A DNA stretch of 64,000 nt from Struthio camelus. Its lineage: Eukaryota > Chordata > Aves > Struthioniformes > Struthionidae. Made by a program: the position numbers and the translations under genes. Below the pieces are notes generated by a model. That model was not told the origin of the DNA. It ran no database searches and saw nothing but the letters and a program-made list of their open reading frames with translations. The stretch spans positions 113,088,238 to 113,152,237 of the forward strand of contig NC_090944.1 of assembly GCF_040807025.1 (NCBI RefSeq), read 5' to 3'. Shown in pieces: positions 1-64,000 of the stretch; position 1 is the first letter of the stretch, and each line of letters starts with the position of its first letter.

Positions 1-3000
1 TTAAAACCTAAGCATTATGGTTTTTGGTGTTACGGGGAATGAAGTGAGGGGTATTTAATCAGGATAAATAATACCAAAATTGATACACTATACGTACTTT
101 TCCAAGGTGTACTTATTTTCTTAGTACCAATATCTTAAATGCAGCCCTAATCAATAGTATAAGTTTAGCATCTGCAAATATGGAACCACTTCCATAAAGG
201 ATTTTAGAGATTTTACTTTAGACCTGTGCATGTGAGCTTGAGTCAAGTGTTGTGCTGGAGCCAAACTGATGTTTGAACTTGTAGAGCGTCATTGAAGAAG
301 ATAGATAGATCAAAGCTTGAGGGATTGACATTGTCTAAAATGAAATTTTAATTCAGTCATACATTGCAGTTATAACATTTCATGTCAGAAGCCTCAAATT
401 AAGTATATAGCAATAAAATCCATTAATAAATCTGTATCAGTCAAAAAGTTGGCTATGGTTTATTTCTCATCATGATAAGGAGTTTTAAAATTGATGAATG
501 TCTTGTTGATTTTCAAAAAGCCAGGACTGCCAGCACAAGAATTGCGTTAATGAATTACCTAGACAGTACCTGCAACTTTCTGTGTTATAAATGTTTGAAA
601 GGTAGGCTTTCAACGCCAAGGTTAATTGATTTCCAAAGCATGGATTTCAACTTCAGTTAGTATCTAAACGTGACTTAACAAAACTCCACGTATATGGGGA
701 TTAGAGCAATAGAAGTCTCTGGAAATTGGTACACATTTCCAGGATGCTAGAAATACTGAAAACTGTTAACATTTGAAGAGATCAGCCCCCCCAAATATCT
801 ATACTTAAAGACTATTGTAAGATATGTTTGTTTCTTCCTCTCCGTAAAGCATTTACTAGAGATCTTTTTAGCTTGGGACAGCTCTGTCATGACTGTTACC
901 ACCACTGACACGCTGGCACTCGGTGCCGAAACCAGCAGAGCGAAAGGCAGAACAGTAACAGCCCATGGCATGTGCTGGAGCACAGCTGCCCGTTAATGAA
1001 TCCACACAAATAAACCCCTTCAGCAACACTATGAAATGCCTAGGTGTGTTTACTGTCACGGGGAGGGAAGCTCCAGCACAAGCGCACATGTAAAGAAATA
1101 GGAAACTAACAATCTGACTTCCTTACACATTCTTCCAAAGGGTAAATCAACAGGTCACCGGAGACAGCATCTCCTGAATATCTTACCGGCAACAATTCAC
1201 TAACAGATTAGTTGCCTCTGTGTTACGATGATGTGACTTGGATTAGAAACTGTAGGAGGAGACGAAAAGGAAAAAGTTACCAGGAAAGAGAAAAATTCAT
1301 TTTAGAGTGGCATGGTGAAAATCTTTCGTTTATGAAGCCTTATCTAATGCATAAATACGATATGATGTAGTTCTGGAGAAACGCAGTCTCTGCTTTCTGT
1401 TCTGTGTTTTAGACTTCATCGACTATGTTGTGTTTGTAGACAATACATAATTCGCAGGATGTAATAAAGACTTGATACATTTCTAGCACACTGTGACGAG
1501 ATTTGGTGCCTGCACCTGTTGTTTGAAGCCCCACGGAAGATGGGAATTGCATTTTCAAGTATCATTGCTACATACCAGGGGAAGATTCACTCAGAGCAGC
1601 ACCTAGAAGGGAGTGCGTTCGGAAGAGACCTGCGTCTGAGTACATAAAACAATGCCATCTGCTCAAGTGAAAGATTGATATTTAATCCAATACAAAGCTT
1701 TTATCTTAAAAAAATATTTTAATTGCAATCATCCCAGTACCTGTGAATGGTAAGAAGCCTATAAAGATCATGTTGAGCAATGTTGCCTGTATCACAAAAT
1801 AGCTTAAATCTGGGACAGTGTTTCCACAAGTAATGTAAAAGAAACCTTTTAGTAACACAGTAAATGAAGGTCAGATTCAGGTATGAATAACTATATTATT
1901 CCGGGGAACTGTAATGATACTTTCAGCTATTTGGTGCCATTTAATTACAAGAAGGGCTATGTAGAATAACATAACTGAGCACAACTTTTTTAACAAAAAA
2001 AGATTGAACTTAGGAGGGTTTCTGTAGGCACCCTATAACTATGCTCTTCACAATAGACTTGCACTTAGGTTAGGAAGGCACTGTCTCTCCTGGAACACAA
2101 GAAAGCATTGGTATTTTTGGAGATTCTCGTTCTATATGCAAAAACACCTGTCATCTTATGGTGATTTAGCAGCTGCATTTGCTATTCTACCTATCTAATT
2201 CTGATCGCATCTCTGGCCTGTGTTTTCCAGCAGGCAGCAGCTCCTTTCTCCACTGCCATGACCAATGACGCTACAGAAAACATGAAGAGAGGAAAACAGA
2301 GGAGCAAATGGGAGCAGGATGGCAAGTGGGCACCTGGGCAGGCCCCGGGCGAAGGGACTCGCTCTGACCCCGACGCCGTCCCCGCGCACCCGTTGGGCGC
2401 TGCAGCCCTCCGCTCCTTCTTGTCTGCAGCCGCTGGCTGCAGCCTCTGCCTCGTGCCAAGGATTTCCGCGCGGTGTTGTGAATGTGTAAGCGTAAGGCAG
2501 GAAGGAAGAAGCCCCAGGAAGGAAGGGTGTCGGCAGGAAAGTGATTGTGCATCAAAGACAAGTAGGTTGGGGGAGAGGGGTGGATTTTTTTCGTGTCCCC
2601 AAAACAGTTTTGAGTGGCTTTGGAGGTGGGGACAGGGTATCTGTCCTGTTAGGGAATTAGAGGAAGAGATTCCTGAAAAGGAATTCTACCATACCTGGAG
2701 AACTGGCGCTTTAAAACGTTGATTTAAATATTGCACGACTCACTTGTGGTGTACGGATACCTTTCTAACATCACGTTATAAACCCTGTTATCTCTTGCCG
2801 TAGAGTGGTAATCAGAAGCTCCTTATGCAAGTCATTTTACAAATGTTACATGTTTTCTTAGGCCTGTAGCCCTTGAGCACTCTTGTGCTCTATGGAAAGT
2901 TTTCCATTAGGAAAATATTTACAATCTTAATTCTAATATAATTAAGTACTTTGCCTGGGAATTTTCATGGTCACTAATTGGGTTAATACTGATCATTAGA

Positions 3001-3665
3001 ACACAAACATAATTAATGTCCCATAGTATTAAAATTAATCACACATTTAAAGCTAAATTAAGTCAACAGTGAGAATGAACAGTGCCTACATTTCTGATCA
3101 CCCTGCGTCAGCGTTTCCCAAAGAAAACCTCCACCTAAATAATGCAGATGGATTGTCTGTGTGTTTCAATAACCATCAATTTGTAATGCACCAATTAGAG
3201 GGTAAAGAAGACGCAGCGCTGACATTCTGCAAGATGCTGGGGGATCACTTCATCTCTCCTGAGGTGCAGAGGGAATTTGTTTTCACTTGTATGCTTTTGG
3301 TTCTTCTTTGCTGAGCAGAAGGAAGTAAGGGATCCCGACGAGCGAACCCCGCTTCGTTGTGCTCAGCAGAAGAGGTCCTCTGTGTCTGCTGGTGTCCTCG
3401 GGCCATTCAGGCAGGAGTGGGGAGATAACACTTCCAGAGAGCACCTTGCGCACCTGGAGTGTGCTGCTGCCTGGGCAGCCCTCCCTGCAGGGTCACTCTG
3501 GAGTTTCCATAACAAGACAGCAATGAGAAAATTGGTGTCCTCTCCCGCAGACTCGCAAACTGCCTGCTCCCCAGGCCTCGCTGCAGAGTTTGGATCTTGG
3601 GTTATTTTTACTAGCGGTGTCAGATGGATATGTCCAGTGGTGCAGCTGGGCAAAGAGGACCAGCA
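1..3665. other. Intergenic, no gene recognised
   Basis: AT-rich DNA with only short, unconvincing open frames. A GC-richer pocket around 2335-2480 carries an open frame of about 154 codons (2258-2722), but it has low-complexity composition, no recognisable domain and no clear splice context, so I do not call it a gene. No RNA gene or young repeat is visible here. Confidence 0.6.
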
Positions 3666-3712
3666 AACCTGAATAGTGTTGAACTCTAGAAAAACCTGAA
3701 TAGCGTTGAACT
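3666..3712 (+). repeat. Two-copy 20-bp direct repeat at CR1 5' edge
   Basis: The 20-mer beginning AACCTGAATAG is present at 3666-3685 and again at 3693-3712 with one mismatch (T versus C), separated by 7 bases. The second copy abuts the apparent 5' end of the CR1 insertion. It may be a local duplication made during integration or ordinary replication slippage; the sequence alone cannot decide. Confidence 0.75.
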
Positions 3713-5092
3713 GCCCTCCTCCAAGAGGGAGCCAGGAAACTACAGGCCTGTCAGCCTCACCTCCATCCCTGGAAAGGTGATGGAACAGCTCCTCCTGGAG
3801 GTCCTCACTAAGCACCTGGAGGACAAGAAGGTGATCAGGAGTAGTCAGCATGGATTCACCAAAGGGAAATCGTGCTTGACCAATCTGATAGCCTTCTATG
3901 ATGGAACGACTGGCTGGGTAGATGAGGGGAGAGCAGTGGATGTTGTCTACCTGGACTTCAGCAAGGCTTTTGACACTGTCTCCCATCACATCCTCCTAGG
4001 CAAGCTCAGGAAGTGTGGGTTAGACTGGACAGTGAGGTGGACTGAGAACTGGCTGGATGGCCGAGCTCAGAGGGTTGTGGTGAATGGCGCAGAGTCCAGT
4101 TGGAGGCCTGTGGCTAGTGGTGCCCCCCAGGGGTCAGTCCTGGGTCCAGTCTTGTTCAATGTATTCATCAATGACCTGGAGGAAGGGACAGAGTGCACCC
4201 TCAGCAAGTTTGCGGATGATACTAAACTGGGGGGAGAGGCTGACACACCAGAAGACTGTGCTGCCATTGAGAGGGACCTGGACAGGCTGGAGAGGTGGGC
4301 GGAGAGAAACCTCCTGAAGTTCCACAAAGGCAAGTGCAAGGTCCTGCACCTAGGCAGGAATAATCCCATGCACCAGGACAGGCTGGGGGTTGACCTGCTG
4401 GAAAGCAGCTCTGCAGAGAAGGACCTGGGCGTGCTGGTGGACAACAAGTTAAACATGAGCCAGCAATGTGCCCTTGTGGCCAGGAAGGCCAATGGTCTCC
4501 TGGGGTGCATTAGGCAGAGTGTTGCCAGCAGGTCGAGGGAGGTGATCCTGCCCCTCTCCTCAGCCCTGGTGAGGCCTCACCTGGAGTCCTGTGTCCAGTT
4601 CTGGGCTCCCCAGTACAAGAGAGACATGGCGCTACTGGAGAGAGTCCAGCGGAGGGCTACCAAGATGATTAGAGGGCTGGAGCACCTCTCCTCTGAAGAA
4701 AGACTGCAAGAGCTGGGCCTGTTCAGCCTGGAGAAGAGAAGATTGAGAGGGGATCTCATCAACGTGTACAAGTATCTGAAGGGGGAGTGTCAAGAGGATG
4801 AGGCCAGCCTCTTCTCCGTGGTGCCCAGCAACAGGACAAGAGGCAACGGGCACAAACTGAACCACAGGAAGTTCTGTCTGAACCTGAGGAAAAACTTCTT
4901 TCCTGTGAGGGTGACAGAGCATTGGAACAGGTTGCCCAGAGAGGTGGTGGAGTCTCCTTCCCTGGAGATATTCAAAACCCGTCTGGATGTGATCCTGGGC
5001 AATATGCTCTAGGTGACCCTGCTTGAGCAGGGAGGTTGGACTAGATGATCTCCAGAGCTCCCTTCCAACCTCAACCATTCTGTGATTCTGTG
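3713..5092 (+). mobile_element. CR1-type LINE, 5'-truncated, with intact 3' end
   Basis: This is a non-LTR retrotransposon fragment of about 1.4 kb. Its 3' end shows the usual CR1 layout: the end of ORF2 with stop TAG at 5010-5012, a short 3' UTR, then two tandem copies of ATTCTGTG (5077-5084 and 5085-5092). CR1 has this octamer tail instead of poly(A). The 5' end is truncated inside the reverse transcriptase region, as most CR1 copies are; the exact boundary near 3713 is uncertain by about 10-20 bases. Recognition rests on the RT motifs and the 3' tail. Confidence 0.95.
3732..5012 (+). pseudogene. CR1 ORF2 remnant: reverse transcriptase to C-terminus
   Basis: This is the C-terminal part of the CR1 ORF2 protein, the polymerase that copies LINE RNA into the genome. 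The frame is open from inside the RT domain (NYRPVSLTS just upstream of 3777) to the natural stop. Numbering from the GTG at 3777, the catalytic motif A is YLDFSKAFD with Asp about residue 60, the [10 protein letters not shown] motif lies at 115-124, and the FADD motif has its Asp pair at 147-148. The region after that matches the usual CR1 thumb and C-terminal part. The N-terminal endonuclease and the start of RT are missing, so it cannot act on its own. There is no frameshift or stop over more than 400 codons, which suggests a fairly recent insertion. Confidence 0.93.
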
Positions 5093-8000
5093 ATCTTTCT
5101 GTTCCCTTAGCTTCACAGGACTGGGACAAGAGGCAAGAACTCAAAATCCGTAGCTTCCTCAGGACTTCGCTGGTAGGAACTGGCATGAGAAAAGCTTTAG
5201 GCAACCTTCTTTGCGCATAAACCTCATCATGTCGTTCTTTTCATTGGAGGTGGTGAATTAGCTCACTGGACTTAATGGGAAGTGTAATTAGGGTGAACCT
5301 GAACTCAGATAATCAATAAACTATTAAACAGCTATTAGCATGTCCCATCTTTTCCTATTGGAGAAATGCAAATATATATATCGTCACATCAATTCAAGCG
5401 AACGCTTACTGGACGCTGATCACGGTTACTGCAGTTCTCTGCTCAAAATCTCATAAAAACTCTCTCCACTGATTTCCATGACAAGAGCCCCAGAGGCCTG
5501 AGAGTTTTGTTTTTTTTTTTCTCCCATTATAAACTGCAGCCTTTGTGATAACATCTGTTAACAGGAGTAGAAATATATGTATTTCTATATATATATTTCT
5601 AATATATATTTCTGCCAATAGAAATATGTATTAGAAATGAAGACATATGCATTCCGCATTTGCAAAATAGATTCACCTTCAGTGATGTAAAATGGAATAT
5701 ATCCAGAATTAAAACTCTATATACTTTTTCATATTATAATGATCCCTTCATGCTCCTTTTCAAGATTCAAAATTATAAGGAGCTTTGAACGAACAAGATA
5801 TTTTGGCCTACTTTCTAAAAGCGCCCCACTCTCTGAAAAATATGCAATATTAGAAGGAACTGAAGCGAAATGTAGCAGTAGATAAACCTTTTGCGAATGG
5901 ACTCCCCTTTCTAAGTACTGGGAAACTATATATTTGTGAACTTTCTCTTCCCAAGCCATAAAACGGTCCCAGAATAGCAGTTTCCTTCTGCTTGCCAGGC
6001 CTTGAAATTTACTCTATAAAGCTACATCATAGATGGTTCAAAGGAAAGCAATATGTTAGGACACTATATTGTTTCATGTATATACATAAATTACCTCCAA
6101 CAAGAACTGAGTATCAGGTAAATATAACCCATAATCTTTTTCCTTTTGGAGTTAAAAATATGCCAGTTTTAGAAATTTTGTAAAATATTGATGCAAAGAT
6201 AAAATTCAGGAGATAGATCGATCTAATCCATGACAATATTAACATGAAGCAGCCCTTGATTTTGAGAGCACTGTCACAATGTATTGAGAGTGTGGTTTGA
6301 TTTGTCTTTTTAAAATCACATTTCTTTGGATGTAGATTAAATTTCTTTTCTCAGTATTTATTCTTGTGCCACCTGTTTCTAAAACAGAAACTGGAGAGAC
6401 TGTGATAAAAGAATCAAGAAGTTATTTAATTTCCCTGCAGCTTCTGTTATTGCGTTCGTGTCCTTTGTTGAACCGCGATTCTGCGACTCCTCACAGCCAG
6501 ACTCCGCGGCGAGCAGAAGTGGATACTTCTGTGCCTACTATGGCAACTGTACCTTCAAGGGCAGTGGAAAAACTCTGACATCTCGAAGTTGTGTCATAGC
6601 AAATACACTGATTATTTCTCTTCATTCATATTAATAGACTGTGTTCCTGGAGTTTAATTCTGTCCACTGTCCCAAGCAAAACGGAGTGCATTTAGCAGAG
6701 GTATACTCTGTTAGTCATAAAGCGCCCACGACCTTTCCCAGAAAGGGAAAATTGCCGAAAATTAATGTAAGCCCCCTCCCAGGGATGCAACGGCAGCCTT
6801 TCACATGCAATAGCTCCTGCAGCAGCTTTGCTTCCTGAGAGGGGTTTTGCCAGGGGAATGACACTGGCATGGATTCATCAGCCGTCCGCCTACGCTTGCC
6901 TCCTACAGGCTCTTTTGCGCTGTCACCATGGCTCAGTGCAGGAGCACAGCATCACAGGCCAGGCCTGGGCAGGCGCTGCTGAGGAGGCTTCCCAAGAGCT
7001 GGTCTCCGGCTGTCCCCAGGCAGCAGAACCTGTTTCTTTGGGCAGAACATAAGCCTTCTGGGATAATGCTTTTGAGAGCTTGAAAGTCAGATCCTTTGAA
7101 ATTTTTTGCTTTATGATCTTAATTTATGCACACATGAAAGTGAAGCATGTTTTTTTTTCCTTTCTCTCCTTATCTCTGTCCTAGCCAAAACATCCAAAAA
7201 TGTCAATCTTTTCCTACAATTTTTTAGAATTGTTTTTAAAAATGAGAAAATAAGATAAACCAAGAACACTATAAACTGTTTTGAAACAAGCCATAAGATT
7301 TATTTTTTCTTTCCTCTATCAGATGTATAAGGCATATCTGTTTTGATATATCTGTCTAAAAACCGTTGACTTGTCTAGCATCACATGAGTAGTGTGTGCT
7401 AGTGCTGATGCTAAAATGCAGTTCTCTGATGCCTAAGTCCAGTTCTTTAACAAGAAAGATATTATTTCTCTTCCTACAGCTCCTTGTTTCTCATGCAGCA
7501 GCTCTTACAGTTTCTAAAACAGAGGATATGAGTTTTACAGAGAAGTTAATGAAATAGCACTGATTCTGATTGAAGAGCTCTGTCTAGTTTGTGTTCTGAA
7601 TCAGGGACGGCTCCAGTGAAAGCAAACATGTACCAGGGAAATAAGGAGTCATTTCCCATGTGTTTCAGTGTCTTTGTTTTTTTCGGGATAGTTTGGGCAC
7701 ATGGGATGAAACGTGCTGACACCTCAGGAGCAAACTCCCAGATTCTGCAGCATCTGTGGAAACAGTAATTTCCTGTGGCTTCCACAGGGGACAGCAAAAG
7801 ATGTGTTTGATTTAGATTTGTCCTTTGACTTGTTATAAACCTCTGTGCTGAGCCAGAAAAGTGGTAGAGGCTCTGCATCAGGGGAAAGGTAAGAGTTAAT
7901 AGGTTAACGTTACTGAAACAATCTTTTCCCCGAAGCACACTCTCACAAATAACAAAAAAAGTTTGTCTAAACTTTCCAGAATGTTAGTCTTAAAGCTGAG

Positions 8001-8844
8001 AGCAGAGGTGGGAAGTGTTGGGCAGACGTTTCAAACTTGCCAACTCTATAAGCAATTGAAAATAAGATGTAATGGGAAAAGTTGGGCAACTATAGTAATA
8101 AAGTGCTAAAAGGACCACCGCATTAGAGTTATTACTGAAAAAGACATATGGTCATTCTTAGACAGTGATGAGAAATGTTTACTTATTTCCTTTCCAGAAG
8201 CAGAAACTTTTTAAAATGTTTGGTGCATAACCTGCATGTTATGGCTCTGTGTATTTTTTTTTATACATTGATGCATTTATCACTGGAGTCACTCAGGACT
8301 GTTCTCTGCCTACTGAACATCAGCACGATTTCATTTACTTTCTGTTCTTTCACGTACTGCTGGCTTACTGCTGGACTTGATGGAGTGGACTTGATGTCTG
8401 ACCATTAACTCTGAAGATAAGTGACATTCATTTAGCTGATTGGACAGGGCTGATATGGATGTAATATGCTGGCATGAAGCAAATGTAGACTATATTTTGG
8501 GGCAAAACTTTTGAGTGAGGCTTGTACAGTGTGGATCTTGTTTTGCGTAAAGATGTGTTATCTCTACCCTCTTTGGCCTTAGTTATATTACACGGACACA
8601 TAATTCTGCTAAATTTCCCCAGTACAAATAATACCTGCAAACAAGGTATAGAGTAATAGCATAATAAATGCTAATTCACTCCAAGAGGTTCAACTGTTGA
8701 AACTGTAAATCTCTCCCTCTCGAAATAAATGAAAGTATTTTTCTGGATAAACAGGATGCTTTATCCACAGATTACAGCTGAAGTATCGGTCTCTAAGCTG
8801 TGTCCAAAGGTAGCTAGCTATCAATTCAAAGTAACTGAATCAGA
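5093..8844. other. Intergenic, no gene recognised
   Basis: AT-rich sequence with scattered A/T runs and an (AT)-rich patch near 5570-5640. The short open frames present (up to about 130 codons on the minus strand at 7546-7938) have no recognisable motif and no supporting splice context. Confidence 0.55.
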
Positions 8845-8920
8845 TTGCTCACGGTCATACAGCAAGTTAGTGGCAGTAGTGGGAATACCAAGACTCCAAT
8901 CTTGTGCTCAGATCACAATC
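8845..8920 (-). repeat. MIR-like SINE fossil (minus strand)
   Basis: The segment reading TTGCTCACGGTCATACAGCA, followed by AGTTAGTGGCAGTAGTGGGA, resembles the reverse complement of the tRNA-related and core part of mammalian-wide interspersed repeats (usual wording: caaggtcacacagctagtaagtggcagagccgggattcg). The copy is strongly diverged and short. The call comes from remembered consensus and needs a repeat-library check. Confidence 0.55.
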
Positions 8921-10659
8921 GTCTTGTTTATATGGCTCTATTTTCTGAAAGGTTTTTTTTTTTTTAATCTGATACTTGTAAATTAAGTTGCTAGATGTAA
9001 CCACAAAGGTATTTCTCTCCGATTCTGGCTCACAACCAAGCACATTTTTATTTTTGCAATAGGACAGCCTGTTCTTCTCATTCCAACGAGAAGTTAATTG
9101 TGAGTGGCAGGAGGATATGTCGTGATTTCATTTTGCCTGGTTGTCCTCTACCGTATTAGTAGCACAAAAAGCAATTAGTTCCATAATCCTTGTTTGGTGC
9201 CACTCCATTGACTTCAGTGTGCTGTAATTTTAGTATGCTGGTAAAACTAAGCAGGATAGTTCTACAAAGCTGGTCACCAATGGGAATAGATAATCCCAAT
9301 GGGCATTGCTAAAACTGAAGAAGGATGAAGAGAAAAAAATCAGTGTTTATGCTTCCATAGAAATGTGAGATTTGGAAAAACAGTGCATTTGTTATGTTTA
9401 GTTTCTTTGTCAAAAAATTCTTTGTGGTCTGTCCGTGTTAAGGTTTTAATCATCCCATTAACTGGATACTACGGAAAGTGCATAAAACAAGAAATATATT
9501 GCCTGTTCCCTGAGTACCTAAGCAATAACTGCAGCTGAATCTATTTAGATGGGATATTAAACAGGCAATAGATTCTAATCACTAATCTAGCCGTAGACTA
9601 GCGATTAAGACAGGAAAAGCATACATTGGTTAACAGCATGCTCTTTATTGATTGAAAGCATGTGTGAGTGAGTGGCCTGTGAATCATCTAAAGTGTTTTT
9701 ATCATGCACCCTAGCTACAAACTATTTTTTTCATCAAATGACAATATTTTGTAGTTGATCATCCATCATGTTGTCAGAGCGTAAGCTCGAGGCTCTGTTT
9801 GTTGTGCTATAACGGTAACAAAAAGGTTCCACTTTAATGTTGGCTGTCTAGACTTAGGTAGATTTGCCTTAACTGTAAGAATTGTTGTCTCTCTATACCG
9901 AGGAAAAGATCTAGCAGTAGTACTCGTTTGGGTGGACATAATGAATGCACTGGTCTGCTAGATGCACTATGCTGGGTTTCTATTTTTTTCTAATAGCAGT
10001 GTTAACACACAGCTGAGTGACAGTGTTTTCTTGCAACATCAAGCCCCACAGGCTATCTACTCTTAGAATTTGTCTATTAATTCATTTAATGTAAATTCAT
10101 GACCTCCTTTAAGTTCATTAATTCAGCTTGTATATTAATTCACAGTTCATGAAATGTGAATCTTTTCAACTGATTTTTAATAGCAATATGAATAGGCACC
10201 TGTTTCAATTTCAAACCATTTTTTTAGGCTACTGATGTGTAATGGTAAAACCAATGCACTTTTCATAAAAAAATATTAAACCAGTGGAACTCAGCCACCG
10301 GAGAAGCACTACCTAAGGTGAAAATAAATTCCCTAATCAAAGCAACATTTCCATAGAGAGAATGGTCAAAGACAAATTGTTTTATGACGATGTCTTCTTC
10401 TAGGTTATGAATTGACTGGTATCAGTGTCATTGTGTTATCCATATCCTGAGTGGCACAGACAAATCTGTCCTGGGTCCCTGTACCCAGCATAATTCTGCA
10501 ACCTGTTTCCAGCTGGCTTTTCCCCCTTAACTACCTCTTTGTACCCAAAGGCAAGCAGTTTGTTGCCCAATGGCAAACAACATATACCAATAAATGCCAC
10601 AAATACACATTCTGATGCCTGGTCTTATTTTATTCAGCAGTGTACTTACAGCATCTATG
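8921..10659. other. Intergenic, nothing recognised
   Basis: AT-rich DNA without long open frames or recognisable repeats. Confidence 0.55.
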
Positions 10660-10740
10660 TCACCGTTATTTATCTGTAAAATAAAAGAAATTGTGTTTCC
10701 CTACCTTGCAATAGTATTGTGAAGATAGTAAACTATAGAA
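10660..10740 (+). repeat. MIR-like SINE fossil, 3' half (plus strand)
   Basis: The run TTTATCTGTAAAATAAAAGA, then CCTACCTTGCAATAGTATTG and TGAAGATAGTAAA, resembles the MIR 3' part (catctgtaaaatggggataataatagtacctacctcatagggttgttgtgaggatt). It is diverged and is a low-to-moderate confidence call based on pattern memory. Confidence 0.5.
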
Positions 10741-12497
10741 TACGGCAGATATAATATAAAATTAGTGTAAATTATGTGACATTTTCTCCTGCAGTTGCTA
10801 CTGATATTTAAGGTTCAATTTATATTTGAGATATACCTATTCACATAATTTTCCCATTTGATTTAATTTCTTATTGACATTTTTAATCTGGACAACATGG
10901 TTCAACATTTCTCAAATAATTTGCCACATAATTCTTTCCTAGTGGTTTTTTTTTATTATTTAATAAAGTTAAGTCTTCCCAGACACAAAACCCTAGATAG
11001 TCAATGTTGTCTTTCAGGATGGCCATCATTTCTGCTTCTTTTTTTGCAACTAATGAAAAAGGTACGGAAATGCTGATGAAAACAACTCCTCCTGCATATA
11101 GTTTAGGATATACACAACTGAATTTATGTAGATGGCCTAGTCATTTACTATTTTAATGACAGTAAATGCTAACTATGAGATAAAAAAATGAAACAATTAT
11201 ACAGTACTAAGAAATTAATAAAATTTGACAGTAATCAAAAAGCTTCATAGTATGTCTACAGTTACTGCAAGTTGAAGCCGCTCTTAATGAGATTTTAACC
11301 AAAGGATCTTGATTTCTCTTGGACTAAAATATTCTATTATGCTACAAATGATTAATCAGGTAAGTATCTCATTAAATAATTTAAAGAGGAAGGGCCAGAT
11401 TCTTCCCTAAATCACAGTGATACAGTTCCAGTGGAGTACTTTTCTCTTTTGGAGAGTCAGACAATCTGCAGTTGGAAGAATATCAAAGCTGAGGCTTGGG
11501 AAAGGGTTCAAATGAAATGCAAAGCCAAAGAATGACCTTCCAAAGACAGCAAACGCGTGTAGAGGAGAAGGAGCGAAACACAAAGATGATAACCAGCAAC
11601 AAGGACCAATGACTTTGGGAGGGCTGGCAAAGGAAACGGTGGTAGGGAATGCAGCTTTCACTTGGACCACCTCTCGAAATGAAAACAAAAATTCTGGGAG
11701 CCAACAAGGACTGCCAGGGCAGAGCACTTGTGCAGATTGAAATCAGTAGTGGAGAGATTCCAGCTAGGGGTAACACGTAGCTGGAAAGAATGAAAAAGAA
11801 GCTTAGTGCTGGTAAGGGACAAAGAAGGTGAAAAGTTAGAAAGCACCATTTTAGACAGCTCTTGCTTCGTAGTTTTATCAAATATGGTGACAAAGTATCA
11901 GCACAGTAACTAGTTTTTAGGATCATTTTTTAGGTTTCATAGTGGAGCTTTGAATATTTTTCCCATTTCCCTTGAATTTTCCATTACATTTTCACCAGAG
12001 GCACTTGTTTATTTGCCTCTCTCAGAAAAGATGTGAATACTAGATGGACACTTAATAAATCTGAAAATTAATCATCTTTTTCTTCAGTATGTCTATTTCA
12101 GGCTTTTTAAAGAGCAGAGAAGTAAAAATGCAGCTTTTTGTGAAAGCCATTTAGATTGCTAATGTAAATTTAGGCCAGATTCAAACTCATATCAAGCAGA
12201 AATACGAATTTTAAAGCTATAAAGCTAACGCCTGACAGTAGTCCTCATCCTATGTTTTACATGCACTACAAACACACCTCATCCGTTCCCCTACTAAATC
12301 AATCCCACTTTAGTACCATCACAATACAGCCCTGGCAGTTCTGCTTCATGCCAGCATCCCTGGGGGGGGATCATGTTTACTTGTCTGCTGCGCAAGGGTT
12401 GGACTTACTTCCCTACAGGCAGCATCTCCAGTTAAACACACGTTTGCAATATCAGGCTTCGTTGTTATTGTAATGGGGTATCAGTAGGATCAAAGGA
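10741..12497. other. Intergenic, nothing recognised
   Basis: AT-rich. Overlapping minus-strand open frames at 11407-11926 reach 147 codons, but they are hydrophobic and compositionally biased and show no domain, so they are treated as chance. Confidence 0.5.
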
Positions 12498-12725
12498 CAA
12501 CTCAGGCTGGAAGGGACCTCAGGAGGTCTCTGGTTAAACCATCTGTGCAAACCAGGCTCAGCTGTGAGGCCAGACCTGGTTGCTCAGGGCTTTATCCAGG
12601 TGGGTCTTGAAAACCTCCAAGGACATAGACTGCACAGCTGCTCTGGACAACCTGCTCCACTGCATGACTGCCTTCCTAGGCAAAAAGTCTTCTGTTATAG
12701 CCAGCTGAAGGCCCTAGCCCAACAG
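12498..12725 (-). mobile_element. Old CR1 3' fragment (minus strand)
   Basis: Read on the plus strand, this contains the reverse complement of the CR1 3' region: CTGGAAGGGACCTCAGGAGG, then a CCAGGTGGGTCTTGAAAACC segment (the end of ORF2) and a GACAACCTGCTCCACTGCAT segment. Each matches the corresponding antisense wording of the CR1 at 3713-5092, but with many differences and indels and without a clean octamer tail. It is therefore an older insertion than the intact-frame copy. Confidence 0.85.
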
Positions 12726-15700
12726 CATCGCGGTCCTAAGCATCAATATCCTGAGACTAGAATATATGTTGCTTTGTTTCTTCTAATGGGAAAAGCTGGG
12801 AAAGGAGGAGAGCACAGGCTGGTTAACTGGCTTTTTCACAGCGTGTTTTACATACCTCACTTGCAAACTAGCCTGCAGATCAGTTTGTTACTGAGTTTTT
12901 TGAAAAACGCAGTTGTCGTTATGGTCTCTGTGAAGTTCCCCACGGATGAGTTTTCACATTTCAGAAAGCACTATGGTAGTTTCTGCCTAATAGGAAAACT
13001 GGCAGTTGTGGCAATTTTCAAAATCACATGTTTAAGCTAGTAAATATCAAATGCTTGCAATGAGCTATTTCAGTAACTTTTTATTAATTACCTTAGAAGA
13101 TGTCGGTAAGGCCTGAGTACTTCATACAGATAATAATTTAATTTCATGACCTAAAGCCCTTCTGCAGAATTCTTAATTTTACTGTAATTCTATGAAGAAA
13201 TAATATTTAAAATAACCAAGTTTGCACTTCCAATTTGCTTATTATTTCATGGAAGGAATTATTTTAATCGGCTATGAAAATGTTAATCATAAAATGTACT
13301 TAAATAGGATCCCATATTTAACAGTGATTTTTAACAACTCTGCAGGTTGCGTACATTTTCAGCAAAAAATGTTTCTTTAAATTCAGTAGTGTCATTAATG
13401 CATCAATAGAGTATTTGTGGTGCCGTCAGAATGAATGACATATTCCGGTAGCTATTTTAAAAGTTAGAACAGAACATATGTTCAGAAATCATATTAAGAA
13501 CAGCTTTGCTAAGTCCAGAAATCAAAGTAGATCATATTTTGCCATATAGCTTTGAATTATTCTAAATAAGTCAAGGGCAAACTAAAGCTTTTGTCAGTAA
13601 AAGAAGCATCGGTTTAGATGGATGTAGCCTTTTGAACTCCTGCTACTTTTTAAATAATTTTTGCAATACTGCTCCTAAGGACTAAGTCCAACAGCAGTGA
13701 AAAGTACTGACTACTCCACAGGTTTGAGCTGTGCAGCAGCGTGCACAAAATAAGTCATTGCATGGAGAAAGTAATTAAATGTCGGTGATGTGCTCTGTGC
13801 AAGTGTTCCTACAGGAACGGTTAAGAGGAATGGTACTTTCGAGAGGGACCATAAGAGGGCTGGCTGCCGCCACAGCATTTATCTGGTTGCTAAGGGGACA
13901 GTGCGTTAAGCACTTTCTTTTGTTAGTAGATAGATAGATACTGCCAGGCTCGTCTGCAGGGACCAGCTTCTCCTCCTCTGCATGCAGAGCAGCTGCACAG
14001 AAGTAGCTGGCGCGGGGTCGCAGAGCGGGCGGCTCGGAGCCGCATGGGTTACAGGTGGGAGGGAGAGGGAGGGAAAGGCAAGGCAGCAGCCGAGAGGGCA
14101 CGAAAAGCAGCCAGGGAGCGATGAGGAGCTAATGCCAAGGGAGCCTTGTCATGGCAACGGGAGCGACTTAGACAAGGTTGGCCAAGAAGGGTAACTGTGG
14201 GCAGGTCTGGCCAAGACTTGTCACCAACACAGGACTTGCACACTTGCTGTAAATAGCTAATCCTAAAAATGCTTTGGAACGGTGTTAGCTTTTCCTTGTC
14301 TTTGGGAGGACAGCTAACCCTCTGCACTGCCACGACAGGCTTTGAGCAGACCCCTTGTACGAGCCACCTGCGCCATCGGGAGGTAAATCTCTCCCACTCT
14401 CACATTTCCAGCACCATTTGGTGAACCTTCACCTTCGGGAACACCCTGATGGAAAAACCTTTGTACCATTGAAAGCACTCAGATGAAAAATTTTTAACTT
14501 TGCCTCTGCGTGTGCTATAACGTTAGGGCTTGATACAGCTCAGCCTTCATTCAAACTGTTTGTAGCCTTTCCTTTCATCTCAGGTCATAAGAACAAGGTT
14601 ATTTTGTGCTGGCGTGAACCACAGTGGTAGGCTCTGTTAGCATCCAAAATCTTGTTCAGTCTAAAAATAGCCATCCGTGAGGAGCTGGATCATATCTTCA
14701 CATCCTCTTTTAATGTTCTAAATACGAATAATAGAAATTGAATATGTATTTGTTCCATGATATTGCCTTTGTGGCTTTTGATGAAGAAAATTTATTCTAT
14801 AAAAAAACAGATATATCTTTCTGAATGGCTGAGCATTCGTACTCTCTGTCTGTCCATCGCTATTGTATGCTACAGTTTGTCTAATTGGAAGGCCATAGAA
14901 TTATTCTGTTCTGTAAGAAAGTACTGTAATTTCAATCCACTTGCGTGGTGAGAGATTCGTAGGTGATACCTGTCTTTGAAAAAGCAAGTATTTTTATTAA
15001 ATTGTATATGTTATTTTGAAAGTATGGCTGAATGGCTCATTTTTTGTATTTTATTGGCATTGCATAGGTTGTTTGTTGTCTTTCAGATTTTTAGTCTGAT
15101 TTCCCAAGCGAATGAGGCGTATGTGAACACACTCTATTTGTCAAATGCTTCTCCCCTACCCTCAGCTTTGAAATGTTTGATTGGTTTCGTTAAGATCCCA
15201 GAGATACTTAGGGGCCTCTTTCTAGTTTCATGGACACTGACTGCTGTGTAGAGGGGAGAGAATGAAATTAGTGCCCCCATTGAGGAAAAGGCCAGGAAAA
15301 TTCACCAACTATGAGAATTCGTCATTTATACTTTTTGCTCAGCGGCATCTGACTGGCCAATCCTCACACATATTTTGACTGTCCGAGCAGCATATCAATA
15401 GCTCTGGAATAATTGCAACATGTGCTATTATCTGTGGAGATATAACAGCGGATGTGGTGGGGGCAAACTATGGTTACCCCATAGAGGAGGGTGAAGAACT
15501 GAGCCTACAGTTGACCCGTTGCCTTAGTTCTGCTCCTCATGGAGCAACTGGTATGGCCACATGGATTTTGGATTAGTTTGGCACTGGATGATAGGGACTT
15601 CTTCTTTGGAACTGCACTTGACAGTCCCAACTGTAACTTAATGCTGATTTTGTTTTGGAACACTGCAAGGTAACACAGTGGAATAACATTTACTTCAGTA

Positions 15701-16798
15701 ACTTGAGCAGGCTGAGTTTTTTGAGTGCACCAGTAAGTGTTATAATCCATCACTGAAGTTTGCATGTGACTCGTGTGGCTAATTGGACATCAGCTAAAAT
15801 ATTAGGCACCAAAAATTTATGTTTTAATTTATGTTTTCAGTTCATATTTCTGTAGCATATGAAATGCCCATAAATTAACCACAGTGAAACTGAGCACACA
15901 TCTTCCTGCCTTAGCTCATAGGAAATTGTTAACCGTACCCTAGCTGGAAATCTGACCTTGTGGAGTACAGAATTTGGCAGAAGGAAGGTGCTGCTGGAGA
16001 TATTCTTTTCCAGTTCCTCAATCATTTATTCATGAACGTGATGTTACACACTGAGTGGTATTCAGCCAAATTGTTTGCTTCAAGAGTCAGGTTATGACTC
16101 CTACCCAGGAACTGCGGAATAGAGGGTATCTGGGTAGATCCCTCTGACCAGATGTAGCTGTGCAGTTTGTGTCAGAGGGCCCAGACTGTCTTTCCTAGCT
16201 TTCAAAAGCTATGAGAAGCAAAGACTAAGAGTCATAGAGTATTCACTTAGTGCCAACAACCTAATGATGCAAACCTGAATATTAAGAGTTCAGGTATTTA
16301 AAGTCCTAATAAAGAACACTTTGTGTGAGAAACTAATCTGGATGGACATAAGTTTCCTATCTGATTGGCAGCCTTCACAAAATTGCTGCCAAAAATTCTT
16401 AGGGAAAGATGTAAACCGGTATCCCAAATCAGTTAGGGCATGGCACTACATCATAATTCTTAGTCATCTCTTTGTCTGCTGAAGCAATAAGATCTTTGGG
16501 AGATATCTTTTGAAGATATCTCAGAGGTCATGTTTTAACTTTGCATTCTGGGTTAGAGCTTTTCTGTTTGTTTGTTTTGATACTGCTCCATCAGATTTTT
16601 CTTTTACCTTCCTATAAATAACCCGCAAGGGTAGAATACCCTAGAACTGCACATCACGTTACTTCTTAATGGTACTTTTGTAAGGGCAAAGCTTCTGGTT
16701 GAAAGCAGCCTTTCAGTTTTGTGGGAGTTCTGATCTGTTCTTTCAAAATCTGTTTTCATTTCAGATTGGAACACAACTGGACAAATTGAACACACACA

Positions 16799-16829
<31 letters not shown>

Positions 16830-18839
16830 TCGCGCACACACACACACACATACTTGCAAACACATTGGAATATCTCAGTAAGTGAAATTTCAATAAAACA
16901 TTGAGTTTTCTAACTGAAATATTTTATTTTTATAAAATCAAGATGGTTCATTTACATTTCAACATTACATTTATGTAAACATAATATGAAAGTAAAACAT
17001 AATATGAAGTAAAAAAGGCTAGAAATGAAAAGTTTTTCTGAGATGAAAGGCCTTACATATGTTCCTAATCTTTTCCTCCCAATGGTATTTCATTGAAACC
17101 ATTATTTCTCTGCAGAGTACCTACATCTGAATGAAATGGCAATATTCCACTGGAAAATCTACATTCAGCTGTTTCAAGCTTTCTTCTACTGTTTATTTAA
17201 TTGTGAACCCATTTTGTTCATGTCATGACAATTATAGATAGCCTATCTGCCTGGCAGCTTAATTAGCAGATTTTTAATCTAGGACTTCAGCCTTTCTGGT
17301 TACTGGCAGCCTGTATTTTGTAACTCCTTCAGTCATTCTTTTCGTTCATATACACTATGGTTTTCATATAGTCTGTTTTCATTAAGCATAGACTCTTGCA
17401 GTCTTTATTTAATCAGATCTGCTTCATAGTAAGATGATTATGACTAAGGTGGAGGAGAAAATGAAAATAGGTTTGGTGTGGATCATGCCTTAAACGTGCA
17501 AAGTATCGTTTTATAATAAGGATCAGATAATTTAGAGACAATCATGAGATAAACTCCCCCAAAAGTACTTGCCAGTTTTGAGAAAAAGTAGTGCAGAGTT
17601 CTACTCAGAAAAGGCAAATATTTATAAATAACACACACGTGCATACAATAAAGGTATATAAACAACGGCATTGAGATAAGTTAAACAAGAGATTTGGTCT
17701 TAAGATGTAATTGTGTCATATTTACTGTACTTATTTCATATCATCTGGCTATACTTGTTTTCCCGGTAACCCGAGACCTTCATGACTTTTAATGTATTTA
17801 TTCTCCTATGGGCTTTATGCCATAATTTCCAGTAGCTTTCAATTTTAATCACTGAAGTGGCTTCACATCAATGCAGTGGGAGAAGTTTCTCCAGCAAAGG
17901 TACTTTGCTGAAAACTTTAGGGCTTACCGGATAAAATATATTGTGTATGTGTCAGTTAGTTGTTATTACTGAGGTAAACTAGCTATCAGTAAATTTGTTC
18001 ACAGATCAGGTGATAAAGTCTTCCCTTTGGCAGGAAACTACTGATAACCTGGAAATTATTCGTATGCTGGACCGATTTGTCAGAGTTGCTTAGTTACAGA
18101 ATGTTAAGGTTAGAAGCTAAAGCTACCACAAATGAGAATATGCCAGAATTACGGTAACTTAACGCACTACTGGATCTTGGTTCGTTCTCAGACACCGTCT
18201 GTGTTGTGCACCAAGTCAGCCAAGAGGTACTATGGAGGAAAAAACTCCACAATCCTGTGGTGGCACCGCACAAGGCATTATGTGCACAGCGGAGCACGTG
18301 AAGACTGCATCGGTAATTTTCATTGTGACATTTCCTATTTTTCAGCTGCTTTCCTTAGCCAAAGTAACATGTTTTCTGCAGCTTTACTGATGTATATAGG
18401 CTTTCCATGCATTCATATATATATGTGCATACAGAACCTCTGCACTCTTGTCTGCAGTTGCTGTGTATAAAGTTATGCAGATGTTTATGGCACATGTCTG
18501 ATTCATACAAAAAGCTAATAGTTTTCTTTTCTGTTTCCAATCTTTCCAAAAAAAGAAAAAAAAAAAAGGAAAGTGGTCAGTCAGACTTTCCATTTAGGAA
18601 TATCACCTTTTTCTTATAAAACTTGGAACACGTGCAAAACTTCCAGGATGATCAGCTGTTGATGGCAAGGGAACAACACTTCAAAATCTTGCCTGTCCTG
18701 AATGCGAAAAAAAAAAAGCCATCATCGGAGGGGAAGGGAATCAAGCTTTTCCTCCTAATTACCTTACTAACTTTTAAGGAAGGAGGGGATATGATGTTTA
18801 TATCCCTCGCCCCACAAAACTTCATGGAAAATCTCCAAC
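12726..18839. other. Intergenic region upstream of SYT14
   Basis: Mostly AT-rich with no convincing gene. It includes a GATA-type short tandem (about 13926-13940), a GC-richer, purine-rich pocket at about 13960-14170, and the alternating CA/CG tract described separately. Open frames here are short or low-complexity. Confidence 0.55.
16791..16850. repeat. (CA)n(CG)n(CA)n alternating tract
   Basis: About 60 bases of almost perfect purine-pyrimidine alternation: CA dinucleotides from 16791, a CG block at about 16814-16829, one break (CTCG at 16829-16832), then CG and CA again to 16850. Such tracts are length-variable microsatellites and known candidates for left-handed (Z) DNA. Confidence 0.95.
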
Positions 18840-18946
18840 CAACCCCGGCGGGTCGGCCCCCAATCTTTGTCCGACCGCCTCCACGGGGCGACCGGCGCCC
18901 AGACCTCGAGAGACGGCGCGGTGCCCAAGGCGAGCCGGGAGCCGCC

Positions 18947-18960
18947 GGGCGGGGCGGGGC
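18947..18960 (+). promoter_or_regulatory. Tandem GC boxes (Sp1/KLF-type)
   Basis: GGGCGGGGCGGGGC carries two overlapping GGGCGG-type boxes about 390 bases upstream of the SYT14 start codon, inside the CpG island. These are typical Sp1/KLF sites of TATA-less promoters. Their role here is inferred from position only. Confidence 0.6.
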
Positions 18961-19030
18961 CGCTGGGCCCCGGCCCCTGCGGGCGGGCAGGAGGCAGGCA
19001 GGGAGGGAGGCGGGAGCGCGCGTGAGGTGG

Positions 19031-19075
19031 CGAAGCCCTTCGGTTAAACGACCACCGAAGCCCTTCGGTTAAACG
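19031..19075 (+). repeat. Two-copy tandem repeat with 25-bp period
   Basis: The 20-mer CGAAGCCCTTCGGTTAAACG occurs identically at 19031-19050 and 19056-19075. Each copy contains the small palindrome CGAAG-CC-CTTCG and the AT-containing GGTTAAACG, which stands out in this GC-rich island. It lies just upstream of the CGG tract and could be a duplicated protein-binding site or a simple duplication. Confidence 0.95.
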
Positions 19076-19114
19076 GCCGCCGTTCGAATTCGGCGGCGCG
19101 CGCGCAGGGGAGCA

Positions 19115-19115
<1 letters not shown>

Positions 19116-19181
<66 letters not shown>
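19116..19181 (+). repeat. SYT14: (CGG)22 trinucleotide repeat in the SYT14 5' leader
   Basis: There are 22 uninterrupted CGG units, ending 171 bases before the SYT14 start codon. A complementary (GCC)6 run at 19225-19242 lies 43 bases downstream, so a strong RNA or DNA hairpin is possible. CGG tracts in 5' leaders are known elsewhere (FMR1 and others) to be unstable and to affect translation. Whether this tract is transcribed depends on the transcription start site, which is unknown. Confidence 0.95.
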
Positions 19182-19352
19182 GGAGGAGTCACGCGCCCTG
19201 GCACGCTCCGTCCCCCCGCCCCTCGCCGCCGCCGCCGCCGCCCCCACCTCCGCCGCCCGTCCCCGCGCGGCGCTGCTGTCTCGCAGCCTCGGCGCCCGGC
19301 AGCGCCTCTCCTGCGTGCGCTCCACTTGGTACGGCCCACCCCGGGGGGGATC

Positions 19353-19365
19353 ATGGCGATTGATG
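19353..19365 (+). CDS. SYT14: SYT14 exon 1, coding part (13 bases)
   Basis: Codes for Met-Ala-Ile-Asp plus the first base of a glycine codon. The ATG has A at -3 and G at +4, a strong initiation context. The donor GTAAGTAG at 19366 is consensus. The first G joins GT at the start of exon 2 to make GGT (Gly), giving MAIDGG, which fits the known SYT14 start. No ATG occurs between the CGG tract and this start codon. The exon lies in the CpG island and its 5' end is undefined. Confidence 0.93.
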
Positions 19366-22300
19366 GTAAGTAGGCCAATAACGGGCTCCTCTCGCCCCGA
19401 ATGACTCCCCTCCCCCAGCCCCCTCCTCTCCCCTCCCCCGGGCACGGGGAGGGGGCCGGCGGCGGAGGAGGGCTCCCGCCGGGCCTCGGGGTGGGGGCGC
19501 AGCGCAGGCGAGCGGCGTGGCCGGCCGGCCGTGCCCGGGGCCGGGCTGAGGGGGGTCTGCGGGGGTCGCCTCCTCCCCCTCATCCTCGGCAGCCCGCCGG
19601 GGGCTGCAGCGGGACTTGCTGCCTCCCCCGCGCCGGGCGGGCGCGGAGGGGTTGTTGCGCGAGCCGCGGGGAGGTGGTGGTGGTGTCCCCTCCTCTCGGG
19701 TACGTGTGTGTGTGAGTGTCTGTTTGCCTGGCAGGCTCGGAGGAGGTAAATAATCCCTGGCAGGGTGGCTGACATCCTTCCTTTTCCCTCCTCCTCCTCC
19801 TCCTCGCCGCCTGCCCCAGGGATGCCAGGCGTGTGCCTTTAGGTGCTGCAGAGGAGACGGCGGTTCGGTAGTGGCGAAACGCTTCCTTGCTGTGTTGTGA
19901 ACCGCCCTTGCTCTGGCTGGGAGGTGCAGGTGGATGGTCCGGGAGCCCGGTGCCTCCCTCAGCGGGCGCTGGGCAGCTGGGGCTGCAGCAAGGCGGCTTC
20001 CCCCGAGGCCCGGACTGGAGTTGGGGCTGTGCGAACAGGCAGGTGCTTCTGCCTGCTGGATGCGCTGGGGAGACCGACCCGGCACAATCTACCCTGAGAT
20101 GAGTTTCTAGGGACTGTTGTTGTTTTCCAGACCTTCTGAATGAGAGGATGCCTCAAAATCCGGAATGTGATTGTAAATGTTAGGTGCTGAAACGTGCATG
20201 GCGTTCTCCTTCCTCCTTAGAGAGACTTTGCCCGTTGTTTTAAAACTAATCGTCCCTGAGGTCTATGAAAACTAATTCCTTAGTCGAGGGACATTCCCTT
20301 CTCTCTCCTGAGAGCTAACAGGCTGTGTATAAGCTTGTGTCCTCAGTTCGTTCTGCTCATCGCTTTTTTTTTTCCTCTTTTAAAGGAGTAAGGTATAGTA
20401 GACACTTGTTGGGTTTATTTGGAGAGGATCATCTTAGAAGGCAGGGCTTCTAAGCTTTGTTTTGAAACCATCCTTCTAGACTCAGAAAGTGATTTTACAG
20501 GTTGTTTAAAAATTCCTTAAAAAAAACCCCCACCAAACTTAAATTTCTAGCAGAAGAAGGATTAAAGGTATGCTGCTTCCTCAAACTTAGTTTTTTCTTC
20601 CTGAAAGCATGTCTTTTTATAACCAAAAGAATCCAGGGAAACAGTGAAGAGATCAACTGTTCTTGTTTATTTTGCATGTGGGATGTTTTTGTGCTGTCAG
20701 TTTCCGTGGATTAGTAAATCAGGCCTCTGTAAGGAGAAGTGGCGCTTCGCAAGCGAAGTTGCATGTTCACCCTGTCTTGGAAGCTATGCATACCAGGAAT
20801 CTAAGTTGGACAGCTTTAAATTGGCCAGGTTCTTTTCTGCTGGAAAGCCATCTCAATATTATAAAGAAGGGAGCAAAACATTCTGCTGGGTCTGCACTTT
20901 TTATGTAACTCAAGCTCAGAAAGACAATTGTCAGTCCGTCATAATCTGTCAGTATTTTCAGGCTGCATTTTTCCAGAAATCCGTGAGAATTTGTAATAGA
21001 TCTGAAAATATTTATAAAGATTTAAAATTTGTGTCTAATATTTGTAGAGGATTCAGGCTATTACCTCTTAAAGACTAAAACAGGTACCCCTGGATGAATT
21101 AAGCAATCTAGCCTCTCAAAAGAATGAGACACTTCTCACTAGGGCCAGGGCAGACTTTCAGAATAGCCAGATTCTCCTGTAGGCACGTAATTAAATTGCC
21201 AAAATGGGAGTTCAGCTCTCCTGAGAGTGTGGTCCATAGATTAGAGTTAAAGGTGAGGCAGGATATGAAAATCCAATCACGAAACTGATCTGCTATGTTT
21301 TGATTTAGTTCTCTTCCTGAAGACAGGAGGTGAAATTAATTTTTCTGCTGTAATAGGAATGTAGCAACCTCTTTTTTTTTTTTTTTCTTCAAATGAGTAT
21401 CTGATTACTACAGATATGTTAATAGGTATTATAATCTCTATACCTCATCTTGGTGTTCTCCTCCTGTTCGTGTAATAGTATCTTCCTTGACTGTACTGTT
21501 TAGCAGTACTGCTTCCTGGTCAGCAATGTTTTAAAATGTGACTTTGATTTGAGTGACTACTGACTGCCTACTGTAAGGATCAAACTGCAGGACTTTAATC
21601 TACAAGTGTCAGAATACAGAATTTACACTGTGTCCAAGTAAATATTTGTATGATTTAATAACGTAATCGGAGAAAATACTTTGCTCTGTTTTAAAGACTG
21701 CAGTAGTAAAAGTTTTCAGGTTTTTTTTTTTTTTTTGGTAAAGCCATAGGAAATGAGCAAGATTGAAAACTTATAACTGAAGAATAAATATGAAGTAGTT
21801 CAAACTCCTTGTAGAAGAATATGTATATTATATTTGAAGAGTGCGCAAAATTAAAACAGCTCTCATTAAAATAGAATATGCTAGCTGCAAAGAATTAAGT
21901 GCTTTTGGCTGTTTGTTAAAAATTGTACGTACCATTTCCAGCGTCAGTATGTTAGCATACCAGTTTACATCAGTTTTAATGCTAACAACTGATTTTTTTT
22001 TTTTTTTAAGTGAAGTCTTTTGTATCGAGTTATAAAGAACCAAGAAAGTGAAGTTCATTTTGGTAAATGACAGTAGTTAGTTACTTCTGTATTATGGTTA
22101 CTGACAGACGTTTAAAAAATGAGTATTCTTCATGTGACCAAGTTCAAAGCCACAATTTTACTGATTGCAGCAATAGTTCTTTTTTTTTTCCCCCTAGAAA
22201 GTCAGTATCATATTAAAACTTAAAACAAAAAAAAATCTGGTATATAGTTTGCATAGTTCAGGCAGTCTCAAATTTCCTAGGAAACAGCTGAGGGCAACCC

Positions 22301-25300
22301 AAATGAAAAAGGATTGAAGAATTATAATTTAAAACTCTTATATGTGGTATCTTTATGCTGCTTTTCCCTTTTTTGAGCAATAGCAAAACTTGGGCACCTC
22401 TCAAGAACTTTGAATTGAGATCCAGGTGAAGAGCTAGTTATGGAAATCATGCTGTATGTAGGAGGGAAAAGAAGTGTAAATGTCCCAGTATGCGTTATAA
22501 TGTATGAGGATATCCACTTCTGTCGTCTTGAATCCACTTTTGCCAGGTTTTTGGACTACACTTGAACACGCTGTAACATGGTATAGACTATACAAAACTG
22601 TACATCCCTAAAGGAGGGGAATGTGTTTAGCGACTAACTTTTTCAGGCTAAGTTAATTCTTCTTGAATTCAAACTCTTCCAGGTTTCCATTGTGAGGAGC
22701 GTTAAAAATTGTGAAGTAGCATTAAAGAGAATAATAAGTAGTACAGATACCAGTTTTGCAACTTGAAAACTGACCAAATTTCTTATTTGGTAGAGCAGTG
22801 GATACTGGATCTAGTAGCTAAAAAGAAAGAACTTCAGTGTAATGCTATCTTTTAATAAGTTATTTCTTGAGTAATGGGATTAATGAACGTGATTTCCCAT
22901 ATTTTGTCCTGATGATACCACTGCTGTAGTACTTTACCGTCTTCCATTTCTTTATGGTTCCTGCTGCGGTATGCTGAGGTCCTCCTCATGTGTCTAGGCC
23001 TTTGAATACCTTTCATTTCATTCCTGCATCTCCAGAATCTCTCTGAAGTGTCCTCAGCTGTCTGATGTTTTTGACAAGATTGTCCTCTCTTTCCTCATCT
23101 GCTAGCTGTTTGGTTGGGAGCAGACAATGAAGCTGTTTGTACTGTGCATGGATTTATTGGCTGGTTGCTTGCCCCTGTATTTGGTGAGAGCACTGATAGC
23201 TGCTGGCTTTCATGAAACTTAGAAGTCTCAAAAATATTAAATTCCTGCATGTTTCTGCCGCTTTTAGTTTGAACTAGCCAATGACTTCAAAAGCAGTGGA
23301 CGGATGGGGCAGGAAACAGCCTGTTTAATTATATAACCCTCATTTCCTTGGGAAACAGACAAAAATTATTAAATGAAGCTACTTATTATTTATGGATATA
23401 AGAAGAAAAAAGAAGTTAAACACTGCTTCATTATAGGTTACATAAGAGCTCTCTCTAGTAGCAAACTTTGTAATCTAGAAAAGGAAATGAAAGTAAGAGC
23501 GATAACCTGGGTACTGTGCTTAGGTAGGAGTATCATGTGTCGCTTATAGGTTGAAGCTGGCCCATGGAATGGTTTTATCTTGCCTTCCAAGTTACCAGAG
23601 ATATTCAGGTGTCGTTACAGTATGCACTGGAAGGATGTAAGACAATACAGAGATCCTCAGGTTAGCCCGGACCTGAATTGGCTATAGCGCTTCTGAACCC
23701 AAGCTGATGCAGCCTGGGCAGGTGTTGGGAGCAACAGTAGTATCACATAAAGTTCAAGTGTAAGAACCGGTATTCTGTACCTATGCCAACTTTAATAAGT
23801 TTAAGTGTGATAGGGATCAAATGTCAGGATATCAGTTTTGAGCAGGCACACAGAATTGGTTTAATACTCAGTGTCTTATCCTCATTCATTGTCTGTAGTG
23901 GGAACTGTTTAGGGAGTATTACCTAGTGTTAACCTTCTGTTGTTGTCATTGTAGGTATGACTCCCTGCATTATTTACTGATAATTAAACCTGTGCCATAT
24001 ACAAAATTACAAACTTTCTTGTTGGATTTGTGTCATCACTGTAATGTCATGGGCATATTGAAATGAAAAGTCATTAGATCTCCTTCTCATTTTGGGTAAT
24101 ATAGTGGTGTACGTTTTTTAAAATATCTAACCTCTAATGCTGTACAGGCTTCTTCTGACAAGCTCCCAGTGGTCTAAGGTGAGACTATCATACTTTTTAT
24201 ATAAATGGCTGATCTATTCAAAGTGGAATTCTTCCTGAACACAGGTTAAGTTTTGAATGCTTAGCACTTTTTGCGAATTGAACTTTTGGCATTCAAGATA
24301 GGCATATAGGAAAACAAAAACACAGTGGCTACCTGATAAAAATGTTGGCTTGTATTACTTGCCCATCAACATACAGGCAGTTATAACAAAGAGGGAAAGA
24401 GCCGTACGGTCTTTAGGAAAACTTTCAACTGCTTTAGCGGTGAGGTCAAATTTTCTTTTCACCTTAATCCCAGACTGGCTCACTATGGTTCCTCCAGCTT
24501 TTGCAGTAAATGATGCAAGCGACCCACAGATGATAGTCGTCTTCCTGAATGTTGTCTGTTCTTTGGTCCGAATGATGCAAAGGTCCTGCATTGTAGATCA
24601 AAGTAGATGTGTACATGGGGACTGAAGTAAGGATTTGTAGTCAGCCTTTAATCCTTCCACTTTCTAATTCTTAAGTATTTGAGTCTTGGAAGTGGGAGAA
24701 ATTTTCTGCTTTCTACATAAATGTATCCCAGAGTGGGATAGAGAAAGCTTGCCAGGGTTTTCAAAGGTACTTGTTAGGCAGCAAATGAATGTTGAGACTG
24801 CAGACTAGTAGGTCAGCTTCTGCGGAGGAACAGGTCCTTCAATGTGAAAAGTGGTAGGTTTAGTATGATTGACACGCATTTTACAGGTATTTTTGTTTTG
24901 GAATGTAAAATAAGCATTTTTCCTAATAACTGGGCTATTTTGAAATAATGTTTGATAGTAATTTTCCTTTGTATCAAAGCTTACTATTTTATCTGAAATG
25001 CAAGAAATCCAGGTAGCACATTATTTCTATCAATGTATTTTTCTCGTAATTTCTTTGGTTTAACAAATTATTAAAATACATACTTTAAAAATAAATGATG
25101 TGCAAATCCATAGATCATTAATCATAGAAAACTAAATGCTTCTCAGCTCACTTTCTTTTCTGAAGCTCTGCTCTGGGCTGAAGATTGTGTGGCATTAACT
25201 AGCTAAACACTGTATGAATTAGCTGAACATCACACTAATTGTTAGGTTTTTTTTTTTTTATCCCTTTGTTAATATCATCTTTTGCTGTTGACACCTTTCT

Positions 25301-28300
25301 TTTTAATTTCCAAAGCATTTGCTATCAGTATACGTTGCTTGGTTGTGTATATTCTAACCTGTTTTCATTTGCAGTGAACTAACAGTTCTTGTTGTAGCTA
25401 CTGGTTCTTTCTACTGTTCTTTTTTTTTTTTTTTTTAAAATGCTGGACAGGTTTTATTTCGGGTCAGATTTTAATACTTTTTACTCTCTGTTTCTGTTGC
25501 TAGTTATATTTTCTGTATCTCTTCATTTCCACGGCTAATACTAATATATATTTGTCTGAGACCAAGGTGAAGTCATTTCTAAATATCTCTTTTAAGTTTG
25601 AATTGTTATTTTGAGCTGGCAGAAGGTTGAAGATGAGCCTTGTGATTCTGGGTAGAAAGGAAGCTGAGATAATGTTATTTTCATGATGTGGAGAGAAGGT
25701 CCCTGGGAACATCTCTATTTAATGACATAGTCCCATAGTTCTATTTTTTATTTATTTGTTTATTTTCTTCTGTAACTCGGTGGAGGTAGTTCCATTTAGT
25801 TCAGTGGGAGTTTCGGGCGTGTTAATGCATGTTATACATTGAGTTAGGCTTTCTCGCTTGGACCCCGTTTTATGTTTCTGCATCATAACATCTCTATTTT
25901 ATGCACTTGCTGTACTGCACTGTTGCTTTCTTCTCAGTGTACAATCCTGCATACAAGGGGCAGCTGGACAGCCTTACCTACGATTAGTAGATTGGCTCAC
26001 TGCGATCCTGCGGAGTCACAGAGCAGGAGTGAAGGGGCTCTGCTGAAATGCAGGTTCCTCATCAGTGCTGTACTTGGACCCCAGCTACTTTTCTGTAATG
26101 CAACTAGTTGGGCCCTAATGTGACCTGACAAATGCTTTGTCAACACCCTGGTCAAAGGGATGGCATGCACCCTCATCACTTTTGTGGGTGACACCTGGTA
26201 GGGAAGCAGCTGATATGCTGGAGGGCAGGGCTGTTATAGAACTTTTCATCTTTTTGGTGCGACGAATTGTGATAGTCATCTTTGCGAATAGAGGCTTGAT
26301 ACAGAAATCTATTTTAAATTGAGAAAATTAAATTTAATCAGATGTTTCAGCTGCCTCTTGTTCTAGGTAAAATCTGTGGCTGTTGTATTTGTCCTATATA
26401 TTTGAATGATTTAGATTTTAGGTACACTAGGTGGTCCTGCTTTCTTGAGAAAATTCAGATGTAGTGTTGAAAGTGTCATTTTTCGATGACTTTATCTTTT
26501 AAAGTTTCTCGTGTTATTTTCAGTATGCATAAGTCCATGTTCCCAATTTTCAGATTGTGTTCTTCAGCAATTTGGAAAAAAATATTACATAATTTTATGT
26601 GCAAAATCACTTAAAACTTTAAAGCATTATATAGGAGGTGATGTTTATAGTCAGGATAAAATAGAATCAATAACACTTTTAAATCTAAATTAGACTTCAA
26701 TTTTAATTAAATATGAAAGCATGATGACCTACTACTATATTCAAATCAATTACATAAAATTAAAATAACTTTTTAAACCCTGTAAAATTTAAGAGGGTCA
26801 TACCACTGAACCTGTGGGAGTTGTTGGCTAACCACATCAAAACCAGAGTTGTTAACTGCTAATTTAACGTTCTAGTAGTCTGAAGTCTTGCTGTCTGGCA
26901 AAAATGTTTTCACATTTGCGATTTAGTTCTTTCAGTGGGTCGTTCAGAGCTGAGAAACTTCTCAGGGGTTATAAAGATAGGAAAGCTTATCTTCCCCTGC
27001 TAATCTGTGAGTAAAAACAAGGTGTCAAAGATGTATTAGTTCTGCAATTTTGAGGAGCACTGGGGAAAAGAAAATCAGTCCAAGTCACTTGAGGGTAAAA
27101 TTTCATTTGTTTGATAAATTGATTAATTAAAAAATATAAAAGATTTTTTTAATTTTATTTTCTAAAATATGTAGTTCACTTAATGTATTTTTATTTAATA
27201 GTTGAATGATTTACAATTTCCTTCTAAATGCAGTTTGAAAAAAAAAAGAGTAAAAAACTAATAATCTATTAAATAAAAAATATCACTTAGGATTTTCTGA
27301 CCTAATAGAAAGCTAAAATTAAAATCCTGAATGAATTCATGTGAAACTGTATAAATCTATGTATTATATAGCCCGTGATAGTAAAAAGTAGTACCAGTCT
27401 TAATCTATAGGCTTTGTTTAGTTGGAAGATCGTCATGTCTTGGCATATAAATCATTGAGAAGAAAACTTCTTTTAGAAAACAAAAGGTACCGGTGCAAAA
27501 GATAACACTGACATTGGTAAATCAAGCTGAGATTTCTTGCTTGTTGATTTCGATGATGATTGCAATATACAGTTAAAATCAGTTGCTGCTCGCTATCCTT
27601 TTCACAATGATTTGTAGGTGAATTTTTATTTCTAACCTATCTAGCCCCTGCGCGATGACAGATTCTTTTATTTTCTCTTAGTAATTTTTCTTCTATCTTC
27701 ACTTCTGAATTTAGTTTTATGGAGGGAGAGGGGCGAAAATCCAGGGAGAAGTACACCAGTCCCATGTTATTCCAGTCACATGTTAAATTTCTCGTTTGTA
27801 CTCTCAAGATGATCATGACTTTGAAAAAAGATTGTAACTTTCTCCCAAAGTTTAATTTGTCTATGCCTTTTTGCTATAAAAACAAAATCTTCTTTCTTAC
27901 TTGTTACTAGCTTTGCCTTCTAGAATATCTTCTGCAAGAAAATAATATTGATGAATTTGTAGAAGGTTCTGGGGTCATCAAGCTCATTGATATTTGGCTT
28001 CTCATTCAAAAGTATTTTTGAGGCTCATGTTTCAGATTTCTGAATACTGAAAAAGTACATTCTCCATTTAAAATGAGGATAGATTCCTTCTCGCTTGATA
28101 AATCAGATACCTAATTTTTAGTGTAGAAATACTTTATTCCATTTATTTGATCCTTTTTATCCTTTTTTCCTCTAATATATGCATTTCTTATGTTTATGTC
28201 CTTAGAAAGTAAATTTAATTACAAATGCATGTGTTTTCTTGCACTTTTAATAACAGCAACTGCTGATGTATCAGTTATGATTTCAAAATATTAATTGATA

Positions 28301-31300
28301 TTATGGAATAATTATGATCCTTTATTATGGACTGAAAGGGAATAATAAGCACTAGTGTGTTTCTACATTTCTTGAATTGGAAAGGACTTTGTTATCTAAT
28401 GTTTGTTTTAGCATGTTGTGAAGTGTTTGGAGTCCTGTATGATTAATGCATTTGGAGTAGACGTTTTGTAGACTCTTTGAACTAACTGTTTTAATATTTA
28501 CATCAGGTTGCAGAGAACATTATTTGATAACCTAGGCAGTTTTCTTCAGTTCTATGTGCATATGTTGCTAAAAAGAAGTCTTGCTGTCAGTGGAAGAAGG
28601 CTTGGTGGGCATTAGGGTATTTTGAAGATACAGGCCGTGCCTTGGAAGTGCTTGGAATTTTAAGGTTTGACCTTGGGGAATATCATTCTAAACTGTGTTA
28701 TTTTAAAAGAGAATGAAATCACTAATATTATAAATGTATACAATATGAAGTAATAATACAACCCAGCCCTTTCAACAATTCTTAGATACCATCACAAGAA
28801 TCTCTTCAACAGTTTGTAACTGCCTTTTCTTTTATACTATTTCTAAGACTTCTTAAGAAACCAGATACATTTTATCTGTTAATATTTTCTAATAATTTAT
28901 TTCCATATAGGTGGAGAACGAACTTGTGGTGTACATGAGCTAATCTGCATTAGAAAAGGTAAGCAATGGTTTATGAAAACTAACGTTTTAGCCTGGGAAG
29001 AGCGCGAGTGAGAAATCTGCTACCCCCTGTTAGTATCTTACATTTTCTAGATCATTATGTCAGACCTTTGTATTGCAGAATCTTTGGTGACATCATCAAA
29101 GAAAAGAAGAAAAAATCATGCAATAAACAGAAAATTTGAAATTCCAAAATAAAATTGAATTTTTCACAAGAGAAAATGTTTTTCCCAGTACTCACTGAAT
29201 TACATGGAAATGCTGAATGTTCTCCAGCTGTGGCTGGATTCTTGTAGGAGGATTTGATTTTCGGTAGTGATTGAGAGTTGTGGTGATACCTTAAATAGTT
29301 GATGTAATGGACTGGCAATCTCAGGCTATTTTTTCAGCTCAGATCCTAACGACACAAGCTGCTTTGAAAACAGCTATATCAGTAATGAAACCAGTAATTG
29401 GTAAGAGCATAAAACAGAACTGTACTCAAGAGAGGGCTTTTATATGTTTAAATTTGAGTTACAATGACTGAAGTTGCAGTTTGATGGTACAGCATTGCTG
29501 TTGAAGCTCTGTGCATTTGATCTGAAAACTAATCTTTCAAAAGAAGAATTATTTCCTCAGAGTCAATAATTTCCTTGAATTGACTCGCCCTTGGCTCAGA
29601 AGAGTCATAGGGCTTTTAAAAGAAAAGGAGTGAGAAAGTAGCAGGAGAGGAGGGCTGCAAGATTCTCTCTTTTGGCCGAAGCTGTTCGATTGGTTAATCA
29701 GCATTGTCACACTGTATCATGCTTGGTAGGAAGAAATTTTGTGTGGCCTTTGAATAGAGCTTAGTTTCCAAACTGTTTACCTGTACTGCATTCACTTACA
29801 ATTTTAGTAAATATAGTTTTTTTGGAAACACTTACTTATTATCTGCTGGCCTCAGAAATAAATCTATCAGTCAAGGTGAAAAATGGCTTTGCTGTCACAA
29901 GTTTTCTTTTACGAAACATTTTATTGAAAGAATAATTGAAGGAATTGTATGTCATTTGACAATATTAAATTAAAAAATTAAAATTAAAAAATTTTTTCCT
30001 CTCTTAAAAAAAAAAAAAACCTCTGAATAATTCCATTCTTGCTTTTTATAAATTCTTTCTCATTTAAGGAGTTTGCTTCTTCCTTTTTCTTTTCCCTCCA
30101 CCCCTCTTTATGGCTCTCTCTGTCATTCCACTGACCATCAGTGCACACAGTGTTCTGTATTCTTGCCTTAATCATGATAATCCCTGTTTATTTCGGGGCA
30201 CTGTACCAATTTTAAGAAAAACAATCTTTTTGTGTTCTTGGAGGCAATGCTTTTTGTTTGATTTTATTGTCATTGCTGGAAAATAAATTGAAAAGCGTGC
30301 ATCTTTTTAAGGTTCTGTGTTATGTTTGGACATTTGTGGCTTGTGTGATATTATTTGTAATAATGGTTGCATTGAACCTGTGTTGTAGTTTTGATTATTA
30401 TAAATTAACCTAGGGATAATCTTGGCAGTTATAAATTTGCCTAGAGTAGTAACTTACTACCATTTATATCTGTAGTATGTCGAGTTCTTTCTTTCCTGAT
30501 GTGAGTTCTTGTGTATTCTAACCAGGGGTGCCCGCATACCCCGTCATGCCACTGGCAAGTTTCTCCTTGGAGAGTGTGGAGAGGGTCTGTTCCTGTGTGT
30601 CCCCTCTCCCTACTTGCCTGCCGTTGTTTTTGTTGTCACTTGTCCTATTGAGAAGTTTCCAGTTTCAAGGGAGAGAGTGTAACTGGCGTGTATACATGGG
30701 TTATACAACTTGAAGAACACATGATCCTGGAGATTAGTTTTTTTATGATTAGTAAACTAACCCGTTCCCATTTGTCATCTTCTTGCCTGCCCACTCATTT
30801 GTGTTGGAGGAAGTAAAAACCTTGGGGTCTCAGATGATGACACGTGAAAAGGGACCAGAAAGGTCTGCAAGGCTGTGTGTGACCACACCATATAGCTCAA
30901 AGTTATTTAAAGAAATCTTCTGCAGTAGCATAATATATATGAAGAACGGAGGAAGAGACAGCTACTCTATATTAATTAAATGTTAACATTTTTCTTTCCT
31001 CTAGCTGCATATATGAAGGCATAATTGTAAAAACAAAAAATGATGCTTATGAAGGAAGTGTTCGTTCCAAGAACATTCGGTTACTAAAATGAGAATCTCT
31101 GAAACTTCACTTTTCAACTTTTTTCTTTCTTGAAGTTTTGCGTTTCACTCAAATTAGGAAAAATCGTGAAGTTTTTTTTTCTTGTAAATGTTCATTATTT
31201 TCACTTTTTAGGTACTCAGGGCTGCAGTATTGGGGCTGTAAACAGTGCAGAAGAGTTTTCATTTATTTAAAAGCATCGATTTCACTGATGTTAACAATAC

Positions 31301-34300
31301 TTCCACTGAAATGAATAAAATTCATTTGGGTTGTAGATTTATTTTTAGCTTTTTGAGATTCAAATATTCGCAAAATTAATGCGTTTTGAATATCTGAGAT
31401 TATCTAAAGACTAGTATAAATGCAATAATCAATACTGTAGCAACACGGAGCTCGGATTTGCTAAGCAAAAGGTACTGCAACTGTCTTGTAGAGAGTGGGC
31501 TCCCATGTCACGTGGTGCTGTCATGGCTCCATAGTCGCCCAACCAATGTTGTGGTGGGTCCACTTCTAACCTGCAAAATGTAGTTTACGTTGCTCTTGTG
31601 GTGTTTTATCTATTCAGGTTCCTTTTAACAAATTCCTATATTTTTGTGAGTAATCTATCAGAAATTGATCAGAATTAAGAAGATTGATAGGCTTTTTTGG
31701 AAAATCCTGAAAACTGATTTATGTGCTCTTAAATGAGGCTTTTTCTAAAAGCGTAAATATAGAGGGTGTGTCCTGAAAAATCGACATATTTTGTTGCAGT
31801 TACGTGACACTTAATAACTGCAGAATATAAAACAAGTCATTTTCCAGCTAAAGAAAAGGTACATTACAGAAATATCAGTTATTGTTGAAGTGTGGTAATA
31901 CAGCATGTAAATTTGTGACTTCTGTATGCGATACAGCTAGGTGGTTGAACTGTGTGTATATTGTGTTGTGTTTTGGAACGTGAAAAAAAAAAAGTGAGAG
32001 TTTTTGTACTTCTATTATAAATGTTTATGCTACTCAGTTAAAGGTATTTTTGCAAACTATGTTCCTAACACCCAAATGCACCCAAATGTTTTTGAGATAA
32101 TCATGGGAATTATATAAGATGCTCCTTTGATTATTTGCTATGAAAAAATTTAGGGAACTTGAGGTCAGACTTCCAAAAAAATGTGTGGTTTTTGGCTCTG
32201 TTGCACACTATAGCAAGGCTATTAGTCTGACTTGCAGTTGGCTGTTGTTAAATGTGCTGATATTTTAATTAAGGCTGCTTTTCATGTTCTGTTTGTACAT
32301 ATGAGACAGACTCATGATGAGTGGTTACAATATTGAGCTGTAACTGAAAAAACTCCTATAATGTGTTTTCATTTTCATTGTACTGCATAGAAACAATATT
32401 AAAGCAAAAAATGTATAACAGCATTATTTTTAGGTCTCTTTCACCTTTTGTTCTTTGTTTATATTTTTTTGAAGTAATGTGAAGCAGTACTTTAAACTTG
32501 GCAAAGAATTTCATATTTAAACCACAGAAATGTAGTTTGAGTATCTGTCTAAGGTCTGAGTTGCAGAGATTTTTTAACACTATTTTTATAAGTCCCTTTT
32601 TTCTTTTATAAAGTGTTCTTTTCTTTCTATTGTTGTGGCAGCCTCAGCAAACAAAGGAAATAGTTCAGCACTGTCTTTATGGCTAATAATGGAACAGAAT
32701 TTCTCTTTAATATGCAAAATAAAGAAGTTGCAAAGAGGCAGTTTCCTTGGATGACAGTGTAAAATGTCACTTTTAATAATAATTTTGAAAAGATAAGGTA
32801 TTAATTTTTCTTTTGTCATAACCATATATTAGGTAGAACTATGTCCCTGTTAATGTTCAGGTCAACTAATGATATCCACTTCCATGTATTTTAGTGTGAA
32901 GTTGCCAACTGCATTTAATTCAAATAGGAAGAAAACAATACTTACTCATGAGTTTCATTTACAACTAGAAACGTTTTTATTCAGTCAACTGCATTTGATA
33001 TTCAAGATATATATTTAAATTTTTTTTGATTCTTACACTAAAGGAGTGGCATTGAAAAAGAAACATGGAAGTTTTTCCTTTTAGAAATAACTTTTTTTCC
33101 TTTGGCAGAACTTTTTGGGCCAATAGTTATTGTTCAGGAGAAAGATGACAACATAGACAGTAGCCAATTTCTTTAATTTAGGTAACCTCACAAATATATG
33201 TTATTACTATTCATTTTAGAGTTCATGTATGGAGAGTACAGAGTTCACTGGGCTTTCTCTTATTACCAAGATGTGAAAAAAAACTCTCTAGTAAAAAAAA
33301 AAAAATACACAATTCAAGCTATGTTTATGATATACTCTGAAAGCAGTAATTAGTCTGTTCATAACTGCACACTACTTAATTTTATATAGACAAATATATA
33401 TATTTTTCAGACTAGAAATACATAAAGTTCTATATCTTTTATTCTGTGACTACTAAATTTAAAAGGGATCTGGGTAATATGTGTAAGTATGCCTGGGTAT
33501 TCAAAAATTGGAAGTAATAATGTTAGAATTATAACATTAGAGCAAGCACTGAATCTTACACTCTGTTGGAAAGCTAATCTGAATACTTTTGTACAACGGA
33601 AAGTTTTATATGAAACAGACACTTTTCTTTGAGATGATTGCCCATGCAGGAAGCAAAGTGTGTTTCTGCTTGTTTTTCCATCTTTGGAGTCTTCTGCCAA
33701 GCAGCACCTTCTGGGGTCACTTACTTCCAGCTATCTCAGTTCAGTTTCTTCTGTAGCAAGTTTTATGTGCCGGAACGTTGCTATATCCAAACTCTGACTT
33801 CTTGGCATTTTTTCGCTTAGGATTTTTATATAATCATTATTCCTGCACAATGCTTTGCTACATTTGCTAGTTAGTATTTGGATCCAGTATCTGGATCCTT
33901 GATTGTCTCACGCTTTGTTAGTTGTAGTGATTGATTGGATTGCCAAAAATGTGGTTTAAAAATCTTTTTTAAATCATTTAATCATCCCCTAGTCAAGTAC
34001 TACTTTGTAGCAACTATAAACTTTTATACTACAGGCCTTTAGGCCTATGCGTGTCTTTAGCACTTTTGCATTGGGAAGATTATTTGAGAGTTTCGTTAAA
34101 AGTCTTCACGCTAATCATTGCTGTTCCTTTACCCTCCACTTGGAGAATGTAGTCTTGTAATATGTGTAATTGTGACAAATTATTGGGATTTGGAAGTAAT
34201 CCAGATGATTCTGTGATGTATCGCTATTCCAGGCAGCAATCCAACCTTTCCTTCCCTGTTTCTTTTCAGAGGTTTCTGTTGTGAGATGCTGCTTTAAAAA

Positions 34301-37300
34301 AAGTTGAAATCTGTATTGGAGAGAAAAGACGTTCAAGAACTGGCAAATCAGTGGGTGGTGGGAAGGTCACGAGCATTTAGGAATTGAAAGAATTCTGTCA
34401 AAGGTTCAAATCTCCATGTCAGACTATGGCTTCTCTTATTCCTAAATTCTTTATTAAATCAGTGATGTTTTGGAGCCCAGTGACCTCTTCTTCCTATAAT
34501 TAAATTAATCTCTGAAAGACAGTTTCAGCATGATATTTTGAAAAGAAAGAAATCCTGTAAATGACAACTTGCAGATGCAGTATGCTTAAGGAACAGAAGT
34601 TGCTACAAGTAACTTTGCAGTAATGCATACAGTCGGTTGACTTGCTGAACCAATACCTTTTTAACACAAACTCTAATTTATGAAGTATATTGAACTCTAT
34701 TTCATATAAACATTTAGTCAAGTTATTCAGTTACCCATATTAAAATTAAATATATTTAATATTTTTATTAAAATATACTCTGGACTTTCTTGCTGTGCAA
34801 AGACCTGGAATTTAGATTTTAGAACATATTTTTTCTTATTAGCTGTTATAATTAGATGGTAAGAAAATGAGGAGAGAAAAAGTCCTGATTTATTTCTGTA
34901 GCACTGCAGATTATCCTTTAGCCAATGTGAAGTGAAATAAACCAAATTGGGAGCAACGGTAGCTTTTTTCCCTTTGACTGTCCCCTGGAATAGAAGTGAC
35001 ATTGAAATTATGCTGGTGTAGCTGTACTGATGTAGTCATTCTAGTAAATTTTTTCATGTTAGCAAGCACATTATTTTTGTCATTTTTTTCAAATACATGA
35101 TTTTTTTATAAATTATCCTTTCAGTGCTATCACATGTCACTTCAGATCATAAAGTAAGGTTTTCTATTTTCCCCTACATTATTTTGAAAGTGATATAAAT
35201 AAAATTTTTAAAGGGCATTGTTTTCCAAAATAGCAAGTTAAATAAGGACTTTCATCCTGATATGATTCTGTCAGTCTTTCAAAACTGCTGAAAGGTTCAT
35301 GTTGATAAAATTTTTTACAATAATGGTCTTGTTTAGGAAAGGCTCTTTTCAGTACTGCATTGAAATTAAATTGCCATTTCACGTTTATGTTCACTTAAAA
35401 TTGTATGTCACTCTATCACTGGATAGAGATATTTTCAATGTTGAAATACAGGTAGCTTGTGTTGCATGTGCTTGCAATTTTTGCCCCTAAGAGTGTATAA
35501 ACTTGCTGGATAACAAAATGCAAGATGCGGGAGAGGAACACATGGGAAGGAACATCATCAAGACTAGCAGTGTAAAATATGCATTTAACGTAATAAGTTG
35601 ACAGGTGTGGCCATTAGTAGCTGGATGAATTAAGAAGGCTGTATTGCAGAAGAAAGGAGAAATACAAGTTTGAACTGAAAGGGTCAACATCTTTATGCAG
35701 AAAAGTTTCGGTCTTAATTTATTACCTGAGTGTAACTAAAGAAAAATATGTAAATAAAAACATTATTTTACAAGTGAGATTTGTGTGTTTTGTTTCACAT
35801 TGAGCTAAAAATATTTCTCCTGATGTTTGCCTTGACAAAACAAAGATGAATTTGGTAAATTCGTAGAAGGGGATTACACAGTCCCAACTTTATATAAATA
35901 GGCACAGAAGAATAAACAGTGGAATAGAAAGCATAGGAAATACGTTTGGATTTTTTGTCTTTTGACAAGTTTAATAAAATAGAGGGAATTCTCAGTTCAC
36001 TTTCTTTCGTTGATTTTAATGGCAACGTCAACTAATCCATATTGACAGTAAAGTTGCTTCTTTTTTTAAATGGGAGAGTAAGTGACAACTGACTGCTATT
36101 AAAATAGTTTAGCTTGCTTGTAAACCTGCAGGTAGTCAAGAATCTCATTTTTAAAGTCTTTTAACACAACGCTGTGTAAAAGATTACCACCTTTAGTTAC
36201 AGCATTTAATCTGGATAAACTCAATTCTGTTCTAGTTATTGTGGTTGCTACAGCTGCTGCGCCAAACAAGAAAATGGTGGCAATTCTGAATTATTGTGGA
36301 GCTTTGTGTGTTGAGTTTACCTTTTCAAACAAAAGTTGTTTAGAAAGAGGACAAAATCTTAGCTAATCTTCAGGCTTAGTTACCTAGTAGAAAGGACACC
36401 ATAGTATGTAATCAGTCATAAAAGAAAAAACGTTAACATTCAAACTGACACACATGAAAATGCAGTTCTTATTCTTGTTGATTACCTGGTCTCACTGAAG
36501 TATTTCACTTCAAAGCTGACTGACGCAAAGGTTTTGTGTTTGTTTGGTTTCTTTTCTTTGTGACATGAGTTCTTTGTAAGAAAGAAACGTGCTCTTTGGT
36601 GATAAATAATTTAAGCGTGGAGAAAAGGCAATCCAGGTATGAGTCCTATTTTGTAGTTCAGTAATCTGCTCAGTTTTCCTGAGATATGGGTGGGTGGGTT
36701 TGTTTGTTTTCAGATCTGAAAGTTGGTATGAAATGACAAGCAGCAGTGAATAGTGTTAGAATTAAAATCTTTTTGAGCTGGACTATACAGCTTATTTTCA
36801 TGTAATGTCGAGTTTCAATGGTATAAAAAACAATGCAATGAGTGGCTCTTCTGTAGTATGAAGTACAAAACAGCAGTTTAACTAAAAGAATTTTAAAAGG
36901 CTAAAAAAAAATCTTAGATCAAGTTGTAAAAAAACAAACAAAAAAAACAAAGCAGGATGTGAATGAAAAATTAAGCATTTGTTTTTCATTTCAAACATTT
37001 TTGGGCTAGGGTCTTAGAGATAATGGAGGTTCTTTGGATCATGCCTGTAATTTAATTTGTGCACAGAAGAGATAGGGTTGCATTTATAAATGAATAATTA
37101 AAACATCACTGAGATAACTATATGGCTTTGTACACCATTAGCTTAGTGAACAGTGCGATGTGGAACGTAAATGCTACAAAAATAATAGTACAATTTAGTT
37201 ATTTAATAGAGGTGTGTATATAGATATATATTAAAAACAAAGTGTTTAAATATGTCTCAAGATTTGTTTTTTAGTTTGATACTTATTTAGTGGGGCCTTC

Positions 37301-40300
37301 TAAAGAATTTTCTATTTTCTAAAGAATTTGAAATATCTTTTGGAAAAAAAGATTGTTTAATAACAAGAAAATTAAGTTTGAGAAGGAGACATTAATTTTA
37401 TATTCAGGACCAAGAGACGGTAAGTTTCTGTATTCTAATGGTTCTAATTCTAGCGATAACAATAAAAGTACATTAATTGTGATGTTACTGTAAAACTCTT
37501 GTATTGTGAGTATGGTTTTCCATGATGTTTGCACAGACCTCAATTAGTCTTAACTTTGTGGTAAAACTTCTAAAAAATATTTCCAGAACTCTTATATTGC
37601 TTATTGTAAATTGCAAACATTCATTGTTGTTTATCATTAGAACTGAGGGTAATTATGAAATTTATGAAAGTAGGACACTTGAAGTTGATATTGGACTATT
37701 CAAAAGTACTGCCTTTCTACTGGTTTCTGATAAAAGAGATTGTAAAACAAACCACTGTGAATGTGTAAGTGTTTTTAAAATGCTTTCCGTGGTATGATTA
37801 GCTCCCAAGTAAGTCAGAATTTAAGATGACATATGTTTTGAATGAAAATAATTCTGATGCTGAATGTGTCGTCAATGCATTTTATATGCAAAATGTGCTG
37901 TCCTTTTATTCTATCTACAAAGTACAACTCACTGGCACTTCAGCTGTGAGAAGCTATTTGAAGGATTACTGTGATAAACGAAAGCTTCGTTTATAGACAG
38001 GAATCTGTACGCATTTGCATGTGGAAAATTGAAGTACAATTTTATTTGTTTTTCTGCCTTTATAATGATATTAAATTAAAGGATTTTCAACTTGGTAATA
38101 TACTTATCTGTGAAGAAGCATTTTAAAATTCTTTACACGGATGCAAATTGGTATGAAAACATAATTTTCAAGTGCTATGTTCACATTGAATGCCATGAAT
38201 AATTAATTAGTCTTGCTGCAGCTAAAGTTTCATCCTTTTTATAAGGTATCAGCCAATGTTCTTTTCACTCCAGAAAAATGTCATCAGATACTGTGTTTCC
38301 ACAGGGAACTATACAGTTTGCATACAGTACTTTTCAAATTAATTAGTATCCAGGAAGAAAAAATTAAAATCATAGTGTTCTTGAGCTACTTTAGATTGTG
38401 GGTAACTTCCATACAGCACATACTGTAATAGATCAGAAAAGCTTTGATTGCTGAGCAATGTAAGTATGTGTAGAAAAATTTAAACTCGCCTTTTAAAAAG
38501 ATTAGTACGCAAAGTACTTGAAAGCATGATTTCATCTAAGATGTGCAGTTAATCTGTTTAATTTTAAAAACATTCACAGTCCTTTGCTGGGAATCATAGG
38601 ATCATAGAATAATTGCACTGCAGTTCAGTCTCCTGCTCAAAGCAGAGTCAGCATTGGATTTGAGCAAAGTTGCTTAGGACAACCTGCTCCAGTAATTAAG
38701 CAATTATCCTCATAGTGAGAATTTCTTTCCTTACACAAGTCAGAAACACACAGGTCTGAGTTGCTTCTTGTTCCCCTGCCTTGCAAATCAGTAAAACACA
38801 TGCTTCCATCTTGATAAACTCCTCTTAGGCACAGGGAGGCTGTGTTAGGTCCCCCTGAAGCTGCCTCTTCTCCCAGCTGAGCAAATCCCCTTTCCTCAGC
38901 TTCCGCTCACAGGACAAGTGCTCCAGGCCCCTGTGACCTTTCATCAGTAGTCGGGAAGATGAGAACCTTGCTCTGCCGAAGAGACGGAGCTAGTCTTGGT
39001 CAGCAAGAAAGCAGTTTCTTTCTGCTGCTTGCCTGCATGTCTTATTCATGTATTCAGATGCTGAAAGGCACAAGAAAGGCTAACCTTTCAAGTGTACATC
39101 ACAAGTGTACGTCGCAGGGCTAAGGCAGGTCAGCCTGAAATGCAGGAAGGGTGTGAGTCCTGCTGTGAGTTGCAGGACGATCAATCATGGTTTTGAAAAA
39201 CTGTTTGGTGTGATAAGACTGCTGAAATACTGAAATGTTTTTTACATGAGGCATATTTTTTAAATCCCTCTAGAAGATGCAATTTGTGAAAGATTCAGTA
39301 GTCTGCTTGCTGAACTTATTTGTCATTTTGTGGTCATATTAAACAAGTACTTTGAGTATCACATTTTGCGACTCTAAGCGTGTATGATGGGTGGTCTGAC
39401 TCTGGACATCCCTGCATTTCTCTACTGACTATAGAGCATTTATGATATTACATCTTAATTAGTTACCCAAAGTAGTCAGACATAAGACTGCAGAAACCTT
39501 TCTTGGGTTCTGTGTTAATATTAAGTTGAGTTTAACATGTAAGCTTTAATAGACCTAGGCCTACAAGTGTCATAGGTTATCATTCTCTTGCTTAGAGGTT
39601 AGTTGTTTTAGGCTCCTGAACTGTGCTTTAAGTGATTTTGAAGTGGCAAGTGCATTTTTTTTGCTCTCCTATAAATCAATATTGCTCATCTCTTTGGGGC
39701 TTTTTTTTTTTTTTTTTTTTAAATCTTGCCCTATGGAGAGTTTGAAGAGGATGTTTTAAATGGTTACCAGGAATGGAATGGGTTACATTTCTGTTGTATT
39801 TCTTTGTACAAAGATAATCTTATTCCTGAATAAATAACTGCCCTTTTGAAGATCAGAACTTTTAAGAATCTGGTAAAAATGTTTATGGCTTAATATGGGC
39901 ATTCTTTTAGGCATGTACTACCAGACTGAAATATACAAAAGGTTATTAAAAATATAAACGTTATTAAAAATATAATTAAAATTGCAAAAGTGAGCATTTA
40001 GGAGTAAGAAAATGCCAGAGCTGCTTACTTAAGTAGCCATAATTTGGCATTCTGTAATGGGATCTTCAAATTATGTGGTGACCTACCATATTTTAAAGTC
40101 AACCTTTCCTCTTTTGAAACAGCATAGAATAAATGAGCAGTGATTCCATATTTCGTATTTTTCCCCTATTTTTATGCAGTGTCTGATTCTTGTCCCTACT
40201 TTGAAAACAGTATTAAATCATTCTCTGGTGTTACCAAATTTTGTCTTCAGATTTTTTGTTAACAGTGCTAAAGTTTTAGATGCTGGACACGTACAAAATG

Positions 40301-43300
40301 GTGTCATTTTTTATAAATACAACGTGTGTGGTATTTGGTAAATTCCCTGAGAAACGATGTGATTATAGCTTCCTTATTTTCCAGGTGCAAACCCCAAAAG
40401 CTCTACTAATTTTGAATACGTAAATACCTGATTTGGGAAGGCTAGGATCTTGTTATTCGGAACTGTTAATGTATGTTCAGACATACTATTAGTTGAAGAA
40501 TACTTGATTTTTGGATGTAGTTATAAATAGTCAGTAAGAATAGTGGCCAAAATCTGACATCAAAACTAAAGCATGTGGCTAGTGGACAGTTAGGAAAAAT
40601 GGGATCTTAGTAGTTTAGACTTAATACTATAAGAAAGTTGTAGAGGGAACAACATAACTCATTTTTCTAGAACTCTGAACTGCTTTTATCTGTTTAAAAA
40701 AAAAAACCCAACTTGTTCTTCCTCCTTTTTTCTCTCTCTACTTATTATGCACTTTCCAACTCTACAATGAGAGGTTGGGATTTTATAGCCAATGGCATCA
40801 TTCATTATTTCCATTGTAGGTCCATCCTCTCTTGCATGAGGCAAAGATGGTATGGAAGAATTTGTGAGTTGTGTAATTAAAGATAATCAGTGGTGGGAAT
40901 ACAAAATGATACAAACTTTTTCATTCATGGTGCTGTTTCTTTCAGTCTCTAGCTCCTTGTGGCCCAGTTTCTGTATCTGTCCAGTCTTAATCTCTGTCGT
41001 CATTTTCTAACTTTGTTTCACATCCTGATTTTTCCTGTGCACTCCATCCCAGTGTTGCACCTTGCTCATTACGTATCTGTTTCCTCGCTGGAACTCATTA
41101 ACTTATTTCTAATCTCCATGTTTCGCTTTACTCTCACTTCTGTTGGTCCTTGTATCCTGGTGAACCAGTCCTTTCTTCTGCCCTTGCTGCTGCCTCTGCG
41201 TTTGGTAGATGTTAGAACTGGGAAGTTATTGAAGAATGAAGTCTTTCTGCTCTTACCTTGGTCTCATTTGGGTCAGGCTAAGTACTGAAAAGCAAATTGG
41301 GCGTTGTTCCGATAGCCCTAAATTGCATTGTTGTAATTTATTCATATGCAGTCTTGGAAGGGGAAGGAGCATGCGTACTGCCAGCAGAACCTTAGGAGAT
41401 TTTTTCTCTTTTAAACTTTGAGATCAGTAATGAATATACACAAACAGGCTTTTTTTCATAACTCACAGATTTCCTGTATTTAGGAAGATTTCATGAAAAT
41501 GCTAAATGGATGCCTCACTGAAAAACTTCCTCCATATAATGCTGTTTTTCTTTTTTTCTCACCTCATTCTTATTCACACTTGACTATTTTGTAGTTAACA
41601 AAAAACCGCTTCAGCATGAGGTTGAGAGTTGACATAAGATTCAGCTGTAACAAATGATTTCAGTAACATTATAAGCGACTCTAGGTAGACTTGAAAGGGA
41701 ATCTTAAGTAATCTTAGTGGGATGTTCAACATCTTTCATGGTAAACATATTTCTCTTTCTATTTGCTCATGATAATGAGAAGATGAAAAAATTTACCATC
41801 TCTTCCTCTATGGTTGGTGATAGAATTCCACTTTTTTCGCCTTGTTTCTCTGCTTGGCATAGCAGGATCCAGAATCCTGTAGGACTAATCTAGGGAGCTC
41901 TGTAAGTGTATGGGTCTTGGTGTTTCAGTAATGCTGTCTGAAATTTGAAAAAGACACACCTCCTAACTACTCTGGCTGCTTTTATAACTTAGTCAGCATT
42001 TCTTCCATTTCTGGACCTTCTTTCTTGCCACCCTTCTGTATCCCTTTGTCTGTCCAGTCTGTTTTCAAGTAAACAACGTGCCTCCATTTACTTTTTCCCT
42101 ATTGGTCTCATTTGCTACATTCATTCCCAAATTTTCTATTTCTGAAAGCATTTCCTAGATAACCTTGGTCTTATATAGCATTAATGATATGGTGACCTAG
42201 GTACTGGTGACCTTGCAAGATTCTACCTGGCCAAAAGATGCCTAAAACTCCCCTTCAGTTATCTGGTTGATAGCAATTACATGCTGTTTATTCTGCACGC
42301 TTTCAAAGACCTGTCAGTCTGCTTCAGCCTTGGTTCGTCTACCTGGTTTAAATTAAGCATGCTTTATTCCACTTGGCTCTTTCTTGTTTTATACACAAGC
42401 TATCCACTTACCAGGATAAGGATCATATTGCTAGATGCTTTTTCTCACTCATTTGTGTTTTTGTTTTTGTTTTCTCCTCACACAGCATCCTACTTGTCAG
42501 GGAGCAGGAAGAACTAGCCTGTCCTCAGCTGCTCTATTTCTAAGTTGGCCCTGAGCCCAGGGAGCCAAACCTCCTGAAAGGGGGATGCTATCAGGGCCCC
42601 TACATTCTCTCCCTTAGATTTTTCATCAGAAATTGTCAGCCTTGACGCGTTCTGACAATCTCCTGGTTTCCTGCAGAGACCCTGTCTTTTTATGGCATCC
42701 AGTACTCCAGCAGGACCTTTTGCTCACAACATTAGTCTTCCTTAGTTTTAGACCAGGTATTTTATTTTCTTTGAAAAGATGGTTGTAGGAGGAGAAGCTG
42801 ATGAAATTTAACAATATTAAACATTTATTCAAAAGCAAATGATAGTTTTTCGGCTATATCTTACATATATATTTGGAACTTCAGTAGTATTTATTAATGA
42901 CCAGTTCTGATAAAATATTGTAACTTTGTACAAGATGAATTTTTTTTACCTGTTTCTTTCTGTTTCTTTCAGTGTCTCCTGAAGCAATTGGATTCCTGTC
43001 TGCTGTTGGTGTGTTCATTATCCTCATGTTGCTCCTTTTTCTATATATTAATAAGAAGATGTGTTTTGAAAATGTTGGTGGTTTCCCAGATCTTGATTCA
43101 GGATACACTACAAGAAAGAATTCACAAGATAAACTTTGTAAGTGTCTGAAATAGTTTACTAAACTTAAAGTTATAACACTTGTCATGCATTTTTTACAAG
43201 GAAACACAGAAATACACAAATAATCACATGACTCAAGTGATGAAAAGAGGTACATTATTGACTTTTCCTGTGATTGTGCGCTATGCTGAAGGGAAGAAAC

Positions 43301-46300
43301 CTTTAGAGCCACAAGCCACAGAAATTCAACAGCTATATAACCAAAGAGTTGGCATTTACTTATGTACTTCTCTTGCAATAGGAGGATCCTCTAGAATGTG
43401 TTTTAAACGTTCCATAATTGTCTATAAGGAAATTTTCTCAAGTAAACTGTATTGACCTTATGGAGGTGTTGCATTTACTCACCTGGAAAATAGTTTTAAA
43501 GAATTCAAACAATGGAAATTAAATAGATCTCTTCTCCGGCTAATGAGTTATTTCTAGACTTTTTATTTTCAAAAGAACAAGGTCTTTAAGGGTAATATAT
43601 TGAACTAAGGAGAATTAGACCTTACGAAAGGAAGAGCTTGAGGGCTGGTAAAATAAATTCTTCTGTGTGTTTGGGCTGCAAGGACTGAATGGGCTTTGTT
43701 GGCTCACATGAGAGGAAGAGACAGGCACCAGAGAACGGGATAGGAAATCTTAGCGGTGTTCTTCCCTTCTGCCTCTTTAAAAGGCGAAGCTAAATTTTTA
43801 ATTTTTTTTGTGATAGAAGAACTTTTTTTTCCTGGAAATTAAGTTTTTCTTTTTTTGTTACAGAGCAGGTCTTCCTATTCTAAAATATCTTCTATTATGT
43901 AAAAGACAACAAATATTTAGGGGTTAAGAAGTCTCCCTGATGTGTGCTGTTGTGCAGCTATTATATTAAAAGTTATTTTAGTGTGAATTTAATAAAAAGA
44001 CTAAATTGTCTTAAAACTTCTTCTTTGCAGGTTAGAATAAAAATGCATATTTACTTCTTGCACAGTTGTATTATTTTTGAAAATAATCAATTTTATTATG
44101 GTTAGTTGATGCTGCAATTGATGGAAGACTGTCACTTTGCTACTTGATTTTTGGCTTCATTTGAAGATACTTATGTTGCTCTCATTATTATTGTCAATGC
44201 ATATTGAATGGAAAGAACAAAGCTGCAACTTCACCTGCTAAATATGTTAAGTTTGAGGTAACAAAAGCAAATAGCTGTGAAATTGAACTTGGAGAAATGG
44301 AGATGATCTGTTTGTGAAACAGAAGACCTTTCTATAGAAAAGTTGTTGTTGATCAATACATTGGACAAATGGCGTTTTTCAGGAACTTGCACCAAAATCT
44401 GAGCCTTCCATCTGTGTCTTCTCTGGTTGATACGCTTAGCAATGCTGTAGATGATCTGACCAATGCTGTTGGAGAAGTCAGCTACACTGTAGCTGATTCA
44501 GTAACAGAACAAGTAACAAGCATGATAAATGGCCTTCGCGCAGAGGATGAAAGCTCCAAAGTACAGAATGGTAAACCTATGGATGGTAGAGAGGAAACAC
44601 TATTATTAACTCATTCCAAGGAAATTAATATGAAGGAAGAAAGTAGTACTGCAGAACATAAAGAGACTCATTATCCTAATTCATTAGATCTTGTAAAAAA
44701 AGATCTAAATCAAGCCCATGTCATATGCAAAAACCAGTGCCCATTAAAAGGCAGAGATGGTAACAATCATTTTAATGATGCAGAAGTGCCTCAGGATTTG
44801 AAAAATGTAGGAAGAACTGTTAAAAGGGAAGCAGTAGGAGGAAATCAGTATTTAGTAAATAAGTTCTCAAAGGATAGTAACCTGAAAAGTAATAAATTTA
44901 CAGTGGATGGTTCTATCAAGGGACAAAATAATTGCCTACATGCAATATCAGGTAATTCTAAGAATCACTTGCAAGGAAAAATCAAACCACAATCATCTGG
45001 AATTGATTTTAAGGATTCCGAAGAAGTGCATAGGATGAATGTTTCCCAAGATTTAGAAACAAAAGTGAATGAAGTACAAAAGCAAAAATTATCAGATTCC
45101 AGCTTGAAAAAGACAGACGACGATCCTTCCTTAACAGAAAGGAAATCTGAAGCAAAAGAAAGGAACTCTGAAGCTTTTTTTGACAGAAAAGGAAAACCTA
45201 TAACAAAGGAGGAAGATAATACATCAGCTACACTTACAAAAGCAGGTAAAAAGAAAAATCCTAAGAAAGCAGAGAAAAGTTCAAGAGAGCTAAGTAATAA
45301 GAGGACAACAGAAAAAGGTGAGGAGTCCTTGAGCAAGCTTCGTTCTTCAACCTTTTCTGAAACTTATGGCACTTTCTACTTATTTCACCTAATTTTCAAA
45401 TTTCACTTCAGTAATACCATTTTCTGTGGATGGAAGTAATTTTGTTTTCTAGGTACTTCATTCTCTAATTATGATGTTATTTCTTTGAAGTTAATTACTT
45501 TAAAAAAAATTTAGTTAATGGAACTGATTACTAGATGTCTTTCGTATATTCTAACTTTCTTCCATATAACATTTTTCTCACCTTTTCTGAAGTGCTTTGT
45601 GTGATTTCTGTTGAAAACTGGGAATTAATTAATACTAGGAATTAATGCTTGTTGTTTGAAAATGGCTTTCTTTTTGTGTGCTTTAAAACTGTTTCAAAGG
45701 TTGTACGAATCTTACGATCTTTCAAGTTTGCATGAAGTGTGATGAGATAAAGAAAAAAGTGCACTTCTGTTACATTTGCATTATAGTAGATCTTCAGAAT
45801 GTATTTCTGGGATACGTAACATAATAATTTTAAGATAGAGAAGTCACTGACAAGTGGCAATTAAGTAATTTTAAGTATAAAGAGAACTGAACAAGACTTT
45901 TTTTTTAAAGTTGTAGTCTTACAGAGAAAACCTATGTATTGTTGGTGTGGATGCTGTGTGCGCTGCCTTCAACATCCAGTCTTTTAACAATATAACAATG
46001 GAGTTTGCAATGATAGTTTGTGAGAAAGAAGTAAAACCTGGTATTTTTACATGGTTATTTTGCAGGATATGCAGTGACTTTTTAGAAAGTAACACATACT
46101 TTCCTTGGAGTTGCTATTTCTGTAGAGAAATGAATAACCTGATAATAGAACAACAAATTTTTCCCTGTGTGTGAGTTATTTCCTCATATGGGGCAACATT
46201 TGGAGAGTATATTCTCTATCAAAATGTCATTGTAGATACTATAATAAGCAAATCAATAGGTTTTAATAGGTTAATAATGATATATGAACTCCTTTTTGGC

Positions 46301-49300
46301 AAATAAAAGAAAGTCCTTTAACAGGAACATGAATTCTCCTAGGCAAGTTTCTGAATAAAATAAAAACTTCAAAAGAGAAGTGGCAAGAAGAGGCATAAAA
46401 AAAGCACAACCTTTTTGGATTTAGTTGAGGGTTGTTTTAAAATGTTACAGGAAGCTGTTTTTCTCCAAGAAACTGAAATAGATTTGTATTATTTATTTTT
46501 AAAAAATGTTTCCTTTGCTATCTAATTTCCATCCTAATTAAATTCTAAAGTCCTCTGAAGAGGACTTGTCCTGTTTCATGACTTGAAATAATATACATTC
46601 TGTCTTGTTCTTTTATGCTAGGAGTTGGAGAATAAATATGTGGTATCACTGGGAACTTCTGGATGCTTACAAACTTGAATGTATTATTAGAGGCATAACT
46701 TCCAAAACTTGTTTCAGAAATCTTCTAGTGTTTCTACCAGGTTCTATACTGTCCCATTTTTGATACTTTATGCAGATTGATTAAAGAACCCAATTTCATA
46801 TTTACACACTCATTTTTTTAATAGAGATAAACGTCAGCTTAAGATATGTGTAATTATTGTTGCTGTTAGGCATTATATTTCAGTTTGGCACGCCCCGCTT
46901 CATTTATAGCTCTGGAGACGTTCTGTCGTTGTTTCCCAGCAGGTTTTAGACTACTGAGGATCATAAAAGACACAAACTTCTACTCCATGTAGCAGAAAAG
47001 GAGGCTTCTTTTTCCAGATAACTTTTAGCTTCTTGCAGTGAATCTGCTATCTGGTATATATTCTACTTAGTGTGACATTCATCAATATGTGGTCAGTGGA
47101 AATGAACTTGCTTTGTAGCCGTCCGTATAATGGGGAGCACCATACAATCTCCTGAATTAAAATTTATGGCCTGGAGTTGAAAGATTTAGCTGCTCATTAG
47201 CAGTCTTTTAAGGCACCAGTTTTCCTGTAAACGCTAAATTAAGCTCATATACACATTACATTTAGAGCTGGTAGTGCCGTCTGCAGTTAAAGTTTCCTGA
47301 CATTTTCCATTTCAAGACCTTATTTTCAGTCGCTTATAACTGTGCCAAATTTGAAGCATTTTGGATGAAATTTGGCATGGTTTCTGTCTGAGATCTGTCT
47401 TTTAAGCTGTAGTTTAAAATCTTTAACTGTTTTCAGGAGTAGAATATGGGAAAAACATGCTGGTTATCTATTCAGAAAATAAATAACTTTTCTCATCTGC
47501 TTCATTAAGAAGCTTTTGGCAGTTCAGTACGTTGGATTATGTAATTGAAATGTGGGAGAGTAATTTTTCTATGTCAGAAATGTGGCTGTTTTTTTCTTTC
47601 TCTGTGTGTGTCTCTCTCTTTTTATAAGAAAAAAATTAAATTTGACAAAGTTATAAATCTTTGAAACGGTGTGTTTTGAAAATGCTCGACAAGCACTTTT
47701 ATAATTTCTTGGCTAAATTCTTTGACCATCCCATTTGCACTTACGTGCTTTGTTGTAAGGTTGAAGACTGGAGCAGGACTTATCCTGCTTTTGATGCTTT
47801 TGGATATTGAAGGACACAGGAAGTTTGAAGAGAGCAGAATAAACATGACTCATGAGAGGAGAGAAACCTTCTGAATGAGTGCAAGATGGTGCAAGTTGTA
47901 GACTGGGATTTGAAGTAGGATAGATGACAGCTATGGAGGGAACTGATAATATATGAAGGTACAGAGAGGCTAAGGTTGAAAAATTGAGGCTACATGAACA
48001 TATGGTTAGGTGCAAGTAAAGAGAATTTGGGATTGAATATGCAAAGAGAATCAAGAGAAGCCTCATGAGAAGCCAGAAGGGGGTGCTTGGAGCAGGAGCC
48101 TGGAATATGGAGCAAGGAGACAGAGACTTAGGATAAGATTCATCTCATTTAAATGTAACTATTATAAAAGTTATCTTACCTAAACTTGTAGCCTAAGCTT
48201 TCTGTATGAGCGTTGGGGTGAAAAAGACCTCTCTGGGAAGTGATTTTACTAAGTATCGTAGAGGCTCACCTAAAAGTGGGAAAGAATGACCTCTGTAGTA
48301 GAAAGAGGCAAGGACATTGACAGTAAAAGAAGCCCTAAATGACTAGCTTAGGTAGAGTTACCATAATTTTAAAAGGCCAAATTTTGTGTAAACTGAATCC
48401 CTTCTTTAGTCAGAAAGCTCAGGCAGAGACTGCCTGGGCATGAAAAGACAGGGACTGAGTGGGACCTGGAATGAATAACTAGAGAACACAGCCAGAGTTG
48501 GGAGGAGGAAAGAAAAGGCCAGGGGGAAGAGAGACAGTGTGGTTGGACAGTATATTAGACAATGTTCCCCTGCAGAATCGGGAACTGAACACAACGTTAT
48601 GGCATCTGACGACTTCTGCTTTCAGTAATAATAAAAATAATAATAAAAGTTCACTGACAAATCACATGCCATGGATTTGTTCACATAGAGCAATAGTAAT
48701 GCTAACCTTTGTTAAGTTTTCATGAACGTCTGTCTGAATTTGCTATCTACAATAACCTCTGAAAAAGTGTTAAATTTGGGTAGAACCCAGTTGAAGTTTG
48801 GAAAATGCAGGGAGAAGGTTTCCTTTTACCGTACTGAAAATCTAGCTGCATCTTTGCGTTGTAAGGGGAAGTCATACTCAAGAGAAGTAGTTGGAAGAAG
48901 TTGGAAAAGTACAGGAGTGGGTATTGTAAAGGACCTGGAATTAAAAAAAAACAAACAAACAAAAAAACCCCCTAGAATAGTTTCCTCTGTGCACCTTTAG
49001 CTGTTGTTAGGTGTCTGTAATGAGAATCTGCATTTATTTCAGTTTTTGAACAAAGGGATTGTAAATTAAATAAAATTGTGCATAGAAACATCTATCAGTA
49101 GCATTTTCTGATTTGCTGTCTTGATTTTAAGCACTACTAACAAATATTTTAAAACAGTTTTCTGATAGGCTTTTTTTTGTAAGTCGGAGTTTTATTTCTG
49201 CCCTATACTGCATGCTCACAGCAAAAATCACTTAGAAATGGAGGACCAGGAGTTGCCTTTTTGATGCAGCTTAGGTATCCGAATGTGATGTTGAGGCAGT

Positions 49301-49874
49301 ATTGAATTTACTTTAGATAAATTATGAGCATTTTCATCTTAAATGAAAGGTTTCAAGAAGTTCAGTGTGTCCTACTTTGCCAAAAATGATCCATTTTCTG
49401 TTGTGGTTTTTTTTTTTCTGTTAAGGAAGTTTTATGTTTTTAGGTCTTAATTGTCTTTCAGTATTTGTAGAAGAGAAAAATACCTGTTGCCTATTACAAA
49501 ACCGTATAATACTTATAACTGCAAGATAACATTTTTGAAATGTTACAGAAGTTTTACTTGAAATAGGTTATCATCAAAGATATTTAAGCTCTTACGGTTA
49601 CTTTCTTGCATTCTTTTTTGAGCTGTAGTCGATTTACTTTATTTTGTTCAAACAGACAACTCTTATATGAGTAAAGACCAGCATGGCTCATCATCTGAGA
49701 GTGAAGATGAAGCACTGGGTAAATATCATGAGGCCTTGTCTAGAACCCAGAGTTCCAGGCTGCCAGTGGTGGATGGCAGACAGCAAAAAAACTATGTATG
49801 GGAGACCAGGCAAAAATATAGTCCTCTGTCTGCAGAATATGATGGATATAGTAGTGAAGCTTCCATAGATGAAG
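19353..49874 (+). CDS. SYT14: Synaptotagmin-14, N-terminal part of spliced gene
   Basis: Hand-assembled from four exons: join(19353-19365, 28911-28958, 42973-43137, 49656-49874). The spliced frame gives 148 residues starting MAIDGGERTCGVHELICIRK. A single membrane helix follows at about residues 26-46, then a cytosolic linker with an acidic serine cluster (SSSESEDE). The match to the synaptotagmin-14 N-terminus is recognised by memory and is close along its length. SYT14 is a family member with two C2 domains that are thought not to bind calcium, acting in membrane traffic; human SYT14 has been linked to a recessive spinocerebellar ataxia. The human protein is about 555 residues, so roughly three quarters, including both C2 domains, must lie beyond this window. 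All junctions are GT-AG and phase 1. SYT16 is the close paralogue, but the exon 1-2 peptide points to SYT14. Confidence 0.95.
19366..28910 (+). other. SYT14: SYT14 intron 1 (about 9.5 kb)
   Basis: Bounded by GTAAGT at 19366 and ATAG at 28907-28910. The first 600 bases continue the CpG island. The rest is AT-rich with several T runs (near 21370, 21720, 21990 and 25420). The longest open frames (for example 20644-21078) show no recognisable domain. No further exon or young repeat is recognised. Confidence 0.85.
28911..28958 (+). CDS. SYT14: SYT14 exon 2 (48 bases)
   Basis: Acceptor TTCCATATAG at 28901-28910; donor GTAAGC at 28959. Read in phase 1, it codes for the short segment GGERTCGVHELICIRK, which precedes the membrane helix, and ends with the first base of a valine codon. 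At 48 bases (16 codons, phase 1 at both ends) it can be skipped without changing the frame. By topology the peptide would face the lumen or the outside. Its two cysteines (residues 10 and 17) are possible disulphide or acylation sites, which is inference. Confidence 0.95.
38594..38965 (-). mobile_element. Old CR1 3' fragment (minus strand)
   Basis: The plus strand reads TCATAGGATCATAGAATAAT, the antisense of the octamer tail. It continues with CTCCTGCTCAAAGCAGAGTC, ACAACCTGCTCCAGTAATTA, a segment near TTGCTTCTTGTTCCCCTGCC, and CACAGGACAAGTGCTCCAGG. These are the antisense landmarks of the CR1 3' UTR and ORF2 end, in the right order. Divergence and indels are heavy, with no open frame, so this is an ancient copy in intron 2, opposite in direction to the gene. 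Confidence 0.88.
39701..39720. repeat. Poly(T) run of 20
   Basis: Twenty consecutive T residues in intron 2, followed by AAATC. No SINE body is recognised beside it; probably a simple homopolymer expansion. Confidence 0.9.
42973..43137 (+). CDS. SYT14: SYT14 exon 3, membrane helix exon (165 bases)
   Basis: Acceptor TTTCTTTCAG at 42963-42972; donor T|GTAAGT at 43138. The 55 codons begin VSPEAIGFLSAVGVF. The strongly hydrophobic stretch at about residues 26-46 of the protein (IGFLSAVGVFIILMLLLFLYI) is the single membrane anchor. It is followed by the basic stop-transfer NKK and FENVGGFPDL, and the exon ends in NSQDKL plus one base. That T joins AC of exon 4 to make a tyrosine codon. There is no cleavable signal peptide, so the anchor sets the topology, with the C-terminal side in the cytosol as in other synaptotagmins. 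Confidence 0.97.
44297..44317 (+). promoter_or_regulatory. Six-codon upstream ORF before the alternative ATG
   Basis: ATG at 44297 reads Met-Glu-Met-Ile-Cys-Leu-stop, with the TGA at 44315, in the same frame as the main ATG 52 bases further on. If the transcript starts upstream of it, this small frame could lower initiation at the main ATG or allow re-initiation. Transcript evidence is needed to know whether it is included. Confidence 0.5.
44369..45317 (+). CDS. SYT14: Probable alternative first coding exon of SYT14
   Basis: An open frame of 356 codons (44369-45439) is far longer than expected in this AT-rich intron. It contains a consensus donor, AAAAAG|GTGAGG, at 45318. Splicing there leaves 316 codons plus one base (G), which joins AC of exon 4 to make aspartate and continues into NSYMSKDQ in frame. 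The start MAFFRNLHQN has A at -3 and G at +4. Residues 13-53 (SVSSLVDTLSNAVDDL and onward) look like an amphipathic helix; the rest is polar, rich in Lys, Glu, Ser and Asn, with a basic tail (KKKNPKKAEK). There is no membrane segment. An in-frame TGA at 44315-44317 closes the frame upstream, and no AG between there and the ATG gives phase 1, so a first exon fits better than a cassette. The isoform would lack the membrane anchor but keep exon 4 and the C2 domains. If not spliced, the frame ends at TAA 45437-45439. Confidence 0.85.
49656..49874 (+). CDS. SYT14: SYT14 exon 4 (219 bases), cytosolic linker
   Basis: Acceptor TTCAAACAG at 49647-49655; donor G|GTAAGA at 49875. Codes for 73 residues beginning NSYMSKDQHGSSSESEDEAL and ending SSEASIDEG, where the last glycine codon is split after its first base. 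This is the linker between the membrane helix and the C2A domain. Its acidic serine clusters are plausible casein-kinase-2-type sites, and the YSPLSAEYDGY stretch has possible tyrosine phosphorylation sites; both are inference. It accepts two different upstream exons (exon 3 or the exon at 44369), both in phase 1. Confidence 0.97.
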
Positions 49875-51371
49875 GTAAGATTGTATTACAAGTGTTCCTT
49901 TTATTCCCTTTTATTTTATAGTTATGTTGTGGGTAATACAGTTATAGGCAGGACAGCTCAACTTGCAAATAATCAATATCTGCAAGAAATTTCCAAATAT
50001 CTTATGTATTTGCGCGTGCTCTAAAAAAATTGGTATGGACTTGTTTGTGTGTTCTTCCAGAAATACTGCAACTGATATAATTTCTTCTTATATTACATTA
50101 TGTACAATTTTATTAATAGTCATTTTATTCTTTGGGGAATCTTCTTTGGACTGCTTTGATTTAGGAAACAAACATGGCAACCCTTGATAAATTCTAGGGT
50201 ATTATAAATTGCAAACAAAACCCAACTACAGGTTCTGTTATGCTTTTATTGATAACCACTTTGCTGTTATGACAGTTTATTGCTCGTGGTACATATGGTC
50301 ATTGCCACATGCATTATTGGAATGTCTTGCATCTTTCTGTGAAATCATGCAAGGAAACAATTTTAAAGATTAGATTAATATAAATCTTTCGTAGAGTTAA
50401 AAGAAAATATTGCATTTACATCCAACTTTTATGGTATATATTTGTTAATTTTTGGTAAAAGTCATTGCTAACTGACTGGGTAGTTGGCTATCAATGCTTT
50501 GTCTGTTTTTTCTGCTTGAAAGTACTGGCGTATGATAACAGTATCTCCAGTCATTTTGTAGCGTGGAAAAAAGGGAACTTGGGTTGAAGTTAGTTAAAAG
50601 TCAGGCTCTAATATAGCTGCTCAATTATAGTAAGACATTTCTTGGCCTCCCCTTAACAAATTAAAATATGCTGTTTTTTTTTTATTATATTTTTAAATAA
50701 AAAGTGGATACATATAATTGAAAGGAAGCCTATAGCTAAATGTATACAATCCAAAAGCACTTGAAAAAACTGAGTTTTTGTACTGTGTGATGTAATTCTA
50801 TTATTTAGAAGTCCATTTGTCACTAAAATTTGAAATCAGTGCGTGCTCTTTAATGATTCCGAAGTTAAGGCATAAAGGATGTGAAAGCCATCGCTGAAGC
50901 TGCAGAGTAAGAGAATTCTTTTCTCTTCAGAACATCAGAATGTTCAGATTTTTCCTTTGCTTTTCAACTATAGAAAGACTGAGTCTGAATTCCAGCAACT
51001 AGAGAAGGAAATGCAGAGGTGAGGTGGGATGGTAAGGACTGGTCCTTGGACACTTTTATGGAGAAGGTCAGCAATGAGAAGGGATAGTAAAAGTATCCTA
51101 TTTTATTTTTTATGTCTACTGACATCTGTCGGCAGTATTGTTGGGGGGAATATGAAAGGTGAGATACTAGTTTTGTTGGGATCCACGTACACCTGATGTC
51201 ACTGTCAGAAAGGAGTGTGAGATATGCTAACAGGAGATGGGAAAGCAAAGTGCAGTTATTAGCAAATACTTCCAGCTGCTACTACTACTACAACAAGAAA
51301 ACTGCTCTCGGATTCCCAGCATGATATATTTGTCTTATTTCAAACCAGCAGGGCCCGTTGTTAAAATAAAG

Positions 51372-51402
51372 TCATAGAATAATTCAGGTTGGAGGAGATG
51401 TC
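51372..51402 (-). mobile_element. Short CR1 3'-tail scrap (minus strand)
   Basis: TCATAGAATAATTCAGGTTG followed by GAGGAGATGTCT matches the antisense start of CR1 copies (tcatagaatggttgaggttggaagggacct). Only about 30 bases are recognisable; what follows is too diverged to assign. Confidence 0.6.
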
Positions 51403-54400
51403 TAATGCTCCTCTTTCTATTTCACAGTTATTCAGATTTTGATCGTACTTCATCTTCTCGAATGCTTTTCTACCTCAGCTTTCCACTTTGGCCCTATATG
51501 ATGTAAGCTTCAATAGCATTGTACTATCCTCAGTCTGGGATTTTTTTTCTCTTGTACTGATGATCTTCCTTATGATCCTCTCAGATCATCAAAATTCACG
51601 CTCACTGACTTTTGTTCTCTCTTAAGGAATAAGAACTTCAGTCTGGAAATTTGAATCATGGTTAGAATCTAGGACAAGAGAACTCTGTTGGCAAGCCCAA
51701 GCGCTGCAGCAAGAAACCAAACAACTGTTTTTCCCCTCCTGCTTTTTTGTTTTTCCTTCTCTTGCTAAAGATATCATCCATCACCAGCTGCTATCCCTTC
51801 TCAACGCTGTTTTCATTTAGAAAGTTGACTGAATGTTAAACTCCCCCCCCCTTTTTTTTTAATTTAAAGAATACAAGCTCTCAACTGATACTAAATGTGT
51901 AAATTCAATTTATTTTAATGAAAACACATTATTCCTAGGGTTTAGGAAAAAAATTAAAAGCAAAAATATCAAAGCATTCTAACTTACCAAATTGTAAAGT
52001 CTTTAACCACATATTTCTACTTTTAAAAAAAGCTTTAAAACTGTCAGTTTTTTGCTTTTTCTGCTGCATTTAAGAGACCATTCTCTTCAAATGTTTTACA
52101 AGGAGTGGAGAATCAGTAGTGTTATTTGTCTGATAGTCAGAAATTATTCTAGTTTTCTACAAAATGCTCGCAAATTAAAGCGGTGATCTTGCTTCATGAT
52201 CTTTGTAACCTGTTAATGTCAACAGAACTGTTCCAAAAGATTCTGTGGCATTGGACATGGCAACAAAGTAACAACCTACTGTTTTTCCACTTTTTAGTGA
52301 CCTGAAGGTGGCACACTATAGTAATTAATTAATGTGTTAGAACTTTTTTATTCTTCCTACATTATTTCAAACATAAAGAATCTTTGCACAATGATAAAAA
52401 TGTGTTTGAATAGAGGAAAAGATAGGCAGAGTATATCTTGTTATGTTACATTCATAGCAGAGGGAAAGCTGCCCAACCTAGAACTTTAGTGAAGAAAACC
52501 TGCAATCAAAAATAAAAAAAAAATGAGATTGGCTATCACTACCAACCAGTTCATATGTGTTCAAAGAAACAGCTCACTGAACAGATGAGGTTAAAATTCT
52601 CAGATTTCCAAGTAGGAAGCATCAAGAAACATTCTAGATGTTCGGTGTAATTTTTTTAAAATTTCAAATCTTTACAATTTTTAAACTTAAGATAGAAGTC
52701 TTTAGAAAATTTGAGATGCCGTAAATACCCTGAGATATTTTCACTAAGTAGTTGGCTTTTATATTTGTTGAGTTAGTTTTTTAAGTGTAAAGAAAAGTTA
52801 TTTCCTAATTCTTTGCGGTGGGGGGAACAAGTAATATGTTCCTATGTACTTTAATTTGAGAAACAATCGTTTGTTTGTTTGTTTGCTGTGTTCCTCTGTT
52901 TCCTTATACGTACTTTGTCATTTCTACTTTTGAGTAGAATACTGAGAATTTTGAGAATACTTAAGTATTTTAGCTGTGCTTCCAGCCTAAGGCACCCTTC
53001 CATCCATTTCTTGACCAGAGCAGGATACCGTTGCAGTGATGAGAGGAGAGAATTCGTTTTTATCTCATCTCTGTTCTCCCTCAATTCATCCCTGGTAAAT
53101 CTGCCTCTGATGGTGTCATTAAAAGTTGTATCGGAGAGAAAGAGTGTTATGAGCTGATGAAGATGCATGATATTTCATTTCCAGAAACTTCTGTGTTGTT
53201 TTCTCTTTAGCAGTTACTCTGTCATACATTGCATCTTGCAATAGTGTCCTATTTGTTTTCAAAGGAGCCAATAAGTGGTTTTACTAATGACTGCTTACTC
53301 TGCACTTTAATCTTCACATTTTAAATATCTGCTTGTTTAGACAGGCCTGCACTTAACTGTGCTCACAAAATATCGCAATGGAAGAGACAAAGAAATAGTC
53401 TTGTACTACTGACACAATCTTGTGTTTACTAATACACCTTACAGGCTTTGTTTGCACTGCTAAAAGTTGTTAAATATACAAAATTAATATAAAGTAATGC
53501 TTGTGTTACTGAAACTATGGAAAAGTCTGATTATATTATCTTAAAATTTGCTTATTATCAATTGGTTTATTACATATATTTTCTGGCTGCGTGTCTTCTC
53601 AAAATGTATTATTCTGAAGCCTGAAAATGTGTGGTATATTTTCACATCATTCTTTTCTCCTCTAGATGGCCATATTAATCTTTCTTTTCAGCATATTTGT
53701 ATAGAACTGACATAGCATTTTATATAATGTGTTTAATCGTTAAGTGAAGAAAACAATATCTTTTTTAAAATTTATTTTTATATATTTCAATGATGGAATG
53801 TTTTAGTAGCACATTTATTTGTTCTGTGAAATTTGGGTTTTGAAATTTTGATTCACAAATATGTGCTTATGACCGGTATCTGATCCACTTTATGTATTTC
53901 TGTAGTACATTTGAGGCATTTAGATTCTGATGAATTTTAATAAGTATTTTAAATGGAAAATTCTAATTGATATTGGGCTTAAATGCAAGCAATTCTGCAG
54001 ACTCTAAGCTGTTAGTAAATAGCTAAATATCTTTCTGTTATACCTCTGTATAAAATCAAGTTAATTCGAAAATGAAGATGAAGGCAAATCATGGCAAAGT
54101 AAAATGGTACAGAACATACATTTACATTTAAAATCCCCAACTCTTGCACAAATGACTCAAAGCTGTTAATCGCTGAAAAGAGAGAAACCAGCGTATCTGC
54201 AGTACTACTTGATATCTCTATGTGGATTTAACCCAGTCTCTGTGCTTAGGGCCCAGGGTTAGGGGTAGCTCAAAGTTTGAATTCTTACTTTTGAAGTCGT
54301 TTTTGTTGTTTATCATGTTATCCAAGAGATTATGTGTACTTATTGAAGTAACCTTTGTTCCTTTTCCCATCCTGATGCAACTTTCCTTTCATTTTTGATA

Positions 54401-55340
54401 ATGTGCATCCTATTTTTTGTAGTGTGCCCTGCCATTTCTAATGCTCTTACGATCCTATTGAATATATGGTAGATGCCTTTATTTGTTTCAATTTTTTATA
54501 GTATTTTGGAAGAGGTAATTAGTTTAGGCTGTGATGTTACACATCTATTTCGGAAGGTAAAGAACAGAAAAAAGACAAGAAACCCCAAAAGAATGAAAAA
54601 GGCAAAAATAACAATGTAAGATATTTCTGCTAACCAGGAGGTTGTTATGAATTTAAATGGGGATATAAATAAGGTAGTGTTTTACTTACAAACCTTAAAT
54701 TGACCTTATTCTTTTTTACTTTGGTAATTGAAAATATTTTTTAGTATGTTTATTGGCCCTAATCTTAAATGGAGTATGCTTTCTTAATAACTTCAATTTC
54801 CAAAAAAACATACAAAATGGTATTAAACTAGCCTCTTTATTGTCTCCAGTGGTGGCTACTTCCTGAACTTGTGTCTTTGTTATCTCTATAAACTTCCTAG
54901 GCAAGTAAAACGTATTTTCTCTAAGGAAGTAGTCCCTTGAAGCTCCTGAAAATGGGAATTTTTAAGCTTAATGTTAAGATATCTGTATTGAAATTACAAT
55001 TTTGTTGGCAGATGTCAAAAGCTGTAGGTTTTTCTTTTGTTTTGTAACCAAGATTCTCTGAATTTTTTCTCTGAGAGGAAAAAGGCAGGAGGGGATTCTA
55101 CTTACTTACAGGTAATTTGCTATGTTCTTAAAGCAGTTCTTGCCCAAATCTCCTCTTTAACAGCTGTGCAAAATTCCAATTGTTACGAAGCAAATCAAGA
55201 ACATCGGTCCCAGGTCTGATGTAGAGTAAGTGACAATCACGATGAAAAAGGTAGAAAACTTTAAGCAAACTTAGATTTACTTTATATAGCAGTGCAGTAC
55301 AACCACAGGTTATCCAACCTATTTTAAAGTCTGTTTCTAA

Positions 55341-55400
55341 CATCTCAGTTGGTAGAGCGCTGTGGCTGAAGACATGTATGTTCAGAGACTATTTCTGAGA
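55341..55400 (+). repeat. tRNA-like fragment, decayed
   Basis: TCTCAGTTGGTAGAGCGC (55343-55360) matches the D-arm and A-box wording of tRNA genes. About 5 bases later, CTGAAGA is identical to a tRNA-Phe (GAA) anticodon loop. The anticodon stem does not pair and the expected B box (GGTTCRANNCC) is replaced by a poor TGTTCAGAG at shortened spacing. It is therefore at best a tRNA pseudogene or the head of an old tRNA-derived SINE, not a working tRNA. Confidence 0.4.
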
Positions 55401-56533
55401 TTGGCCCAAGTGCCTTACATTTCACAAGGTTTTTTGGAAACATATGGAAGCACTAAAAGACTGCAGTGAGAAAACATAAGTTCTGTTAAATGAGAATCTG
55501 CTGCTCTAGCAGGCATATGCTACTGGATTTTATCCATCTTTTCCATATTGTGAAGGTAGAGTATGATGTTATTTTTGTAGTTTATCTTCTCCACTTTTAT
55601 TCTCCTTTAGGCTTTCAGCGCTTTATGTTGATATGTCTGTTGGGCATATGTTTGCCTTGCTCCTCAGTGTCAATCTTTGCACGTGAAGGCGACTGTTCTT
55701 CTGGAATCTCTTGGATCTGATTCTTTATGCAGCTTTTTGCATTTTCTTTCTTGTTAGTTTTCATCTCTTAGATAAAGTGTCTTCACTGGATGATATATAG
55801 AGATTTTCTTTCAGTATATTCCCAGCATAAACAAGAAGAGCTCTTTCATAAGAAGCTCATACTTCTGAATCTCCCAATTTGTTAAAGCACTTGGAAGGGA
55901 GTTAGAATATGGTTGTATCACGTTCAGCAAACCAAGGCCATAAAGTTCTTTCAAAGTTGATTTATCTATCTGTATATTTCAGATACTAAGAATTGCAGGC
56001 AAAGAGTATTGTGTAAGTAGTGGAATAAGAGCTATAAATTAGTTTTCAGATTGGAAGAGTGAATGCTCAATTGAATACTATATCATGTGGTGATGATATA
56101 GTTATTTCTCTTCTTTTTCCACTAATGTGCTTTAAAGAAAGAAATTTGAAATATAATGGAAATACTATCTAGTAAGAAAGCGGCCACACATTTTTCTCTG
56201 TCTTTATTAGATTACCTGTGAGGTTACTCTGGTACAGTATTTGTTGAAAGAAAACATTCTATGTGGCCTGAGGCTTGGGTAGAGAATAGTGCTTTTAGTA
56301 GTATGTTCATCCAAATAATTCTGAAAGGGCCTTAAGTAAAGACACTTAAGAGAACTCCTAAGTAATCTTTAGAGCAGTTATTTCCCAAATGTTTCAAAGT
56401 GTATTTTAAAGGATGAGTCAAGTTACAGCTATGAGATACTCCAGGCATTCATACTTGTGTACACCACCATCAGCTGATACTGTTATCGATATGTTTTTTA
56501 GAGGTTTTTTTGGAGAGAGAAGGGTATACTGTA

Positions 56534-56534
56534 A

Positions 56535-56597
<63 letters not shown>

Positions 56598-56630
56598 CAC
56601 ATATATGCATACATACATATATATATATAT
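56534..56630. repeat. Composite (AT)n(GTAT)n(CA)n...(CATA)n(AT)n microsatellite
   Basis: About 97 bases: AT repeats, then GTATGTATG, a CA run at about 56565-56595, a short spacer, CATACATAC and AT repeats again. The left arm 56543-56565 and right arm 56608-56630 are perfect 23-base inverted repeats, so a cruciform or hairpin with a CA loop is possible. Confidence 0.95.
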
Positions 56631-58038
56631 GAATGATCCATCAGATTTGATCTTTTATCCATGTGACTATTTATACCAGCTTCCATATGCTTCTGTTTTC
56701 ATTATGTGGACAACCATCCTTGAAATTACATGTTTTAAGAGTAATTTAAAAATGATTATGTAGTGTGGGAGAATGGACGGCAACACAATGCTAATGAGGC
56801 AAAATTTCTGATTCTTGACTATGTGCGTATGTCTCTTATTAGTAAATTGAAGGGAGTAAATTGGGTGGGTAAATTGGCTCCAATTGACTCCTTAAAAATT
56901 GGAGAAAGAAAAGTTTTTGTGGTTTTGAAGCCCCTGTAGGTGTGGCAGTTCAATCCATATCCATATCAAGGGAATGTCGTAGGGATAGTTTTGTGTCTAC
57001 TGTGGTACAAAAAAGATAACTTTGTAATTCAAAGATCTGTAGGTTACTGTCCACAGCAAACTTAATTTGCCTTGTTTTCTTCTTCCTTACTATGATGTGC
57101 TTTTTTTTTTTTTGACTTTCAGGATGGCTTTCTAGTGTGTTATTTTGTGTTAGTGAAAGATAATCCTCTGTTATTCTGCTCTTACAATAATAGGAAAAGA
57201 TAGTAATTTCTGTTAAGTATTTGAAATTGTGGAGCTTGTCTCTGAAAAATACAATTGACTGAGCATTGCAGAGTGATTTAGAGATTAACTTTTGGTCTGT
57301 CTGATGTTCTTCAGTTTTACAGAATACTGATCTGTTTTATTTCCCAAGAAAGTGTTACTCTTTCTCTTTTGAAAAGTTCCTGGTATTAAAGGAATATTAT
57401 TTGAGTATTAAGGTACAGTCATGCTGTGGTTATGGGTCTTTACCCATGTGAATGGCAGACAAGCATGTTATTTACAAATAGTCTGGAGATCTGGAATGCA
57501 TAGGATTCACAGGTAAGAATAGAAAGCAAATGTAATCCAATATTATTCTTGTAATGTTCTTGGGGAATATTACAGAAGAGGGAATAAGTAGACATGGGAG
57601 TTTAAAGACAAAGGTGGTTCATGGCAGACTTTAGATCTGATCTGAAGAGAATGGAGTTATATGGAGAACTTTTGAGTTGAACAGCTAGATAGATGATATG
57701 AAGTAGTGCATAGCAAGTCTTTTGTTGACCAAAGGTAACGTATGAAAGTGCTTAACAGAGTGAAGTTGAATAATTTGGAAACCATGGATTTACCCAGCAA
57801 TTAACAGTGGTGATGCTGGAAGATGATGTTAAAGCATGCATATCATCTATGGATGACAGGAAAAGACTAGTAACAAAACTCAGTCAGTGATGATGATGAT
57901 GATTTTCAACAAGAAAGTTCCCTTTCCAGCTAGGTCAGCTCCAAAGGAGGATGAAGTCCACCCTCCAGTGGGAAAGAATTTTTCCTGATGTGTGCAAGTG
58001 AGCAGAGCAAACTCGTAAATCAGGGTGCCCCTGCCGTT

Positions 58039-58125
58039 TTGAAGTCTCTGAAGAAATATGCTTTGCAGTGATGTGAAGTCTTTGAAGAAAGTTACCCTTA
58101 GCAATGTGATGTCTGAAGTGATGTA
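58039..58125. repeat. Imperfect tandem repeat, unit about 35 bases
   Basis: The phrases TGAAGTCTCTGAAGAAA, TGAAGTCTTTGAAGAAA and TGATGTCTGAAGTGATG recur in order over about 87 bases, with GCAGTGATG and GCAATGTGATG between them. It is a degenerate local duplication; no element family is recognised. Confidence 0.55.
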
Positions 58126-58598
58126 AATCATGCATTAATAATTACAAGAAATTTTTCATTTTATTTTAAACTTAGTTAAACACGTCTCTCATCTATTTGA
58201 ATCTGTGATTTACAGAAGAATCAGGATTTCTTTTGTTTGTCATTACCTGGGAAATATTTGCATGGATATTTATGACTAAAGTATTTCCTTGTGATATTAT
58301 ACTCTGGATAGATGTTCCACATTAATAAAATGTAGAACTGATTTGTGGTATAAACACAAGAGGTAGTACTAGATCAGCGAAAAAGATCACTTCCCTGATG
58401 AACCGGCTTGAATCGACTTTTGCTGATTCTGACTGGAAATGGGATATTTCTTTCACTTATATGACCTAAAAGATATATAAACAGGAAACCTTGGAAAACC
58501 TGATGTTGAAAAAAATGTAAATACATTGGAAATGACCAATAAATATTTTTAACAGTAAGTGCCTGCCAGTTTCAGCATTTAGTTTCGAAGTGAGACAC

Positions 58599-58618
58599 TT
58601 TTTTTTTTTTTTTTTTTT
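58599..58618. repeat. Poly(T) run of 20
   Basis: A homopolymer of about 20 T followed by AATAATAGCA, in intron 4. A GA-rich patch (GAGAGACAGAGAGAGAGA) follows at about 58643-58660. No SINE body is recognised. Confidence 0.9.
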
Positions 58619-61600
58619 AATAATAGCACTTGCTCCATAATAGAGAGACAGAGAGAGAGAATGATAAAGATAAAATTAGTCTGGACCTAGCAGTGGTGAG
58701 AACACTGGAATAGCGCACAGCAGGTACACACCTTCCAGTTGTCTTGCAACAGTATTTTAGTTTTGTACAAATTCTACCACTGCAGTTTCTCAACTTCTTC
58801 ACACAAAATCTATAGCAAAATCAACAGATGCACTTTTATGGAGGATAGGTTCCCCTTTATAGTCAGAGCTTTGCTTGAATTAATACTTTTAGAGAGGGCG
58901 AGGTTAGCAGCTAAGTTAGTATCTTCTGTTTTCCTCCTAGTCTATTCCATCTTGATCCGTATCTATGCTCAGGCAACTTTTATTTCCTTTTCCTAATTTG
59001 TCTTCTATTGACAAGAACAACAGGTTATTTTTGTAACTTCTCCTGAACTGTTTTTGATTTGTTACCCACTCAGTGTAATTACTTTCCTTATGTCTGTTTA
59101 TTCATTGCATAGATATATGCTATAACTATTTCATGCTTAATATCTGTTTCTTGTCAAAATAAGCTTTCTTATACTATTTGTTGTACTTTCAGGAATTATT
59201 GGGATATTTTCCTTGAGAGAAAGCGTGAGAGGTGTAATATAACTTGAAATCCCTGTCTTTTGGCCATTACCTTTTCTCTACTTTATTTGCAAGTAGTCTG
59301 GAAAAGGATCCTTAAGTAATGTAATTTCCATACTTCTGATCGCTTCAGTATGGCTGAAGATTATTTGCTGTGATGGAATTGTGATCTCATGGAAGCACAC
59401 AGGAAAACCCAAAGGGAAAATCATTTTATTACTGAAAATTTGATTCTAGACCTTAGAGGGAAGCTGGCAGTCATGCTAAACTGGGTATAGGATTTTCTGT
59501 GTGGAGTCATCTATGCCCAATCCAACTGAAAGCTTGGTCTTTAAATTTGTAAATAGGAAATCCTGCTACATTCACTTTCTGCACCATTTAATATTCTGCC
59601 AGCTTGTGTTTTCATGCATATATTTGTACTACTTTTTGTTAAAAAAAAAAAATGCTGTTTATTTGTAACCTTTGTGCTGAATCTTGTTGAACCGCTTTAA
59701 ATTTTGTCCTTAAAAGTAGTCTTTAAAAGATACTGACTTATCCGGTTTTTTTTTCATTTGCTATAATTTTTAAAGGAGATTTATGATGTTCCTTTGCAAG
59801 AGGTATCGATTTATCAGATAAAGGTTTAAAATTAGATACATTTTATTCATGTTAAAGTCACACCCAGCTTATTTAAAGGCAGCTTTGACTTAGAGTTGCA
59901 AGCCTGAGGATATTGATTTGAATTATGCATGACTGTCTGGTATGCGTTCCATTAGCCTGCTGGATGGATAATGTAAACATGTTCAGAATTTTAAGTATCC
60001 TATATGAGCAGCAGGTTAAAAATAGAGCTGATAAGAGTGTGTGTATTTGGAAAATCCAAATCTTGGAGAACAAAACTGTAAAATGTTGGTCTCTTCAGGA
60101 GGCTGACTTCAGGTGTTTTTGGTATTTTTTTTATTTGTTTGTTTTTTTTTTCCTTTGAGAATGTTCAGCCCGAATACCACTTGTGTACTGCTTGAACAGG
60201 TGAAATGGTTGCTGTTTTTTACTACAATGAGTTGACATCTGTGCCAGAAAACATACTCATAACAAAGATCCAGGCTAACTCTGCATCTGCTTACAGAAAA
60301 GGAAATAGCCTCTGTCGTTGTTCAAATTGGTCAAGATTAATGCTAGTGATTAGTCTGATTTCTTCTTATCTTCAAGGAATCTTGTTTAGAAATGTTATTT
60401 GATGTTACTCAAACTTTCTGTGGCTTGCAGTATTTTGTAGTTCCCATTTTTGTTATATGTGATCTATTTCTTTTCCATTAGTAACTCCTATACTTTAGCA
60501 ATCTGTAGTTTGGTACATGTAATGGCTTCTGAAACTCTGTTTTGAAACCCTTAGCCCTGAAAATGCTGTTTTTAATAACACTTAAAACAACTAGAATCTT
60601 TTTAGAATTTTGTTGAAACTTCATGTAAATTTTTAAAATAGGAAAATATGACAATTCTAAAGTGAAAAATACAATACCATCTCTGATATATTTTTGTTAA
60701 TGCTTAATATACTTTTAAGTGTTTGTCATATATGTAGCATCCATGGAAATCTAATGAGTTGAATGAAAATCAACAAAAAACTAGAAAGGTATTGAACTTA
60801 TTTTCAAAATCTAGTGAATACAGAAAAGAAATCCAGTCCAATTTTGTATTAATTTTGTATTAATTTATATTCTCAAAATTATTTTAGTTGAAGGGTTTCA
60901 TATTTTGTTATGGTAAGCTCTGCACTTAATGTCAAAATTGAACCATTTTTAGAGAGTAATGGAAAAGAATAATGATGTATTTTTCCCTGAACTTTATGGT
61001 ATTTACTTGTTTTCATGCAATTATTTTTATACTAAGGAATAAATTTACACATAAACGTTTGACTTGGAAGCTCCTCTTGAAGATGGAGTTCTCTGCTCTG
61101 TCGTGGAGTGCTCTGATTTTTTTTTTTTTTCCTTTTCTTAACAAATCTGGGATCCTGCATTGTTGGTCCACACAGAATTTGGCCCATAGGTAACTGTTGA
61201 GTACCTCTGGTGAAATTTGAAAATATATTTTGAGTTGATAGTCACTTTTCCTTGTAACTGAAGAATAATTCATCTATTAACAGAGACTAATGTCTAATGC
61301 TGTCCTTCAGAGAAAGTCATCATCCTATTTCATAATGGCTGTTACATTTGACAGTTTCCAGAGCAAAATTCCTTTCCCTAGTAATGAAAACCACTGCTCT
61401 GATTTGCCCACTTTTACTGATGCCATTTCCTTCCTGTTAACAAAGAGTCTTTAAAAAGCAGATCTTTGAGGATAAAAACACTGTAGTCATCTGTGTAAAA
61501 GGCAATCTGTGGCCTCGGAGATGGAGAACAATGGTGGCCCTTTCCAGGCGTCTTTGAGATTCTGTGAAGGAAGAACCTCTACTTAAGAACTTTTATTATG

Positions 61601-63172
61601 AAAGATGGTAACAAAGATAATTATTCTTCTTACTTTAAAAGTACTAGTTTGCAATTTATTTCTACTCTAAGAGGAGTGGGGGAGCTCTTGTATACTTTGG
61701 CACACAGTGTGGGTAATCAAGGAGAATATTGTACAGAGAAGAAATAATAGCATGTGAATGTGATGGCAGGATTACGGAGCTGTTGGGTGTCTGGAACAGG
61801 AGAGACATTTACACAATTTTTTGTGAGTGGTTCCAGCATTAAACTGAACTATTAATATACCAGAAATACCACAAAGTTGTGCTCATTTTGAGTTCTTTTT
61901 CATTGATCAGTAACTTTTAATTCATTTTCAAAGAAATTTTCAGCCAAAAAATTTGAGAAGGTTTAATTATGGTTGAATGTACCTTACTACAAAGTTCAGA
62001 GTAAGAGCATTACATTGATGGTTTTCATACCCAGAGAAAATTCAAAGTTAAATTTAAAATTGAAAAGAAATGCGTCTTATGAAATCCATGCAAGCATAAG
62101 TCTAACTGGCAGTGATGGTGTAAGAAAAATGAAAACATGTAATTTGTCTTTTGTACATAAAAGTTTGTGGAAAACTTACTAGAATGGTAAAGCTACAGCA
62201 CAATGTTGATAAGAGAGAGAAGAATTTGTGGGTCTTACACTTCAGTATCTCTGGCTCAGGTGCGGAATTTAAAGCCAAGCTGAGCTTGTGGATATGAACA
62301 AGTCAGGTAGTTTTCTGTGGTGTGGTTTGCTGTAATAGAGAAGTTTAGCAAATTGAGGAAAAGGGAGAAGAAAGCTGTTGCCTAGCCATTCTTCTCTGGA
62401 TGTATAACAGTTGGTGGCCTTTGCTGCACTCAAGCAGCTGATATCTTTCCATAAACTCTATGGAGTCAAAATTAAGGGTTCTGAATGAGTCTGTATCAAG
62501 TCCTTATTACTATAATTTATTTTGTCTTTTGGTTATTCCACCTTCTCATACATTAATTCAGATTATATTAGTATCAACGCTTGGTTTTTGTGTCATGTAT
62601 AAATTTGGCTAGCTACATGGGAGAGTCTTCCCTCTGTAAGAAGAGGTCAGAATGTGGGAACGTAGTAGGAAAACCAGTTTACTAACTGCAATCTACTTCA
62701 GGACAGTTTGCTGTCCTCTGTGTCACTGATTAGTATACGTTATTCCCAGCTTATTGGCATTCAATTTGCCTTTGAAAATTCCCCTAACAAATTCATATAA
62801 GGAAGCCTAACAATTTCTATTTAAGGGAGTTCTATTTACTACTGTAGGTTATGTGTAATCTCTGAATTTAGTACAATATTTCTGTAATTCCTTCCTGAAA
62901 TGCTTGCTGAAATTTGCTACATATTGTACATCTTCAGTAGGGACATTCGTCAATACTTTGTAAACACTTAAACTCTGTCAACTCAAAATAAATAGCAAAC
63001 TCATAATTATCCTAGGTTCTCCTGTTTCTGTTTTAGCACTCTTTCAGGGCTGATCAGGTTAAACTGTTTTACATCTATTTCATTTTGGTTTCCTTGAAAA
63101 CCAGTACTAGATATAAGATAGAAAAGAACCTGCTTGTTTCATTACAAATGTAATATATGGCATACCTCTATC

Positions 63173-63203
63173 TTTTTTTTTTTTGGGGGGGGGGGGGGGG
63201 GGG
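63173..63203. repeat. T12-G19 homopolymer junction
   Basis: Twelve T residues (63173-63184) are followed directly by nineteen G residues (63185-63203). A pure G run of this length can form quadruplex DNA and is error-prone in sequencing, so its length may be inexact. Confidence 0.9.
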
Positions 63204-64000
63204 AAGAAACACTTCCAAGAGATTAGATATTCGTCCTGTATAGATGGCTCACATTCCTACTGTGTCAGTTTTCTGGTGTTTGATAAGGCACACAAAGCAG
63301 TTGTGGAAGAAGCATATCACTTGTATCCATGGTAACTCAAAAGATACTTTGGAACTCAAAGGGGTAAAATAAGCCAGAGTAATAGGTCTCATTATAAGGG
63401 CAAAATACATAAAAGGTTCGGGCATATGCTTTTAATTAGTTGCCAAAAATAGCTAGGATCAGAGATGACGCAATGAAACAATAATTCTTAGTGTTAAAAA
63501 TGGGCAGCATTTAAAATGTAAAGATGTGCTCAACTGAAAGGCTCTTATCTTACCATCTTATGGGTATTCAGTCCATGAATACTAATAGATTTGCTATGGT
63601 TTCTTAATCATGCTTAGGACATGAGAGAGCACACTGATAAAAGCTAGCGTAAGTCTCATATGACTGCAAGTTTTAAAAGTTGCATAGTGATGTTAATTCT
63701 CATAGCTGAGATGCAGCTCCTTATGAATAGCGTGTGCAAAACATTCTGGTGTGCTTTAGAAGTGCACCATTGGAAAAATGAATTTAATGAGTGCATCTAT
63801 GCAGCAGTAACAAAAAAATGATTGAAAATGCAGATTAGTTTGAGATTGAAAATGCAATATTTTTCACAATAAATCACTTTGCGTACCTTGCTATTTTAAA
63901 ATTAATTAATGTGAGAGTATGAAAATACAGTATGAAACTTGAATAGATGCACTGGAATTGAATCCGGGAGAACCAAAATAGAACAGTATACAGAGAACAA

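What the first reader, a model, noticed from the sequence alone, without database searches (positions are those of the whole stretch)
44369..45439. Alternative SYT14 N-terminus that swaps the membrane anchor for a 316-residue soluble segment
A 356-codon open frame sits in intron 3, with a strong start context, a consensus donor at 45318 and exact phase-1 joining to exon 4. The predicted isoform lacks the exon 3 membrane helix and instead begins with a helix-like stretch (SVSSLVDTLSNAVDDLTNAV) followed by a charged, basic segment. This would convert an anchored synaptotagmin-like protein into a soluble or peripherally bound one from a second promoter.
Basis: partly seen in the sequence, partly recalled or inferred. 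Interest (0 to 1): 0.75.

Follow-up and report, generated by a model that had tools for sequence, protein, structure and literature searches.

The report
Membrane-anchor-free SYT14 isoform exon, already annotated
The open reading frame is a real alternative starting exon of the ostrich SYT14 gene that replaces the membrane anchor with an amphipathic helix and a long flexible stretch; databases already list this isoform in birds and mammals, but what it does is untested.

Summary
The frame 44369-45439 is open for 356 codons. Stop to stop it spans 373 codons, against a maximum of 259 in 1000 simulated introns. Codons 1-316 join exon 4 in phase 1. The 316 residues are identical to NCBI 'synaptotagmin-14 isoform X2 [Struthio camelus]', so the window is ostrich SYT14 and the isoform is already annotated. 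Equivalent models are listed in many birds, in human (isoform X3) and in other mammals. A 2010 survey reported human SYT14 transcripts lacking the membrane segment (passages). Added here is the anatomy. Residues 1-57 are conserved (ostrich-human 76%, ostrich-shark 60%) and form an amphipathic helix with periodicity near 98 degrees per residue. The following ~260 residues evolve fast and are predicted disordered. Past the donor the frame is shifted in some birds, which argues for an SYT14 exon, not a nested gene. Best explanation: a peripheral, helix-docked SYT14 variant. The gene structure is near certain; the mechanism is inferred.

The parts
44369..45317 (+). coding part of the alternative N-terminal exon of SYT14 (316 codons + 1 nt, phase 1)
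   Evidence: 316/316 identical to ostrich SYT14 isoform X2
44369..44539 (+). conserved head, residues 1-57: MAFFRNLHQNL then an amphipathic helix from about residue 16 to 57-62
   Evidence: hydrophobic moment peak at 97-98 degrees, AlphaFold2 helices of low to moderate confidence; identity to ostrich 96% emu, 76% human, 60% shark, 58% unnamed P0041
44540..45317 (+). fast-evolving, lysine-rich, predicted disordered linker, residues 58-316
45318..45323 (+). splice donor GTGAGG
   Evidence: junction seen as KD|N in 104 of 110 models with head pattern and exon 4
45318..45439 (+). read-through tail of the ORF past the donor, judged intronic
   Evidence: tail shifted in frame in 3 of 19 bird-like ORFs (a fourth weakly), dissimilar outside birds, ends at varying distances
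49656..49874 (+). SYT14 exon 4, shared by both isoforms; 219 nt
42973..43137 (+). SYT14 exon 3 with the canonical transmembrane segment (165 nt), replaced in the alternative isoform
28911..28958 (+). SYT14 exon 2 (GGERTCGVHELICIRK), canonical N-terminus; found with a recalled motif, boundaries read by eye from AG and GT sites
44449..44450 (+). possible cryptic acceptor inside the alternative exon; a join from exon 3 would be in frame, as in the turtle model P0024
   Evidence: gene model only

Best explanation
The feature is the alternative first coding exon of SYT14, at least as old as amniotes and probably as old as jawed vertebrates. A transcript that starts in intron 3, or enters it from an untranslated upstream exon, begins translation at 44369, is spliced from 45317 to exon 4 at 49656, and yields a protein of about 796 residues with both C2 domains and no membrane-spanning segment. 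The conserved 57-residue head is an amphipathic helix with a Val/Leu/Ile face and an acidic Ser/Thr polar face. I propose that it docks peripherally on a membrane or a partner protein. The ~260-residue flexible linker then tethers the calcium-independent C2 domains to that site, so the isoform can be recruited and released where the anchored form cannot. Shown by sequence or annotation: gene structure, conservation, helix periodicity, absence of a transmembrane segment. Inferred: membrane or partner docking, reversibility, separate promoter.
For: 316/316 identity to ostrich SYT14 isoform X2. Of the 215 proteins held, 119 carry exon 4, 110 of these matched the head pattern, and 104 of the 110 share the KD|N junction. 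The head is conserved while the linker is not: human 42/55 against 46/220, shark 34/57 against 27/167. Hydrophobic moment is best at 97-98 degrees per residue in 10 of 10 sequences tested, with 0 of 5000 shuffles reaching the observed value in each. Pro14-to-EQV spacing is 33 in 196 of the 201 proteins where both marks were found; the others are +4 (2 frogs), +7 (2 marsupials) and one chimeric turtle model; +4 and +7 are about one and two turns and keep the face. AlphaFold2 gives helices 2-10 and 16-62 (full length) or 16-37 and 41-57 (exon alone), with the linker disordered. The tail after the donor is shifted in frame in 3 of 19 bird-like ORFs, one more weakly.
Against: No RNA read, CAGE tag or peptide could be examined; NCBI models are predictions whose read support I could not see. 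The helix is net acidic (-4 or -5), unusual for binding anionic membranes (recalled), so a protein partner or coiled coil is possible. AlphaFold2 confidence is low (head blocks 51-71; means 37.2 and 49.1). Start context is not strong. In 16 of the 19 bird-like ORFs the middle of the tail still matches the ostrich frame, so the frame shifts alone are modest evidence. The shark and frog records are stand-alone uncharacterized proteins that I could not place in an SYT14 locus; a starling record (P0012) is stand-alone too, and a crane record (P0002) is a 344-residue model that ends in the tail. P0021 (unnamed source) has an end that does not match the linker, and P0011 lacks the donor motif.
Confidence: 0.6

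Rival explanations
1. The head helix is a coiled-coil or partner-docking segment, not a membrane binder: it oligomerises SYT14 or attaches it to a presynaptic or cytoskeletal protein.
For: Net charge -4 or -5 with an acidic polar stripe; beta-branched valine face; indels of 4 and 7 also suit hendecad or heptad coils.
Against: The moment peaks near 98 rather than about 103 degrees (the heptad value is recalled); no Pfam family was matched by more than one of 19 members.
Confidence: 0.35
2. A separate single-exon gene nested in SYT14 intron 3, ending at 45439, as stand-alone NCBI models in starling, frogs, a shark and a crane could imply.
For: P0012, P0039, P0040 and P0042 are named uncharacterized proteins and P0002 ends in the tail. 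In 16 of the 19 bird-like ORFs the middle of the tail is still in the ostrich frame.
Against: The tail is shifted in frame in 3 of 19 bird-like ORFs; it is 4 or 9 residues in the mammal-like ORFs that end at the donor motif, 7-10 in shark, frogs and P0027, and dissimilar there; 104 of 110 models with head pattern and exon 4 share one junction.
Confidence: 0.04
3. The exon is an internal coding exon that can follow exon 3, giving an anchored SYT14 with a much longer linker.
For: Models P0024 (turtle), P0199 and P0209 (rodents) join exon 3 to the exon or its interior; in ostrich a join from 43137 to 44451 keeps frame by my reading.
Against: Only 3 of 215 proteins held show it (the searches favoured proteins with the head, so anchored forms without it are not in the count); no AG in the 200 nt upstream of the ostrich ATG has a strong pyrimidine tract; such models are prone to prediction error.
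Confidence: 0.06

Closest known systems
SYT14 isoform X2 of Struthio camelus (P0061) and equivalents in other birds
   Same: Same species; 316/316 residues, same residues across the junction to exon 4
   Different: Nothing in the N-terminus; some bird models skip exon 4 or carry a 19-residue C2B insert
Human SYT14 isoform X3 (P0163) and mammalian isoforms
   Same: Same head, linker layout and KD|N junction
   Different: Linker only 46/220 identical; human exon is 49 residues longer
TM-less splice forms of other synaptotagmins (SYT5, 6, 8, 9, 10, 12, 13, 15, 16) and of human SYT14, as listed by PMC2823689 (passages seen)
   Same: Alternative N-termini that remove the membrane segment
   Different: Whether any shares this head was not tested; no named row or 27 was a SYT16
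11-residue-repeat amphipathic helices of perilipins (PMC5889406, abstract and section list seen) and alpha-synuclein (recalled)
   Same: Amphipathic helix with periodicity near 11/3 (the perilipin and synuclein values are recalled)
   Different: No Pfam perilipin or synuclein match; here a single helix, not a repeat array, and acidic

Membership tests
SYT14 (alternative isoform) | exon lies in an SYT14 intron and joins SYT14 exon 4 in frame | tested here: met
   annotated ostrich isoform
SYT14 (alternative isoform) | tandem C2 domains downstream | tested here: met
   P0061 is listed with PF00168; that there are two copies is recalled, and these exons were not found in the window
SYT14 (alternative isoform) | transcript shown by RNA | not testable with these tools
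   no expression data available
canonical transmembrane synaptotagmin | N-terminal membrane-spanning helix | tested here: not met
   max Kyte-Doolittle mean 0.55 against 2.91 in exon 3
11/3 amphipathic lipid-binding helices (works-like comparison) | helical periodicity near 98 degrees | tested here: met
   10 of 10 sequences
11/3 amphipathic lipid-binding helices (works-like comparison) | binds lipid | not testable with these tools
   needs liposome or cell assay
any Pfam family | match of the exon product above the curated cut-off | tested here: not met
   window ORF 0 families at E<=1; 19 relatives give 11 families, each matched by one member, best E 0.002 (cut-offs are not shown for these)

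The most novel reading that the evidence does not exclude
SYT14 carries, since early jawed vertebrates, a dedicated second targeting module: an uncharacterised 57-residue amphipathic helix that replaces the membrane anchor and addresses the same calcium-independent C2 tandem reversibly to a curved or neutral-lipid membrane or to a partner, giving SYT14 two cellular addresses and perhaps explaining why its function has stayed unknown.
Probability: 0.4. Interest if true: 0.5.

Novelty: already known. Interest (0 to 1): 0.28.

Why it matters
SYT14 is linked in print to human ataxia and neurodevelopmental cases, and its precise function is described as unknown (PMC13069148 passages; PMC8709054 passages). 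The one variant paper that I looked into numbers its SYT14 variant on NM_153262, which I recall to be the anchored isoform. A conserved TM-less isoform means that localisation work done with the anchored form could miss part of the gene's output, and that variants in the alternative exon would not be covered. The conserved head gives a short, directly testable peptide.

Tried and rejected
Nested-gene reading: set aside on the tail comparison and the shared junction. Chance ORF: rejected. Known domain in the exon: Pfam gave nothing consistent, and no PDB chain matched at E<=1. No RNA family reached its gathering score in the window. Fold search was not run: the models are helix plus disorder with low confidence, so matches would mean little. 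dN/dS was not computed, as I had no bird DNA besides the window. Paper searches showed no study of this head among the rows listed: 20 of 64, 4 of 4, 0 of 0, 20 of 26, 10 of 1018 and 10 of 14; subscription papers are mostly not held. In one search I used 49657 as the first base of exon 4 and got a shifted frame; one search corrects it to 49656.

Full report
What is there. The frame 44369-45439 is open for 356 codons on the plus strand, and the stop-to-stop run of 373 codons is the longest in SYT14 intron 3 on either strand; 1000 first-order Markov simulations of the intron gave a median of 102 and a maximum of 259. A donor AGAAAAAG|GTGAGG lies at 45317/45318 and the exon 4 acceptor at 49655/49656; the join reads ...SNKRTTEKDNSYMSKDQHG.

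Whose gene. The 316 residues are identical, 316 of 316, to a protein named synaptotagmin-14 isoform X2 of Struthio camelus, 796 aa. The window is therefore ostrich SYT14, and the isoform is already in NCBI. Canonical exon 2 lies at about 28911-28958, the transmembrane exon 3 at 42973-43137, and exon 4 at 49656-49874. A tblastn of P0020 and P0024 at E<=1e-3 found only exon 3, the alternative exon and exon 4, so the later exons probably lie beyond the window.

How widespread. A first search gave 41 relatives, named as birds, a turtle, squamates, frogs and a shark or without a name. Profile searches gave 415 and 506, of which only the best 120 each were listed; these include many bird SYT14 models, human isoform X3, rat, bats, whales and marsupials. 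I held 215 proteins in all, the window ORF P0001 included; 205 of 215 contain a start like MAFFR or MAFFK. Of the 215, 119 carry exon 4; 110 of them matched a pattern for the head, and 104 of the 110 join as KD|N. The six others are emu P0081 (KV|N), quail P0020 (a later donor), P0165 and P0188 (ED|N), P0179 and P0210. The nine that missed the pattern all contain the head: seven near the start and two, P0199 and P0202, further in. A further 49 lack the exon 4 motif but carry the next exon; 44 of these join the exon directly to it (KANCIQRM), which exon 4's 219 nt allow, and in five (P0167, P0194-P0197) the end of exon 4 is still there, so they are not true skips. The remaining 47 had neither mark; most are unspliced single-exon ORFs.

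Exon, not nested gene. The unspliced ORFs that show the donor motif run 4 to 41 residues past it (P0190 and P0193 matched the pattern elsewhere and are left out). The mammal-like ones stop after 4 or 9 residues, shark and frogs after 7 or 8, the squamate-like ones after 10 to 30, and these tails do not resemble the bird tail. I took 19 bird-like ORFs with a tail (P0011 and P0021 left out for want of the motif). The middle of the tail matches a shifted ostrich frame in three (P0002, P0007, P0023) and the end does so weakly in a fourth (P0008); in the other 16 of 19 the middle scores best in the ostrich frame. Upstream, the same 19 align over 92-100% of the 317-residue query. There is a bias: these ORFs were found by similarity to the upstream part, and the species of most are not named. 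The end of P0021 does not match the linker, which may be a frame break or a sequence error.

Anatomy of the isoform. Compared with ostrich, residues 1-57 are kept at 55/57 (emu), 52/57 (crane), 48/57 (monitor lizard), 42/55 (human), 35/55 (rat), 39/55 (Rana) and 34/57 (shark); residues 58-290 at 178/226, 153/230, 58/212, 46/220, 35/216, 26/162 and 27/167 (15 sequences aligned). The head is thus much better kept than the linker, though less than the C2 part (rat 369/406). In 188 heads of equal length, the hydrophobic positions L19, L23, V27, L30, V34, V37, V41, V45, V49, M52 and L56 fall on one face and D21, D28, D29, E36, D43, E47 and N54 on the other. The hydrophobic moment peaks at 97-98 degrees in 10 of 10 sequences, with 0 of 5000 shuffles reaching the observed value in each. 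Length changes between Pro14 and EQV are +4 in two frogs and +7 in two marsupials, against 33 in 196 of 201 (the remaining one is the chimeric turtle model P0024). AlphaFold2 predicts helix 16-62 in the full-length job (mean pLDDT 37.2, head blocks 51-71) and 16-37 plus 41-57 in the exon-only job (mean 49.1, head blocks 57-67), with the linker disordered; the C2 domains were also poorly modelled in the first job, so low scores partly reflect a shallow alignment. The linker is lysine-rich, net +9 over residues 61-316 in ostrich and human but -8 in shark, so basic charge is not a constant feature.

Mechanism. There is no membrane-spanning segment in the alternative exon. SYT14 is described as calcium-independent with unknown precise function and is reported in hair cells and Purkinje cells (PMC13069148 passages). 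I infer that the helix is a peripheral docking module and that the flexible linker tethers the C2 pair. Membrane docking and partner docking are not separated by my data; the acidic polar face favours a partner or a neutral, packing-defect-rich surface over an anionic membrane. Length, hydrophobicity and charge of the perilipin 4 amphipathic helix matter for its targeting to lipid droplets (PMC5889406 abstract); this is a works-like comparison only.

Promoter. The 1.2 kb upstream is 33% GC with CpG o/e 0.21, and nine ATGs lie in the last 300 nt. No AG in the 200 nt upstream of the ATG has a strong pyrimidine tract (best 0.56, against 0.94 and 0.67 at exons 3 and 4). This fits a start within intron 3 but does not show one. 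Six proteins, two grouse species with two models each and two unspliced unnamed ORFs, extend upstream with a run starting MKQKI that could be a translated pyrimidine tract, which may mean a splice acceptor there in some birds. This is open.

Known or new. Already known at the level of annotation. [quoted passage not shown] I did not see its supplement and cannot say that it is this exon. The helix analysis was not seen in the rows listed.

Noticed in passing
window 3780-5012: 410-codon reverse-transcriptase-like ORF ([21 protein letters not shown]), by recalled motif a CR1-type LINE; not searched.
   Followed up: no
window 18600-20150: Many overlapping open frames on both strands with proline and arginine runs, like a CpG-island promoter, possibly of SYT14; composition not measured.
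   Followed up: no
window 44449-44450: In-frame cryptic acceptor inside the alternative exon; turtle model P0024 joins exon 3 there, and two rodent models also join exon 3 to this exon, giving anchored forms with a long linker.
   Followed up: partly
window 42973-43137 and 49656-49874: Exons 3 (165 nt) and 4 (219 nt) are both phase 1-1 and divisible by three, so each can be skipped in frame; 44 of the 215 proteins held join past exon 4.
   Followed up: partly
proteins P0089, P0048, P0050: 19-residue insert GLFCCLKHLIGGQVYIIRD, by position in the second C2 domain; its start is present in 30 of the 215 proteins held.
   Followed up: no
proteins P0015, P0018, P0090, P0091, P0127, P0129: N-terminus starts MKQKI; in the four grouse models 21-22 residues precede the conserved MAFF start and look like a translated polypyrimidine tract.
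   Followed up: no
window 56413-56763: ORF whose product has long HTHT and YIYI runs, as from dinucleotide repeats, a microsatellite.
   Followed up: no
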